From Notolepis coatsorum (Eukaryota; Chordata; Actinopteri; Aulopiformes; Paralepididae), in assembly GCA_963971535.1 (NCBI GenBank), contig OZ020593.1:18582783-18646782 (forward strand): 64,000 nt of DNA, given 5' to 3'. The translations under genes were made by a program, and so were the position numbers. The notes beneath the pieces were generated by a model. That model worked only from the letters and a program-made list of their open reading frames with translations. It was not told the origin of the DNA and did no database searches. Positions 1-64,000 of this stretch are shown here, piece after piece. Within the stretch, counting starts at the first letter, position 1; each line of letters begins with the position of its first letter.

Positions 1-1004
1 ATCGCATTCCCATTCTGCAATTACATAAATAAATGTGTTTTAGGATATTTTAAGAACTACACCTTGCAAAGCACAGCAGACAAAGCTAATAGTTGCTGTT
101 GTATATATACTACATACACAAAGTAACATACACAAAGTATATACTGTCATGAACCAAACTCAAGGTACAGACAAAAACGAGGGAGACCACACAAGTACTT
201 AAGGTTTTTAAAGACAAGTAATTTAATTGTGCTGCTAAACTATTTACAAAAAGAATTAAAGAATGAGTGGATCAGTATTATCAGTAATGTAGTGAGTGCA
301 TGGATGGGTCAGCGTGTGGTGCGTGTAAGTGAGAAGATGAGAAACAAACAAACCAAACCAATCAAACAGAACCAAAATGCCATGGAGGAGAGACAGCCAC
401 ACTGGAGAAGTGTGTGTGTGTCAGACAGACAGACTGCTGCTCATAGGACCCCTCCCCCCACCACCCTGAGGCTAGTAGTGTCACAACTCTCCTCCGCTGG
501 CACATTCTCCTCATTCGATTGCATACTGTACATTAAGACTGTGTGGTAATAGTTGGGCCTGGAGGTGTCATGACAACGTCAATCTAGTTAGAACCTCACA
601 GGATCCTGATGAAAGGATATCATATGCTAGCATGCATAGAGATGAAATATGATGGACATGCAGATAAATCAACTTCATGAACTCTTCAGAAAAAGGTCAC
701 GCATCCTCGAGGGACAGGTGTAAGGAAGGAAGGCACCCTATAGCCATCCTCTATGCACTGAAAAGAAAAGTTTGTTGGATTTACTTGATTTTAATGTGTA
801 CATTGGTTCCACATTATCAGAATATGTCCAACTGACATACTTTTCCTCGTTCTCCTTACTTACTTATTGCTTGTGAACCCAACATATTGCATTCACATTA
901 AGATTACTTAAAATAAACATGTTGATTCAACATATTTGTCGTTACAGTAAACACAATTTAATTGTGTAATGTTAACATATTTTAATGATGTTCAACACTA
1001 ACTC
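1..1004. other. AT-rich stretch without recognisable gene
   Basis: I see no coding signature here. A 106-codon open frame at 229-549 is low-complexity and has no family motif or splice context. Short TG/AC-rich and AT-rich patches occur. Confidence 0.5.
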
Positions 1005-1256
1005 CAACTTGATTTCTTAATGTAAATCTAACTTGATTTGTTCAAAACCCAATTTGATTTCTTAATGTAAATCTAACTTGATTTGTTCAAAACAACTTGA
1101 TTTCTTAATGTAAATCTAACTTGATTTGTTCAAAACACAACTTGATTTCTTAATGTAAATCTAACTTTTCTTAATGTAAATCTAACTTGATTTGTTCAAG
1201 TTAACACAACTTGATTTCTTAAAGTGAATCTAACTTGATTTGTTCAAGTTCATACA
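1005..1256. repeat. minisatellite, unit about 43-48 bp
   Basis: Five to six imperfect tandem copies of a unit containing CTTGATTTCTTAATGTAAAT followed by CTAACTTGATTTGTTCAA. Copies differ by short spacers (CCC, CACA, GTTAACA), and one copy carries an extra partial unit. Confidence 0.85.
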
Positions 1257-2092
1257 ATCTTACATGTTTTGGCATTGACAAAAAAAGGCAAAGAGTCAGA
1301 GTTATGTACCAAAAATGTTTAACATTTTATTGAACATGAGGTAGGTGAACAACAGCAGTGGCTATATATAGTCAATATATAATAATAGATAGTCAATGTT
1401 TCTAAAACTGTTCAGGACAGTTGACTATCAAAGTTGAAATACAAAATACAACAAGCATCGACAGCATATAAATACTGCTGGGAATGTAACAGAAACCAAG
1501 TAGGTCCAAGCTTTTGCATCACTACGATTAAGGCATCATAACACATTATGCTGGTTAGTGTTTGTCCTTGTATTTAAAGATATCCATTAATTATGAATTG
1601 ATAGCACTAGTACATTTCCATAATGTTTTGAATTGTTAGTGTTTTAATTCTCTTTTAATTTAGTTGTTTAAGAACTACTGGTACGTTAGTGTGATAGATG
1701 CACTAACTGTATTCGTGTAAATTCAAAGACCTGCTCTTTCCCATTTTTTCAGTGTGGAGGCTGATATGAGATCAGATTTTTTTTTACCCATATCAGCTGC
1801 TACCAATTGCTGTAAGAATTGTTGTACTACAAAACAGGTTAAGCCTTTCAGACATGCCTGTATTCAGATTATCAAGGGTTAATTATAAAACCATAAACGA
1901 AAAGGAGAAATTAACTTTGTTAGTGTTGTTCATTTGCAATACCCACCCATTGAAAAGGTCACTAACGTTGCCAATTCTACATACATTTACAGGCATGTAT
2001 ATATATATTGAGAGTGACAGCTCTACCCAGGAGCCTGGAGCCACAAGTGTCCCTTCTCTTGTCACCTTGCTGAGCTCTAGACACCACCTGAC
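1257..2092. other. intergenic DNA, no gene seen
   Basis: AT-rich sequence with simple (TA)n tracts and no coding motif. It lies downstream of the last MULE-type transposase exon on the minus strand, so it could be that element's 3' flank, but I could not identify an end. Confidence 0.4.
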
Positions 2093-2175
2093 AAACCGGA
2101 CCAGAGCTCTAAACCACCTGACAGACCAGACCAGAGCTCTAAACCACAAAGACCAGACCAGAGCTCTAAACCACA
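2093..2175. repeat. short tandem repeat, CCAGAGCTCTAAACCAC
   Basis: Three copies of ACCAGAGCTCTAAACCAC with 6-11 bp spacers (CTGACAG, AAAGACC), followed by a (TA)n tract. Confidence 0.75.
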
Positions 2176-2198
2176 AAAAACATATATATATATATATC

Positions 2199-2446
2199 CT
2201 AGCCTATCCTATATAGAGCTGCTACGACTGACTGATTTCCAGTACGAAGCCAGATGTCTGAGGCCCTCAGTAGACGGGCCTCCAGCTCCCTCCACTTCCG
2301 TCTCCTGGTTGGCGGAGCATCGCCCCTGTCTGCCATCCCCAGCTTCTCCTCTGTGAGTGTCTGTTGGTCCTTGACGTGGCGAAGGAACATCCAAACTGAA
2401 GGATGGCGCACTTGAACAGCATCATTCAAGGTTCGATGATAAGCTG
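2199..2446 (-). pseudogene. MULE-type transposase, C-terminal exon
   Basis: The minus-strand translation reads YHRTLNDAVQVRHPSVWMFL, then RHVKDQQTLTEEKLG and PPTRRRKWRELEARL. This matches the C-terminal tail of animal MULE (Mutator-like, FLYWCH-associated) transposases, in which a VEGWHRxFN stretch precedes HPSVWxFI, KxEQ and a basic RRKYRxL segment. The exon begins at a good acceptor (TTCTAG or CTAGCAG at about 2444-2450). The preceding exon lies at 17741-18021, ending RTNNHVE, so joining across the intron restores the expected order. A Harbinger element now fills the intron. The frame is open to a stop at 2199. Known: such enzymes catalyse cut-and-paste transposition. Inferred: this is an old inactive copy; domestication cannot be excluded from sequence alone. 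Confidence 0.65.
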
Positions 2447-3396
2447 CTAGAACAAAGACACATAATTGTATAACTTATTAGCCTATTAAATGTTAGTTTG
2501 GCATGAACATGTTGACATTGGCCCACTAGTCCAGTTCTAAAATAGTGCAGCAAGAGTTCATCAAAAGTAATCAATTAATGAAAATAATTTGACTTTCATT
2601 AATAAATAATAACTATAAATAATAAACTCTATATATATAATAATAATAATAAATAATTACATTTTTGTTCAGATCTGTCATTGGGTCTCATTCCCGAACG
2701 AATTTACGACCAAAAATTCCGTCTTAGCCAGATTTTCAGCCCATTTAAGACATATTAGGGCTGGGAGCGGGAGTCCCCAAATTTTCCTGAGATCAGATTT
2801 GATCGTGGCTGAGAGCAGATTTAAGAGTGCTGAGGAGCAGTCTTATGATTGATTGACTAATTAAAATTTGTATTAACTTGACAGACTGTTCTCATAGTGA
2901 TTCCTTCACGTCAACGCTACAGGCCTCATTGGAATTAATTACTTAATCATAATTAAAATAAATATGAGAATATTTGTACGATAAGAAATTACGTTATTTG
3001 ATGTCGGAAAAATAAATAGCACTACACACACTGCAAATGACTCGGAATAAATAAATACATCAGCCACATAATTCTGTTATAATTTTATTGTTCTTATTTA
3101 TAGTTTGGGACATTTGCTTATTGTATACATTATAAGAGCCAGTGGATAAACATTCCACTGCTCATCTTACCGGTACGATGTTGCGTGTGACAAATAAACC
3201 TGACCTTGCAGGTGCACTTGAACAGCAATCATGTACATTGAACCCTGGCATCCAATTAACAGTGATTAATCACGCTATGCTTAAATGGTCAACTCTGCAC
3301 CCAAGGCTTACACACACAATTATGGGTAACCTTCAGCATAATCAAGCTCGATACGAACGCGCAATGAGGAGGGAGCGCCAGTACAGGGACCAGACC

Positions 3397-3847
3397 ACGC
3401 TGATCTCTTCGCCGAGAGTGACGTGTACCTGCTGGGACGCTTCAGGCTGCCAAGACCTGTGCTAATGGAGCTGTCCGAGATGCTGGAGCCACCACTGAGG
3501 AGCCAGACCAGACGCTCCAACCCTGTGCCACCGCACGTGCAGGTACTGTCCACCTAGCTACTGGAACATTCCACAGGGAGCTAGGAGACAGGGTGGGCAT
3601 ATCCCAGACCTCCATCAGCCGCTGCCTCCCACAGGTCTTGGCTGGCATCGTGGAGTTGACCACACAGTATATCAGATTCCCCTTTTCCGCCCAAGAGCTG
3701 ATCCCAGTGAAGACGGCATTCCATGCCATCGCTGAGCTGCCAAACATCATCGGCGCTATTGACTGCACCCACGTGCGCATCCTGGCACCCTCCCCAGACC
3801 CGTTCCCATACCTTAATCGGAAGCAGTACCATTCTATCAATGTACAG
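3397..3847 (+). pseudogene. Harbinger-1 transposase, N-terminal exon
   Basis: Translation reads ADLFAESDVYLLGRFRLPRP with PPLRSQTRRSNPVPPHVQ, then in a second frame LATGTFHRELGDRVGISQTS, GAIDCTHVRI and NRKQYHSINVQ. These are hallmark HARBI1/PIF segments: GxIDCTHV holds the first catalytic Asp and YHSINVQ is the conserved splice-site block. The exon ends at GTACAG|GTATGT, the standard intron position. A small deletion near 3552 shifts the frame between QVLST and LATGTF. The rest of the protein resumes at 9031 after an intron now filled by LINEs. Upstream, 3142-3396 gives no clear Harbinger similarity. The known role is the DDE nuclease that works with the Myb-like partner. Confidence 0.85.
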
Positions 3848-4278
3848 GTATGTTTCTAGTTTTTGTTAACTCTTGTTACCACTTCATCCAATTGGACAGC
3901 ACCTTGCTTCCTTTTCTTATCTTACTTGTTTTTCTTTTTTCCTGTGTTACTACATATTTAGAATAGAATAGAAAACTTTATTGCCATTTCAACCATGGTT
4001 GATTGGGATTCGTCTTGGTGCCACATACAGTACAGACATTATAAAAACATACAATAAAAAACACAAGAATACATGCAATACAATCCCCACAAAAGTTTTA
4101 CACAAACAATTAAAAAGAAAAAATACAACAGTACCTAAAATAAATTGCTCAGTGTTCCAGTTTAAAGTGCATATTGCCTTAAAGTGCATGTCGGCTGGTG
4201 CTAGCCCTTGTTGTGCAAAGTGCCTGAACATTTGTACTCGAGTTCAGGTGACTGACAGCCTCGGGATATGTACTGTTT

Positions 4279-5346
4279 TTAAAACGGGATGTCCTGCACC
4301 TGAGACTTGAGTCTTCTGCCAGAGGGAAGGGGGTTAAAGAGGTCGTAAGCAGGGTGAGAAGGGTCCCTGATCACCTTCTCCCCTTTCCGCCTGATTTGTG
4401 TGGCATAAATGGAGGCCACAGAGGGGAGCTCACAGCCGATGATTTTTGACGCTGTGCGTACAGTTCTTTCTAAATGTCCCCCATCATGGACGGTGGTGTT
4501 TCCGTACCACACAGTCATTGAGAAGGTGAGGAAGCTCTCCACAGTGGCTCTGTAAAAGCTGAGCATCGCCTCCCTGGACACACCAAACTCTTTAAGTTGG
4601 CTCAGGGAGTGGAGCCTCTGGTGGGCCTTGCTAATTATGAGGCTGGTGTTAACTTCCCATTTGAAATTATCACATATGGTGATGCCGAGGAATTTTAAAC
4701 TGTCTACCCTCTCCACCTGCTGGCCGTTTATGTACAGAGGAGGGTGGACTGCCTCCCCTCGTCGGAAGTCAACTATAATTTCCTTCATCTTAGAGATGTT
4801 TAAGAGCAGGTCGTTCTCCTTGCATCATACAGCAAAGCTATAGACTTCAGCTCTATAGGCCGATTCATCCCCGTTCTTAATTAGTCCCACTACTGTTGTG
4901 TCATCCACGTATTTAAATAATCTAACAGAATCAGAGTGGGAGGCACAGTCATTAGTGTATCGACAGTAGAGCAGAGGAGAGAGAACACAGCCCTGGGGGG
5001 CCCCGGTGTTCAAGGTCCTTGATCTAGAGAACAAATTACCTATTTTAACCACTTGTTCTCTGTCTGAGAGAAAATCTAGAATAAAATAGCACAGAGACTC
5101 ATCAATTCCGAGCAATTTAAGTTTTTCAAATAGTTTAAAAGGCACAATCGTGTTAAACGCTGAACTGAAATCAATAAACAAAATTGGTACATAAGTGGCG
5201 GAGGCCTCCAGGTGCTGCAGGATGGTGTGTAAACACATAGATACAGCATCCCCTACAGACCTGTTGGGCTGATAAGCAAACTGATACATGTCTAGTTTAA
5301 CAATACTAGATAAATGATCACAGACAAGCCGCTCGAACACCTGCAA
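4279..5346 (-). pseudogene. LINE-B reverse transcriptase, core and C-terminus
   Basis: The first part reads QVFERLVCDHLSSIV, then VPILFIDFSSAFNTI (RT motif A with the catalytic Asp), TGAPQGCVLSPLLY (motif B) and LFKYVDDTTVVG (motif C with Asp-Asp). The second part reads MKEIIVDFRRGE, LKFLGITI, MTVWYGNTTVHDGGHLERTV and DPSHPAYDLFNPLPSGRRL, the typical L2/Rex1 thumb and C-terminal end. The parts are separated by one in-frame TGA where the family has a Trp (AVWCKEN became AV-stop-CKEN). Otherwise the frame is open, so this copy is not very old. Confidence 0.9.
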
Positions 5347-7757
5347 AAAAGAATTTCATCAATGACAAAACTGAGGAAAACAAAAACAAACCACGTGAAC
5401 TTTGGAAATTACTCAATAATCAACTAGGATGCAGTAAAAAACTTAAAACCAGATTCTCAAACATAAACATAAAAACGGACAACACGCTCATCACAGACAA
5501 GCTGGATGTAGCCAATTACTTAAACATTTTCTTCACAAACATAGCCACAACACTGGTAAACAAACTACCCTCCCACTCAGGGCTTTATGGGGTAGAACAC
5601 ATAGTAGCTTACTACAAAAACCTAGGGGTCCGCAAGGACGACTTCAAGCTGGAAATGGTAACAACAGATGAGGTACTCAATAAACTGAGCGCCCTCCAAC
5701 CTAACAAGGCCACTGGCCATGACAACATCCCCTCCAAATTCCTCAGAGACTCGGCAGCCGCCATCACACCAATCATCACACACATAATAAACCTCTCCAT
5801 AAAACAGGGACACGTCCCCAAGGACTTCAAAATTGCGAGGGTGACCCCTCTGCACAAAAAGGGCAGCAAATTAGACCCAGGCAACTACCGCCCTGTTTCT
5901 ATTCTCACCTCCATCTCGAAAGTCATGGAAAAAATAGTCTACGAACAGGTCGAAAAGTACCTAGCGGAAAAAAATCTAATCTACGAATTCCAATCTGGCT
6001 TCAGAACATCCCACTCCACTGACACATGCCTTCTCTATTTGAATGACCACATCAAACAAGAGGTGGACGCAGGCAAATACTGCGGCATGGTCATGCTGGA
6101 CCTACAAAAGGCCTTTGACACGGTCAATCACTCCATTCTGATTGACAAGCTAAAAGCAATTGGTTTTGATAGTCTATCAGTGAGCTGGATGCAATCCTAC
6201 CTTGAGGGGAGGGAACAGATGGTGGAGGTAAACGGTACCCTATCCCCCCCCCTCACAGTGAGCTGTGGTGTTCCACAAGGAAGCATACTAGGACCGCTAC
6301 TGTTCCTAATTTATGCAAATGACATGTCGTCAGCTTGTGACTGCAACTTGTTCCTGTTTGCGGACGACTCAGCCCTGCTGGTCTCTGACAAGAACAAGTT
6401 ACAGGTTGAAAAAACCCTCAGCTCGGAACTAGGCAGAATCTGCATATGGCTCGCTGATAACAAACTATCATTACACATGGGCAAAACAGAGTCCATTCTC
6501 TTCGGTTCAAATAACAAACTCAGCAAGACCGACGGCTTCTCAGTTACAGTGGGTGACAATATTGTCACAAGGAAAGATGAAATTACCTACCTGGGTTCCA
6601 TCCTAGAGGCTAATCTCTCCTGTGACAAAATGGCATCCAATGTAATAAAAAAAGTCAACCAACGAACTCGATTCTTGTACCGGATCTCCTCTCTGGTAAA
6701 CAAGAACACCCTGAAGACTCTGGCAGGAGCACTCATTCAGGGGTACTACGACTATGCTTGCACCTCATGGTACCAAAGCACCTCAAAGGCGCTAAAAACA
6801 AAATTACAAACATCTCAAAACAAACTGGTCAGACTACTGCTTGACCTTACTCCTAGAACCCACCTCACCCCTGCCCACTTTGACAACCTAGGATGGCTTA
6901 GAGTAGACGACAGAGTACAACAACTTGCAATGGGCCTGGTCTACAAGATACACTACACGACCAAGGTACCCATGTACATGTCAAAATACTTCCCAAAGGT
7001 CAGTGAATACCACGATCACAACACCAGAGGGAGCTCCACAAATCATGTTAAACCCAGATTCGGCTCAAATAAGGGACTAAACACGTTTCGCAATTATGCC
7101 ACATCAATGTGGAACGCCCTACCCAAAGCTGTAAAGGAATGTGGATCACTACCCACTTTCAAAACCTCTCTCAAGGGACACCTACGGGAGACTGCAATTC
7201 AACACTGGCCCCTGTAAATATCCTAACCCAACCCCCTCCAATGTACAGTCATTTACCTAGTATGGTTGTCAATAGTTCAATGTACAATTGTGTTTGTTTG
7301 TACAGTGTCTCCTCCCCCCCCCCTCAATGTACAGTGTTACTTGTTTATACAGTGTGCCCCCCGGCCCCCCCCCCCCCAACCACCTCCAATGTAAATTACC
7401 CAGTATGGTTGTCAATATCCCAATGTACCCAACCCCCCCCACCCAACCTCCTCCAATGTACAGTTTCTACGTCAAATGTATATACTCCCTTTTCTTGACT
7501 CCTTCTGTATCACAAACAGTACTGTATTTGCAAATCTGGTATGTCATAAATGTATAGATGTAGCAGTACTGACTATCTGTATGTCATGTATGTCATATAT
7601 GTCTATATGAATTGAAAATGGGGGACCCTGATGGAAACAAGACAAACGTCTTTCTCAGGTCTGCATCCCCTTAACAATTGTATGTATTGAGCCGTACTGT
7701 ATTGTACCCATTCTGCAATCTGTTAAATAAAGTTTTCATTCATTCATTCATTCATAA
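5345..7757 (+). mobile_element. LINE-A, best-preserved copy
   Basis: A 5'-truncated non-LTR retrotransposon on the plus strand. It has an open frame from 5349 to 7217, a 3' UTR rich in C-tracts and CCTCCAATGTACAGT modules (7218-7500), the shared tail segment (7500-7730) and a terminal (ATTC)n run at 7736-7755. It interrupts LINE-B, and I see no clear target duplication. The same 3' end recurs at least eleven more times in the window, so the family has been very active. The 5' part with the endonuclease is missing. Confidence 0.9.
5349..7217 (+). CDS. LINE-A reverse transcriptase ORF, 5'-truncated
   Basis: An uninterrupted frame runs from the truncation point; the first ATG is at 5655, but homology starts earlier at NFINDKTEENKNKPRELWKL. 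Order of motifs: LQPNKATGHDNIPSKFL (RT entry), VMLDLQKAFDTVNHSILIDK (motif A), VSCGVPQGSILGPLLFLIYA (motif B), LFLFADDSALL (motif C, FADD), YLGSILEANLS, then the C-terminal FRNYATSMWNALPKAVKECG ending IQHWPL. No stop or frameshift is visible in over 620 codons, which points to a recent insertion. The product would copy its own RNA at a nicked target, but the copy lacks the endonuclease. It belongs to the Jockey/CR1/I group; I do not assign the clade. Confidence 0.9.
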   Translation, partial: KNFINDKTEENKNKPRELWKLLNNQLGCSKKLKTRFSNINIKTDNTLITDKLDVANYLNIFFTNIATTLVNKLPSHSGLYGVEHIVAYYKNLGVRKDDFKLEMVTTDEVLNKLSALQPNKATGHDNIPSKFLRDSAAAITPIITHIINLSIKQGHVPKDFKIARVTPLHKKGSKLDPGNYRPVSILTSISKVMEKIVYEQVEKYLAEKNLIYEFQSGFRTSHSTDTCLLYLNDHIKQEVDAGKYCGMVMLDLQKAFDTVNHSILIDKLKAIGFDSLSVSWMQSYLEGREQMVEVNGTLSPPLTVSCGVPQGSILGPLLFLIYANDMSSACDCNLFLFADDSALLVSDKNKLQVEKTLSSELGRICIWLADNKLSLHMGKTESILFGSNNKLSKTDGFSVTVGDNIVTRKDEITYLGSILEANLSCDKMASNVIKKVNQRTRFLYRISSLVNKNTLKTLAGALIQGYYDYACTSWYQSTSKALKTKLQTSQNKLVRLLLDLTPRTHLTPAHFDNLGWLRVDDRVQQLAMGLVYKIHYTTKVPMYMSKYFPKVSEYHDHNTRGSSTNHVKPRFGSNKGLNTFRNYATSMWNALPKAVKECGSLPTFKTSLKGHLRETAIQHWPL

Positions 7758-8880
7758 TGACAGAGGTCAGAGCGACAGGCCTGTAATCATTCAGACAAGC
7801 AGTGCTAGATTTCTTGGGCACAGGTATGACTATGGCAGATTTATAGCATGCCGGGACTTTATTAAGTGTGCTGAGAGACCAATTAAAAAGGTCTGTAAAA
7901 ACAGTAGCAAGTTGGTCAGCACCATTTTTCAGGGTAAAAGTAGACACATTGTCTGGCCCTGCAGCCTTCGTAACATTTTGTTTGCAGAGTAACACCGGTT
8001 CCTGACAAGCAGCGAGCGAGCGAACTGGAGACGAAATCGCGCGCGAGACTGTCCTGATATGACGCGGCGCTTGTCCGAGTGTGTGTATTTACCTGGAAGC
8101 ACAGGGTAAAGCAGCCTGCTATTCTCGACCAATAAAAAGTGTTTAGGGGCGGGACTCGGCCGCGTAATCGCTCAACTAGAGACACAGCGAGCGAATATTT
8201 GAGGGGGGAGCGACATCGTCGCTCAGTTCGCTGTCGCTCGCGGTAGGTCAGGATAGTCTGATTGAAACGAATACATTTTTATCATTTTTGCAATCACGCT
8301 CGCTCGCGTCGCTCCCCGTCAGGAACCGGTGTAAGGCTCCGACTTGGTGCTCCTCGACTACAGGGGGGGGGGGGGGGGGGGGGGGGGTTACAGACCCCAC
8401 TCTATCAGCTACCCTAGGTTGATCACCTGAGTGCACATCAAATCTGCAATCAAATTCATTAAGCTTGTCAGGGAGTAGGGGGTCCGCATTCTGAGGTGAC
8501 TGTTTATTCTTGTACCCAGTAATCATATGTAGACCCTGCCAAACCCCTTTTGCGTCCCCAGCTTTGAATTTGACCTCAAGACTATCTCTGTACTGAGCCT
8601 TAGCTGTTTTCACACTTCGTTCAAATTCATACCTGGCAATTTTATAGAGATCTGCATCTCCACTTTTGAAAGCCTGATTCTTACCCAGAGACTTTTAACC
8701 TCTTTATTAAACCATGGCTTATTATTGCCATAGACAGTCATCATCTTTGATGGGATACACCGGTCTTCTGAGAAGTTGATGTATGAGGATATTGTGTCAG
8801 TGTATTCATCCAAATCATCACATGCTTCACTAAAAACAGACCAGTCAGTGAGCTCCAGACAGTCGCTGAGCATATCAGCA
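7744..8880 (-). pseudogene. LINE-B linker and RT entry region
   Basis: Minus-strand pieces read MLSDCLELTDWSVFSEA and NNKPWFNKEVKSLWVRIRLS (8610-8873), AKAQYRDSLEVKFKAGD with VWQGLHMITGYK (8248-8613), and [25 protein letters not shown] and [12 protein letters not shown] (7744-7995). These are the region between endonuclease and RT and the first RT motifs of an L2/Rex1 LINE. A frameshift lies near 8610. A run of about 26 G at 8363-8388 encodes a proline stretch, probably from slippage. The MITE at 7993-8331 separates VEEHQVG from [13 protein letters not shown]. Confidence 0.85.
7993..8331. mobile_element. GC-rich MITE with TAA target duplication
   Basis: 339 bp with inverted ends CACCGGTTCCTGAC, flanked on both sides by TAA (7990-7992 and 8332-8334). 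The ends extend imperfectly through AGCGAGCGAGCG-type repeats. A 3-bp TAA duplication suggests Harbinger mobilisation; reading it as a TA duplication would suggest Tc1/mariner. It has no coding capacity. Confidence 0.8.
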
Positions 8881-9030
8881 GCCTCAGTCGACCACTGCCT
8901 CAGTCCTTTTAATAGTCTTTAACTGCTGACGGTACTGTGGGATTAAAAAAAATCCCTATATATATTATATCTACCCTTTTTATATAGCTTCTCTCTTCAA
9001 ATAGAATTTATAATTATTATTTATTATTAG

Positions 9031-9612
9031 GTCATCTGCGACGCCAACAACCAGCTGTTGAACGTCGTCGCCCGTTTCCCACGACTCGTACATCCTCCAG
9101 AACAGCGAAGTGGGTATGCTCCTCGAACAAGGAGACGCATGGCTAATTGGTAAGTATCTATGCGTATAGAATTGTTCTTTCAACAGTATAGGCTTCTATT
9201 CCTCCAATGACTTGTTTTATTAGGAGACCGTGGATATGCACTGGCCCCATGGCTGATGACCCCAGTCGCCAACCCTCACGCCGCGCAGGAGGCGGCATAT
9301 AACGAGCGCCATGCACACACCCGGTCCACCGTGGACTAGCGCACAATTGGGTCAATAAAGAGACGCTGGATGTGTTTGGACGCAGCAGGTGGAAAAGCTG
9401 CTGTACAAGCCGGATAAGGTGTGTATGAAGGCAACAGCTGATAAATTGTTTTGGCCGTGCCGTGTTAAAACATGTATGGGTGCCCACCTCAGCCCAATAC
9501 AATATATGTTGCATGTCATTTATTGTGGCTTATTTATTCTTTCCAGGTGTGTACGATTATCATGGCCTGCTGCGTCCTGCACAACATCGCAGAGAAGCGT
9601 GGTGTCCCGCTA
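9031..9612 (+). pseudogene. Harbinger-1 transposase, middle exons
   Basis: Three exon pieces. 9031-9149 follows a TTATTATTAG acceptor and reads VICDANNQLLNVVARFP, then in another frame HDSYILQNSEVGMLLEQGD and AWLIG up to GTAAGTATC. 9224 to about 9418 reads DRGYALAPWLMTPVANP, AAYNERHAHTRSTV, a stop where the family has the catalytic Glu (VERTIG), then KRRWMCLDAAGG and LLYKPDK. 9547-9612 follows TTCCAG and reads VCTIIMACCVLHNIAEKRGV. The remaining C-terminus resumes at 11046. The blocks match HARBI1-type transposases in order and intron position. Several frame changes make it inactive. Confidence 0.85.
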
Positions 9613-9799
9613 GCGTGTTGCTTATTAACAGCGGAACAGTGCAAAAATGCTTCCGCTTTCGTCACCGCACGCCACTACGGTAATGCGCCTTTCTTTTCAC
9701 GCCCGCTTAGACAAATGCATATGGCATTTCCGCGTACATTGCACTTGGAACCTCGGCTGTCTTTAACTATGAGTGAACACAACGCAACATTGTAACGTT

Positions 9800-10190
9800 A
9801 GCGAACCTCGGCTGTCTTTAACTATGAGTGAACACAACGCAACATTGTAACGTTAACGTGTACTTTACTATGGAATATAGTATATTATCGCGACGCTTCG
9901 TCAGACTAAACAGTGTTGTGAACACAACACATTGTAACGTTAACGTGTACTTCGCGACGCGTCGTCAGACTAAACAGTGTTGTGAACACAACACATTGTA
10001 ACGTTAACGTGTACTTTACTATGGAATATAGTATATTATCGCGACGCGTCGTCAGACTAAACAGTGTTGTGAACACAACACATTGTAACGTTAACGTGTA
10101 CTTCGCGACGCGTCGTCAGACTAAACAGTATTGTGAACACAACACAACGTTAACGTGTACTTTACTATGGAATATCAGAAGAAACTACTC
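9800..10190. repeat. minisatellite inside the MULE-like element
   Basis: Tandem units alternate long and short. Each holds CAGACTAAACAGTGTTGTGA, ACACAACACATTGTAACG and TTAACGTGTACTT, with or without TACTATGGAATATAGTATAT. GCGACGCGTCGTC forms a near-palindrome in most units. Confidence 0.85.
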
Positions 10191-10700
10191 AACCTCGGCT
10201 GTCTTTAACTATGAATGAACACACCACTCTAACTCACCATGTTTAGATAATAAAGTACTCAACCTCTACTTGTCTACTGTCTGACTGAACACAACACTAA
10301 CTAACTTACCATGTTTAGATAATGAAGTACTCAACCTCTACTGTATTTAACTATGAGTGAACACAACACTCTAACTTACCATCTTTAGATAATGAAGTAC
10401 TCAACCTCTACTGTATTTAACTATGAGTGAACACAACACTCTAACTTACCATCTTTAGATAATGAAGTACTCAACCTCTACTGTATTTAACTATGAGTGA
10501 ACACAACACTCTAACTTACCATCTTTAGATAATGAAGTACTCAACCTCTACTGTATTTAACTATGAGTGAACACAACACTCTAACTTACCATCTTTAGAT
10601 AATGAAGTACGCAACCTCTACTGTATTTAACTATGAGTGAACACAGCACTCTAACTTACCATCTTTAGATAATAAAGTATAACCTCTACTGTCTTTAACT
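10190..10700. repeat. 70-bp minisatellite inside the MULE-like element
   Basis: About seven copies of a 70-bp unit containing AACTATGAGTGAACACAACA, CTCTAACTTACCATC and AATGAAGTACTCAACCTC. Central copies are nearly identical and the outer ones diverge. Confidence 0.9.
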
Positions 10701-11045
10701 ATGAAGGAATTACAACATTTATTTAATGGTTAATATTTTGATAAAGGTAATTTACTATATTTGTAGTAGTGCTCAATCAATCAATCAATCAATCATGTAC
10801 CTCGGCGCAGCTGAATAACAGTAGGAGTGATCGCCTGCTGCGTCCATCACGTGTATGGTGATTAACCAAAGCGTGATTAAATTGAACCAAAGCGTGTTAA
10901 TATGTGTCGAACCAAGCGGGGATCTCATGCGCACGCCGGTGCACGCACCTGGGCGAAGGAAAAGGGAAGGCGCATTACCGTAGTGGCGTGCGGTGACGAA
11001 TGCGGAAGCATTTTTGCACTGTTCCGCTGTTAATAAGCAACACGC

Positions 11046-11168
11046 GTCCCGCTACCCCTCCAGCCACCTCAACAACCACCTGACCAGAACATGCATCCTG
11101 ACCCATTAATGGGCCCGGATAATAGGCGTGCTGTCTTAGTCCGACAGCAATTAATTGCACGCATGTGA
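11046..11168 (+). pseudogene. Harbinger-1 transposase, C-terminal end
   Basis: After the MULE-like insertion the frame continues RVPLPLQPPQQPP, then PLMGPDNRRAVLVRQQLIAR and Met-stop at 11166-11168, the usual end of this transposase family. A perfect 23-bp hairpin overlaps the stop codon and an AATAAA signal follows at about 11214. Confidence 0.85.
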
Positions 11169-11197
11169 ATAGATTATTCACATGCGTGCAATTAATT
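11149..11197. other. perfect 23-bp inverted repeat with 3-nt loop
   Basis: The left arm 11149-11171 (AATTAATTGCACGCATGTG and four more bases) pairs exactly with 11175-11197 around the loop GAT. It covers the Harbinger-1 transposase stop codon and lies between the two convergent genes of the element. Confidence 0.95.
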
Positions 11198-11330
11198 CCT
11201 ATATTTATAGGTGAATAAAATCTGGACCTGAATTCGACTTGCTTGCTTCCGTCATTATTCGATGCAGTTTACAATGTATACCAATAACTAAACACATCAC
11301 TCAGTAATACTCAAAGGGTGTCAGGGATGT

Positions 11331-11700
11331 TTATTCGGAGGGCAATTGTTGGTCTGTCGCTGCCACAACCCGCTCCATGGTGGTAGCGACCCACTCACCG
11401 ATGATGGCGAGGCGCTCCAGGCTGGCAGCGGTCCGGTCCTGGCTGGCAGTGGCCCGCTCCAGGCTGGCAGCGGTCCGGTCCTGGCTGGCAGTGGCCCGCT
11501 CCAGGCTGGCAGCGGTCCGGTCCTGGCCGGCAGCGAGCCGCTCCAGGACGCTATTTTGCCGCTCCTGCTCCACCAGCATCGACTCGCCCATGTGAGCCCC
11601 ATGGCTGGGTGCAACCCTGGCACCCCTGGGGGACGGGGGCACTGGTGGACTGGAGGGACAGCTCCGGGGGGGGGGGGCAGGTCCGCCTCGGAGTCAGTTG
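11331..11700 (-). pseudogene. Harbinger-1 Myb-like partner, C-terminal coiled-coil exon
   Basis: The minus-strand frame ends SLERLAIIGEWVATTMERVV then AATDQQLPSE-stop. It contains a 14-residue repeat, about three copies of ASLERATASQDRTA, encoded by a 42-bp DNA repeat (11400-11540). The pattern suggests an amphipathic helix or coiled coil, common at the C-terminus of Harbinger Myb partners. A poly-G run at about 11668 shifts the frame upstream of PPSPRGARVAPSHGAHMGES. The exon ends 140 bp from the transposase stop, so the two genes converge. Confidence 0.65.
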
Positions 11701-11965
11701 CATCTGGGAATGAATTGGGGTGATTAATTGTGATTGACGTGGGGGTTGCGATCATGCAATGCTTGACGCACTGATTGCACATGTTTCAATTAGATATTAC
11801 AGGTGCATCTCAATACTTGATCTGCATGAATCCATGCGGCGCGGCACACAGTACATCTTGCGTATTTGTTCCCAACTACAATTAATGTTAAATCAACTCT
11901 AAATAGAGTAAAGTGTTAACACTCGCTTCATTTGACACTGCAAGATTTACTGTGCATGGAGGCAA

Positions 11966-12497
11966 TCAATATATTCCCTGTTCTAATTTATTGGGATGCA
12001 CCTGTACATTGTGGGAGGGACGCCTACCGTCCATGTCGGTATCAGAGTCTTCGGGGACGGGAGACATGCTGGCTGCTGAGAAGAGGAGACGGTGTCCAGC
12101 CCCGCGCGTCGTCTCGTTCCTGTCGGCACCGTCTACACCCGCGATCGTCGTGCAGCCTATTATGGCCTGGACACTGGACAGGCCCGGGCCTGCTGGTCCT
12201 CCTCCAGTTGCCAGCGTGTGCTTGGCGATCCGGTGCTTGGAGAACGACTTTATGTTGACCCATTTCTTTTTCACCTCGGTGGCTGTGCGCCCCTCGCCGG
12301 ATACGGCGTTCATCTCTCCGGTGATTTGGGCCCATGCCTGATTGATTGAAAGGTTTATTAACAGATTGCAGAATGGGTACAGTACAGTACAGCTCAATAC
12401 ATACCTCCCGTTTGTGGGTGCCCCTGTAACAGGAGCTGACGCTACTGAAAAGCACCCCTAATAGGTCTCCACTCCCGATAACAGTACCTGAATTAAT
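11966..12497 (-). pseudogene. Harbinger-1 Myb/SANT-like DNA-binding region
   Basis: Minus-strand pieces read LFSSVSSCYRGTHKRE (12404-12497 part) and, after a LINE-A tail, AWAQITGEMNAVSGEGRTAT and EVKKKWVNIKSFSKHRIAKH, then SPVPEDSDTDMDGRRPSHN. The KKKW.NIKS block is the third helix of the Myb/SANT-like domain that lets Harbinger partners bind the element ends. Two LINE-A tails interrupt the exon (12341-12403, and one before 12498), and a frameshift follows LLSGVETY. The N-terminal start is at 17378-17259. Confidence 0.75.
12341..12403 (-). mobile_element. LINE-A 3' tail fragment (63 bp)
   Basis: Starts ATTGATTGAAAGGTTTATTA and matches the LINE-A 3' terminus in antisense. It interrupts the Harbinger-1 Myb exon. 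Confidence 0.85.
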
Positions 12498-12580
12498 TAA
12501 TGGAAACTTTATTAACAGATTGCAGAATTTTACAATACAGTACAGCTCAATACACACAATTGTTAAGGGGATGCAGACCA
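12498..12580 (-). mobile_element. LINE-A 3' tail, first part (continues at 17226-17258)
   Basis: AACTTTATTAACAGATTGCA through GGGGATGCAGACCA matches the LINE-A 3' end. The match resumes right of Harbinger-2 as AGAGAAATATGTTTGTCTTG, so Harbinger-2 landed inside this LINE tail, which itself lies in the Harbinger-1 Myb gene. Confidence 0.9.
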
Positions 12581-13092
12581 GGGCCCCGTTCCCCGTACCT
12601 GGCTAACTGAGTTAGCCGGATAATTTCCAGTATAGCCTGACTTAAGCCGGACCTTTCTGTTCCCCGACGCTCGATTGTCCAAATCACCATGACAACAGAT
12701 CAGAAAGTTTGAGCCTGGTCGAGAGCTGGCTTAAGTTCAGTTAGCTGGATGAACCATGGCCACGCCCCCGCAAAGAAATGACAGCTCGCTTCCTGAAATG
12801 ATTCTCACAGTCTAGGATCTGCATTATACCATTCTGAATTACGTTTTTGTGCTTCATTCTTCCAGAGGGGGCTTTTGAAATGTAAAATAGACCCAAAATG
12901 CTGATACTAAATTCACTTTGTCCTAAATAATGCACGTTATATATACCGTGGCGCTCGCTAGGTGCGATGTACACATTATGTGGTTATTTTAACAACGCGC
13001 AGCATTGAAAATGTGAATCCCGCGGGGATATCCTTAATGATTGAAACCCATCGCTCGTTTGGCTCGGATTCCTTTCATATTCTCCGCTGTGG

Positions 13093-14272
13093 ATGAGGAG
13101 CGAGGAAGGAGAGGAGCGCCTGGATTTTGTTTCATTCAAGCATAAATTGAAACGTTATGCGTGGATTGTGGCCACACCTTCGCAAATAATGGCATGCGAC
13201 TGTCCCTTCCTCAGAGATCCGATTGACGAAAAAGCAATCATAGTCCGATTAGCATTTCATAGAGAGAGAGTGCTTAGGGATCGCCAAGATCCGTTAGCTC
13301 ATACTAATGAGTTCCTGTACGAGCGCTATAGATTTAGCAGACAAGGAATCATTTACCTCCAAGAGCTTCTCGGGCCATACCTTGTTAATCAAACACGCCG
13401 CAGCAGAGCGTTGAGTGTCACCCAGACCCTCTGCATTGCCTTGCGTTTCTTTGCCAGTGGTACCTTCCTGTACACCGCGCTTCCTGTACAAACTCAAAGC
13501 ACCCTCTGGCCCAAACGAGGGTGATTTTGTGAATCGAAAAGGCTTTCACAGCATTAATGTGCAGGTAGGCCTACTTATGACAATTCCCCTCAAATTACAT
13601 TGCTATAAAAACAATCATATTTGTTTTAACATAGGGGTCATCATGGACCTTGCAATTGCCTGCTGTATGGTACTGTACAATATATGACTTGACCGCAATT
13701 CATCTTAGATGATCTGTGACTCCACCTGCCTCATCACCAATGTTGAGGCAAAGTAGCCGGGCTCCGTCCACGACTCCAGAGTATTCAGAGAGTCTGCACT
13801 GTGCAACAGCTTCGAGCAAGGTATAGCAAATATCATGTAATTTAGAAAATGCTTATTTCATGTAGAGGTGATCTAACATTGTATATTATATACTATAGGT
13901 CATTACGATGGACTCCTAATTGGAGACAGGGGTTATGCATGCAAGCCCTACTTCATGACCCCCTATCCAGAGCCAGCACCAGGGCCTGAAGCCCGTTTCA
14001 ACGGGGCTCATGCTCGGACGAAAGCCCGGATAGAAATGACCTTCGGCCAACTGAAGGCCAGATTCACGTGTCTGCGCGGGCTGCGGGTGGCACCAGACAG
14101 GGCATGTGACATCACTGTGGCCTGTGCAGTGCTCCACAATGTGGCAACACTGAGGAAGGAGAGGGTCCCAGTCATCCTGGACCATCCTGAGGATGACCTA
14201 CAGCCAGTCCACTTGGACGAGCAGACCGGACAGGCTGCAAGGAACAGAATTGCCCACCATCATTTTGGTTAG
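13093..14272 (+). pseudogene. Harbinger-2 transposase
   Basis: Exon 1 (13093-13564) reads MRSEEGEERLDFVSFKH, DEKAIIVRLAFHRERVLRDR, YRFSRQGIIYLQELLGPYL and ALSVTQTLCIALRFFASGTF, then after a deletion LYKLKAPSGPNEGDFVNRKG and FHSINVQ|GTAGGC. Exon 2 (13709-13820) reads MICDSTCLITNVEAK-stop-PGSVHDSRVF, the stop replacing the usual Trp. Exon 3 (13899-14272) reads GHYDGLLIGDRGYACKPYF, ARTKARIEMTFGQLKARF and ACAVLHNVATLRKERVPV to the end. The deletion removes the block with the first catalytic Asp; the second (VHDSR) and the Glu (RIEMTFG) remain. HARBI1-like architecture and intron positions are clear. Confidence 0.9.
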
Positions 14273-14867
14273 GTGTTGAGTTAATTTAGGTTAATGTTGG
14301 ACTCATTTTACGTATTCCTCTTTTTATGTTTGCATGTGTAATTTATATGGTTATAGGCTTTGCCACCCTCTTTGCTTTCAAGTTATACCCATTCATAGAG
14401 GAACATGTACAAGAAGAAGAAGATCCATGTTGCACAATAAAGCCTTTATTGATTTTGACTATTGCTGTCCGCCTGTAAATGAAAGTGCACACAAGAAAGA
14501 ATTTCAGTCAAGTTGCATTTCATGCCAAAGCTCACAAATACTTTAGGCAAAGCTTCACAACTTACATCCAGCTGCCGGAGTCTGCGGATCTTGAGCCTGC
14601 GGAGCTCAAGGCCAGACTCCAAATAGAGGATCTCCAGCCTCAATTTCCTTTTATACAGTGACTGGACACTCTAAATTAAAAGAAAAGGAAATTAATGTGT
14701 GGTGGTCAGATGGCAACTAAACTCAGACCTCCCCTCACAATGTGAGGGTATTAAATGATAACTCACCTCCCCATCCCCAGCTGAGTGAGAGGGGCCAGGC
14801 TCCGGCCATGGTCCAGTACCTGCCTAAAGGAATGCATTGATTTAGTCCAAATACCACTCACGGGAGT

Positions 14868-15300
14868 GAGTTGGATAGGAGTATTAGTTTCCACATCACC
14901 GGAAAACGCAGTCACAGTCTCCTCGTCATCGTCTGGACTGTCCGTCTGTTAGTGAATTAGGAATTATTAGGAACTTTGGAAAATTGTCTTTGGTTTTTTA
15001 AAAGACACACACAATGAAATGAATGATTTTATTTCGGTATTTTACAAAGCAAAGCAATGTAGTAGAACCTTTTATAAAAGAAAGAAAATGACCGAAAACG
15101 TGTAGGCTGAAGCAGAGGCTTATAATTTGCTATATACCCTTTTTACATTACATTATTTACCAAAAACACTGACATAATTCAGTAGATAATATTGCAATGG
15201 TTTGGGATATTTTTCAATAATCTTCTGATTATTGATTTTTTCGATTGCTAAAGTAGAACCATTACACAATGATGCAGCAATATCAACTTACATCAGTGGA
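14868..15300. repeat. direct repeat, copy 1 (pairs with 15690-16125)
   Basis: About 430 bp, roughly 90-95% identical by eye to 15690-16125, including GTCTGTTAGTGAATTAGGAA and CATTACACAATGATGCAGCA. It spans one exon and one intron of the Harbinger-2 Myb gene. Confidence 0.9.
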
Positions 15301-15399
15301 GCGGACGACGGCGGAAGCAGAGAAACAGAACGAACATCACAGAGGAGAGAGAACAGAACTTTGCATCAGCCAGAGAACAAAGCCATCAACAACTTATCA

Positions 15400-15660
15400 A
15401 CTCTGATGGGATGGAGCTCCAGGTTGTTAGTAGTTACAGCCACAGCCGCCGCCACCACCACCACGCCACGATAGCTTCCACCACTGCTTCCACCACCGCC
15501 CCGCAAATGGTAGCCACCGCGCCCCTGGTAGCCGCTACGATAGCTTCAGCCCCCGCTTCCACCACCGGCCCCCAAATGGTAGCCACCGCTCCCCAAATGG
15601 TAGCCACCGCCCCCCTGGTAGCCGCCTCGCTGGTTGCTGGTTCGTTCTGTGGACGGAGGA
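15400..15660 (-). other. glycine-rich coding-like insert of unknown origin
   Basis: The minus strand reads RTNQQRGGYQGGGGYHLGSG and GGYHLGAGGGSGG before a stop, then SYRSGYQGRGGYHL. The RGG/GY-rich composition resembles low-complexity tails of RNA-binding proteins; a 24-bp DNA repeat (TGGTAGCCACCG type) underlies it. It lies exactly between the two copies of the direct repeat and resembles nothing else in Harbinger-2. It could be a captured gene fragment or a retrocopy piece; I cannot identify the source. Confidence 0.4.
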
Positions 15661-15689
15661 GAAAAAGAGAAGACGAAGTAGAAGATAGG

Positions 15690-16125
15690 AGTATTAGTTT
15701 CCACAACTTGTTTTTACCACATCGCCGGAACAGGCAGTCAACGTGTCCTCACCATCGTCTGGACTGTCCGTCTGTTAGTGAATTAGGAATTATTAGGAAC
15801 TTTGGAGAATTGTCTTTGGTTTTTTAAAGGACACACACAATGAACATGTATTGATGGTTTTATTTCGGTATTTTACAAAGCAAAGTAGTAGAACCTTTTA
15901 TGAAAGAGTGAAAATTACCGACAACGTGTAGGCTGAAGCAGAGGCTTATAATTGCTATATACCCTTTTTACATTACATTATTTACCAAAAACACCGACAT
16001 AATTCAGTAGATAATATTGCAATGGTTTGGGATATTTTTCAATGATCTTCTGATTATTGATTTTTTGATTGCTAAAATAGAACCATTACACAATGATGCA
16101 GCAATATCAACTTACATCAGTGGTC
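15690..16125. repeat. direct repeat, copy 2 (pairs with 14868-15300)
   Basis: Second copy of the duplicated exon and intron of the Harbinger-2 Myb gene. It has a short unique insertion (ACTTGTTTTTACCACA) at its left side. Confidence 0.9.
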
Positions 16126-17225
16126 TCCTCTCCAACCGGGACTCCAGCAGCAGCAACACTGCAAAATGTGACGATGGTTAACTAAATGAATAATCATGAA
16201 AGAAACTCATAGAATGAAGTGCACCTATACCTTTGGGATGAGGGCTCCTAGGATTACTCCCAACCTCTCCGGAGGAGCTGCCCCCAGCTACACCCTCCAT
16301 AATGGGTCTTCCCCTGTTGTGCTGGAGGGCCAGCTCCTCTGCAGGAGTAAAGTCAGGAGTCTTCGGTCCCCCCCCCGTCTTGGCCATGTCGGCCCTCTTT
16401 TTGTTTGCTGAAATATGAAGGATCATACGACATTGACAAGCTGTTCAATACAATACCATGGCACAAATTGTATTAATTCACTCACTCACCATTCTGAATG
16501 ATGTTCTTGTGTTTAGTTTTCACTTGCTCCCATGTCCTTTTGGACTCTGGGTTGTTTCTATACATGGGGGTTGAAAGCACTCATAATTATATGACAGTGT
16601 TGGTACTTGGTAGTACACCATAGCATATCATTATTGTAGGAAATGATTAAGGTGGACTCATGAATAATGTAAGAATAGAGGATCACACGCAATTTCATTT
16701 CACTGCTTCAATGTATTGAATGTCTGACCCAATACATATCCTCATATACGTATCTATTAATCCATATCAATTATATGAATACGCTTTGGGCTTTTGTATC
16801 TACTTATTCTGAAAGTTGTGATAATGAATAATACACATTTGCCCAACACTTACGCATTTAACTTATCGGCAATGTGTTGCCACGCACTCTGCCTTGCCCT
16901 CGCAGCGGTGGCAGTGTTGGACTTCAACATTATTATGCGTTTGTAGTCCTCAAACGTTCGCATTAGCATTTCCTGCTCCGCTGGGTGGAAGAAATTCGCT
17001 CGTACCTTTGCCATTTTCTCTCTGACATCTGCATTTCTGCCCTCGACCTCTGATGCCTTTTAAGGTGACGCGGCCGCGCGCAATTATCCAGAGTAGTCAA
17101 GTCTGGTTTGAGTTAACGAGAGTCAATCGGCCTTCGAGGAACATGAATAGCCTGGCTTCAATCATCTCGTTAACTGAATCTGGATAATGGGACTCTTGAT
17201 CGACCTGGTTCGGGGAATAGGGCCC

Positions 17226-17258
17226 AGAGAAATATGTTTGTCTTGTTTACAAGGGTTC
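17226..17258 (-). mobile_element. LINE-A 3' tail, second part (continues from 12580)
   Basis: AGAGAAATATGTTTGTCTTG and GTTTACAAGGGTTCCCC continue the LINE-A tail split by Harbinger-2. Confidence 0.85.
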
Positions 17259-17378
17259 CCCACCTCCATTTCAGCATTTGTGAAATTCTTTCGCCGTTGC
17301 TTCGCGGCAGGTGCGCTTCCTCCCGTGTCAGAGCCTCGCTTTGACATTTCAGCGAGAATTTGCACACTGCCCATATTG
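17259..17378 (-). pseudogene. Harbinger-1 Myb-like partner, N-terminal exon piece
   Basis: Minus strand from 17378 reads MGSVQILAEMSKRGSDTGGS, then APAAKQRRKNFTNAEMEV, where the LINE-A tail begins. NFTNAEMEVLL is the start of the Myb/SANT-like domain; the next residues (LLSGVETY) appear at about 12485, beyond the LINE tail and Harbinger-2. MSKRGSD may be the true start. Confidence 0.7.
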
Positions 17379-17740
17379 ACTGCCTTATGAGGAGTGTCGG
17401 GGGCGTGGTTTGTATGCAAATGACCTGGACGGGAATGCGCGTTTCGAGTTAAGACTGAATGCCATTCGCCAAGCAGGTACCAAATCTTCACAGGTGCGAC
17501 CGTTTCAGCCACTTAATACATATTACCAGCACGTTTGGGACTCAGAGTGAACTTGTCATTGATTCGGTCTCAGTGGTTCCAAGATAAGTCTTCCAGAATA
17601 ACTCTTTGAAAATGTTTCGGGAATGAGACCCACTGTTAGGCTGCTATATAAATTGTGCCGTTTAAAAAAAAAAGTATGCTTATAACATTATTCATTCAAG
17701 AGGATCAATAGTTTCAGTCCTAATCGAAAGGAACACTTAC

Positions 17741-18021
17741 ATTCCACATGGTTATTGGTCCTTTGCGCCATGTTTCTCTCAAACACATTCCACATTGCTG
17801 GTGGAAATGCCGCTCCAGGGTGGACATATGTGTGACGCACACTGTATGCGAGGAAGTCCTGCAACTCAGGGTGGTTCCTCATGGCGCGCCGGGTATCTCT
17901 GCTGTTGACCATAAGATCAAAATTGATCTGGAGCAGAGGCCGGTGTCCCAAGGCCATCACCTTGCGGATTGCTGCCGCCAGTCGATGGTCATTCCGGGAA
18001 TGGACCAGCCAATCCAAGTCC
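17741..18021 (-). pseudogene. MULE-type transposase, middle exon
   Basis: Between an acceptor (TTACACAG) and a donor (GTGGAAT|GTAAGTG) the minus strand reads DLDWLVHSRNDHRLAAAIRK, VMALGHRPLLQINFD, NHPELQDFLAYSVRHTYVHP and FPPAMWNVFERNMAQRTNNH plus VE. This is the segment of animal MULE transposases from the IRxLMALAF helix to the FPxxxWNxxxR..RTNNxVEGWH motif with the last catalytic region. The preceding exon is at 18275-18370 and the next at 2199-2446. The frame is open across the exon, but neighbours carry frameshifts, so I call it a pseudogene. Confidence 0.7.
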
Positions 18022-18193
18022 CTGTGTAACAGAGTTTATTGTGATTCCACTTGTCAAGAATCAAATTGAGCTGAATTCAATGAATTTGAACCATTTATGA
18101 ATAGCATTTTACACAGTTTTTGTTGAATAAAATTAGCTGACAGTTTAAAAATGACCAGATGACGCTCAGTTTTTACAGTGTAGTTGGAATTAT

Positions 18194-18370
18194 TAATGTA
18201 GGCATGTTGAAATTAAATTATAGCGACCCAAGTCTTAATTAAAATTACACAACGCAGTAAACGTTTTTTTATACCTGCACCCTCTTCCACAAGGCTTGGT
18301 TGAAATCGAAGTAGCAATCCTCCGATTCTGGCCTGTGGCAACTCCGTTTCAAGAGCGCTTTTCAAACCTT
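18194..18370. repeat. duplicated segment, copy 1 (pairs with 22033-22236)
   Basis: Matches 22033-22215 nearly base for base (ATGTAGGCATGTTGAAATTA through CAAGAGCGCTTTTCAA). The match continues past the insertion at 18371-18954 as GCTCAAAATCAAGGATTACT. It carries an exon of the MULE-type transposase. Confidence 0.9.
18275..18370 (-). pseudogene. MULE-type transposase, exon with catalytic DFE block, split
   Basis: The minus strand reads HHRWHPRRVILDFEQGLK (about 19010-18960), is interrupted by a 584-bp insertion, and continues ALETELPQARIGG, then in a shifted frame CYFDFNQALWKRVQ before GTATAAAA. VxxDFExA and A.IxGCxFHFxQALWR are the core of MULE transposases; the DFE Asp and Glu belong to the DDE site. 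One frameshift separates RIGG from CYFDF. The duplicate at 22033-22236 reads RIGGCYFHF without that shift but breaks two residues later. Confidence 0.65.
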
Positions 18371-18954
18371 GGACTGCCCTGGACTGTTCCATCAGAGGGG
18401 GGAGCTTCGGTGGCCAGTGTGAGTGGCTACAGACCACTGCACTTAAATATAAACATTGGTCTACCTGGAGACTCAATGAGGTAATTGTAGATGTCGCCAT
18501 AAGACGCGTCTGGTCATTTAGTGGGATCATTGTTTCATTATTCTGTTCGGCTGAAAGGACACTGGCCACCGAAGCTCCCCCCCTCTGATGGAACAGTCCA
18601 GGGCGGGTGTGCGTTGCATCACAATTAGGGATGCTCGATATTGGCTTTTTTACCGATACCGATATTCCGATATTGTCCAACTCTTAATTTCCGATACCGA
18701 TATCAACCGATACCGATATATGCAGGGTTTCCCCGTCCAAAAAATAGAATAATTTCAGGTAACTAATAATTTCACTGGATATATATATAACAAATATTGT
18801 TATTGTTTTCTTTTGTTTTTAAACCGATACCGATATTTTCCGATATCACATTTTACTACCGATATCGGCCGATAATATCGGTCGGCCGATAATATCGGAC
18901 ATCCCTAATCACAATCCGTGAGCAATCTGCGCATGTGCATAGGGGAAGCTCTGC
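18371..18954. mobile_element. insertion with internal 50-bp inverted repeats
   Basis: Flanked by TTTCAAACCTT on both sides (to 18370 and to 18965) and absent from the copy at 22033-22236, so it is an insertion with about a 9-11 bp target duplication. GCCCTGGACTGTTCCATCAG to GGCCAGTGT at 18377 recurs inverted at 18550-18603. A hAT MITE (18626-18907) sits inside it. The family is unknown; the duplication length would fit a MULE-like element. Confidence 0.65.
18626..18907. mobile_element. hAT MITE (282 bp), TSD ATCACAAT
   Basis: Ends TAGGGATG and CATCCCTA, flanked by the 8-bp duplication ATCACAAT at 18618-18625 and 18908-18915. Inside are many CCGATACCGATAT / CGGCCGATA repeats, typical of this fish hAT family. 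Confidence 0.9.
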
Positions 18955-19279
18955 TTTCAAACCTTGCTCAAAATCAAGGATTACTCTACGGGGATGCCAA
19001 CGGTGGTGTGTAATTCTCCTCACTGCCGCTGTTGCAGCTGCCTCAGGTTGCCCTCTGTGGCAAACAGTCTGTTAACAGCTGGGAGAACAGCAAAGAAAGA
19101 GAGACCGGAGATGTTACTCTCAAATATCTAGCTGTTAGCAATGACAGCAGCCAGCTAGCTCGCTTGTTTGATTATCTAAAGTTCTCACGCTATTAAGTAA
19201 AAACGAAATCATAAGTTAATGGGGGGGGGGGGGGGTATTCGAATAGTTTCCAGTGACTAATAGCAATTGTGTGAGTTTC

Positions 19280-19305
19280 TCCCATCCCTAGTATGTGTTG
19301 TGTGA
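19280..19305. mobile_element. possible solo hAT end
   Basis: GAGTTTCTCCCATCCCTAG resembles a right hAT terminus (TAGGGATGGGAGAAAC inverted). No matching left end was found; a G-run at 19220-19237 lies beside it. Confidence 0.35.
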
Positions 19306-19532
19306 CGTCACGTGTGTAAAATGTGTGCCTATAATGCACGTGGCCTCTTGGGGTTGATCCGTTTGCTGGCTTGCTCAGTGGCGTCGTTTCAGTAAAAGCC
19401 AAGGTATGGCAATTAGGAAGGGTGGGTGGGAGAAGGGGGGGCCCCCCCCCCTTGGTGGATTTTTTTTGTCAAATCAGTTGCGCAAGTCACTTTTGGTGAG
19501 TTGTTTCTATACAATTCACTTATATGACATTT

Positions 19533-20216
19533 AGGTCAAGAAGGCCCTACAGAGAGTGGTGCGCTCAGCCGAGCGTACCACGGGTATTGCACTACCTCCC
19601 CTGCAGGTTCTATACAACAAGAGGTGCAAATCCAGAGCCTGCAGAATAATGAAAGACCCCCACCACCCCAATAACAGCCTGTTTCAGTTTCTGAGGTCAG
19701 GCAGACGCCTGCGAACCCCAGCTACTAGGACAGAGAGGCTTAGGCTCAGCTTCTTCCCCCAGGCCATCAGAGTCCTGAACAATGAACATTGAGTACCACA
19801 GAACACTGAACTATCCACACATAAGCACACATGAGCACACACACGACACACACGCTGTGCACGCTCACACACTAGCAGCCACTTTAACACTTTAACATGA
19901 GCGGGCACACACTCATGCCGCACACACCCACACTTATTGCCAAAAGGAAAGGCCACTTTAAATTAGTATTAGCAACAGTAACAGTGTATTGCACTACCAA
20001 AGCGACCTAGCATGTCCTATATGCTCTGTAAATAACTATGTACAGATACCGAGATGTCACACCATGTTACCTGTTACCTGTTATTGCACAATGTTTTTTG
20101 TATTGGATTCTATTATATGTTGTACCACTGTATTGCACATCGTTGCGGGCAAGACCACCCGCATTTCATTGTATACTCGTATGCCGTGACAAATAAAAAC
20201 TCTTGACTCTTGACTA
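19533..20216 (+). mobile_element. Rex1-like LINE 3' end with C-terminal ORF
   Basis: The frame from 19533 reads KKALQRVVRSAERTTGIALP, PLQVLYNKRCKSRACRIMKD, PHHPNNSLFQFLRSGRRLRT and RLRLSFFPQAIRVLNNEH-stop (19792), the C-terminus of a Rex1-type LINE. The 3' UTR runs to a tail of TTGACTC repeats at about 20216. TATGACA precedes the element and recurs just after it (20219), a likely target duplication. No stop interrupts the retained coding part. Confidence 0.85.
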
Positions 20217-20475
20217 GGTATGACACAGGACTACACAAGCATTTTTAGTATAGAAATGTGTCAACAGACTAAAGCAGAAAACCACAATATTTTGCATACA
20301 AATTATGCAGAATGTAATATCATAACTGTCTATTATTTTTCTTGCAATTGAGCCAATTTTCCTTAGGTACAGTTTTGAGGTGTGTGTTCAACAGAATGTA
20401 GCATCAAAAACACGTTCACAAAAAGTATGGGTTACTGAATGCTGAACTGCACTGTTATAATCACTAAGACCTTAC

Positions 20476-20535
20476 CTGTGTCCCTGTATCACTTGTCTCT
20501 GCTGCCCTTTGATTAAAAAACTTCTGTATGTCCAT
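20476..20535 (-). pseudogene. hAT-like N-terminal exon (MDIQKFF)
   Basis: The minus strand from 20535 reads MDIQKFFNQRAAETSDTGTQ and meets a strong donor (CACAG|GTAAGG). An MDIxKFF start spliced soon after is common in hAT-derived fish proteins (TTF-zinc-finger/hAT-dimerisation type). Later exons should lie leftward, but I found none. A transposon remnant is the simplest reading. Confidence 0.4.
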
Positions 20536-21154
20536 TCTCCTTTTGGCATATTGGAGTTAGTCACCTATAGTAAAAGTCACCTAGTAAAAGTGAGATAATT
20601 GACAATATCAAAACATGCTAGGGCTGTACAGAATAGTTCGAAGCTTCGTTCATAATGTTGACGTTCGAATTCGAAAACATAAAAAAATTGTAATTATAAA
20701 AATAAAAAATAAATAAAAAAATTAAATTTTATACATACATTATACTTGCCATACCAGAACGACGCCCCTGGGCTTGCTCCTCTTCCTGGAGTGAAGAACG
20801 GAAGGACTTGACTTTGTCTGCAGAACATGCGAGTTTGGTAGATTAATACTACAGGACCTACCATACTGCATTCATTCATCAAGGATCACATTTACACACT
20901 AAATAGTAGGCCTGTTCCCGACTAAGGATTTGTATAGTCGACTTTGATTGGCCAAAATTTGCCGATAGTCAACTGGTAGTCGACTACCCCCCCCCGAATT
21001 CCATTTGGGCTGTGGGGGGTGCTTAATGTCTGAAGGAGTCGACTGAAGGCTTCTTGTCCTCTGCGAAAGCATGCAATTGGTCCACTGATGGATACATCTT
21101 GATATTTGTCTAGTGTGTTCATTAGATGGGTGAAATCTTTTTCTTTTTATATAT

Positions 21155-21754
21155 AAAGTTTGCCAATAGGGATGTATCGGTAGTATTCAGTGTTTCCCTT
21201 ACATGCTGCTGAATTAGGACCGCCGCTGCTATGAACTAGACTATTAAAAAAAAAAATTAAACAAATTTAAAAATTAAAAAAATTATATATTTTTTTATCA
21301 TATCATTTGGGCTGTGGGGGGGTGCTTAATGTAAAAGACTGACCTGAGGAAAAGGCTGCAGGGAGACCACCCTCGTTCTCCTCCTCGTTCTCCTCCTCGT
21401 TCTCCTGGGTCTCCTCGTTAGTATAGTGGCGAGTATCCCCGCCTGTCACGCAGAAGACCGGGGGTTAAATTCCCCGACGGGGAGCCTCTACTTGTGTAGT
21501 GGCTTTACCAAATCAGCCACTGTATTTTATCTTCGAGTTATTTTAAACTCACACACACCACCCCTCTCCCCAATTATTTTCTCACCTGGTTCTTCCTGCT
21601 CTCTCTTCCTGTCCTTCTTCTTCCTCTCTCCCCCTTTGCTGTCAACCAAAAAGCCAACATTAACACAACATGAAGGGTGACCCTCATCAAGGGCACTCCA
21701 AGACGAGGGGTAGGGCCAAGCCGTAGGGCCAAGGGGAGAATTGGGACGCAGCCT
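21155..21754. repeat. 600-bp repeat with tRNA-Asp-like core, copy 1
   Basis: Matches 35228-35809 from AAAGTTTGCCAATAGGGATG to GACGCAGCCTAAG, with small indels in the A-run and in the CTCCTCGTT tandem block. It contains the tRNA-Asp-like sequence and downstream text shared by both copies. It looks like a repeat family member rather than a local duplication. Confidence 0.8.
21412..21484 (+). tRNA. tRNA-Asp(GTC)-like sequence, probably not a functional gene
   Basis: TCCTCGTTAGTATAGTGGCG, then AGTATCCCCGCCTGTCACGC with anticodon GTC and closing CCCCGACGGGGAG follow vertebrate tRNA-Asp. Deviations: 73 rather than 72 nt, GTTAAATTCC in place of the GTTCGATTCC B box, and CAGAAG where CGGGAG is usual, which unpairs part of the anticodon stem. 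It lies within a repeat also present at 35228-35809. Confidence 0.6.
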
Positions 21755-21761
21755 AAGGCCA

Positions 21762-21935
21762 TGTCCACACGAATCCAGATCTTTTGCAAAACGCACATTT
21801 TCTTCCACGTTTGGGCCTTACATCCACACGCAAACGGTGTTTTCAGAAACATAAACGGAGATTTTCGAAAACGCATTTTAAAGTGAAGATTTTCCAAAAT
21901 ATCGGTTCAGTGGATCCGTGTAGCCACTGTAAACT
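21762..21935. mobile_element. hAT-like repeat fragment
   Basis: AAGGCCATGTCCACACGAAT at the left and CGGATCCGTG-type text near 21915 resemble the ends of a common fish hAT family whose interior is rich in TTTTCAGAAAC and CGTTTT words. No target duplication was confirmed. Confidence 0.4.
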
Positions 21936-22032
21936 GTATTTAAAAAAAATAAAAATAAAAGTAGGAAAAAGGTACATAATCCAATCGTGGTTCTTTATTC
22001 TTTTATGCCAGGATTACATCTGATGCACATAC

Positions 22033-22236
22033 ATTAATGTAGGCATGTTGAAATTAAATTATAGCGACCCAAGTCTTAATTAAAATTACACAACGCAGTA
22101 AACGTTTTTTATACCTGCACCCTCTTCCACAAGGCTTGGTGAAATGGAAGTAGCATCCTCCGATTCTGGCCTGTGGCAACTCCGTTTCAAGAGCGCTTTT
22201 CAAAAACCTTGCTCAAAATCAAGGATTACTCTACGG
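22033..22236. repeat. duplicated MULE-transposase exon segment, copy 2
   Basis: Near-identical to 18194-18370 plus 18966-18990 but without the 584-bp insertion, so it shows the uninterrupted state. Minus-strand reading RVILDFEQG, ALETELPQARIGGCYFHF. After 22236 the sequences diverge (GGGGATGCC versus GAGAGACAG). Confidence 0.9.
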
Positions 22237-22384
22237 AGAGACAGACAGAGGGAGTTAAATACAGACAAACAGAGAGATTACATAAAAAGAGGCAGATATA
22301 AGCTGCCGTAACAATGAACTAAATAGATAGAATGAACTAACTGTGCTCATGTCTGACTGAACCTAGAGCTCTGAAAGCTCACCT

Positions 22385-22770
22385 TCACACTTGTGGGTCT
22401 TCAGAGCGTGAGACCGGCTGAAGTGTCTCCCACACTGCCCACAGTGGTAGAGCTTCTCTCCACTGTGGGAGCGCTGGTGTCTCCGCATGTTCGTGGAAAG
22501 TGTGGGTCCGCTGGTGTATCTCTAGGTGACCCGACTGTTTGAAACCCTGCCTCCCACACTGCCCACAGTGGCAGGGCTTCTCTCCAGTGTGGGTCCGCTG
22601 GTGTTGCTGCAGTACCGTGTGTTGCATGAAGCTGCTCCCACACTGTTTACAATGGTAGGGCTTATCCCCAGTGTGGGAGCGCTGGTGTCTCAGCATGTTA
22701 CCCTTTGTACTGAAGCCCTCCCCACACTGGTAGGGCTTCTTTCCAGTGTGGGAGCGCTGGAACAGAAAAC
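22385..22770 (-). pseudogene. C2H2 zinc-finger gene fragment
   Basis: The minus strand reads four finger units: [20 protein letters not shown] (lacks the second Cys), [20 protein letters not shown] with RTHTGEKP (canonical), [20 protein letters not shown] (one extra residue), and after a deletion and frame change [20 protein letters not shown] with [22 protein letters not shown] linkers are clear. It resembles the 3' exon of a tandem C2H2 gene of the large fish zinc-finger families. Damage in three of the fingers argues against function. A minisatellite borders it on the right. Confidence 0.8.
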
Positions 22771-23085
22771 AAGGAGGGGTCAGACTGCAAGGAGCAGAAA
22801 ACGAGGGGTCAGACTGCTAGGAGCAGAAAACAAGGAGGGGTCAGATTGCTAGGAGCGGAAAACAAGGAGGGGTCAGACTGCTCAGAGCAGAAAACAAGGA
22901 GGGGTCAGATTGCTAGGAGCAGAAAACAAGGAGGGGTCAGATTGCTAGGAGCCGAAAACAAGGAGGGGTCAGACTGCAAGGAGCAGAAAACAAGGAGGGG
23001 TCAGATCTCTAGGAGCAGAAAACAAGGAGGGGTCAGATTGCTAGGAGCAGAAAACAAGGAGGGGTCAGACTGCAAGGAGCAGAAG
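22766..23085. repeat. 32-bp minisatellite
   Basis: About ten copies of GGAGCAGAAAACAAGGAGGG plus GTCAGATTGCTA, varying mainly at ATTGCTA / ACTGCAA. It starts within the zinc-finger remnant's flank. Confidence 0.95.
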
Positions 23086-23289
23086 ACCTAGGCCAGGTTT
23101 ACACGACAAGAAAACAGCGACGTTGCATTTTCACTCGTGAAAAACACAGTCAGGTTAGAGACGATCGTTAGAAGCCTAGGCGAGGTCAGAGGTCAGACGG
23201 CAAGGAGGTCGCAAGCGTGAGCAGGTACTGAATTCAACACTGAGCATGTGCGGGCACAGAGCTATAAACAAAGAGCACGCGTGTCCGCT

Positions 23290-24387
23290 AGTCACTGTAC
23301 AGGACAACAAGAGTAAGTAGCTAGTCACTGTACAGGACAACAAGAGTAAGTAGCTAGTCACTGTACAGGACAACAAGAGTAGGTAGCTAGTCACTGTACA
23401 GGACAACAAGAGTAAGTAGCTAGTCACTGTACAGGACAACAAGAGTAAGTATCTAGTCACTGTACAGGACAACAAGAGTAAGTAGCTAGTCACTGTACAG
23501 GACAACAAGAGTAGGTAGCTAGTCACTGTACAGGACAACAAGAGTAAGTAGCTAGTCACTGTACAGGACAACAACAAGAGTAAGTAGCTAGTCACTGTAC
23601 AGGACAACAAGAGTAAGTAGCTAGTCACTGTACAGGACAACAAGAGTAGGTAGCTAGTCACTGTACAGGACAACAAGAGTAAGTAGCTAGTCACTGTACA
23701 GGACAACAAGAGTAGGTAGCTAGTCACTGTACAGGACAACAAGAGTAAGTAGCTAGTCACTGTACAGGACAACAAGAGTAAGTAGCTAGTCACTGTACAG
23801 GACAACAAGAGTAAGTAGCTAGTCACTGTACAGGACAACAAGAGTAAGTAGCTAGTCACTGTACAGGACAACAAGAGTAGGTAGCTAGTCACTGTACAGG
23901 ACAACAAGAGTAGGTAGCTAGTCACTGTACAGGACAACAAGAGTAAGTAGCTAGTCACTGTACAGGACAACAAGAGTAAGTAGCTAGTCACTGTACAGGA
24001 CAACAAGAGTAGGTAGCTAGTCACTGTACAGGACAACAAGAGTAAGTAGCTAGTCACTGTACAGGACAACAAGAGTAAGTAGCTAGTCACTGTACAGGAC
24101 AACAAGAGTAAGTAGCTAGTCACTGTACAGGACAACAAGAGTAAGTAGCTAGTCACTGTACAGGACAACAAGAGTAAGTAGCTAGTCACTGTACAGGACA
24201 ACAAGAGTAGGTAGCTAGTCACAGTACAGGACAACAAGAGTAGGTAGCTAGTCACTGTACAGGACAACAAGAGTAAGTAGCTAGTCACTGTACAGGACAA
24301 CAAGAGTAAGTAGCTAGTCACTGTACAGGACAACAAGAGTAAGTAGCTAGTCACTGTACAGGACAACAAGAGTAAGTAGCTAGTCAC
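23290..24387. repeat. 33-bp minisatellite, block 1 (about 33 copies)
   Basis: The unit is TAGCTAGTCACTGTACAGGA plus CAACAAGAGTAAG. Copies are almost identical; the main variant is GTAAG versus GTAGG, and a few units gain CAA (36 bp). Because the unit is a multiple of three, the minus strand stays open with the 11-residue repeat TSYLLLLSCTV; I read this as a by-product, not a protein. Confidence 0.97.
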
Positions 24388-24954
24388 TAGGGATGGGTAC
24401 CGAATTCGGTACTTGTGAGGTACCGAACCGAAACACGTCGGTACTACCGAGTATCGAATCAAGTGAGAAACCGAAAAAAAAATAAAAAAGAAAAATAAAA
24501 AAAAATATTTTTTATTATTTTTTTTTTTTACCTTTTTTCTTTTCATGTCAACGTTCACACGCACAATATATGCTTACCTAGGATTTGACTTGATTCAACA
24601 ACAAAGCAGTCGGAGCAATGACAAGCCGAAAACTGTCGAAATTGTAGTTATTTGAAGTTTGGATTTTTTTTTTACGACTGAGGTAGGTAAATAAAATTGA
24701 CAGTTTTCGGCTTGTCATTGCTCCGACTGCTTTGTTGTTGAATCAAGTCAAATCCTAGGTAAGCATATATTGTGCGCGTGAACGTTGACATGAAAAGAAA
24801 AAAGTAAAAAAAAAATTAAAAAAGTAAAAAGAAAATAAAACTTTATTTTTTATTTTTTATTTTTTTTTAAAGTACCGAAAAAAGGTACCGTTGGGTACCG
24901 GTATCGATTCACAGGTACCGGTACCGGTTCAAATGTGAAAGGTACCCATCCCTA
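24388..24954. mobile_element. hAT MITE inside the minisatellite, TSD CTAGTCAC
   Basis: Ends TAGGGATGGGTACCG and CGGTTC...GGTACCCATCCCTA. The flanking 8-mers CTAGTCAC (24380-24387, 24955-24962) are part of the 33-bp unit. Inside, 24540-24640 and 24690-24800 form an inverted repeat of about 100 bp around CATGTCAACGTTCAC / GTGAACGTTGACATG. Confidence 0.92.
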
Positions 24955-25064
24955 CTAGTCACTGTACAGGACAACAAGAGTAAGTAGCTAGTCACTGTAC
25001 AGGACAACAAGAGTAAGTAGCTAGTCACTGTACAGGACAACAAGAGTAAGTAGCTAGTCACTGT
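24955..25064. repeat. 33-bp minisatellite, block 2 (about 3 copies)
   Basis: Three units plus a part, between the two hAT elements. The same unit as blocks 1 and 3. Confidence 0.95.
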
Positions 25065-26684
25065 TAGGGATGCACCGATATGAAAATTGGCCGCCGATAC
25101 CGATAGTTCAACTAACACTATCGGCCGATACCGATATTTGTATATAAGTATTTGTAATTTTTTTTTTTTTTTTTTATATATATATATTTTTTTTAATGAA
25201 ACTACTGTATATTTGTATGTGTATGTTTGTATTTGTAGGCCTCTTTACTTACTTAAAAAAAGGAAACATCAAGAAATATGTTTATGGTATCACTATCTCT
25301 CTCCCAGTATCGTCTTGCGGCCTGCAGAGGGATACTATTTTCTCAACCAGAGCTTTCAACCAATGCAATGGAACCATTCTTGCGGCCTGCAGCGGGATAC
25401 TATTCTCTCAACCAGAGCTTTCAACCAATGCAATGGAACCATTTTGATTGACAGTCGATTCGGCCAATTACGCCACACCGCTAGCACCCACCTCCTGCTG
25501 TCCTTACCACCAATCGGCAAGCGTTTATACATTTTTCTACTTCCGGGCATGCCGCCATTGTTCTGTTTGCGAATGCGAGAGCAGAACACACTTAACGTAG
25601 TTACGTTAGCTGCCCGGCCCGCCGACCGGCGCTCCACGCATGACCAAATGAGACATAATGATTTTACTGCAACAAATGTTATAATAAAACAAAGCCTTTC
25701 TATACATTTGTCTGGTTGAAAACTTTATTAACAGATTGCAGAATGTGTAGTTGGGTACGGAATGAGCAACGGAATGGAACCGAGCTATGAACGGACTAAC
25801 GGAGTAATGCCTTGTTTACAGCTATCTTCCGGTAAATAATATGCTTGTTATTGAACGTGTAACACTTATTTTAACAGCAGATACTTTCTTAAATGCCATC
25901 TTCCCGAGAGAGGGTGTTGACGGGGAGTTGTGTTATTAATAGCATTGAACAGCTAACCGAAAGCTAGCGTTAACTAATGTTAAAGGTTTAGCCATAACGT
26001 TACCTTGGCTAAAGTTGGGGCTATTCTTAATGCAGCAATAATGACTGCAGACCTGCAAGCAAAGTACAGCAAGTTGACAAAGGAGTATTCCAACGCAAAT
26101 CACATTTTCACCAGTAACGTTAGTCTTGCATCTAATAACGTAGCTACGTTAGCTGCCCGGCCCGCCGACCGGCGCTCCACGCATGACCAAATGAGACATA
26201 ATGATTTTACTGCAACAAATGTTATAATAAAACAAAGCCTTTCTATACATTTGTCTGGTTGAAAACTTTATTAACAGATTGCAGAATGTGTAGTTGGGTA
26301 CGGAATGAGCAACGGAATGGAACCGAGCTAATGAACGGACTCGGAGTAATGCCTTGCTGCTATGGGTAATAATAATATGCTGATGTTATTGTCCGTGTAA
26401 CACTAACTATATAACGCTAATGCCACAAAACGAATGCCTTGTTAATCATAAGTAGTTACTTTGATGCAGTAGATTGTGTGTGTGTGTGGGGGACGGCAGG
26501 CGTTGTGCAGGTAGGTCGCGAGTGAACTTTTTTTTTTGTGCCTTTTGACGCTACACAAATTGATGGGTATTTATCGGCGACTGCTATCGGCACATTTGAG
26601 CTTATCGGCCGATAGGCCGATAGCAGTCAACAAGGCACTTATCGGCCGATACCGATACCCGACCGATATATCGGTGCACCCCTA
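25065..26684. mobile_element. 1.6-kb hAT-like element inside the minisatellite, TSD GTCACTGT
   Basis: Ends TAGGGATGCACCGATAT and ATATCGGTGCACCCCTA, flanked by GTCACTGT (25057-25064, 26685-26692), again from the 33-bp unit. The interior has two tandem copies of about 65 bp (25315-25445; GCGGCCTGCAG...CAATGCAATGGAACC) and two copies of about 200 bp (25590-25790 and 26138-26333) that include a short LINE-A tail (GAAAACTTTATTAACAGATT). No transposase is recognisable. Confidence 0.9.
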
Positions 26685-28706
26685 GTCACTGTACAGGACA
26701 ACAAGAGTAAGTAGCTAGTCACTGTACAGGACAACAAGAGTAAGTAGCTAGTCACTGTACAGGACAACAAGAGTAAGTAGCTAGTCACTGTACAGGACAA
26801 CAAGAGTAAGTAGCTAGTCACTGTACAGGACAACAAGAGTAAGTAGCTAGTCACTGTACAGGACAACAAGAGTAAGTAGCTAGTCACTGTACAGGACAAC
26901 AAGAGTAGGTAGCTAGTCACTGTACAGGACAACAAGAGTAAGTAGCTAGTCACTGTACAGGACAACAAGAGTAGGTAGCTAGTCACTGTACAGGACAACA
27001 AGAGTAAGTAGCTAGTCACTGTACAGGACAACAAGAGTAAGTAGCTAGTCACTGTACAGGACAACAAGAGTAAGTAGCTAGTCACTGTAAAGGACAACAA
27101 GAGTAAGTAGCTAGTCACTGTACAGGTCAACAAGAGTAAGTAGCTAGTCACTGTACAGGACAACAAGAGTAGGTAGCTAGTCACTGTACAGGACAACAAG
27201 AGTAAGTAGCTAGTCACTGTACAGGACAACAAGAGTAAGTAGCTAGTCACTGTACAGGACAACAAGAGTAAGTAGCTAGTCACTGTACAGGACAACAAGA
27301 GTAAGTAGCTAGTCACTGTACAGGACAACAAGAGTAAGTAGCTAGTCACTGTACAGGACAACAAGAGTAAGTAGCTAGTCACTGTACAGGACAACAAGAG
27401 TAAGTAGTTAGTCACTGTACAGGACAACAAGAGTAGGTAGCTAGTCACTGTACAGGACAACAAGAGTAAGTAGCTAGTCACTGTACAGGACAACAAGAGT
27501 AAGTAGCTAGTCACTGTACAGGACAACAAGAGTAGGTAGCTAGTCACTGTACAGGACAACAACAAGAGTACGTAGCTAGTCACTGTACAGGACAACAAGA
27601 GTAAGTAGCTAGTCACTGTACAGGACAACAACAAGAGTAAGTAGCTAGTCACTGTACAGGACAACAAGAGTAAGTAGCTAGTCACTGTACAGGACAACAA
27701 GAGTAAGTAGCTAGTCACTGTACAGGACAACAAGAGTAAGTAGCTAGTCACTGTACAGGACAACAAGAGTAAGTAGAGCTAGTTACTGTACAGGACAACA
27801 AGAGTAAGTAGCTAGTCACTGTACAGGACAACAAGAGTAGGTAGCTAGTCACTGTACAGGACAACAAGAGTAAGTAGCTAGTCACTGTACAGGACAACAA
27901 GAGTAAGTAGCTAGTCACTGTACAGGACAACAAGAGTAGGTAGCTAGTCACTGTACAGGACAACAAGAGTAAGTAGCTAGTCACTGTACAGGACAACAAG
28001 AGTAGGTAGCTAGTCACTGTACAGGACAACAAGAGTAAGTAGCTAGTCACTGTACAGGACAACAAGAGTAGGTAGCTAGTCACTGTACAGGACAACAAGA
28101 GTAAGTAGCTAGTCACTGTACAGGACAACAAGAGTAGGTAGCTAGTCACTGTACAGGACAACAAGAGTAAGTAGCTAGTCACTGTACAGGACAACAAGAG
28201 TAAGTAGCTAGTCACTGTACAGGACAACAAGAGTAAGTAGCTAGTCACTGTACAGGACAACAAGAGTAAGTAGCTAGTCACTGTACAGGACAACAAGAGT
28301 AAGTAGCTAGTCACTGTACAGGACAACAAGAGTAGGTAGCTAGTCACTGTACAGGACAACAAGAGTAAGTAGCTAGTCACTGTACAGGACAACAAGAGTA
28401 AGTAGCTAGTCACTGTACAGGACAACAAGAGTAAGTAGCTAGTCACTGTACAGGACAACAAGAGTAGGTAGCTAGTCACTGTACAGGACAACAAGAGTAG
28501 GTAGCTAGTCACTGTACAGGACAACAACAAGAGTAAGTAGCTAGTCACTGTACAGGACAACAAGAGTAAGTAGCTAGTCACTGTACAGGACAACAAGAGT
28601 AAGTAGCTAGTCACTGTACAGGACAACAAGAGTAAGTAGCTAGTCACTGTACAGGACAACAAGAGTCAGTAGCTAGTCACTGTACAGGACAACAAGAGTA
28701 AGTAGC
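26685..28706. repeat. 33-bp minisatellite, block 3 (about 61 copies)
   Basis: The same unit as block 1. Rare point variants (GTAAAGGAC, CAGGTCAAC, GTTAGTC) mark single copies. Length changes are +3 bp (CAACAACAAG; GTAGAGCTAG), so the minus-strand frame is mostly preserved. Confidence 0.97.
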
Positions 28707-28707
28707 T

Positions 28708-28890
28708 ATGGCAAAAAGTACGAAAGAACAATTTACTTGGACCGACGACATGGTGATACTGCTGCTCGAAGTTACATTGGAGTACAAAACGTCGGTGTCT
28801 AGTGCACGTGAACGTTGGTGTCAAGGGCATGCGCCCGACTGTGGCAACGACAATGGCTCCAGCGAGGTTAGATGGCACCGTTTTTTTATT
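28708..28890 (+). pseudogene. Myb/SANT-like domain fragment next to the minisatellite
   Basis: Starts MAKSTKEQFTWTDDMVILLL then EVTLEYKTS; FTWTDDxVxLLLxVTLEYK is the first helix of a Myb/SANT-like domain found in fish transposon-derived proteins. After about 30 residues the similarity stops. The ATG falls right at the edge of the last 33-bp unit (GTAAGTAGCT|ATGGC). It may be the 5' piece of a DNA-transposon partner gene. Confidence 0.4.
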
Positions 28891-29084
28891 GTCTCAAGGC
28901 CTTATGATATCCTCCACACTAGGCATTAGAACATAGACAAAATTGCTGATCACCACTTTCATTGAACTTGTGGTTTTAGTCAACTTTGTAACACCTGTGC
29001 TGTTCCTGGTAAAAGATTACCGCCATAGGAAAGTGACCCTAGATTGTGTTCATCCATTAGAATATTAGATAGTACACAACCACC

Positions 29085-29825
29085 ACACACACACATTTAA
29101 ATCCCAACTAAAAACCCATCTGTTTAAACTTGCATATTCACTGTAACCTGTGTCACTGTTCTTTACCCCCTGTTGTTTGTTTGTTTATAGTACTTACTTT
29201 TTTCCCCCCACTTTTTCTCCTTATTTAAAAATGTTTCTCCCATCCCAATTTCGCATTGCCAATTCTCCCCTCCCCTGTCTTGAACGTTGCTAGACTATGC
29301 CTCCCACTGGTCGGCTGTAGTGAGGATAGAAGCCTTGCATCACGTGTCCCCTCCGGTACACGAGGAGGCAGCCTGTCGCATCTTTTCACCTGTACAGCGC
29401 GGACTCTGTGGCGAGGAGTAACGTGTGGGAGGCTCACGCTGCCTCCGATACTTCCCGTCTCTGCTGTACAGGCGCACCAACCGACCTGTAGGAGTCGCTG
29501 TCCACAACGTCCAATCCCCACCCAACTTTCCACCCGCTACCTCTGCCAATTGAGATAGTATGACGACTGGCCCAAGCCGCAGGCAATGCTGACTCTGGGA
29601 GTCGAGACCGGAGTCTCTTGCATTGGTGACGAGCGCAATCTCTGCTACGCCACCCAGTTTTATAGTACTTCCTGTTAGTTTTGTTTTTAATTTTGACTTG
29701 GATACACACAAACTCGTCTCTCTGTCTGCACATGGCCTAACTGTCTTGCTTTGTTTTTATGATCTGTAAGGTGACCTTGGGTGTCGTGAAAGGCGCCCCC
29801 AAATAAGATTTATTATTATTACCAA
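29085..29825 (+). mobile_element. LINE 3' end with (ATT)n tail, carrying a SINE
   Basis: FKSQLKTHLFKLAYSL-stop followed by a 3' UTR ending AAGGCGCCCCCAAATAAGAT and TTATTATTATT is the typical L2/CR1-like 3' end. A SINE-like block (29245-29661, antisense) separates TTCACTTTAT-type text from the tail. Confidence 0.6.
29245..29661 (-). mobile_element. putative tRNA-headed SINE
   Basis: The minus strand starts GGGTGGCGTAGCAGAGATTG (A-box-like TAGCAGAG) and about 35 bp later has CCGGTCTCGACTCCCAG (B-box-like). The body is GC-rich, unlike its surroundings. No second copy is in the window, so family status is inferred. Confidence 0.45.
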
Positions 29826-30365
29826 TATACACACACACACACACACACACTCAACTATGTCCCTGCAACAGTTCAGTGTTTCCCATTAATTACCTAGACT
29901 GTGGCGGCAAGTTTTTTTTTTAAAGGGGAACTCTTATAAATGACCTTTTCCAGTGTTTAGGGTTATTTTCTAGCTATGTGGACTTATAGTAATAGGATCT
30001 ATGTCTCCAATTCTAGATTTGGCGCATTCTTCCAATTATCATCTCACAATAATGTCCCTCCCTCAAGTGGGTCATCTGAAAATTTGCGTATTCGGGACGT
30101 CAGATGGTCCTCATTTGCATAATAACGCCCGCCCCCCTCTAGCTGCCAGCCACCGCAGGTAAACAGTCAAACATTATTTATTGCAGGACGCAAGCAAATG
30201 GAATTGAAGTGAGTTAGCATTGGATTAGCTAGACGTCATGAGCAAATCGGGCAAGCTACGTTGTGCTGTTCCTAACTGCCGAGCAACAAATGTGTCCTTG
30301 CATTTATTCCCTGATGATAGCGTGACCTGTAATCAATGGACCAAGTTTATTTTCGGCGACCCGCC

Positions 30366-31233
30366 GAATGGTTTTCCAACTCCTCGGAGTCGAGTCGACC
30401 GCGTCCCCGACCGCCAAGAACCTTGGTGTTGTCCTCGACGACCAGTTGAACTTCTCTGTTCACATCGCAGCGACAACCAGAACCTGCAGATTCCTCCTGA
30501 TCAACGTCAGAAGGATCCGCCCCTTCCTGACAAAAGAAGCCACCCAACTCCTCATCCAATCAACAGTCATCTCCCGCCTCGACTACTGCAACGCACTGCT
30601 AGCTGGCCTCCCGGCCACTGCCACCAAGCCTCTTCAACTCATTCAAAACGCAGCGGCCCGCCTGATATCAAACCTACCGAAGTCGGCCCATGTCACCCCA
30701 CTTCTTAGGGACCTGCACTGGCTCCCCATTGCTGCACGTATCCGCTTCAAGGCCCTCGACCTAGCATACCGTGCAGCAAAGGGAACCGCTCCCGCCTACC
30801 TCCGGTCAATGGTCTCTAACTACACACCCTCAAGACCCCTACGCTCTGCATCTTCTGGCCGCCTCAGACCTACTCCTATCCAAGCTCCCGGAGGGTCATC
30901 AAAGAGAAGCCGCCTATTCTCAGTCCTTGCCCCACAATGGTGGAATGAACTACCCATCCCAGTTAGGACAGCCGAATCCCGTCCAATCTTTTGCCGTCGA
31001 CTAAAGACTCACTTCAACCATTATCTGAAATGATTAAAAAAAAATCTAACCCTGACTAACTTTACTGTCATGCACTTGTCCTAATAAACTAACCTACACT
31101 GTAACACGCAACACTTGATGAACATTGTTACTCAGCTGATGGAGTTGTACCCTTCTTGCTGTCTTGTCGTACAGAACTTGTAAGTCGCTTTGGATAAAAG
31201 CGTCAGCTAAATGACTAAATGTAAATGTAAATG
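30366..31233 (+). mobile_element. L2 LINE fragment
   Basis: The open frame to 31033 reads SPTAKNLGVVLDDQLNFSVH, SRLDYCNALLAGLPATATKP, LQLIQNAAARLISNLPKS and LRDLHWLPIAARIRFKALDL, ending LKTHFNHYLK: the C-terminus of a fish L2 reverse transcriptase. The 3' end AAGTCGCTTTGGATAAAAGC plus GTCAGCTAAATGACTAAATG and TAAATG repeats is the classic L2 terminus. No internal stop, so relatively young. It splits the THAP exon. Confidence 0.93.
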
Positions 31234-31331
31234 AGTCTGTACCGCACATTTTTGCAAGGAGGACATTGATAATAAGGACTTTATGATGCTGGGATGAGTT
31301 CCAGGATTACACTAAAGAAGGGTGCTGTACC

Positions 31332-31979
31332 TAGAGCCATATGGAATCCGCGATCACGGAATCGCGGACGGAATCGCGGAATTGAGCAATAAAAATGGAA
31401 TCAAACTATAAAAAAATAAAAAATAAATCTTTTTTTTATTTTTATGTTGTGGGACTTGTACAGCACTTTGTTCAACTTTGTCAGTGCTGTAAAGTTTAAA
31501 CCTTTTCAAATCTTAGACAAACAAAACACTTTGCTTTCATGAAATATTGTAAGCCGTCATTTGAGGCTTTATAAAAGCAGCATAATGAACACAAATCTGT
31601 CAGTGCCGAGTCCGACCTCATCTTAAATAACAAACAGCATTGCTTGTTGTAGTTAACAAAGAGAGGCAGAGTTGATTTTGCAAAAATATATATAATTTTT
31701 ATTAATTTTTTTAAATAATAAATTTTTTTCTCATATTCGAATCCCATGCCCATCGAACGAAGCTTCGAAGTATTTAAGACAGCCCTATTAAATGGACTGT
31801 TATATCTTATTAAATTGTGGACATTTATTCATTCCCACTTATTAGACACTATTTCTGATGGTAAAATGAGCGTACAAAGCAAAATACAGAATTCTGAAAT
31901 ATTAAAACGAAAAAAACGGAATTTGGAAGAAAATAAAATGGAATTTGGAAAAAAATAAAACGGATTTCATATGGCTCTA
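31332..31979. mobile_element. hAT element (648 bp), TSD GCTGTACC
   Basis: Ends TAGAGCCATATGGAATCCG and CGGATTTCATATGGCTCTA with the 8-bp duplication GCTGTACC at 31324-31331 and 31980-31987. Removing it restores the THAP reading KKGAVPCIRD. Within, a second hAT terminus (TTCGAAG...AAGACAGCCCTA, to about 31789) suggests an older hAT piece. Confidence 0.92.
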
Positions 31980-32734
31980 GCTGTACCATGTATTCGGGAC
32001 CCGAAAGAATCCGTAAGTACAAATGTAATTAGTCAGCTAACTAAATAATTGTTGCTAGCTTAGCTAACGTTATTTTAGCTCTGTGCTTAATTATATATAT
32101 GTAGACCTAGTTGTGTGTATTGCGAATTAATGATTGTGTTCCTTGTGTGTGTTTGGGGGGGAATAGCTAGGTTTATCTCAGCTGTTTATTGCGCCAAGAA
32201 AATCTAACGTTAGTACACGCTGTGTGTGTGTGTGTGTGTGTGTGTGTTAGACGGAGTGTAAGGTATTCCATCCTAATTGTGAAATAAATGATCAAATAAT
32301 CCAGTCGGGCCTGACTATATTCAATATCTAAACTTTACCTGCACTATTCTTACCCTACCTTCAATGGTTTTATTCCAAGTAGTGAATCAAAATATGTTAC
32401 AGACAGATACCCATTGTATTGTATTATATATGTAATTGTTTTTATCCTTAGGGCAGCAGGCCTTTGCAGCGCCCCGGGACATCTGTTGCCAGACCGACCC
32501 CCCAAATAGGATATCTGTTGGCACTCAGATCTCGAAAAGAACTTTACAGACACATGTCAAAAGTCGAGGTTTGTAACATTTCTGATCAATTAGCAAATTA
32601 TGTATTCCAGTTAGTGCTGTGATGTGTTGCTTAGAATATCAATTCTGTAGCTATTGCACATGTAATGCACACATGTAGTTTTGGCAGCTATAATAGCCTT
32701 TAGATATCAATCTATCTACTGTAATATCATCCAC

Positions 32735-32970
32735 AGACAAACTGCAAATGGTCCAAAATGCTGCAGCCAAAATAATCCTGTCACATCACTCCCATTCTGG
32801 CATCCCTGCACTGGCTCCCGGTACACTATAGAATTAACTTCAAAGTCCTCACTTTTACTTTCAGAGCACTCCACGGTCAGACCCCCATCTACATCACTGA
32901 ACTCATCCATCCCTACACCAACACCCGCTCACTCAGATCTGAACAGGCCATCAGACTTGTGAATGCCTAG
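32735..32970 (+). mobile_element. short LINE C-terminal fragment
   Basis: TDKLQMVQNAAAKIILSHHS, then in other frames LHWLPVHYRINFKVLTFTFR, ALHGQTPIYITELIHPYTNT and RSLRSEQAIRLV-like text. This is an L2/CR1-type RT C-terminus with frame changes, 5'-truncated. Confidence 0.7.
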
Positions 32971-32979
32971 CAATCTGTA

Positions 32980-33990
32980 CACATTGAACTAAAGTCTGCT
33001 TTCTTTGACTACACGAGCAAATGATGTGGACTTCAATTCACCCTGTCCTGTAATTAACTGTACATCCTATGTGCATTGCACAACGGCTACCTCCATCACC
33101 TTATCATAAGCTCTCAGTTGACCGATGTAAAGCTTTCTAAATAGTCATAGGCTGATTTTCAATGACCTAACCTTAGTTAGGTTACAGAGCAACCCGAATT
33201 CTTCAATGCTACCTGACTAAGAACAAATGCCATGCTTATAGACCTACAAGAAGCAGACAGACAGTTTGAATGTTCAAGCTTCTTAGATAAGGCTTAGTTA
33301 AGGCTGTTGCAGCAAATAGCATTTGTACTATTTTGTGGTAAATATTTTGCTAACTAGATATTTTTACTTGTTGTAACATTAGCATGTAGAGTAATGTATA
33401 TAGCTAGCTAGTGGTGTATGGAAGATGCTGTTGGAATTTGTGAGCTGGTCTCAGAGTTCAGAGTTTATACGGTTGTGTGTGTGAGTGATTATGCTTGCCA
33501 TAGTGATTGAAGTGGTGAAGACACCATTGCTAGGCAACTGGGCAATGCGTCTTGAAGCCACAACACTGGGTCCTTCATGTGGACTATTCTCATGAACACT
33601 GTAAACACGACCCCATTTAATAATTAAAAGTGTTTGGCAAGTCAGTGCTATTTACTCCTCTTATAATAGTGGATTTATTCCTCCCAGTATTAGTATTTGT
33701 GTTTATGGAAGCCATGTTCTTTTTATTGATAACTGCTCCTTGGTTATCCAATGTTTATTATTTGGATAAATAACAAGTTCAGTTAATCGTATATACTTGA
33801 ATTGTCACCATTTGCACAACTGCCTTTGTTCATTTACAATTACACAATTGTATGATGTACAAGTAATATTCGCTGGTATTATAATGTAAAATAAATTGTG
33901 TTTTGTGCTGTACAACACAGTGACATTCCTTCATGCACAACAGTATTCAAATACATTATACAGCTGTACTGTTATTACATTATACATACT
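32980..33990. other. Kolobok-like element interior without recognisable gene
   Basis: AT-rich sequence. I looked for the Kolobok transposase core in six frames by eye and saw none; it was probably lost or too decayed. Confidence 0.4.
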
Positions 33991-33999
33991 TGTTTACGC

Positions 34000-34940
34000 C
34001 CCGGATTGGCAGATGCCCATAATCTGCCCTGTAGATATTGTTTGCCATTTGCAGCGAATATGGGTTTACTTTAGGCAGACCGGTTCCAAACCTGGGTGGT
34101 CTACCATGCACAAAGGGGGTTCCGGTGCTTGGTCACATCTTCTCCTGACCTATATAAAACAACACAGTTAGTCCATTTATTCACCGTAAACCCTGTCCTC
34201 ATCCTTCAAGGTCAATCTAAAGAATGCGACATTAGCCAGATGCATGTTTTCTGTAACTGTTAGCCAGATGAATGTTTTTGTAACATTGATGACTACCTTT
34301 TCTACTTGTTTTTTAGACTATTTGTGTACTCATAAACAGTACTGTATATTTGTAGATCTGGTATGTCATAAATGTCTAGATGCAACAGTACTGTCTACCT
34401 GTATGTCATTTATGTTATGATGAATTGAAAATGGGGGACCCTGATGTAAACAAGACGAAAGTCTCTCTCTGGTCTGCATCCCCCTATGTAATTGAGCTGT
34501 ACTGTACCCATTCTGCAATCTGTTAATAAAGTTTTCAATCAATCAATCAATCAATACCTGAGGTACTTCCAGGCAACAACGATTCTCCACCGCGGTAGGC
34601 ATTAGAGCACAGTTGCCACACACACCTGCATAAACGAAAGTGCATATACTGTAAAGTGAACAGATTCAACACAATTCCTACTGTACTTGTAAGACGTGGA
34701 TGCAATATATAACATTATGCTTCTCTTTTCGTTGGGCATGCTACCTAATTTACCCAAAGAAAACTAACGTTATAGCTCGCTATAACGTCATAAATGACTA
34801 CTAACTAACGTTACTGTTACTGACTGTTGTTAGACAGTATACATTACCCACCACTCAGAAACAACTTGAAGCCCTCCCTCAATCTCGTCTTCCTCGTAGT
34901 CGGGGTCACTCTCCGGATCAAAAACATATGCTTGCGCCAT
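34000..34940 (-). pseudogene. P2X7 C-terminal (ballast)-like zinc-cysteine protein gene
   Basis: Exon 1 (34940-34852): MAQAYVFDPESDPDYEEDEI, EGGLQVVSEW, donor TG|GTGGGT. Exon 2 (34625-34559, after ATGCAG): CVCGNCALMPTAVENRCCLE then VPQ. Exon 3 (34149 downward, after TATATAG): RRRCDQAPEPPLCMVDHPGL, EPVCL, then in a shifted frame SLQMANNIYRADYGHLPIRG. WCxCGxCxxMPTxxExxCC with CxxxHPGxxxVCL and LQxAxxxYRxxYG is the conserved core of the P2X7 receptor's cytoplasmic cysteine-rich domain and of stand-alone fish homologues. The acidic MAxxYxFxPESDP leader is typical of the latter. It converges on the THAP gene and its start lies 280 bp inside the right end, so I infer it belongs to the transposon. 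One frameshift is visible; a LINE-A tail fills intron 2. Confidence 0.7.
34318..34554 (+). mobile_element. LINE-A 3' tail
   Basis: AACAGTACTGTATATTTGTA through GAATTGAAAATGGGGGACCC to (CAAT)n. Lies in an intron of the P2X7-like gene. Confidence 0.95.
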
Positions 34941-35227
34941 GTTTGTGTACGAGTTCACTTTTGCACGCGTATGGGCGGAGCTACAGGTGGGGGGTCTCTC
35001 TCTCTTCCCGTCACTCAAAAATCGCATTCCAAGTATGGGCGTGGCCAAGCCTCAAAACGGCTTAAAATGTTGAGGTAGACAAATGCTGTTTTTGAGTACA
35101 TGATTAGAAAGAAAATATATATATATATTTTTTTAAATAAACCTTACATATGTGTTCCATAAACTCACAGGAATTGTGTAAAAGTGCCCAAATAGTGAAA
35201 GAAATTGTAAAATAGTTCCCCTTCAAT

Positions 35228-35809
35228 ATAAAGTTTGCCAATAGGGATGTATCGGTAGTATTCAGTGTTTCCCTTATATGCTGCTGAATTAGGACCGCCG
35301 CTGCTATGAACTAGACTATTTAAATAAAAAAAAAAAAATTATAATTTTTTTCTTATCATTTCATTTGGGCTGTGGAGGGTGCTTAATGTAAAAGACTGAC
35401 CTGAGGAAAAGGCTGCAGGGAGACGACCCTCGTTCTCGTCCTCCTCCTCGTTCTCGTCCTCCTCCTCGTTCTCCTCCTCTCGTTGCACCTGGGCCTCCTC
35501 GTTAGTATAGTGGCCAGTATCCCCGCCTGTCAGGCGGAAGACCGGGGGTTAAATTCCCCGACGGGCAGCCTCTACTTGTGTAGTGGCTTTACCAAATCAG
35601 CCACTGTATTTTATCTTCGAGTTATTTTAAACTCACACACACACCCCCTCTGCCCAATTATTTTCTCACCTGGTTCTTCCTGCTCGCTCTTCCTGTCCTT
35701 CTTCCTCTCTCCCTCTTTGCTGTCAACCAAAAAGCCAACATTAACACAACATGAAGGGTGACTCCCATCAAGGGCACTCCAAGACGAGGGGTAGGGGACG
35801 CAGCCTAAG
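35228..35809. repeat. 600-bp repeat with tRNA-Asp-like core, copy 2
   Basis: Same order and near-identity as 21155-21754. It begins only a few bases right of the Kolobok-like element's end. Confidence 0.8.
35496..35568 (+). tRNA. tRNA-Asp(GTC)-like sequence, second copy, likely inactive
   Basis: The same 73-nt tRNA-Asp-like core as at 21412, with anticodon GTC and the same altered B box (GTTAAATTCC). It adds changes at GGCCAGT and in the acceptor stem (GGGCAG), so pairing with TCCTCG is weaker. Confidence 0.55.
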
Positions 35810-36452
35810 TCTACGATCTGGCAAAGTGGAAGAGTTGTGACCAGTCTTTTATGGCAGGGTTGATTAAAAATTGGAAACAGCTGATCTCGCGATCACTCCA
35901 TGTTCATAACGAAGTATGTTTGCAGCACAAAAATAGAAGCCACGGAGGGAATAGAACCTCTGGCCCTGGCGTGTTAATGCTTTGCTCAATAGCACTTGGA
36001 CAACACTGTCAACTAACCTGCTAGAAGGGACACATCCTACGGTCAATGAGTAATAGTCTCATCTAGAATGGTCCTTTTTTGGTTTATTTAAAAAGGTGCT
36101 ATAGATAACATTCAGTCACAAGTACCAGCATGTCATTTATCCAATCAGGTGCACATAGCAAATTCACACGCACATGACTCCATGAACATGAATAACCTTG
36201 AACAATTCTAAGGTAGTTTTAAGTTATTTCTCCGGCAGCATGCGCTAATATGGATTCCGGCGGCATGTGCGCGCAGCACCAGCACCGCTGTTGAATTTAT
36301 TTTCAGGGGAAACACTGGTATTGGCAGTGGTAGTAGTCGTAATAGTAATCCAGTATATATTTTTTTATTTTCTAAAAAAAAAAAAAAACAGTTCAACACA
36401 GGTAACCACTTTTGCTTCATTTCTTTGATGGCTCAAATGTATGCTCTAGTCC

Positions 36453-36577
36453 AGTGGTTCCCAAACCTCTCCGAGACACCCCAGCCGTTCCATGTATTTG
36501 TTAAATTCCACCACCAGCACACCTTGATTCAACGAATAAATGGCTTGTTAAGTTGAGGAGAGGATTGGGAAGCACTA
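36453..36577. mobile_element. 125-bp hAT MITE
   Basis: CAGTGGTTCCCAAACCTCTC at the left pairs with GAGAGGATTGGGAAGCACTA at the right. Flanking CTCTAGTC / GTCTAGTC match at seven of eight positions. Confidence 0.75.
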
Positions 36578-37046
36578 GTCTAGTCGTTTTTGTGTTTTGA
36601 GCACAAAGTTCATCATAGATCTAGCCTCTTTATTTTGCTCTCAACGTGCACCAGATTGATGCATTTAACTTTAAAATGTACCAAAAAAAAGAATTTGGTT
36701 ACACTTTAAATAAAAATTAAATGTCCTGAGGGGTGACACCAAAAGTAGTGCTGTAACACATAGCCTACGTTGTAATATGTTAAATGTATATTGAGGAACC
36801 ATAATTACTACTACTGGATAATTGATATAGTTAACTGAAGGGTTGTCCCAACTTTTCTGATTTATTTGCAGTTGCGTCAAAATGGAGATCAGTTGCATTA
36901 AAACACTCGCTCCTATTCCCCTATGCATTCAAGTCACGCTGCATTCACGACCGTGTTGACTCATTTGCTTCAGAACAATCCCAGTTGCGATATCACGATG
37001 TAAAGCAAAACACGCTATTAATTCAACATTCAATATATTTTCTTAC

Positions 37047-37557
37047 TTTTGTGTTGACATCTCGCCAGATTCCTGTTTTTGGGTTCCACCCTCACTGACT
37101 CACAGTCCGTCTCCTAGAAAAGAAATAAAGTGTTTGCCATACTCCTAACTACCGGTACCCAAATCTACACAATGAATCACAACAGCAATACCATTGGTTG
37201 CTGCAGTCTTTGAGATATTAGGCTACTACTAGGGTTCTTACATGTCTAAAAAAGAGAACATTTCATAATGTTGCCAAACAAAAACTCAACACACTTACCT
37301 GAGACTCCCTGTCTCTGGCAGTCTGTCCCTGCCCATCTGTGCCCAGCTCTGCTGTCTGTGTAGTATCATCATCTCTTGCCTGCTCTGCCTAATGACATCA
37401 TTATGAAACATTTCCATTAGCATTACACCCCTTTCTTATGAACATTTTCAACTAGTCTTAAGTCTTTGAGATATTAGGCTAGTACTAGGGTTCTTACTTT
37501 GCGTTTTGGTGTACTGAAATTTTTTCTGATGTCTGTATTTTTCCTTTTTCCTGCCAT
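37047..37557 (-). pseudogene. three in-phase exons of a hAT-like (TTF/hAT type) gene
   Basis: Exon 1 (37557-37498): MAGKRKNTDIRKNFSTPKRK, donor GTAAGAA. Exon 2 (37388-37299, acceptor TCATTAG): AEQARDDDTTQTAELGTDGQ, then GQTARDRESQ, donor GTAAGTG. Exon 3 (37113-37047, acceptor TTTTCTAG): ETDCESVRVEPKNRNLARCQ, donor GTAAGA. All three join in phase without stops, so this is a real coding series. The N-terminus MxGKRKxTDIRxxF resembles hAT-derived proteins with TTF-type zinc fingers. Further exons would lie leftward of 37047, where I see a MITE and AT-rich DNA. It could be a domesticated gene, but the nearby TE load favours a remnant. Confidence 0.5.
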
Positions 37558-37999
37558 GTTCTACCTGGCTGGCTAAACACGCACATTATTATTTTTAACA
37601 ATTATTTTATACAGAAATCGTCATGATTCCTGACACTCTTACCTCGCGACGCCGCCCACACGGACACAGGACCTGGAGAGGAGACGCATCTTTATTTTTA
37701 CGCCACAACGGTGTGATTTAAGTTTACTTTTTTACATAAAATCCCTTGTCATTTGAACTGTCACAGCCTCCATTCCTCTGCACCCGAGTCTACTTCATAT
37801 GGCTCTGCTTCAAGCCAGATCGTTACAGAAAGGACAGAGACAGCCAACCAGCGTTTACCCCGTCCTGCACAAGTGCGCATAATTGAATGATTTCCGAAAA
37901 GGCTTGATCAATTAAATAGGCTTTATCCCATCCCAGCACAAAAACGATACAAAAAGACAAGGACATTTTTAAAACGTTAGCTAGCTTGCAGTAATTTCC

Positions 38000-38143
38000 T
38001 GATGAATTGAAAATGGGGGACCCTGATGTAAACAAGACGAAAGTCTTTCTCTGGTCTGCATCCCCTTAACAATTGTGTGTATTGAGCTGTACTGTATTGT
38101 ACCCATTCTGCAATCTGTTAATAAAGTTTTCAATCAATCAATA
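38000..38143 (+). mobile_element. LINE-A 3' tail (144 bp)
   Basis: GATGAATTGAAAATGGGGGA to TTTTCAATCAATCAAT, matching the 3'-most part of LINE-A. Confidence 0.95.
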
Positions 38144-38283
38144 GATACTGCTGCACACCAGAATTGTGCTACCAGCGCTCCTGCGCACACACGGCATGCG
38201 CATGACCCACAATCGTTTTCAAAAGTGTTTTCACTCAACAATATTCTGCTACCTTGCTGACGACAGACAGACAGACCAATAGG

Positions 38284-40632
38284 GTCCAGCTGCAGACTCT
38301 GAGCCTCGGTCCAGATTGGAACTTCCGCCCTGCCACAGGATTATTACTCCTGTGACAGGGCAATGCGCTGATTGGCGGAAAGTACGGAAGTATCTCGAAG
38401 TACGTCTGACGTATCTCGAATTACGTCTGACGTTTCTCTACGTTAGCGAACGTTAAACGTTGTATTCATAAAATAATATAAATTCAGCAGCATGGGGAGG
38501 GCCGGGGGGAGGGGAGGTACAGGTAGTAGAAGACATAGAGGTACAGGTCACATAATTATAGTACAGTGGAGAAGTAAAAATAGAATAAAAAGGCAGTGTA
38601 AACAATATACAATATTATTAACACGCCTCGCGGGCTCATTATAATACGAGAGCCGTGGGTCTGCATTGTATAGAGCGGATCCCCCGGCCGTATTCAAGCG
38701 CTGGAGCGCTTTGCGATGGATCAAACTGTATTAATATAGTAGTAATAATAGTAGTTGGCTAGTTGCGCGCTTCTGGCCACCTCCCGCAGTGCGCGCACAC
38801 ACACACTGTCTGTAGCCTATACAGTACGTGCAAAATTAGTTGTCAAGAGCCAATCGCACAGGTTGCCTCATCTCATCTGGCTCTGCAAATAGATCTAGAG
38901 TCTGAATATGATATATAGCCTGCTGATGATCTCTCTCAAATCCATTCTGAGAACGGAATGCAGTGCCCGCGACGAGGGTCTTGATTGATTGATTGAAAAT
39001 TGTATTAACAGATCATGCTGGACCTACAAAAGGCCTTTGACACTGTCAATCACTCCATTCTTGATTGAACATTTTATTAACAGATTGCAGAATGGGTACA
39101 GTACAGCTCAATACACACAATTGTTAAGGGGATGCAGACCAGAGAAAGACTTTTGTCTCGTTTACATCAGGGTCCCCCATTTTCAATTCATCGTAACATA
39201 TGACATACACGACATACAGATAGACAGTACTGCTACATCTATACATTTATGACATACCAGATTTGCAAATACAGTATTGTTTGTGATACAAAAAGAGTCC
39301 AGAAAAGAGAGTATATACATTTGACGTAGAAACTGTACATTGGAGGAGGTTGGGTAGGTGGGGGGGGGGGGGGACTGTACATTGGAGGTGGTTGGGGGGG
39401 GGGGTCGGGTAGGAGGGGTGGGTGGGTGGGGGACACTGTACAACTTGTACAAGCAAAACTGTACATTGGAATATTGACAACCATACTTGGTAATTTACTG
39501 TACATTGGAGGGGGTTGGGTTACAACACAGGAGCAGAGTTAAAACAACAGTACAGTACTGTTTCTCATTCCTGTACTGTTGTTTATACTCTGCTCCTGTG
39601 TTGTAACGCAACCCCCTCCAATGTACAGTAAATGACCAAGTATGGTTGTCAATATTCCAATGTACAGTTTTGCTTGTACAGTTGTACAGTGTCCCCCACC
39701 CACCCACCCCTCCTACCCGACCACCCCCCCCCCCCCCCCCCAAGGCGAAAGTCTTTCTCTGGTCTGCATCCCCTTAACAATTGTGTGTATTGAGCTGTAC
39801 TGTACCCATTCTGCAATCTGTTAATAAAATGTTCAATCAAGAATGGAGTGATTGACAGTGTCAAATGCCTTTTGTAGGTCCAGCATGATCTGTTAATACA
39901 ATTTTCAATCAATCAATCAATCAATCAAGACCCTCGTCGCGGGCACTGCATTCCGTTCTCAGAATGGATTTGACTCGAGAGAGATCATCAGCAGGCTATA
40001 TATGATATTCAGACTCTAGATCTATTTGCAGAGCCAGATGAGATGAGGCAACCTGTGCGATTGGCTCTTGACAACTAATTTTGCACGTACTGTATAGGCT
40101 ACAGACAGTATGTGTGTATGCGCGCACTGCGGGAGGTGGCCAGAAGCGCGCAACTAGCCAACTACTATTATTACTACTATATTAATACAGTTTGATCCAT
40201 CGCAAAGCGCTCCAGCGCTTGAATACGGCCGGGGGATCCGCTCTATACAATGCAGACCCACGGCTCTCGTATTATAATGAGCCCGCGAGGCGTGTTATTA
40301 TTAGAGTTAATAATATTGTATATTGTTTACACTGCCTTTTTATTCTATTTTTACTTCTCCACTGTACTATAATTATGTGACCTGTACCTCTATGTCTTCT
40401 ACTACCTGTACCTCCCCTCCCCCCGGCCCTCCCCATGCTGCTGAATTTATATTATTTTATGAATACAACGTTTAACGTTCGCTAACGTAGAGAAACGTCA
40501 GACGTAATTCGAGATACGTCAGACGTACTTCGAGATACTTCCGTACTTTCCGCCAATCAGCGCATTGCCCTGTCACAGGAGTAATAATCCTGTGGCAGGG
40601 CGGAAGTTCCAATCTGGACCGAGGCTCCGAGG
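38284..40632. repeat. 2.35-kb near-perfect palindrome
   Basis: The left arm (38284-39560) is repeated inverted as the right arm (39566-40632) around about 39563. Outer parts pair almost base for base, for example GAGCCTCGGTCCAGATTGGA with TCCAATCTGGACCGAGGCTC. The right arm lacks about 250 bp matching 39150-39400. Small differences (ACACACACAC versus ACACATACAG near 38795/40105) show the arms have diverged slightly. The ends read TAGGGTCC / CGACCCTA, possibly hAT-like. Each arm holds a LINE-A tail toward the centre. Confidence 0.95.
38972..39535 (-). mobile_element. chimeric LINE-A 3' tail in the palindrome's left arm
   Basis: Antisense tail (GATTGATTGATTGAAAATTG), then 49 bp of LINE-A ORF in sense orientation (CATGCTGGACCTACAAAAGG...; compare 6090-6138), then a second antisense tail with the full 3' UTR and G-runs. 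The mirror copy is at about 39600-39930. Confidence 0.9.
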
Positions 40633-40635
40633 CTG

Positions 40636-41998
40636 CAGCTCGACCCTAGATGAAAAAATTTACAATTCCCGCACTCACTTTTTCTCTGCTTTTATTGTCG
40701 TCAACGTTTCGGCTATTCAGCCTTCATCAGGACAGTGGCATGAAACAATGAGGTCTCACATTCATTTTATACAATTCCAAGGTCTGTTTTGGTTGATTGC
40801 ATAACAGGGAGCACCTGTGCCTTCCTGTCAATACACCAATTGGTTGAGCTTGCAGCCCCACTGGGTACTGCAGCAAAAAGAGAGACAGAGTTAGAAATGC
40901 AATAATTCAACCTCAGAACAAAACATTTTTGAAACATCGAACAGTCATATTTACAACACAATATAGTTTAGCATATTTAATATACAGCAATATGACCGAA
41001 TCATTGTGAAACATTAAACCATCATCAATGGGATTCAGTGGAACAGTTTACAAACACACACTTAAATCCAGTTCATCATTGAGTCCAAAGGTGGTCCCAA
41101 ATGTTTGAAGTTCAGTTATCCAATAGGCTTCTCTCTTGAGAAGCATCTGTTTCAGATCCCCCCCACGTCTAGAAAGGACCACTTTTTCAATACCACAGTA
41201 ACTGAAAGCTGTGATTGGATGGTTGGCATCTTTAAAGTGGATGGCTATAGGGCTATCTGGATTATTATTACGAATAGCTGAACGGTGTTCAGATATTCGT
41301 GTTTTTAGTGCTCTTGTTGTCATTCCAACATAGGCTTTGGAGCAGCTGCATTTTATTAGATAAATGACCCCAGTTGTTGAGCATGTTATAACTCCACGAA
41401 TTTTATAGATTTTCCCTGTAAGAGGGTGTGAGAAAGTCTTACTTCTAGTGGTACAATTACATTGTGCACATCGTCCACACTTGTGGTTGCCATCAGGCAG
41501 AGATGGCATGCTGCTTGATCTTTCAAATAAACAGTCTGCATGTACAAGTTTGTCTTTCAAATTATTTCCTCTACGGTAAGTAATTATTGGTGGAGAATCA
41601 AATAAGTGGCCTACATTAGGATCACTTGAGGATATGCCAGTATTTCTTGATAGAATGTTTTATTTCATGTGATCTATCAGTATAATTAAGAACACAGACA
41701 GCTGATGGCTTTCTTTTTGTCTTTCTACCCCCTTGTGTTTTTGTTTTTACTTTCTGAAGGGCCCTGTCTATGCATTCATCTTCATCCTCTTTGTTTAAAA
41801 CGTGATTTCATTACCTCAACTTGGTTGTCAAATCGTTCTTTTGTGTCACAGATTCTTTGCAATCTATGGAATTGTCCTATTGGAATAGCTTCTTTCACAT
41901 ATTGTGGATGGTAGCTCTCCATGTGTAAAAGGTTGTTCCTATCTGTAGGTTTTCTAAAGAGATCTGTCACTAATTTGCCATTTTCTTTTGTGATACTA
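40636..41998 (-). mobile_element. Penelope-like retroelement, 5'-truncated
   Basis: The minus strand encodes the end of a Penelope-type RT (TDLFRKPTDRNNLLHMESYH, IPIGQFHRLQRICDTKERF), the linker, and a GIY-YIG endonuclease. The 3' part (40640-40740) contains GTCGTCAACGTTTCGGCTAT and CAGCCTTCATCAGGACAGTG, text typical of this group's terminal region. It is a fragment and looks old or middle-aged. Confidence 0.85.
41048..41560 (-). CDS. Penelope-like GIY-YIG endonuclease domain (open frame)
   Basis: 170 codons. CGRCAQCNCTTRSKTFSHP precedes the nuclease, the CCHH-like linker of this group. Then GVIYLIKCSCSKAYVGMTTR (the GIY...YIG pair as VIY...YVG), LKTRISEHRSAIRNNN (helix with catalytic Arg and His), IAIHFKDANH, RGGDLKQMLLKREAYWITEL (with the catalytic Glu) and FGLNDELDLSVCL to the stop. 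All expected blocks are present. In the family this domain nicks target DNA for insertion; here it is part of a truncated copy. The ATG at 41560 is internal to the original long ORF. Confidence 0.85.
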   Translation of the reverse strand: MKDKLVHADCLFERSSSMPSLPDGNHKCGRCAQCNCTTRSKTFSHPLTGKIYKIRGVITCSTTGVIYLIKCSCSKAYVGMTTRALKTRISEHRSAIRNNNPDSPIAIHFKDANHPITAFSYCGIEKVVLSRRGGDLKQMLLKREAYWITELQTFGTTFGLNDELDLSVCL

Positions 41999-41999
41999 C

Positions 42000-42001
42000 T
42001 C

Positions 42002-42038
<37 letters not shown>

Positions 42039-42040
42039 GT
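42000..42040. repeat. (CAGA)n microsatellite
   Basis: Ten CAGA repeats at the truncated end of the Penelope-like element. Confidence 0.97.
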
Positions 42041-42065
42041 TTTCTCTTCTGATGTCATGTCTTAC

Positions 42066-42602
42066 CAGCAGGGCGGCCACGTTATGTTCCACATCAATGT
42101 CTGTGGAAAAAAAGAAATAATTAAGAATATATATAAGCCAAGAAAATGTGTCCACACAGTGTAAAATAGTAATTTGGCCCACATGGCATGACAACATTTA
42201 AAACAAAAAAACAAGTGTACAAGATTGGAATGGAAGTTAGCCAACGTTAGCTAGCTCACGTGCTAGAACAGAAGAACAGTAAGCCACGTGTCATGGAACG
42301 ATTTTCTCGGCTGCACTATGGCAACGTTAGCTTAGCTAGCTTGCAGCTGTGCAGTGAGTTGACATGTTTCTGCTATGTCCTATGGATATATAAGTTAGCT
42401 AGCTACCCGTTGAACTTGAACAGATACAAGTTTGGTCTGCTACCCGAGAGGAATGATCGACAAACAGACTTTGCAAACAGGCCTCACGGTTTCTCCCATT
42501 AAAACATGACTTATTATCAAGCTAACTATACACGTTAGCCGGCAGACAGGACCCCAACACCCACAAATACCACTTGTATGTATAAAATAATGAACACTTA
42601 CG
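42066..42602 (-). other. candidate pair of small exons
   Basis: A donor CGACC|GTAAGTG at 42602 and a 35-bp exon (42100-42066) with TTTCCACAG and CTG|GTAAGAC borders join in frame to VRASVGILPNADHIDVEHNV plus AALL. I do not recognise the protein and see no third exon. Chance is possible. Confidence 0.25.
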
Positions 42603-42877
42603 GTCGGCATTTGGAAGGATACCGACAGATGCGCGCACCGTCCTGCAGAGCAGCACACACAAGACGACACGGCGACTGGCGGGAGCTGGCAGGTGCAATC
42701 ATAGACGATCACATTGCCTCACCTTTAATCCGGTGCTGACCTGCGAACTAGGTGGCAAAGGGTCTTGGGATTTGTAGGCTTGAGTTTTGACAGATCATTT
42801 TCACCTTTTAAACCAATGCTGCCATCTACTGAACAGAAAGGTAGTTGTCCAAACGTCCATTGGCATTTTCAGAAAAC

Positions 42878-42881
<4 letters not shown>

Positions 42882-42911
<30 letters not shown>

Positions 42912-43387
42912 AACTTTATTAACAGATTGCAGAATGGGTACAGTACAGTACAGCTCAATACATACAATTGTTAAGGGGATGCAGACCAGAGAAAGACTTT
43001 CGTCTTGTTTACATCAGGGTCCCCCATTTTCAATTCATCGTAACATATATGACATACATGACATACAGATAGGCAGTACAGTACTGCTACATCTATACAT
43101 TTATGACATACCAGATTTGCAAATACAGTACTGTTTGTGATACGAAAAGAGTCCAGAAAAAAGAGTATATACATTTGACGTAGAAAATGTACATTGGAGG
43201 ATGTTGGGTAGGTGGGGGGGGGGGGGGGGGGGGGGGGCTGTACATTGGAGGTGGTTGGGGGGGGGAGGTTGGGTAGGAGGGGGGGGGGGGGACAATGTAC
43301 AACTGTACAAGCAACACTGTACATTGGAATATTGACAAGACTGTACTTGGTAATTTACTGTACATTGGAGGGGGTTGTGTTAGGACA
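42882..43387 (-). mobile_element. LINE-A 3' end (506 bp)
   Basis: (TTGA)n at the left, then the full antisense tail and 3' UTR with two long G-runs (43217-43237, 43257-43291) and TACATTGGAGG modules, ending GGAGGGGGTTGTGTTAGGAC. Confidence 0.95.
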
Positions 43388-43624
43388 GATTCTAACAATT
43401 CCAACTTCTTACTGGTACATACGTTCATATCTAATAGTCTTTAGATGACTAAATGTAAATATAGATGAATACTCATGAAATTTGATATATATACTCTAAA
43501 ATAAGTATGATTTCACATCATCTACTTTCCAAAGGCGAACTCCGGCTGGGCTGTGAGTAATTACCCAGAATGTCACGCAAAAAGGGGCGTGGCCGAATAA
43601 TATAACCCTTACGTGCCGTTAGTA

Positions 43625-43716
43625 GTATATCTGCAGAGCCGCAGAGCCCCGGCTTGTACTGTGTGTTAGGGCAGGGACACAGTACAAGCCGGGGCTCTGC
43701 GGCTCTGCAGATATAC
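43625..43716. other. perfect 39-bp hairpin with 14-nt loop
   Basis: GTATATCTGCAGAGCCGCAG...GTACTGTG (43625-43663) pairs exactly with 43678-43716. GC-rich stem; loop TGTTAGGGCAGGGA. Confidence 0.95.
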
Positions 43717-43814
43717 CCTACTCGGCAGGTGTGGTGCTTGTGGGATATAGGGGCGGGGCGGATGTACGGCGTCAATAGAGGGACAATCTACTGAGTTTTA
43801 CACAAGAATGTTGC

Positions 43815-44455
43815 ATCCGCACGCCGTACGCGTGAACACTTTAGGCAACCAACCAACATGCGCTTCCGCGTTTGTCTGATTGGCCGAGCGCCTTCCGCGT
43901 TTCTCTGATTGGCCGAGCACGGCTCCCCCTTAAGCTCCAGGAGAGAGGAGAGAGGCTGAAAACCTTCAGTTCTTGCCCGACTGATGGGAGCCGAATCCCG
44001 GATCCGATTTTTCTGATGAATACCCCCAAAACATGGAGGTCCCGAACGCATGGAAGTATTGATTGCGCTGTAACGAATCATTAAAAGAATATACCGTTAA
44101 CTGGAATATGTTGTGCCTTTACACATATGTTGGATTATGTAATTGGTTTGTCATGACAAACTAAAAAAAATCGCGATTTACGGTGGCTACAACAACACAT
44201 GGCGCAATCAATACTTCCATGCGTTCGGGACCTCCATGTTTTGGGGGTATTCATCAGAAAAATCGGATCCGGGATTCGGCTCCCATCAGTCGGGCAAGAA
44301 CTGCAGGTTTTCAGCCTCTCTCCTCTCTCCTGGAGCTTAAGGGAGAGCTTAGTATTCCTGCCTCTGAGGAGCGCGTCACGGCCAATCAGAGCAATGCGGA
44401 AGCGCAAGTTGGTTGCCTAAAGTGTTCACGCACACGGCACAGCCACGACTACTAA
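43815..44455. mobile_element. foldback element with 250-bp arms
   Basis: GTGAACACTTTAGGCAACCA (43830) recurs inverted as GGTTGCCTAAAGTGTTCACG (44411-44430). Between, CTTAAGCTCCAGGAGAGAGG through GGAAGTATTGATTGCGC is mirrored at 44197-44340. The spacer is about 44072-44195. The right arm has a partly different block (AGAGCTTAGTATTCCTGCCT). Confidence 0.85.
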
Positions 44456-44472
44456 CCACTGCCAATACTACG

Positions 44473-44640
44473 GATACATTCCTATTGGCAAACTTTATAT
44501 TTAAAAAAAGAAATGAAAAAGAAAGAAATAATAATTTCTCTTTATAAAAATATTATTTTCGGTTCATTATTATACAACTGTGGCGGGACAAATTAGACCG
44601 CCACAGTCTAGGTAATTAATGGGAAACACTGGAGAATAAT
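44473..44640. mobile_element. MITE fragment related to sequences at 21155, 29865 and 35228
   Basis: CATTCCTATTGGCAAACTTTATATTT is the complement of the left edge of the 21155 and 35228 repeats (stated here in two words: CATTCCTATTGGC, AAACTTTATATTT), and ACCGCCACAGTCTAGGTAAT plus TAATGGGAAACACTGGA mirrors 29868-29908. It looks like one repeat family cut into pieces. Confidence 0.5.
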
Positions 44641-44693
44641 AAGAGAGATTGAAGAAGAAAGAAAAGTACTATTTAAAAAAGACGCCAACACAC

Positions 44694-44793
44694 CTCGTAC
44701 TCTCCTCCTGATTTATGCTGCAGATTTTGTTTTTTCAACCACTCTTTTGCTTCTAACTCGGCGGGGTCCAACGCGGTTGCCTTCCTCCCGTAG
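44694..44793 (-). other. candidate orphan exon
   Basis: A long polypyrimidine tract (CCCCCCCCCCTCTTCATTCAG) cannot be quoted whole as exon context; it ends in CAG at 44794-44796. The exon reads YGRKATALDPAELEAKEWLK plus KQNLQHKSGGEYE and ends GAG|GTGTGT. The composition is strongly protein-like (LDPAELEAKEWL). I do not recognise the gene and see no partner exon. Confidence 0.35.
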
Positions 44794-44814
44794 CTGAATG
44801 AAGAGGGGGGGGGG

Positions 44815-44890
44815 GGTATCTATCTATCTATCCATCCATCCATCCATCAAACTATCCATCCATCAAACTATCCATCCATCCAACTATCAG
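44815..44890. repeat. (ATCT)n/(ATCC)n microsatellite
   Basis: ATCTATCTATCTATCCATCC with CAAACT interruptions. Confidence 0.95.
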
Positions 44891-45259
44891 TATCAGTGGT
44901 GTCCATGCTAGCTCCTACTAGCAGTAGCAGTAGTGTCCACCTCCCATCAATTATTCACTCAACACCCCCACTTGATCTCAGACTGTATAATACCATAATG
45001 AACAAGGTAGGTGTTGTGGCTGATGGTTGTTTAACACAGCAGGAGACGATAGTTCCAATTTTAACAAGTAGGTAATTTATTTAGGAAAAGAAGTTCTTAA
45101 CAGCAAAAGCTATGGATCGAGCAGAGGATCACCACAGCTTGAACAAAAAACACTCTAACTCTCAATCCCTCTGCTTGTCCCCTAAATCCCCTCCCAGTCC
45201 TGCCCCCACATGACAGATATGATGACGTGTCATATCATGTCAGATCTGACATGACGTAC

Positions 45260-45445
45260 ATTAAGATGATACGTAGATTTAACATCGGAGAGAGATAAAA
45301 ACATTAAGAACATCGAAGAGAGATAAAGACATTAAGAAGAACATAGATTTAGATAAAAACATTAAGAACATCGAAGAGAGATAAACAAGATATGATGTAC
45401 ACACACGATATGATGTAAAACATTAAGAACATCGAAGAGAGATAA
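45260..45445. repeat. minisatellite, AACATCGAAGAGAGATAAA
   Basis: Four copies of ACATTAAGAACATCGAAGAG with AGATAAA and variable spacers (AGACATTAAG, AACATAGATTTAG, TGATGTACACACACG). Confidence 0.85.
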
Positions 45446-45452
45446 AGATTTA

Positions 45453-45464
45453 GTGAGATGTGTG

Positions 45465-45499
<35 letters not shown>

Positions 45500-45672
45500 G
45501 TATGTGTGTGTGTGTCTGTGTGTGTGTGCGTCTGTGTACAGACGTGTGTGTATTGTGTGTGTGTGTCTGTGTGTGTGTGCGTCTGTGTACAGACGTGTGT
45601 GTATTGTATGTGTGTATTGTGACACAGGGAATGTGTGTGTGTGTGTGTGTGTCGGTGTGTGTGTGCTGTGTA
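45453..45672. repeat. (TG)n microsatellite with 67-bp duplication
   Basis: TG-rich run in which GTGCGTCTGTGTACAGACGT plus GTGTGTATTG occurs twice, 60-70 bp apart. Confidence 0.95.
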
Positions 45673-45699
45673 TGTATGAAAGAGAGAAAAGACACAAGA

Positions 45700-46526
45700 T
45701 TAGAGCACACGATATGATGTACTGAAATGTCCATCTGCCTATCTTGAGGCTGTTTTAAGAACATCAGCCAGACTGTCGCCCTAGTGTCTTTGAGCCCTGC
45801 TAGTTGACCTATATTAAACTAGTCAAGACTAACCCCTTTCCTACCTCCACCCCCGTATACACATTTTCCACAACATAGGCTACTTATCAACATTAAACAT
45901 CAACACTCAACACATGAATCTCTCCATCTTGAACTTGGTCATCAGTTTAGTCATAACAGCCACCACCATATCTTCTGTAGACAGTACTCAAGTATGACTT
46001 TACCATCATTTACTGTGGAACAAACAGAATTATATGTAATATCTTTGGACCTTTGGCGGCACACTGGATCTTTTGATAAAGAATATTAAGAGCTTCAACA
46101 GTGACTGTATTATTCTGAATACCACGGTGATGGTATTCAGTGGCAGAATAAGAGGAAACGCCACGACAACATATCTGTATCGAATTTATTAATGGACATA
46201 TAAAATAAATTTTTTAATAATCATTTTGAAAAACCTTTTCCAGAGATACCTGCAATTATTTTTTTTAGGCTTTCAGAGAGTCTCAAAAGTCAATCACCCC
46301 CCAAATTTCACACCCTGGAAATACCCACAACCACAGTCTTAATAAAGCAATACTGGCAGTTCTTAATTGGATACAAGATCAATTGGAACAAGAGTGAGGC
46401 AATTACACTTAACACACACATATTTAAATCTGATCTCATGGGCACCCCTTTTATCTGGAAGACATGGAATTAAGTATTTATGAACAGCGCTAAATGAAGA
46501 AACCCAAACATGATATGTGTATGTGA
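45700..46526. other. no recognisable gene
   Basis: AT-rich single-copy-looking DNA. I find no splice-bounded coding piece or terminal repeats. Confidence 0.4.
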
Positions 46527-46665
46527 TTGATTGAAAACTTTATTAACAGATTGCAGAATGGTTACAATACAGTTACAGCTCAATACAAACAACTGCTAAG
46601 AGGATGAAGACCAGAAAAAGACTTTCGTCTTGTTTACATCAGGGTCCTCCATTTTCAATTCATCA
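46527..46665 (-). mobile_element. LINE-A 3' tail (139 bp)
   Basis: GATTGATTGAAAACTTTATT to TTTTCAATTCATCAAG, more diverged than other copies (ACAACTGCTAAGAGGATGAA). Confidence 0.92.
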
Positions 46666-46971
46666 AGACATTAACTCAATCCCCGCCAACACAGTTTATA
46701 TACGTGTTTGGCCGACAACCGTTGAACACCAAGCACGTATATATATATACACGTTATTTGGTTGTTTTTCCTTTTTTTAAATATTTTTATTCATTATTCA
46801 TCCGGGGTCCTCTGTGTTACCATAGGATAGGGAATGAGTCTGAGATCGCCAAAGTGCAATACCGGCCGCATCCAGCTAGACGGCGGTATCGAGCACCCTT
46901 TAAAACCTTGTATCTTGGCCTGTGCAACGGTCAAATGTCACCGGGCCCACTTTTCCATGTCGGGCGAATGG

Positions 46972-47516
46972 ATTGATTGATTGATTGATTGAAAACTTTA
47001 TTAACAGATTGCAGATTGCAGTGGGACCCTGATGTAAACAAGACGAAAGTCTTTCTCTGGTCTGCATCCAGTACAGTACAGCTCAATACATACAATTGTT
47101 AAGGGGATGCAGACCAGAGAAAGACTTTCGTCTTGTTTACATCAGGGTCCCCCATTTTCAATTCATCGTAACATATATGACATACATGACATACAGATAG
47201 ACAGTACTGCTACATCTATACATTTATGACATACCAGATTTGCAATTACAGTACTGTTTGTGATACAAAAAGAGTCCAGAAAAAAAAGAGTATATACATT
47301 TGACGTAGAAACTGTACATTGGATTGGGTAGGTGGGGGTGGGGGGGGACTGTACATTGGAGGTGGGGGGGGGGGGGGGGGGTAGGAGTGGGGGGGGGGGG
47401 GGTTGGGTAGGAGGGGTGGGTGGGGGACACTGTACAACTGTACAAACAAAACTGTACATTGGATTATTGACAAGACCATACTTGGTAATTTACTGTACAT
47501 TGGAGGGGGTTGTGTT
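46972..47516 (-). mobile_element. LINE-A 3' end with internal inverted piece
   Basis: Antisense tail (TTGATTGATTGATTGAAAAC to GCAGATTGCAG), then 50 bp in sense orientation (GTGGGACCCTGATGTAAACA to GTCTGCATCC), then antisense tail again through the G-run 3' UTR to GGAGGGGGTTGTGTTCGGAC. Confidence 0.93.
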
Positions 47517-48250
47517 CGGACATTTACGTGGAGCGGTTCTCCCGGTTCCATTGAAGCACGTCAAATATCCCCGATCCATATGTTGTGGTGGGTTATGCCG
47601 TGGACCAAATGGACATCGGATGGACCAGATGGCGATCAAACAATTGGAATATTATTTTTGGAATACTCCCGATCACAGGTAAGGACTATCTGACATAAAT
47701 TTTTGCTTGATCGTGCAATGCTTTCATACCGATCGGGCTGATAAGCGTTTTTACTGTTCAATACGAATGCCGTTATTGGCAATCAAATAATCAGAAACGA
47801 CCCCCCCCCCTTTCATGCATTCATGATGGAACATAATTCCTATGATATAGATTTGATTTGGGAATAATAGCGTGTACAGGCAAGAAACAGCAACGTTTAT
47901 AGTAGAATTGACGTATAAGCCTATAAGCCTTTCGGGAATTACCCCAGACCACGCTATAACGATACTTATATTCACCACGGTATAACATGGGAACATATGG
48001 ATGGAAAAAAGTATTCTTTTTCACACATTGAACAATAGATAGGTGATGTCAAATGGGCCATAGTATTGTATCCATAGCTATAATATAGAATATAGTTATA
48101 GCTCTACAAACAAGGTGATGTACTCCTATCACTCCTACTAAGCGTTTAGATTATAATTTTTTTAAAACCCTTTCACTGCCACAACACCAAATGGTTAACC
48201 CTTTCACTACCATACTATAGACGATTAATGTGGTTGTGAAAGGGTTAAAA
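47517..48250. other. no recognisable gene
   Basis: A few protein-like stretches, such as WTKWTSDGPDGDQTIGILFL near 47610-47660 before a GTAAGG, but no family recognised. Confidence 0.35.
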
Positions 48251-48269
48251 GAGTAAAAAAAAGAAAGTA

Positions 48270-48588
48270 ATTCAAGATATTTGAATTTTCCATTGATGGG
48301 GATTTGATTGGCTGTTTTTAAATAAAGCGCGGCCGCAGGATTAATAACGTTAGCGTTAGTTCGGCCCGAGAAACAAATATACTAATTAAAATGGTTGGAC
48401 CTGCGAGATTTGTACTTTGTAGGTCTGCATTTTAAATGTAAGGAGTAAAAAGTATGTTTTTTTTCTCTGAAATGTAATTGAGTAAAAGTATACAAACCTA
48501 ATAATACTCGAGTAAAGTACAAATCCCCAAAAACAGTACTTAAGTATTGTAACAAAGTACAATTACTCAAGTACTTTACACCCCATAT
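48270..48588. mobile_element. hAT-type repeat fragment, right end TTTACACCCC
   Basis: GATGGGGATTTGATTGGCTG and GCGGCCGCAGGATTAATAAC through CTCAAGTACTTTACACCCC match the fish hAT MITE family whose left end is GGGGTGTAAA. The same interior is at 51500-51710. Confidence 0.7.
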
Positions 48589-48589
48589 T

Positions 48590-48705
48590 AGTATAGTAGG
48601 TAGTAATATAGACATATTAGTATAGTAGGTAGTAATATAGACATATTAGCATAGTAGCTAGTAATATAGACATATTAGCATAGTAGGTAGTAATATAGGC
48701 AAGGT
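48590..48705. repeat. minisatellite, TAGTATAGTAGGTAGTAATA
   Basis: Four copies of about 35 bp, TAGTATAGTAGGTAGTAATA plus TAGACATAT, with TAGCATAG variants. Confidence 0.9.
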
Positions 48706-48832
48706 AGATTACTTAGTAGCAAAGTGAATAATAGTCAAAGACAGTGAGAAGTTAGCTCCTCTTAAAAAATAATTCTTCCCACAATCATGATAATCGAGAT
48801 AAAACAATTATTGTGGCGCATGCGGAGTTTAA

Positions 48833-49719
48833 GTTTAAGTTTAAGTTTATTTGGATCCCCATTAGCCACAGCAGTGCTGGGGCTATTCTTCCTGGGGTCC
48901 ATAACACATAAAATACAGTTACAGACGTATACACTCACAACATTTACATGTCATACAGACAATTAAAACAACAATAAAAACCCTTATACACTCATACCAT
49001 TTACATGACATACAGACCATTAAAACAACAATAAAAACCCTTATACACTCACAACATTTACATGTCATACAGACAATTAAAACAACAATAAAAACCCTAA
49101 TCAAATTCATAATACAAGATAAAAATATCAGACACATACATTTTCATTTACGTACACACTATCTATTAGGGAATGTCAATTTCTTTGGTTGAAAATGTTG
49201 TTTTACCACGATTTTGAAACGGCATTTACTATTCTCCTGCTTAACATGTCTGGGAAGAGAGTTCCATTCCTGCATACCACGGAACATGACAGTTCGCTTC
49301 ATTGCATTCGACCTCACTTTTGGAAGTGTAAAACCTCGTGCAGAAGCATGTCTGGTGGAATGGTTGTGTCTGTCAAGACTTATTGATAAATTGTTATATA
49401 AAATTGAGGGGATCTTTGTAACAAGAATATTCCTAGTGAATACAAGGAGTGAGCAGAGTAATTTATGTTTGACAAGTAACCAAGTTAAACAACTGTGCAT
49501 CGCTGCAACATTAGTTCTGTACTCACAGCGAAGCGCTATACGTGCTGCTTTGTTTTGTACCATTTGTAATTTTTTCAGTTTATTCGTTGTTACATTCGAC
49601 CATACTGCAGGACAATAGTCAAGATTTGACAAAACCAGAGCTTGAATTACCTGTTTGATAGAATTTAATGTGTGTGTTGTAAATGCAGCACACCCTTCCT
49701 TCACAGCGATGCACTCCAC
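48833..49719 (-). mobile_element. LINE 3' end (CR1/L2-related), C-terminal ORF and AAACTT tail
   Basis: Minus ORF 49719-49159 reads FTTHTLNSIKQVIQALVLSN, LDYCPAVWSNVTTNKLKKLQ, MVQNKAARIALRCEYRTNVA and MFRGMQEWNSLPRHVKQENS, an RT C-terminus without stops. The 3' UTR ends GGGGATCCAAATAAACTTAA plus ACTTAAACTT repeats at 48833. It includes a 69-bp tandem repeat (48925-49100; ACATACAGACAATTAAAACA). The 5' truncation is at a C/G-run (49718-49747). A related element lies at 62770-63395. Confidence 0.9.
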
Positions 49720-49879
49720 CCCCCCCCCCCCCCCCCCACCCCCCCCTCAAGCCCACAGAGTAGTTTCAGCTGGTGTTGAGAGGGAGGAGGAGCCACGGCA
49801 CGTATCCAGTTATTTTGAAACAGCTTTGTAACTTGATGACAGAAAGGCTGCCTTTGGTCGAGAAGAAGAAATGTCAAAC

Positions 49880-50055
49880 AAATTCAGTCGTCATCATGTG
49901 ATGTTCCAAAATTAAGTAAGATAAGATATTCCTTTATTGATCCCCTTGGGGAAATTTGGGCATCATAGCAGAATTTCCCCAAGGGGACCAATAAAGGAAT
50001 ATCTTATCTTGCTCGTTGATTTGAGAGCATCATATGACGACGACTGAATTAGTTT
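49880..50055. other. large hairpin built from a LINE/SINE tail
   Basis: AGATAAGATATTCCTTTATT, GATCCCCTTGGGGAAATT (49918-49957) pairs with 49972-50010, and the pairing extends to ATTCAGTCGTCATCATGTGA / ATGACGACGACTGAAT. The inner part is the 3' tail typical of a fish retroposon. Confidence 0.85.
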
Positions 50056-50239
50056 TACCTTTCTTCCTGACCATCCTGTTCAAGGCCTCTATAGGCACCT
50101 TGTCAAGGTGGCCATTCTGACAAACAGGTGTAATTAAGAACATTAATTATGGGCCTATTCCATTTAGGTGTGTCACAGCTGCAATGGGTAGTAATCGTGA
50201 TTTCAAAATCAATCAAAATAATGGTGTTTACGATTTTTG

Positions 50240-50602
50240 CCATAATGGAGCAGCGCTAGGAGAAACCTGGTCCATAATGGAGGAGCGCTAGGAGAAACCT
50301 GGTCCATAATGGAGCAGCGCTAGGAGAAACCTGGTCCATAATGGAGTAGCGCTAGGAGAAACCTGGTCCATAATGGAGCAGTGCTAGGAGAAACCTGGTC
50401 CATAATAGAGTAGCGCTAGGAGAAACCTAGTCCATAATGGAGGAGTGGCGCTAGGATAAACCTGGTCCATAATGGAGCAGCGCTAGGAGAAACCTGGTCC
50501 ATAATGGAGGAGTAGCGCTAGGATAAACCTGGTCCATAATGGAGCAGCGCTAGGAGAAACCTGGTCCATAATGGAGCAGCGCTAGGAGAAACCTGGTCCT
50601 TC
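50240..50602. repeat. 32-bp minisatellite
   Basis: About eleven copies of CATAATGGAGCAGCGCTAGG plus AGAAACCTGGTC; variants GAGGAGTAGCG and AGGATAAACC occur in alternate copies. Confidence 0.95.
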
Positions 50603-51230
50603 ATGACCACCTCAGTCTCTCTGGTTCAGACATGAGAATGACACACCTGAACCCTTTCACTACAGAAGGTTAACCCTCACTATTTTATATTTGTTTCAAT
50701 AGTGGCAAATGATTGACATTGCCCTCGTTAGTCAATAGCACAGAATGAAAGATTGTAGTACTTTAAACTATTTTCAAGCATTTCTAGCACTTTTAACCCA
50801 CAAGACATCTTTCCAAAACCAGTGCACTGTAGAGCACCAACAATGCCATGTTACAGGTTGTCAGAAGGGCAGGTGGGACATGTTCTTCATCATGGGAGAA
50901 TAAGGTGTGCCGTACAATGGCTAGAAGGATGCAGACCACAGAAATATCCTGTCTTGTATTACAAGTGTTTTGAAGACCTTTCTCTGGACAGGTGTGTAGG
51001 AGACGAACACCATAAGTTAAGAGAAAAGACACGTCTTCACTTAATTTTTTATGTTTTTATTTTTCAAGCAGACAAGACGGTACAATATTAATAACACAGT
51101 GGAAATAATAAATACAAAACAGACTATAGGTGCATTACAACAGATGAGACAGGAGACAGACAATATATATAAAGCAAGAGTGGAGTTTAAGAGGTCAGCT
51201 CCTGGACAATGATGGTACAAATTGGCAGGG

Positions 51231-51712
51231 GTGTAAAAAGTACCCAGAAATTATACTTAAGTGAAAGTATGGGTACAGTCTCAATCTTACTCAAGTAAAA
51301 GTCAAGGGTATCTGGCTAAAAACACACTTGAGTAAGTCAAAAAGTTTCAACTTTTAAATGTACTTAAGTACAAAAAATGTAAGTTAACTTTTTTTCTGAC
51401 TGTCTATTCTTCTGCAGGTGTAGCAGGTGTTTAATCAAAGATCCCTGCTTTCTAGTCTTGCACAAGGACCAATCAGCATGGGTATGGGCGGGTTAATTTT
51501 GCATTGATGGGGATTTGATTGGCTGTTTAATAAAGTGCGGCCGCAGGATTAATAACGTTAGTTCGGCCAGAGAAACATATACTAATTAAAATTGTTGGAC
51601 ATGTGAGATTTGTACTTTGTAGGTCTGCATTTAAAATTTAAGGAGTAAAAAGTAGTAAAAGTACAAGTATACAAACCTAATACTCGAGTAAAGTACAAAT
51701 ACACACAATGTT
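51231..51712. mobile_element. hAT-type MITE, left end CAGGGGTGTAAAAAGTAC
   Basis: CAGGGGTGTAAAAAGTACCC with ACTTAAGTGAAAGTA repeats, then interior shared with 48270-48588 (GATTTGATTGGCTG, GCGGCCGCAGGATTAATAAC). The right end is lost or diverged near 51705. Confidence 0.7.
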
Positions 51713-52134
51713 CCGGTCATATGACTTTCAGGTATATGAACAATGGGAATGACTCGTATGGTTTATTAAAATGATCCCCATTAGCTGGATGCCTTGACGT
51801 CAAGCTAGTCCGATTAGGATTAAATAAGTGTATACTTCTTCCTACTCCTTTTTGAACATATCGCTATATAGATCAATGATTTGTTTTTGTTTTATATCAT
51901 TTGTATTTACATGTTCGAAATAAAGATTTAAAATAAAAACATAAAATATATGGGGGAACAAGGTCCAGGCATGGGGCCCAAGGCAATCCGTTTACACAAT
52001 AGGGCCCATCCAGGTGTTCCAGTCGGGGATACAGATTCCATCTGCGAAGACAAAACCATCAACAAGTTAACTTAACTTTAAGGAGAAATCTGAAAATCAC
52101 AAGCTACCGTATATCAAGTTAAATGTTTCCATGA

Positions 52135-52400
52135 CAACCTGTCGGCACTATTACACTGTTCTAGGTACCATAGGCCGTTTGATCCGTGCCCCTTGTGACA
52201 CAGGCTCGACACAAAGTCGGACCGCAACGCCTCAAGAGGCAGACGGAGGGTGACTTCTAGAAAGACGGCAGAGTCAAACTTACCAGGAAACTCTCCTCCT
52301 TATCTTCACGGCTGCCGTTGCCTCCTCTGCATCACGTGAGGCTAGACCGCCACAAGCAAACGCGCAGCTCCTAAGAGAAAATAGTTTTTCCTCGTTAGTC
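52135..52400 (-). repeat. exon-like repeat unit, copy 1
   Basis: Holds module A (52135-52265; TAGGTACC, GTTTGATCCGTGCCCCTTGT, CAACGCCTCAAGAGGCAGAC) and module B (52283-52380). On minus, module B runs from a TTCTCTTAG acceptor through GAGCTGCGCGTTTGCTTGTG to TTTCCTG|GTAAGTTTGAC. Confidence 0.8.
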
Positions 52401-52429
52401 TTCGAAAACATGACACCCGTTACTTCTTG

Positions 52430-52566
52430 TCAGCACTATCACTCCAAGTCCCCACTGTTCTAGGTACCCGGTGTAGACATAGGCCGTTTGATCTGTGCCC
52501 CTTGTGACACAGGCTCAACACAAAGTCGGACTGCAACGCCTCAAGAGGCAGATGGAGGGTGACTAG
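52430..52566 (-). repeat. exon-like repeat unit, module A copy 2
   Basis: CTGTTCTAGGTACCCGGTGT to CAAGAGGCAGATGGAGGGTG. Its module B (53186-53268) lies beyond the Kolobok MITE inserted at 52575. Confidence 0.8.
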
Positions 52567-52574
52567 AAGTTTAA

Positions 52575-52990
52575 AGGGGAACTATTTTACTATTTCTTTC
52601 ACTATTTGGGCACTTTTACACAATTCCTGTGAGTTTATGGAACACCTCTGTAATTATAATTTTTTTTAATTCATTGTTTTGTATTTCTAATCAAGTCCTC
52701 AAAAACAGCATTTTTCTACCTCAAGATCTCGAGCCGTTTTGAGGCTGGGCTCCTAAACCACTGTGTGGCCTGGTGGCATCTGCCACATTATCATGCAGCT
52801 GAGTCTCTCTGACATCACAAATCAACCCATTTTCAGATGACTCAGTTCAGTGAGGGTGAATATTGTGAGAGGAGAATTGGAAGAATGCGCCAATATGAGA
52901 ATTAGAGACATAGATCATATTAATATAAGTCCACATAGCTAGGAAACAATGCTAAACACTGAAAAAGGCCATTTATAAGATAGTTCCCCT
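52575..52990. mobile_element. Kolobok-like MITE (416 bp), TTAA flanks
   Basis: Ends AGGGGAACTATTTTAC and ATAAGATAGTTCCCCT between TTAA at 52571-52574 and 52991-52994. Its left 110 bp match the complement of the right end of the 29924-35223 element, and its right 120 bp match the complement of that element's left end. Confidence 0.92.
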
Positions 52991-53185
52991 TTAAAATGTC
53001 GTTGTCACATATAAAGGTACATTACAGTGAAATGCTTTGTTCTGTATGAGACCGCCAAGATTGTGCTTCATACAGTAAAGACACTACAAAATATACAATA
53101 TAAAGTACAAAATGCAACAAATGCAAAAATGAGGTGGAGAGAAAGACGGCAGAAGTAGAGAAAGGCGGCACAGCGTCAACTTACC

Positions 53186-53268
53186 AGGAAATTCTCCATC
53201 TTCAAGTCTGCAGTCGCTCCTCAGGCGTCACGTGAAGCTTGACCATCACAAGCAAACACAGCTCCTGT
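53186..53268 (-). repeat. exon-like repeat unit, module B copy 2, cut by a solo LTR
   Basis: On minus: GAGCTGTGTTTGCTTGTGAT...GACTTGAAGATGGAGAATTT and CCTG|GTAAGTTGACG. It contains ATG GAG AAT TTC CTG before the donor. The solo LTR lies at its acceptor side. Confidence 0.75.
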
Positions 53269-53269
53269 G

Positions 53270-53827
53270 TGAAGAATTGTGGTGATTCGTCTGTGATTAT
53301 AATATGAATTAATGTTGATGAGCAAAACAGTTACTCTCTGCATGGCAGAGAAGAGGTGTGACCCCTCTCTTCAGATAGTGTAAGTAGGGCAAGACTGGAG
53401 CAGGTCGCTAGGCGACCCGGTGCCTAGCAGTCACAACAGCATTCCTAAGATAAGGATGGAGCAGGAGGAGGTGGGGGGGGGGGGGTGATTCATCTTCAGT
53501 TGAGAAATAACAGAGAGAGAGAGAGAGGATTATGAGGAGCTGATCAATTGGACTTTTATTAACGGACTTTATCAAATGAACTTTAAATCACTGGACCTTA
53601 TCACAAGCTGCGTATGTCAAGGAAGACCACTTTATTCCTGTAAAACTACCCTGTCTGGTTGAATAAAGTTCTCCTTGATGATTGTCGACTGAATCGTGTG
53701 AGGTGTTCATTCTGCCTGGGATTATCAGATGTTTCCGTGAGCACACCAGAGGGATCATTAAAAAAGTACACAACGCAGGACACTATCGTCTATCCATCAC
53801 TCACTGGGATTATCGGAACATCTAACA
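53270..53827. mobile_element. solo LTR, 558 bp, TSD TGTG
   Basis: Starts TGAAGAATTGTGGTGATTCG and ends CGGAACATCTAACA (TG...CA), flanked by TGTG on both sides (53266-53269, 53828-53831). AATAAA lies near 53663. Removing it restores the repeat unit text CTCCTGTGAGAAGAG seen at 56045. A fossil of an LTR retroelement with no internal part; by duplication length a Gypsy-like origin is possible. Fairly young, as both flanks match. Confidence 0.75.
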
Positions 53828-54015
53828 TGTGAGAAGAGTTTCCTTAGTTAGCGTTTGAAATAAGGGCACAATTGTTTTCTGTCAGTACCATCAGTCCAGG
53901 TACCCACTGTTCTAGGTACCCGGCGTAGACATGGTCTGTTTGATCTGTGCCCCTTGTGACACAGGCTCGACACAAAGTCTGACTGCAACGCCTCAAGGGG
54001 CAGACGGGAGGGTGA
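53828..54015 (-). repeat. exon-like repeat unit, module A copy 3
   Basis: GTTTGAAATAAGGGCACAAT, then GTCAGTACCATCAGTCCAGG to CAAGGGGCAGACGGGAGGGT. Confidence 0.8.
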
Positions 54016-54269
54016 AACCATTGGGTCGTTAAGGCCGACGGCACACATATTCATGTCCGGGGGCCAAAGGCCACGCTTCAGACAGTGGGAGGAGCACATA
54101 CGCCAAACTGTTCTTTATGACTATGATCTATTAAAACAACAAGGGATACAGCACTGAGGCATGTTGAAAAGACCAGAGCCTCAGCCAACGCAGGCAGCTT
54201 GGCCCGGGAAACAAGTTTATTGGAAGGTCGATATATCACAGACTTAAAACGACACGGCGTCAAACTTAC

Positions 54270-54385
54270 CAGGAAACTCTTCTCCCATCTTCAATTCTGT
54301 CGTCGCTCCTCTTGAGTCACGTGAAGTTAAAACCATCACAAGCAAAGACACGCAGTTCCTACGGGAAGAGAGTTTCCTTTGTTAG
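54270..54385 (-). repeat. exon-like repeat unit, module B copy 3
   Basis: On minus: CTCTTCCCGTAG then GAACTGCGTGTCTTTGCTTG...GAATTGAAGATGGGAGAAGA and GTTTCCTG|GTAAGTTTGACG. It contains ATG GGA GAA GAG TTT CCT. Confidence 0.8.
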
Positions 54386-54470
54386 AAACTGTGGTGTAAT
54401 GGGGACATGCCAGACTCAGGGTATCTGGGTCCATCTGGCCCGGTTCCATACCCAAAGCCCACTGAACAGG

Positions 54471-55182
54471 GCCAGGGGTGTAACGATTCGACCTCACAAC
54501 GATTTGATTACGATTCTTCAGGCAACGATTCAATGCATCATGAAATCTCTTCATTTGACCACGATTCGATACATTTTCTATCAGTTAATTCCCCAAAAAA
54601 ATTTGAATACACAAATGTGGCTGAACTGATCACTCAGCATGAAATAGACTATGTAAGGGATAATGTATAGCTACGAGGTCATTGTCGCAAAATAATTGAC
54701 CGACACGGAGCTTAGAACACCGAGGCGCCTCGCAGAGGTGTTCTAAACGTCAGTGAAGGTCAATTATTTTGCGACAATGACCGAGTATAGGCTATACATT
54801 ATCCCGCTTATTACATGGCTAACTTACTAACAATATACCTAATTCATTTTACACCATCGACAAGACGAGATCAAATGCAGACACAGTTCTGTTCTGTCGC
54901 TCCGCACTGTCATCGCCGGCAGCTTCGCCGGCAGGTGTGTCTGATTGGCTGCACTGATGCAGTGTGTGTCAGTGGGCTTGATTGCTACAGCTGCGAACAG
55001 CGGTCATTATTGCTCGGCAGAGGTCCGTTATTGACCAATCACAATCAAGCATTTTGGCGAATGTTAAAACGCCATGTAATAAAGGTCAATATTTTTTGTT
55101 ATTTCGATTATAAGCGATTCTAACATATTCAAATCGATGCATCGAATCGAACACATTAGAATCGATGCATCGTTACACCAGG
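54471..55182. mobile_element. hAT element with inner foldback
   Basis: CAGGGGTGTAACGATTCGAC at the left; GAATCGATGCATCGTTACACC at the right is the mirrored end (quoted in two parts: GAATCGATGCATC, GTTACACC). Inside, 54655-54705 (GGGATAATGTATAGCTACGA, CATTGTCGCAAAATAATTGA) pairs with 54757-54805. Confidence 0.8.
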
Positions 55183-55420
55183 TGGTAATGAGCCAGTCGC
55201 TATGCGCTCTTTTTTAACACAAGGCATTGGAGCCAGAGTGATGTCTCTGGAGCAATGTGGAGAGGTCCCCTCATTTCAGTTTTAATACAGAGGTCTTCAG
55301 CCAAATATAAGATTTTAAACAAACAACCCATTACCATTCCGAGTAGCCATCTAGTCCAGGTTACATCACTATGATCAAGCCACGAGTCTAGTGTATTCAT
55401 ACAAGTTTATACTGTACCTA

Positions 55421-55893
55421 GGGCTGGGACTTCGCATTAATTTCGATTAATTGGCTACAGAAAGAATTAAAAGTAAAAAAGAATTGATGCATTTAATCGC
55501 ATGATGATTTCTCTTTATAGTGTAAGAATGTTACCTTTCAAAGGAGACTAGACTCATGCATGTGCTATAAGTATAAAGTATAATAAATTGCAAATAGAAA
55601 TTGAGATCAAGAGTTCCCCCCCCCCAATGGTCAACTGTTCTGGAATGTAATTGAAAGTACTGCGTTTTACCATTACCTTGAAAGTGCTCAAGTTTACAAA
55701 AGGTCCTTTGCGCTATATATATATATTATTCCTAAAATTGCTGCACTGTTGAAAATGGCATTGATCTGTTGGTCTGTGTAGTAGCCAACAGGATTTAGCT
55801 GCTTAAATGTATGTATATTCATATTTATATGCGATTAATTGACTATAAAGTCTCGAATTAATTCGATTAAAACTTTTAATCGAGTCCCACCAC
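55421..55893. mobile_element. hAT MITE
   Basis: TAGGGCTGGGACTTCGCATT and mirrored AATCGAGTCCCACCACTA with ATTAATTCGATTAA motifs at both ends. No clean 8-bp duplication seen. Confidence 0.7.
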
Positions 55894-56009
55894 TAAACTA
55901 CCGTTAATACTGTATACATTCCATATGTAGGCCACCTACACATGTACATTACTGCTCCTATGCATTCTGGTTATGTGCCAACTGCATTTCTTTTGTACAA
56001 TAAAAGTCA

Positions 56010-56240
56010 ACGCGGCACAGCAATCACAAGCAAACAAGCAGCTCCTGAGAGAAGAGTATCCTTCGTTAGCGTTTGAAATAACGGCACAATGTTTTCTGTC
56101 AGTACTATCAGTCCAGGTACCCACTGTTCTAGGTACCCGGTCGGTGTAGACATAGTCTGTTTGCTCTGCGCCCCTTGTGACACAGGCTGGACACAAAGTC
56201 CGACTGCAACGCCTCAAGGGGCGGACGGGAGGGTGAAACC
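56010..56240 (-). repeat. exon-like repeat unit, copy 4 (partial B, full A)
   Basis: AATCACAAGCAAACAAGCAG, CTCCTGAGAGAAGAG (module B edge) and GTCAGTACTATCAGTCCAGG to CAAGGGGCGGACGGGAGGGT (module A). It is the copy nearest the promoter at 57400-57470. Confidence 0.8.
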
Positions 56241-57398
56241 ATTGGGTTGTTAAGTCTGACGCAACACACATCAGGCCACCAATGTTATCTATAGTGTATT
56301 CATACTATATTAACACTACTGTTAATACTGTACTCTGCGTTATCATATATACATCCCATATGTAGGCCTGGACATGTTAAACATATGGATGGACATTACA
56401 CTTTACTGGTCTTATGCATTCAGTTTATGTCAACTGCATTTCTCTGTACAAATGACAATAACATTGTAATCCAATGATTGATGGCTGATCACATACCAGA
56501 TTAATTATACTCAAAAAAAGAATCATGGCGGTATCCACTGGTCTATTAATATGCGTGATCCTCCATGAAGCAGAAATCGAGGAAACACCTATAAAAAGAG
56601 AAATGTGAAATCAAGTTAATAACATGCATGTTCTCTGTGACATTGCATTCCAAACCCCGCCCCCTAGCATCTCACTGAATAATCAGACCACTGCACTTCC
56701 GCGTTACATGGCGCTCGTGGGTGTGGGCGGGGGGGGGGGGTTGATTAGAGCCTGATGAGTGGTTAAACCAACAATCACGCGCTCCCTTCCCCCCCTCCAC
56801 ACCGGAAGTGTTGCGGTGGTCTCTATAAAGGAAATGTTCTGGCACACCACGTGAGCTCCTCCGCCCGCCTGCCTGTAGTACTAGGCCTCGAGCCAAACTA
56901 GTAGATTTTAAGTGGTATGAACACTAGAACCACATCATAATAATAACCCAAAGCCCGTTTGAGATGCCTAAGCTTTTCAATTACAACACACGCCGCCGTG
57001 TCGAACAACTTAACATAACTCAAGATGAAGAGCAGTTGTTCAACAGCTGTCAGCCTGTTGCGCGGGCGCGCAGCCAGCAGCGTGGCTAATAATAGAGAAC
57101 ACCTGCATTTATTATTATGGGCTACTACCTATACTACTAGTCTACTACTACATCATTTCATCGCATTGATTTTTGTTAGTGTTGAAAATCTAGATCCAGA
57201 TTATGGCCAGATTAATTAACAAAAGCCAAATGTGGCAATAGTATCGATATCACTATATTGCATAGTCGTGAATCATTAGATAACAATTAAAAGGCTGCGA
57301 CACTGTCATCATCATCTCATGTTAAAAACAAACTAAAATAAATAAACATTTTACATGATAGCTATAACATACATACTACAGGTTATTAAACACCACCA

Positions 57399-57466
57399 AC
57401 TCACCATCGCGTCCCCGCAGCGGTGAGAGTGAGGAGGAGGAGGGAAGCAGGGGAGCTATTTATAGA
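57399..57466 (-). promoter_or_regulatory. TATA promoter with short first exon, reading leftward
   Basis: On minus: CTATAAATAGCTCCCCTGC (TATAAATA at 57464-57457), then CTTCCCTCCTCCTCCTCACT and a GC-rich leader to GACGCGATG|GTGAGTTGG, donor at 57404. A start site about 28 bp downstream of the TATA box would fall near 57430. The first exon would end with ATG itself. The nearest transcribed-looking sequence leftward is the exon-like repeat array at 56.2-52.1 kb. Confidence 0.5.
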
Positions 57467-57526
57467 AGCCGAGCTACGGGAGCAAAGAGGGACCAAGTTA
57501 ACCCACATTCGGAAAATTCGCGGGAT

Positions 57527-58441
57527 TGATTGATTTATTGATTGAAAACTTTATTAACAGATTGCAGAATGGGTAGCCTACTTACAGTACAGCTCAATAC
57601 ACACAGTAAGGGGATGCAGACCAGAGAAAGACTTTAGTCTTGTTTTTACATCAGGGTCCCCCATTTTCAATTAATCAGGACATACATGACATACAGATAG
57701 ACAGTACTGCTATCTAGACATTTATGACATACCAGATCTACAAATACAGTACTGTTTGTGATACAAAAATAGTCCAGAAAAGAGAGTATATAAATTTGAC
57801 GTGGAAACTGTACATTGGAGGAGGTTGGGTAGGTGGGGTGGGTGGTTGTGATCGTGGTATTCACTGACCTTTGGGAAGTATTTTGACATGTACATGGGTA
57901 CCTTGGTCGTGTAGTGTATCTTGTAGACCAGGCCCATTGCAAGTTGCTGTACTCTGTCGTCTACTCTAAGCCATCCTAGGTTGTCAAAGTGGGCAGGGGT
58001 GAGGTGGGTTCTAGGAGTAAGGTCAAGCAGTAGTCTGACCAGTTTGTTTTGTGATGTTTGTAATTTTGTTTTTAGCGCCTTTGAGGTGCTTTGGTACCAT
58101 GAGGTGCAGGCATGGTCGTAGTACCCTTGAATGAGTGCTCCTGCCAGAGTCTTCAGGGTATTCTTGTTTACCAGAGAGGAGATCCGGTACAAGAATCGAG
58201 TTCGTTGGTTGACTTTTTTTTATTACATTGGATGCCATTTTGTCACAGGAAAGATTAGCCTCTAGGATGGAACCCAGGTAGGTAATTTCATCTTTCCTTG
58301 TGACAATATTGTCACCCACTGTAACTGAGAAGCCGTCGGTCTTGCTGAGTTTGTTATTTGAACCGAAGAGAATGGACTCTGTTTTGCCCATGTGTAATTT
58401 GTTATCAGCGAGCCATATGCAGATTTTGCCTAGTTCCGAGA
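57527..58441 (-). mobile_element. LINE-A copy with part of its ORF
   Basis: (TTGA)n tail at 57527, then antisense tail, then ORF sequence equal to 6420-7020 of LINE-A: MGKTESILFGSNNKLSKTDG, TYLGSILEANLSCDKMASNV, a one-base loss in the A-run, MYRISSLVNKNTLKTLAGAL to KVSEYHDHN. The frame then jumps to PPHLPNLLQCTVSTSN: an internal deletion removed the ORF end and most of the 3' UTR. It lies about 60 bp upstream of the TATA box. Confidence 0.93.
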
Positions 58442-58862
58442 CTGTCAGGGTTTAAACTGTGGATACCAAACAGAGAAAGTATAGATGACTTTAAACTGTT
58501 AAACAGTAATCCAGAACTATTTTATTGCACTGTAAAAAACTGTGATTTTATATGTCTGCACTTTATGTGCTTATTTCATGTCAATTCTATTCTACTACTT
58601 ATTATTGCACTGCACTATTGCACTCTGTCTATTATTCTATCGTACTCTTTTTATTATTGGCTATTTTTAAAACTGAATCAAACGATAAACAAGGTGGCCT
58701 GTTGGGATGTTAGATCCTAATGTGAAAAACTGTGGTTTTATGTCAGCACTTTATGTGCTCATTTTATGTCTGTCTTTTTTCTGTTGTGACGCACTTTGAG
58801 CTGCAATTTATGTATGAAAGGTGCTATACAAATTTACAATTTATACAAAAGTTTATTATTAT
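58441..58862 (+). mobile_element. LINE 3' end (L2/CR1-like)
   Basis: GCACTTTATGTGCTTATTTC, CGCACTTTGAGCTGCAATTT, GTGCTATACAAAT and a TTATTATTATC tail are characteristic LINE 3' UTR features; the AACTGTGATTTTATATGTC block is repeated at 58725. Confidence 0.6.
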
Positions 58863-58869
58863 CATTATA

Positions 58870-59930
58870 ATTTTTCAAGCCAGAAACGTGAGCTATGCAT
58901 GCACTACGAAGGTTTTCTATAAACTCACAGACAGCTTCAAGCTGGATTTTTCTGATCGGCAAGCAGTTTTATTCACTCTGTGTACTTCTATGAGGACTGC
59001 GATGATTGTGGTAGTTTTCCAATGTGATCAGGGAACACCACTTGGCTGACCAAAAATGTGAAGTTTTTTTTTGTTCTTAACTATTAGGGGAACACTATAC
59101 TCTAATTACAATTCGAATATGTTATTTCCATGGCCCAAGAAAGTTCAATCAATATTTGTGAACATGAGCTACTCTCTCCCAAAGCCAGAAACCAGAGTAT
59201 AGGTAAGAATCAAACTTGTGATGTCATCAAGTATGTCTGGAGCTGCTCCATTGACAATGAATGGGAGACAGATTTTGTGGACCTACAGAATGTTTTATTT
59301 TTTATATTCAAATTAGCTTTATTCTATAGTAGTGTCTCACTTCTGAAACAGAAAATAGACCTATGAATTCAGAAGATTCCCCTGGGTTCCTCTCAGTGTC
59401 ATCTATACAATATTTAAATTCATTGTCTAGCAGCTTCAAACTTTATACTAGATGACATCACAAGTTTGAGTTTTATCACTCTAGTTTTTTGGTTTGGGAG
59501 AGTTGCTAATTTTCATTAATATGTTTGTACTGTCTTAGACCAGAGGAATAATGTGTATGAATAAAATCAGGGCATAATTCCCCCTTATGATTAAGGCCAC
59601 CCTGAGATTTTGGAATGTCTGATTACAGGACCTAGGCCAGTTACAAAGACCAGATATTTATGCATTTGATTTGTTAGTAGCTGTTGGGATATAAAAGAGA
59701 ACATCACCAAATATTACCTAAATGGTTCAAAGCCTACAGTACCTACCCCCCTTTAACCATGCCTTTTGGAACCAGGAACAATGCATGCTTACCTAATGTG
59801 CTGCCCAGTTTGTAAACGTTTTTTTTTACCAAATATGCCAGAGGTTGGAAAATCTATATTACGCCCTCGGTGCGTTACCAACAGTTGGAACAAGATGCAT
59901 GTTGGACAAATTGATCCCCCTCACGAGTCT
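58870..59930. other. no recognisable gene; weak foldback
   Basis: AATCAAACTTGTGATGTCAT (59208) is mirrored by GATGACATCACAAGTTTGAG (59452), suggesting a MITE starting at AGGGGAACACTATACTC (59088). A 105-codon frame (58732-59049) has no known motif. Confidence 0.4.
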
Positions 59931-59934
59931 ATCG

Positions 59935-60196
59935 CAGTCTTTTACACCCACCGGCAACAGTCACCCAGCCTTTTAACTGTAATTTGTCTGTTCCGTTTCA
60001 TGTATTACACATACCTTGTAATTTTATTTGGTTGTTTGTTTGATGTGTATTTTAATTATTTCCCTTACCTATGTATCGTCCGTCTCTTTTCCATAAAAAA
60101 GTTGTGTCCCCTTTCCCCGGCCTTTTTGTCCTTTCGCCAGGTCGTCCTTGTAAATAAGAATTTCTTCTTAATTGACCCGTCTGGTTAAATAAAAAA
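59935..60196 (+). mobile_element. retroposon 3' end
   Basis: GTCGTCCTTGTAAATAAGAA, TTTCTTCTTAATTGACC and TCTGGTTAAATAAAAAATAA match the widely dispersed fish LINE/SINE 3' terminus. Confidence 0.65.
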
Positions 60197-60199
60197 TAA

Positions 60200-61446
60200 G
60201 TTACGGTGCCCTGCTTGCAAAGAAACCATACTGTATGTATGTAGTTTACCCAAGGGAGAAACACATTACCCCAGAAGCAGTATTTGGCTACCACACTGGT
60301 AGGTACTGATAAGAACCTAGCTTCGATCGTCTTCTAAAGATTAAAACAATGTTGTTTACAGTTTATAGTGTGTGCCGCCATATTGAGAGTTGAGACCAAA
60401 CCAGAGTTTCCTACTTGGAACTCCCACTTTGAGGACCGTTCCATTGCATTTTTCCTAGTTCCCACTTCAATGCATTGGAGCAGATTTCACCAACATCACA
60501 CGCTGCCAACTAGCTAGCTCTGAGCTGCCCATCAAGCCATGAAAATAACTCATTCCATTCATGGTAATAAAAAATGAGATACAAATGTGTCAAGGCAACA
60601 TTTTGTTATGTCAGAAACCAAGCATCACACAGGAGCTCTGGCCCATCCTCTTAGACTTAGAGAATGTAATTAGATGAACATTAGCCTTGTGCTAATCGCA
60701 ATTAGGGCCACGGGAGTGGCTTACTTCAATAAGAGAATATGAGGACTGTTCTCTCTCCACTGTCACTTTCCAATCAGTATAGATAGTTAGGGAATCATAT
60801 ATCAAACTAAAATCTGCACCAAATCCCATTCGATAGTGGGACAAAATCCAAATGGGAATCGGTGGCAGATAATGGACTGGTTTGGTAAAGATGAGACCAA
60901 AAAAAAAAACATCTGTAAACTGTTATGAGCAACTCAGTTTAGAAGATGGTCATTTTAAAAGTGTTGAATCCTCAAAAAGAGGCTACAAAGGAGACCTTTA
61001 AAATGAATATAGCATGAGTTTCTATCTTGGATTGTAATTAAAGTAGTAACTGTTTTAGAAGGCTTTAATCACAAAACAAAACATAAAAAGACAGAAAAGA
61101 AACAGTGATAAGGTACATTAACTTCTTCTGGACAACTGCTATTTGTATCCATCACATGGAACTGTTGGAACACTAGAGTTTCTAGTTTCTATCTGTATGT
61201 ACAATTTTGCTGATAAGTTGATGGAAAACGATGCAACCCGATCTGTGTTCCACTGATTTACATCACATGACCCAAGGTTTAGAAGAATACAAATACATAA
61301 TGTGGAGCCGAGATGATTCCTTCCCAACATCTACACCACACAGTACACTTTATTCTGAGCATTGAAAACAGCACCGTGTGGCCAGTCGGAATGTGCATCG
61401 CTCACACGCATCAGATCAAAGCAGCCTGTGTGGAAGCAATTCGAAA
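60200..61446. other. no recognisable gene
   Basis: Single-copy-looking AT-rich DNA left of mrps2; I see no exon or repeat ends. Confidence 0.45.
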
Positions 61447-61752
61447 CTGGCCCCTGCAAATGTCCTAACCCAACCCCCTCCAATGTAGTTTCTACGTCAA
61501 ATGTATATACTCTCTTTTCTGGACTCTTTTTGTATCACAAACAGTACTGTATTTGCAAATCTGGTATGTCATAAATGTATAGATGTAGCAGTACTACAAA
61601 AAGGCCATTTATGATGAATTGAAAATGGGGGACCCTGATGTAAAAAAAGACGAAAGTCTTTCTCTGGTCTGCATCCCCTTAACAATTGTATGTATTGAGC
61701 TGTACTGTACTGTACCCATTCTGCAATCTGTTAATAAAGTTTTCAATCAATC
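61447..61752 (+). mobile_element. LINE-A 3' end abutting mrps2
   Basis: CTGGCCCCTGCAAATGTCCT (LINE-A ORF end) through a shortened 3' UTR to TTTTCAATCAATCA. Its antisense forms the mrps2 stop codon and presumably its 3' UTR. Confidence 0.93.
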
Positions 61753-62284
61753 AGTATTATTCATTAGTCTCTCGACAAGCTCCGTCTGCCTGCTCTTGTC
61801 CTTGGCGCGGTTCACGGTCGTCTTGAAGAGGCGACAGTACAGCTCCACGGCGGCCGGGCTGTCGTCGTTCCCGGGCACGGGGTAGGTCACCAGGCTCGGG
61901 TTGCAGTTGGAGTCCACCACCCCGATGGTGGGGATGTTCATCTTGGCCGCGTCGCGGATCGCCACGTGCGGCTGGAACACGTTGTTGAGGGTGGAGAGGA
62001 AGACCACGAGGTCGGGCAGGCGGACCCCCTTGCCGTACTGGATGGAGGCGTTGGTGAGGAGGCCGCCCTGCCAGTAGCGTGTGTGGACGTACTCGCCGCA
62101 GTCGCGCGCCATCGTCTCCACCAGGTGGCTGAACTGCCGCCGGCGGGTGATGAAGAGGATGACGCCGCCGCGGTAGGCCACGTGGGCGGTGAAGTTCAGG
62201 GCGGCGCGGAGGTGCTCCGCCGTCTGGTCCAGGTCGAAGATGTCGTGGTCCAGGCGACAGCCGAACAGGTAGGGCTCCATGAGC
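61747..62284 (-). CDS. mrps2: mitochondrial ribosomal protein S2, last coding exon
   Basis: After the acceptor CTTCCTCAG the minus strand reads [120 protein letters not shown] and [20 protein letters not shown], then [20 protein letters not shown] and Asp-stop. This is the C-terminal two-thirds of MRPS2 (uS2m), a small-subunit protein of the mitochondrial ribosome, with the S2-family block FTAHxAYRxGxILFI and the PVPGNDD motif. Codons are GC-rich, unlike the surroundings. The stop TGA (61749-61747) lies in the LINE-A tail, so the native end was truncated or replaced after MNN. The exon joins the next feature in phase (CAC AG|G CTC: H-R-L-M-E-P). Confidence 0.96.
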
Positions 62285-62335
62285 CTGAGGAAGCAGGGAT
62301 TAGATGTATTGTCATCATACCGCACAAGTACAGTA

Positions 62336-62684
62336 CAGGTGCAGTTCAATAAATTAGAATATCATGGAAAAGTCTATATATTTAGCTGTATTGATGCAAA
62401 ATGAGCCCCAACCAAGTACTGAGTGAACGTACATGAACATACTTTTCAGAAGGCCGACATTTGTATATACAAAAGAAAAACACATCTATTTTTTATTGAT
62501 GATACCGAATTTTGGGCTTTCATGATCTTTAAGACATAATCATCAAAATTAAAACAAATAAAGGCTTGAAATATTTCACTTTGTGTGTAATGAATCTATA
62601 ATCTACGAGAGTTTCGCTTTTTGAATTGAATTACTGAAATAAAATAACTTTTCCACGATATTCTAATTTATCGAGCTGCACCTG
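62336..62684. mobile_element. Tc1/mariner-type MITE in the mrps2 intron
   Basis: CAGGTGCAGTTCAATAAATT and mirrored AATTTATCGAGCTGCACCTG with TA on both sides (62334-62335, 62685-62686). A known dispersed vertebrate repeat shape. About 350 bp, non-coding. Confidence 0.85.
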
Positions 62685-62769
62685 TACATCTCTCTCTACC
62701 TTCATGACTGAAGCAGCTCCGAGCCTCGACATTTAGCATTTCCCTATGCTTTTTCTTTAGCTCTATTCT

Positions 62770-63395
62770 ATTTAAATCTTTCAAAAAATATTCTTATGTG
62801 CCCAGTTGCTATTGTATGTACATATGTGTTTTATTACACGTATATGTACATACATACCAACTATTTCGCCTGTTTTATTCTCCACCCATCGATCATCCAT
62901 AGCAACACTACTATCTTATACTCTAATGTATAGAGCAGTTGCTTATTGGAATAAAATACCCAGAAATATAACTATGATAAGGAACAAATGTATGTTTAAA
63001 AAAAAGTTAAAAATTGCGCTCATGAATAATGAGTTACATTTTGGCCATTGACTTTTGTAATTAGTATGGAAATATAAAGGTGATCGGTGACTTGAGAAAA
63101 GTTATGCTATAATATGAGTTCAAATCATATATATGATTTTGATCTGTTTTGTTCTTATGGACTGAATATGTAATTTGTATTTTATGGTTGAGAATTGTGA
63201 TATCTGACTTATGAATATTGAGTGAGCTTTGATTCACTCGTTTTGTTTGTTGTGATGTTTTCTTGCGAGTACTTCAATGTTTGTGGTTTTATATTAGTAT
63301 TTAACTTTTTATTTTTTGTGTATTTGAAATGTTTGGACCCCAGGAAGAGTAGTCTCACTTTCGTGTAGACTAATGGGGATCCACAATAAAACAAT
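62770..63395 (+). mobile_element. LINE 3' end related to 48833-49719
   Basis: The frame near 62880-63050 reads HRSSIATLLSYTLMYRAVAY, WNKIPRNITMIRNKCMFKKK, a CR1/L2-type C-terminus, and the tail reads GTAGACTAATGGGGATCCAC with AATAAAACAATAC. It lies in the mrps2 intron in antisense. Confidence 0.75.
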
Positions 63396-63484
63396 ACTAT
63401 AAATATCTTCCTTTTCAATTGCACAAAATTGAAATCTCTGTGTTGACATGCAAGTAAAAATGATTTCAACTTCAAGTTGCACAA

Positions 63485-63730
63485 TAGATTAGATTAAAAT
63501 GTATTGTCATTGTACAGCACAAGTACAGTACAACAAAAAGAAGTTTGGCATCCAACCAGAGTGCAAATGTAACAGTAAAGTGCAATAGTAATATACAATG
63601 TACAGGTGACGAAACTGGGTATAAAATATATAAAAGTACTAAATTAGAGTGTAGTGCTGCTAATCAGATGTATGTACAGAGTTGTAATATTAATATGCAC
63701 AGTGATACAGATATAAAGACACTATGGTAG
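63485..63730 (-). mobile_element. Rex1-type LINE 3' UTR
   Basis: TTAGATTAAAATGTATTGTC, GCACAAGTACAGTACAAC and CATCCAACCAGAGTGCAAAT match, in antisense, the Rex1 3' UTR. A shorter related piece is at 62297-62334. Confidence 0.65.
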
Positions 63731-63885
63731 TAAGTAAGTCATACTGGCCAGCAGTGTAACTAGTAAGAGTAGGTAAGAAATTACAAGGACAGATGGATTG
63801 CTTTTCCAAAGAAGACCTAACCCAAGTAGTGCTCACACGGACCAAATTAGCATTAGATGGGATTCTGTGACACCATTACACCAAC

Positions 63886-64000
63886 CTGTGTCGGCAGCCT
63901 TTTTTGTGGCCGAGATGCACTCTGGCATCGAAAAGGTCTTTCACAGAGAAGAGTTCTGACAAGTTGAAGAAGTCTGGCGTCTGAAGAGGCTGATTTATAA
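63886..64000 (-). CDS. mrps2: mitochondrial ribosomal protein S2, preceding exon (cut by window end)
   Basis: From the window edge the minus strand reads [20 protein letters not shown] and [18 protein letters not shown], ending AG|GTTGGTG at 63886/63885. [18 protein letters not shown] is the start of the conserved S2 domain in vertebrate MRPS2. The 1.6-kb intron to 62284 holds a Tc1-type MITE and LINE ends. Earlier exons (mitochondrial presequence) lie outside the window. Confidence 0.96.

Follow-up and report, generated by a model that had tools for sequence, protein, structure and literature searches.

The window, a stretch of 64,000 nucleotides from Notolepis coatsorum, carries at positions 29924-35222 what is very probably a degenerate copy of a two-gene, Kolobok-type DNA transposon of the Kol0 kind, now dead and internally deleted (Table 1). 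The same genome contains full-length relatives of about 9.8 kb, which are flanked by TTAA and have AGGGGAAC termini. The window copy is without a transposase core of its own, keeps three of the four exons of the second gene, KolX, with frameshifts in two of these three, and is of no special importance in itself. Its family recurs far beyond chance, because the 369-bp right end of the copy scored at least 40 genome matches (from 1518 candidates, of which 40 were scored), its own locus among them, with identities of 88-100%.

Table 1. Features of the transposon copy in the window
Feature	Position	Strand	Basis or remark
Left TTAA target site	29920..29923		sequence
Left terminal inverted repeat, AGGGGAACTCTTATAAA	29924..29940	+	inverted arms 29914-29938 / 35208-35232, 80% complementary
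THAP exon, first part (N-terminal half of THAP domain)	30238..30396	+	Pfam THAP 9.1e-05
Insert splitting the THAP exon	30397..31232	+	element resumes at 31233; site empty in 7/7 long copies
THAP exon, second part	31233..31331	+	96-97% to seven long copies
648-bp MITE, presumably hAT-like, TAGAGCCATATGGAATCCG ends	31332..31979		8-bp duplication GCTGTACC at 31324-31331 and 31980-31987
Transposase exon 2 (DICCQTDPPNRISVGTQ)	32436..32576	+	frame resembles family frame, element 1044-1202
Second LINE-like fragment	32745..32938	+	in C35_99.5; missing from six long copies
Internal-deletion junction, 5-bp overlap	33010..33014		comparison with long copies
KolX exon 3 (CMVDHPGLEPVCL; LQMANNIYRADYG)	33990..34149	-	160 nt; L009 636-795
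KolX exon 2 (CGNC...CC)	34558..34625	-	68 nt; L009 1204-1271
KolX exon 1 (MAQAYVFDPESDPDYEEDEIEGGLQVVSEW)	34852..34940	-	exon alignment
Right terminal inverted repeat (AGTTCCCCT on plus)	35214..35222	-	inverted-repeat arms and terminus comparison
Right flank TCAA, TTAA expected	35223..35226		sequence

A sequence-only reading of this DNA had described inverted ends flanked by TTAA. The inverted ends were recovered, with AGGGGAACT at 29924 and AGTTCCCCT ending at 35222, and the left TTAA is in place, but the right flank reads TCAA. Among loci L009-L038 the right end adjoins TTAA in 27 of 30 (26 by script, plus L030, which was registered one base off), and of six long copies with both termini, five have TTAA on both sides and one (C8_33.55) on the right side only; TTAA is the target site typical of Kolobok. 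The ends, AG...CT, also follow the 5'-RR...YY-3' rule given for Kolobok by Kojima and Bao 2022 (PMC9587614). Features listed for Kolobok elsewhere are THAP, DDE, H2CH, TTAA and AGGRR ends (PMC6004289).

The start of a THAP gene lies on the plus strand of the window, as had been proposed, where Pfam matched 33 residues at 23.6 bits (cut-off 23.9). A relative at locus L041 has the full THAP domain found in Kolobok (Pfam 3.6e-11). DDE-like motifs, TDRHPQI and SPLESYHSV, occur in open frames of five of the seven long copies. When the three forward frames of L041 were run through Pfam, THAP was reported but a DDE domain was not; the tentative DDE assignment comes from motifs read by eye, and the region that would hold the C/DxxH (H2CH) signature has been lost from the window copy. 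The seven long copies, which were picked by a THAP match close to a right end, have in common the THAP start, the terminal stretches and their order (for C35_99.5 the stretch compared starts a little inward of the left end), and three of the seven align at 98.4-99.6%.

Several events have damaged the window copy. An insert of about 836 bp breaks the THAP exon after residue SRV; its reading frame looks by eye like a fragment of a LINE reverse transcriptase, and Pfam gave for this frame only a match with E 3.1 to an unrelated family. The MITE, presumably hAT-like from its 8-bp duplication and ends, lies within the AVP box of the THAP exon. The second LINE-like fragment inserted before the window copy and C35_99.5 separated, because it is present in C35_99.5 and absent from the other six long copies. 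With an internal deletion of about 6.1-6.5 kb the copy lost its transposase core and KolX exon 4; C35_99.5, which shares the older insert, carries other deletions. We considered the deletion as the mark of a multi-copy non-autonomous subfamily and rejected this, as the junction was spanned by the window only (40 scored of 93 candidates). KolX exon 2 of the window is frameshifted and reads CVWQLC... after the splice; the exon is 70 nt long in 25 of 27 other loci with a match (L011 aligns over 69 nt and L021 over 27 nt). Exon 3 is frameshifted with a stop inside, and measures 155 nt in 22 of 24 other loci (the exceptions are L018, truncated at 24 nt, and L019, with 156 nt). The series of cysteine-rich exons proposed for the minus strand does exist and its start, placed about 280 bp inside the right end, lies 282 bp inside it, but the peptides quoted for it had been stitched across broken frames.

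In full-length relatives, KolX has four exons encoding a cysteine-rich protein of 164 aa on the opposite strand, convergent with the THAP transposase gene. Exons 1, 3 and 4 were found in all seven long copies and exon 2 in six; exon 4 of C9_104.4 is in two pieces, and for C35_99.5 exons 1, 3 and 4 were detected by alignment, an exact-pattern search having given exon 1 only. The four exons were joined at splice sites in the DNA for five long copies, four of which are open throughout. Of 30 right-end loci, each reaching only 1.5 kb inward and the window among them, 28 have exon 2 and 25 have exon 3 when partial matches are counted; exon 1 was present in all 30, but it lies within the search query. 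The same genome holds a second KolX-bearing family. Comparison of one copy per family gave pS 0.78 (saturated) and pN 0.21, and the KolX protein is conserved between the two families. A scan of viral contigs based on the two-family alignment gave 124 pattern matches and no confirmed KolX; this is weak evidence of absence because just two patterns were used, both short and both from the N-terminal half.

A check proposed with the sequence-only reading, whether both genes are regularly present between TTAA sites, came out positive among the sampled copies. KolX exon 4 lies between a THAP-bearing left end and a right end in at least 25 of 28 elements paired by coordinates, on the opposite strand every time. 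The figure is a lower bound because the count used the 41 of 150 exon 4 matches with 92% identity or more, the 109 of lower identity being dropped, and exon 4 of C35_99.5, 95.8% identical in DNA, is yet not among the 41; alignment makes this copy the 26th of the 28. The two remaining pairs, the window copy being one, lack the exon. The pairing set is biased to window-like copies (40 left ends scored of 1515 candidates and 40 right ends of 1518), and for 12 of the 40 left ends the scored set contained no partner, five of these 12 also having no exon 4 match nearby.

The profile search against P2X7 proposed for the minus-strand gene was positive through the joined exons of relatives, which matched Pfam P2RX7_C with 5.3e-18 and 1.6e-18 in the two families and solved P2X7 chains (PDB) with 3.6e-12. 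Seven cysteines are invariant across both KolX families and the host P2X7 exon. A KolX related to the P2X7 C-terminus, characteristic of Kol0, is found in the relatives. P2RX7_C gave no match at E<=1 in the three minus frames of window 34000-35000 (stops as X), nor did single window exons in Pfam, which we attribute to their being short and frameshifted; the relation to P2X7 therefore rests on intact relatives and not on the window alone. Locus L055 gave a P2RX7_C match of 213 bits, and one L055 frame submitted separately gave no Pfam match. The ballast domain of the host P2X7 lies at a separate single-exon locus (C1:154217025) beside P2X exons.

These observations bear on what the minus-strand exons are. 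They could belong to a host nanor-like or P2X7-like gene, in or beside which a transposon inserted by chance, and stand-alone fish homologues (nanor) have indeed been described as host genes (PMC7016195). We regard this as very improbable and dropped it for this Kolobok family, given the association in multiple copies (exon 4 between such ends in at least 25 of 28 pairs, exons 2 and 3 in 28 and 25 of 30 loci) and the position of the host ballast elsewhere, in a single exon. The family assignment itself has one competitor. Membership in piggyBac, which also uses TTAA, is defined by a piggyBac-type transposase and ends. KolX-like C-terminal parts are indeed encoded in a few piggyBac families (PMC9587614, section 12), but these versions, as described there, lack most of the seven cysteines that KolX shares with P2X7. 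The AG...CT ends agree with the Kolobok RR/YY rule of the same source, and THAP was the only Pfam domain in the forward frames of L041; a piggyBac element is thus hardly credible and was rejected.

The gene pair, the ends, the target site and the cysteine pattern agree with a Kolobok of the Kol0 kind, and the most likely role of KolX would be that of an accessory factor of transposition. In intact relatives the predicted spliced THAP-DDE transposase gene runs rightwards from the left end and the four-exon KolX gene leftwards from the right end. Kolobok transposases recognize the element ends and cut and paste at TTAA; from the ends and flanks found here, the transposase would recognize AGGGGAAC through its THAP domain and move the element into TTAA. 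KolX is small and shows the same cysteine pattern as the P2X7 ballast; it may form a zinc fold that binds the transposase, the ends of the DNA or some host partner, and selection would keep it for that role. KolX might instead serve the element otherwise, for instance if it damped host silencing or the activity of the transposase. We consider this the less likely of the two roles. In its favour, KolX is conserved and no catalytic residues were recognized in it; nothing directly counters such a role, and selection on KolX fits both it and an accessory function.

The connection between the P2X7 domain and a transposon is already known. Kojima and Bao 2022 (PMC9587614) described the accessory gene of the Kol0 lineage under the name KolX and stated that P2X7 arose by fusion with it, so that the idea of the receptor domain as a captured transposon module, which the sequence-only reading had put forward, is right but not new. 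Capture is supported: we observed homology and association, and the direction rests on that paper and not on our own data. Our results add independent genome-level support that the P2X7 domain is common to an accessory protein of a DNA transposon. The Kol0 element Kolobok-1_XT (PMC9587614) likewise has TTAA, AG...CT ends, a transposase and a protein with seven cysteines matching the P2X7 C-terminus, and the window copy differs from it in being deleted and frameshifted. The Xenopus XKol and T2-MITE Kolobok elements have TTAA, AGGRR ends and THAP in common with those described here, together with DDE, for which the present relatives show DDE-like motifs, and the full-length A5 element ends in AGGGGAACTATCATGA, close to AGGGGAACTATCTTAT of the present relatives (PMC6004289); P2X, accessory and second ORF are terms that the main text of that paper does not use. 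The P2X7 ballast and nanor domain of Rump et al. 2020 (PMC7016195) is related to KolX (E 3.6e-12 to P2X7 chains), and the main text of that paper contains neither Kolobok nor words beginning with transpos-.

In P2X7 the domain is one exon fused to a channel, whereas KolX is a stand-alone transposon gene with three intron positions common to the two families. Such intron placement, a small addition to the published picture, could tell the route and date of the capture. Tentatively, and with somewhat less than even confidence, the P2X7 ballast may have been acquired from an intron-free KolX, be it a processed copy or the gene of an ancestral Kol0 element that had no introns, and not through the shuffling of exons such as KolX has today. 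Coordinates are available for the full-length copies with open KolX and for the second KolX-bearing family, which can be used in tests of KolX function.

The transposon copy at window positions 29924-35222 has inverted ends that read AGGGGAACT... on the left and ...AGTTCCCCT on the right, and it is flanked by TTAA and TCAA, respectively. Its plus strand carries the start of a THAP domain (Pfam, 9.1e-05, slightly below the curated cut-off), and its minus strand carries a series of exons with a cysteine pattern that begins 282 bp inside the right end. With these ends, the THAP match and the exon series, the sequence-only reading of a TTAA-type element with a plus-strand THAP gene and converging cysteine exons on minus proved to be real. 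The peptide string that it took for continuous coding did not hold. In KolX, the four-exon cysteine-rich gene of the Kol0 lineage related to the P2X7 C-terminus, exon 2 is 68 nt in this copy (70 nt in relatives) and exon 3 is 160 nt and reads into a stop (155 nt in relatives); these length shifts, together with the splitting of the THAP exon by two inserts, mean that the string was read across frame breaks. Both inserts were found in none of seven long copies from the same genome. The transposase core and KolX exon 4 were lost through an internal deletion, whose junction was spanned by the window copy only, among the best 40 of 93 candidates. The window copy is a dead element. The LINE-like fragment, being present in the long copy C35_99.5 too, is older than the separation of the two copies; the internal deletions of C35_99.5 are different ones. 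Two tRNA-Asp (gtc) predictions lie at window 35496-35570, about 270 bp beyond the right end, and 21412-21486, and window 27748-28665 is a tandem repeat with a minus-strand 305-codon open frame of repeated LLLSCTVTSY.

Features of the window copy, of the full-length copy C9_147.3 and of the host P2X7 gene
Feature	Position	Strand	Remarks
Insert splitting THAP exon	window 30397-31232		comparison with long copies
648-bp hAT-like MITE splitting THAP exon	window 31332-31979		8-bp duplication
LINE-like fragment	window 32745-32938		common to window copy and C35_99.5
Internal deletion junction	window 33010-33014		its two sides lie about 6.1 kb apart in C8_33.55 and about 6.5 kb apart in C9_147.3
THAP exon	322-645 of C9_147.3	plus	Pfam THAP 3.6e-11 in relative L041
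DDE-like motif TDRHPQI	within 4703-5020 of C9_147.3	plus	
DDE-like motif SPLESYHSV	within 5376-5642 of C9_147.3	plus	
Host P2X7 domain locus	C1:154217025-154217489		179-aa open frame; 213 bits

We searched the 3.42-Gb genome assembly with the 369-bp right end, and the best 40 of 1518 candidates were 88-100% identical, itself included. TTAA adjoined the right end in 27 of 30 fetched loci (L030 re-registered by hand), the exceptions being the window copy, L018, and L035. On the right flanks of L033 and L034, the insertion is at TTAA after ...CAATCTG, a flank sequence that may be a dispersed repeat and that recurs inside the window copy (CAATCTGTTAA near 34517). A second query was the 477-bp left end, which includes the THAP start (best 40 of 1515 candidates). 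Matching left with right ends that agreed in chromosome and orientation and spanned less than 30 kb gave 28 end pairs, ten of which spanned 9.6-9.81 kb. The seven long copies were picked for a THAP match close to the right end and hence are a non-random sample; by alignment, three long copies (two on C1, one on C9) were 98.4-99.6% identical to one another.

The full-length copy C9_147.3 (9,780 bp) has, besides the THAP exon, plus-strand frames with a CxxC pair and DDE-like motifs, and no DDE profile of Pfam matched the relative L041. The THAP transposase gene converges with KolX, whose four minus-strand exons have plausible splice sites and, once joined, encode an uninterrupted protein of 164 aa. 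An exon search of the seven long copies found exons 1, 3, and 4 in all seven (exon 4 of C9_104.4 in two pieces) and exon 2 in six, C35_99.5 being the one in which it was not found. The joined exons were open in four of five copies, C8_33.55 being frameshifted. Cut-and-paste transposition is the known mode of the Kolobok superfamily. Because of its ends, target, and transposase motifs, this element would be moved by the Kolobok transposase through ordinary cut-and-paste transposition; the available parts of PMC6004289 and PMC9587614 describe the superfamily features behind this reading.

A protein search with KolX exon 4 (best 150 of 452 candidates) left 41 rows of at least 92% identity. Exon 4 was opposite in strand to the THAP gene in 25 of the 28 paired elements and on the same strand in none; the window copy, C23:60789233, and C35:99490656 had no row. 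The last is C35_99.5, in which alignment found exon 4 after all at 95.8% DNA identity, so that 26 of 28 paired elements carry it. Copies in this sample thus regularly hold both genes, as had been proposed, and a pattern of full-length copies with the THAP gene but never the P2X7-like gene was not seen in it. Among 12 unpaired left ends, seven had a row for exon 4 within 25 kb in the direction expected and five had none, and 16 of the 41 rows fell outside any pair.

The suggested likeness to P2X7 was borne out by the joined exons of relatives, which matched Pfam P2RX7_C at 5.3e-18 and four distinct P2X7 sequences in PDB (3.6e-12 to 5e-10). A fifth PDB match, a GTP-binding protein, was not significant (E 0.56). 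That the receptor domain is a captured transposon module is confirmed and was already in print: according to the available parts of Kojima and Bao (2022; PMC9587614), Kol0-lineage KolX resembles human P2X7 476-595, the stand-alone proteins had previously been unrecognised as transposon parts, P2X7 is the product of a fusion between a P2X4-like gene and KolX, and nanor is proposed to be a KolX that was domesticated. An account of the domain and of how it was captured is given by Rump et al. (2020; PMC7016195), in whose main text, as available, no word beginning with transpos- occurs. The same parts of PMC9587614 assign KolX two zinc ions and seven conserved cysteines. When the host P2X7 exon was aligned with two KolX proteins, C36, C38, C41, C52, C53, C72, and C139 were invariant, and from their count and motif we infer that these are the same seven. 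The host domain frame lies 3' of P2X exons that share its strand, and a further P2X exon set is found alongside; a P2X7 locus next to another P2X gene marks the genome as a vertebrate's, possibly a fish's.

A profile search of the genome with PF20478 (best 150 of 614 candidates) returned host P2X7 and 149 stop-free matches that cover profile positions 143-192 only; 99 of the 150 rows, by hand count from the listing, share a score of 48.8 bits. The two fetched stretches contain three of the 149 matches (L053 a single one, L054 the other two), and we do not claim that all 149 belong to one family. L053 carries a four-exon KolX with the splice positions of the first family and, on the opposite strand, frames matching the transposase beside a TTAA-AGGGG end; no THAP exon was seen in the fetched stretch. 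Its KolX is 66% identical to that of the first family (107/163 aligned residues); pS and pN between single copies of the two families are 0.78 and 0.21. Conservation of the protein while silent sites are saturated speaks for a function. Co-mobilisation in two families, together with this conservation, makes a role as an accessory zinc protein in transposition the most likely one for KolX.

The KolX introns occupy the same three places in both families read. Exon 1 is 104 nt in both compared copies (98-107 nt across first-family copies), and exons 2 and 3 are 70 and 155 nt (exon 3 is 156 nt in the frameshifted C8_33.55). In host P2X7, by contrast, one exon encodes the domain, and the available text of Rump et al. 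(PMC7016195) gives P2X7 exon 13 as a single long exon of 170 aa. If the P2X7 domain derives from KolX, this difference would point to an intron-free KolX source or later intron loss. The word intron is absent from the main text of PMC7016195 as available; in the available PMC9587614 text, 'spliced' is absent and the 'exon' passages shown all concern exonuclease. The shared intron positions against a single-exon P2X7 may be a small new point.

Intron 1 of the second family (L053 1083-2457; also L054) contains a 160-bp tandem repeat of 8.6 copies with 99% matches, and a single 81% similar unit lies in intron 2 of the first family (8906-9056 of C9_147.3; window about 34384-34530). This repeat is reminiscent of the satellites inside Xenopus Kolobok MITEs that the available part of PMC6004289 describes. 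In L054, a 1.56-kb direct duplication (535-2093 and 2728-4286, 99.8%) includes the last KolX exon, so some of the numerous exon matches stem from local duplication.
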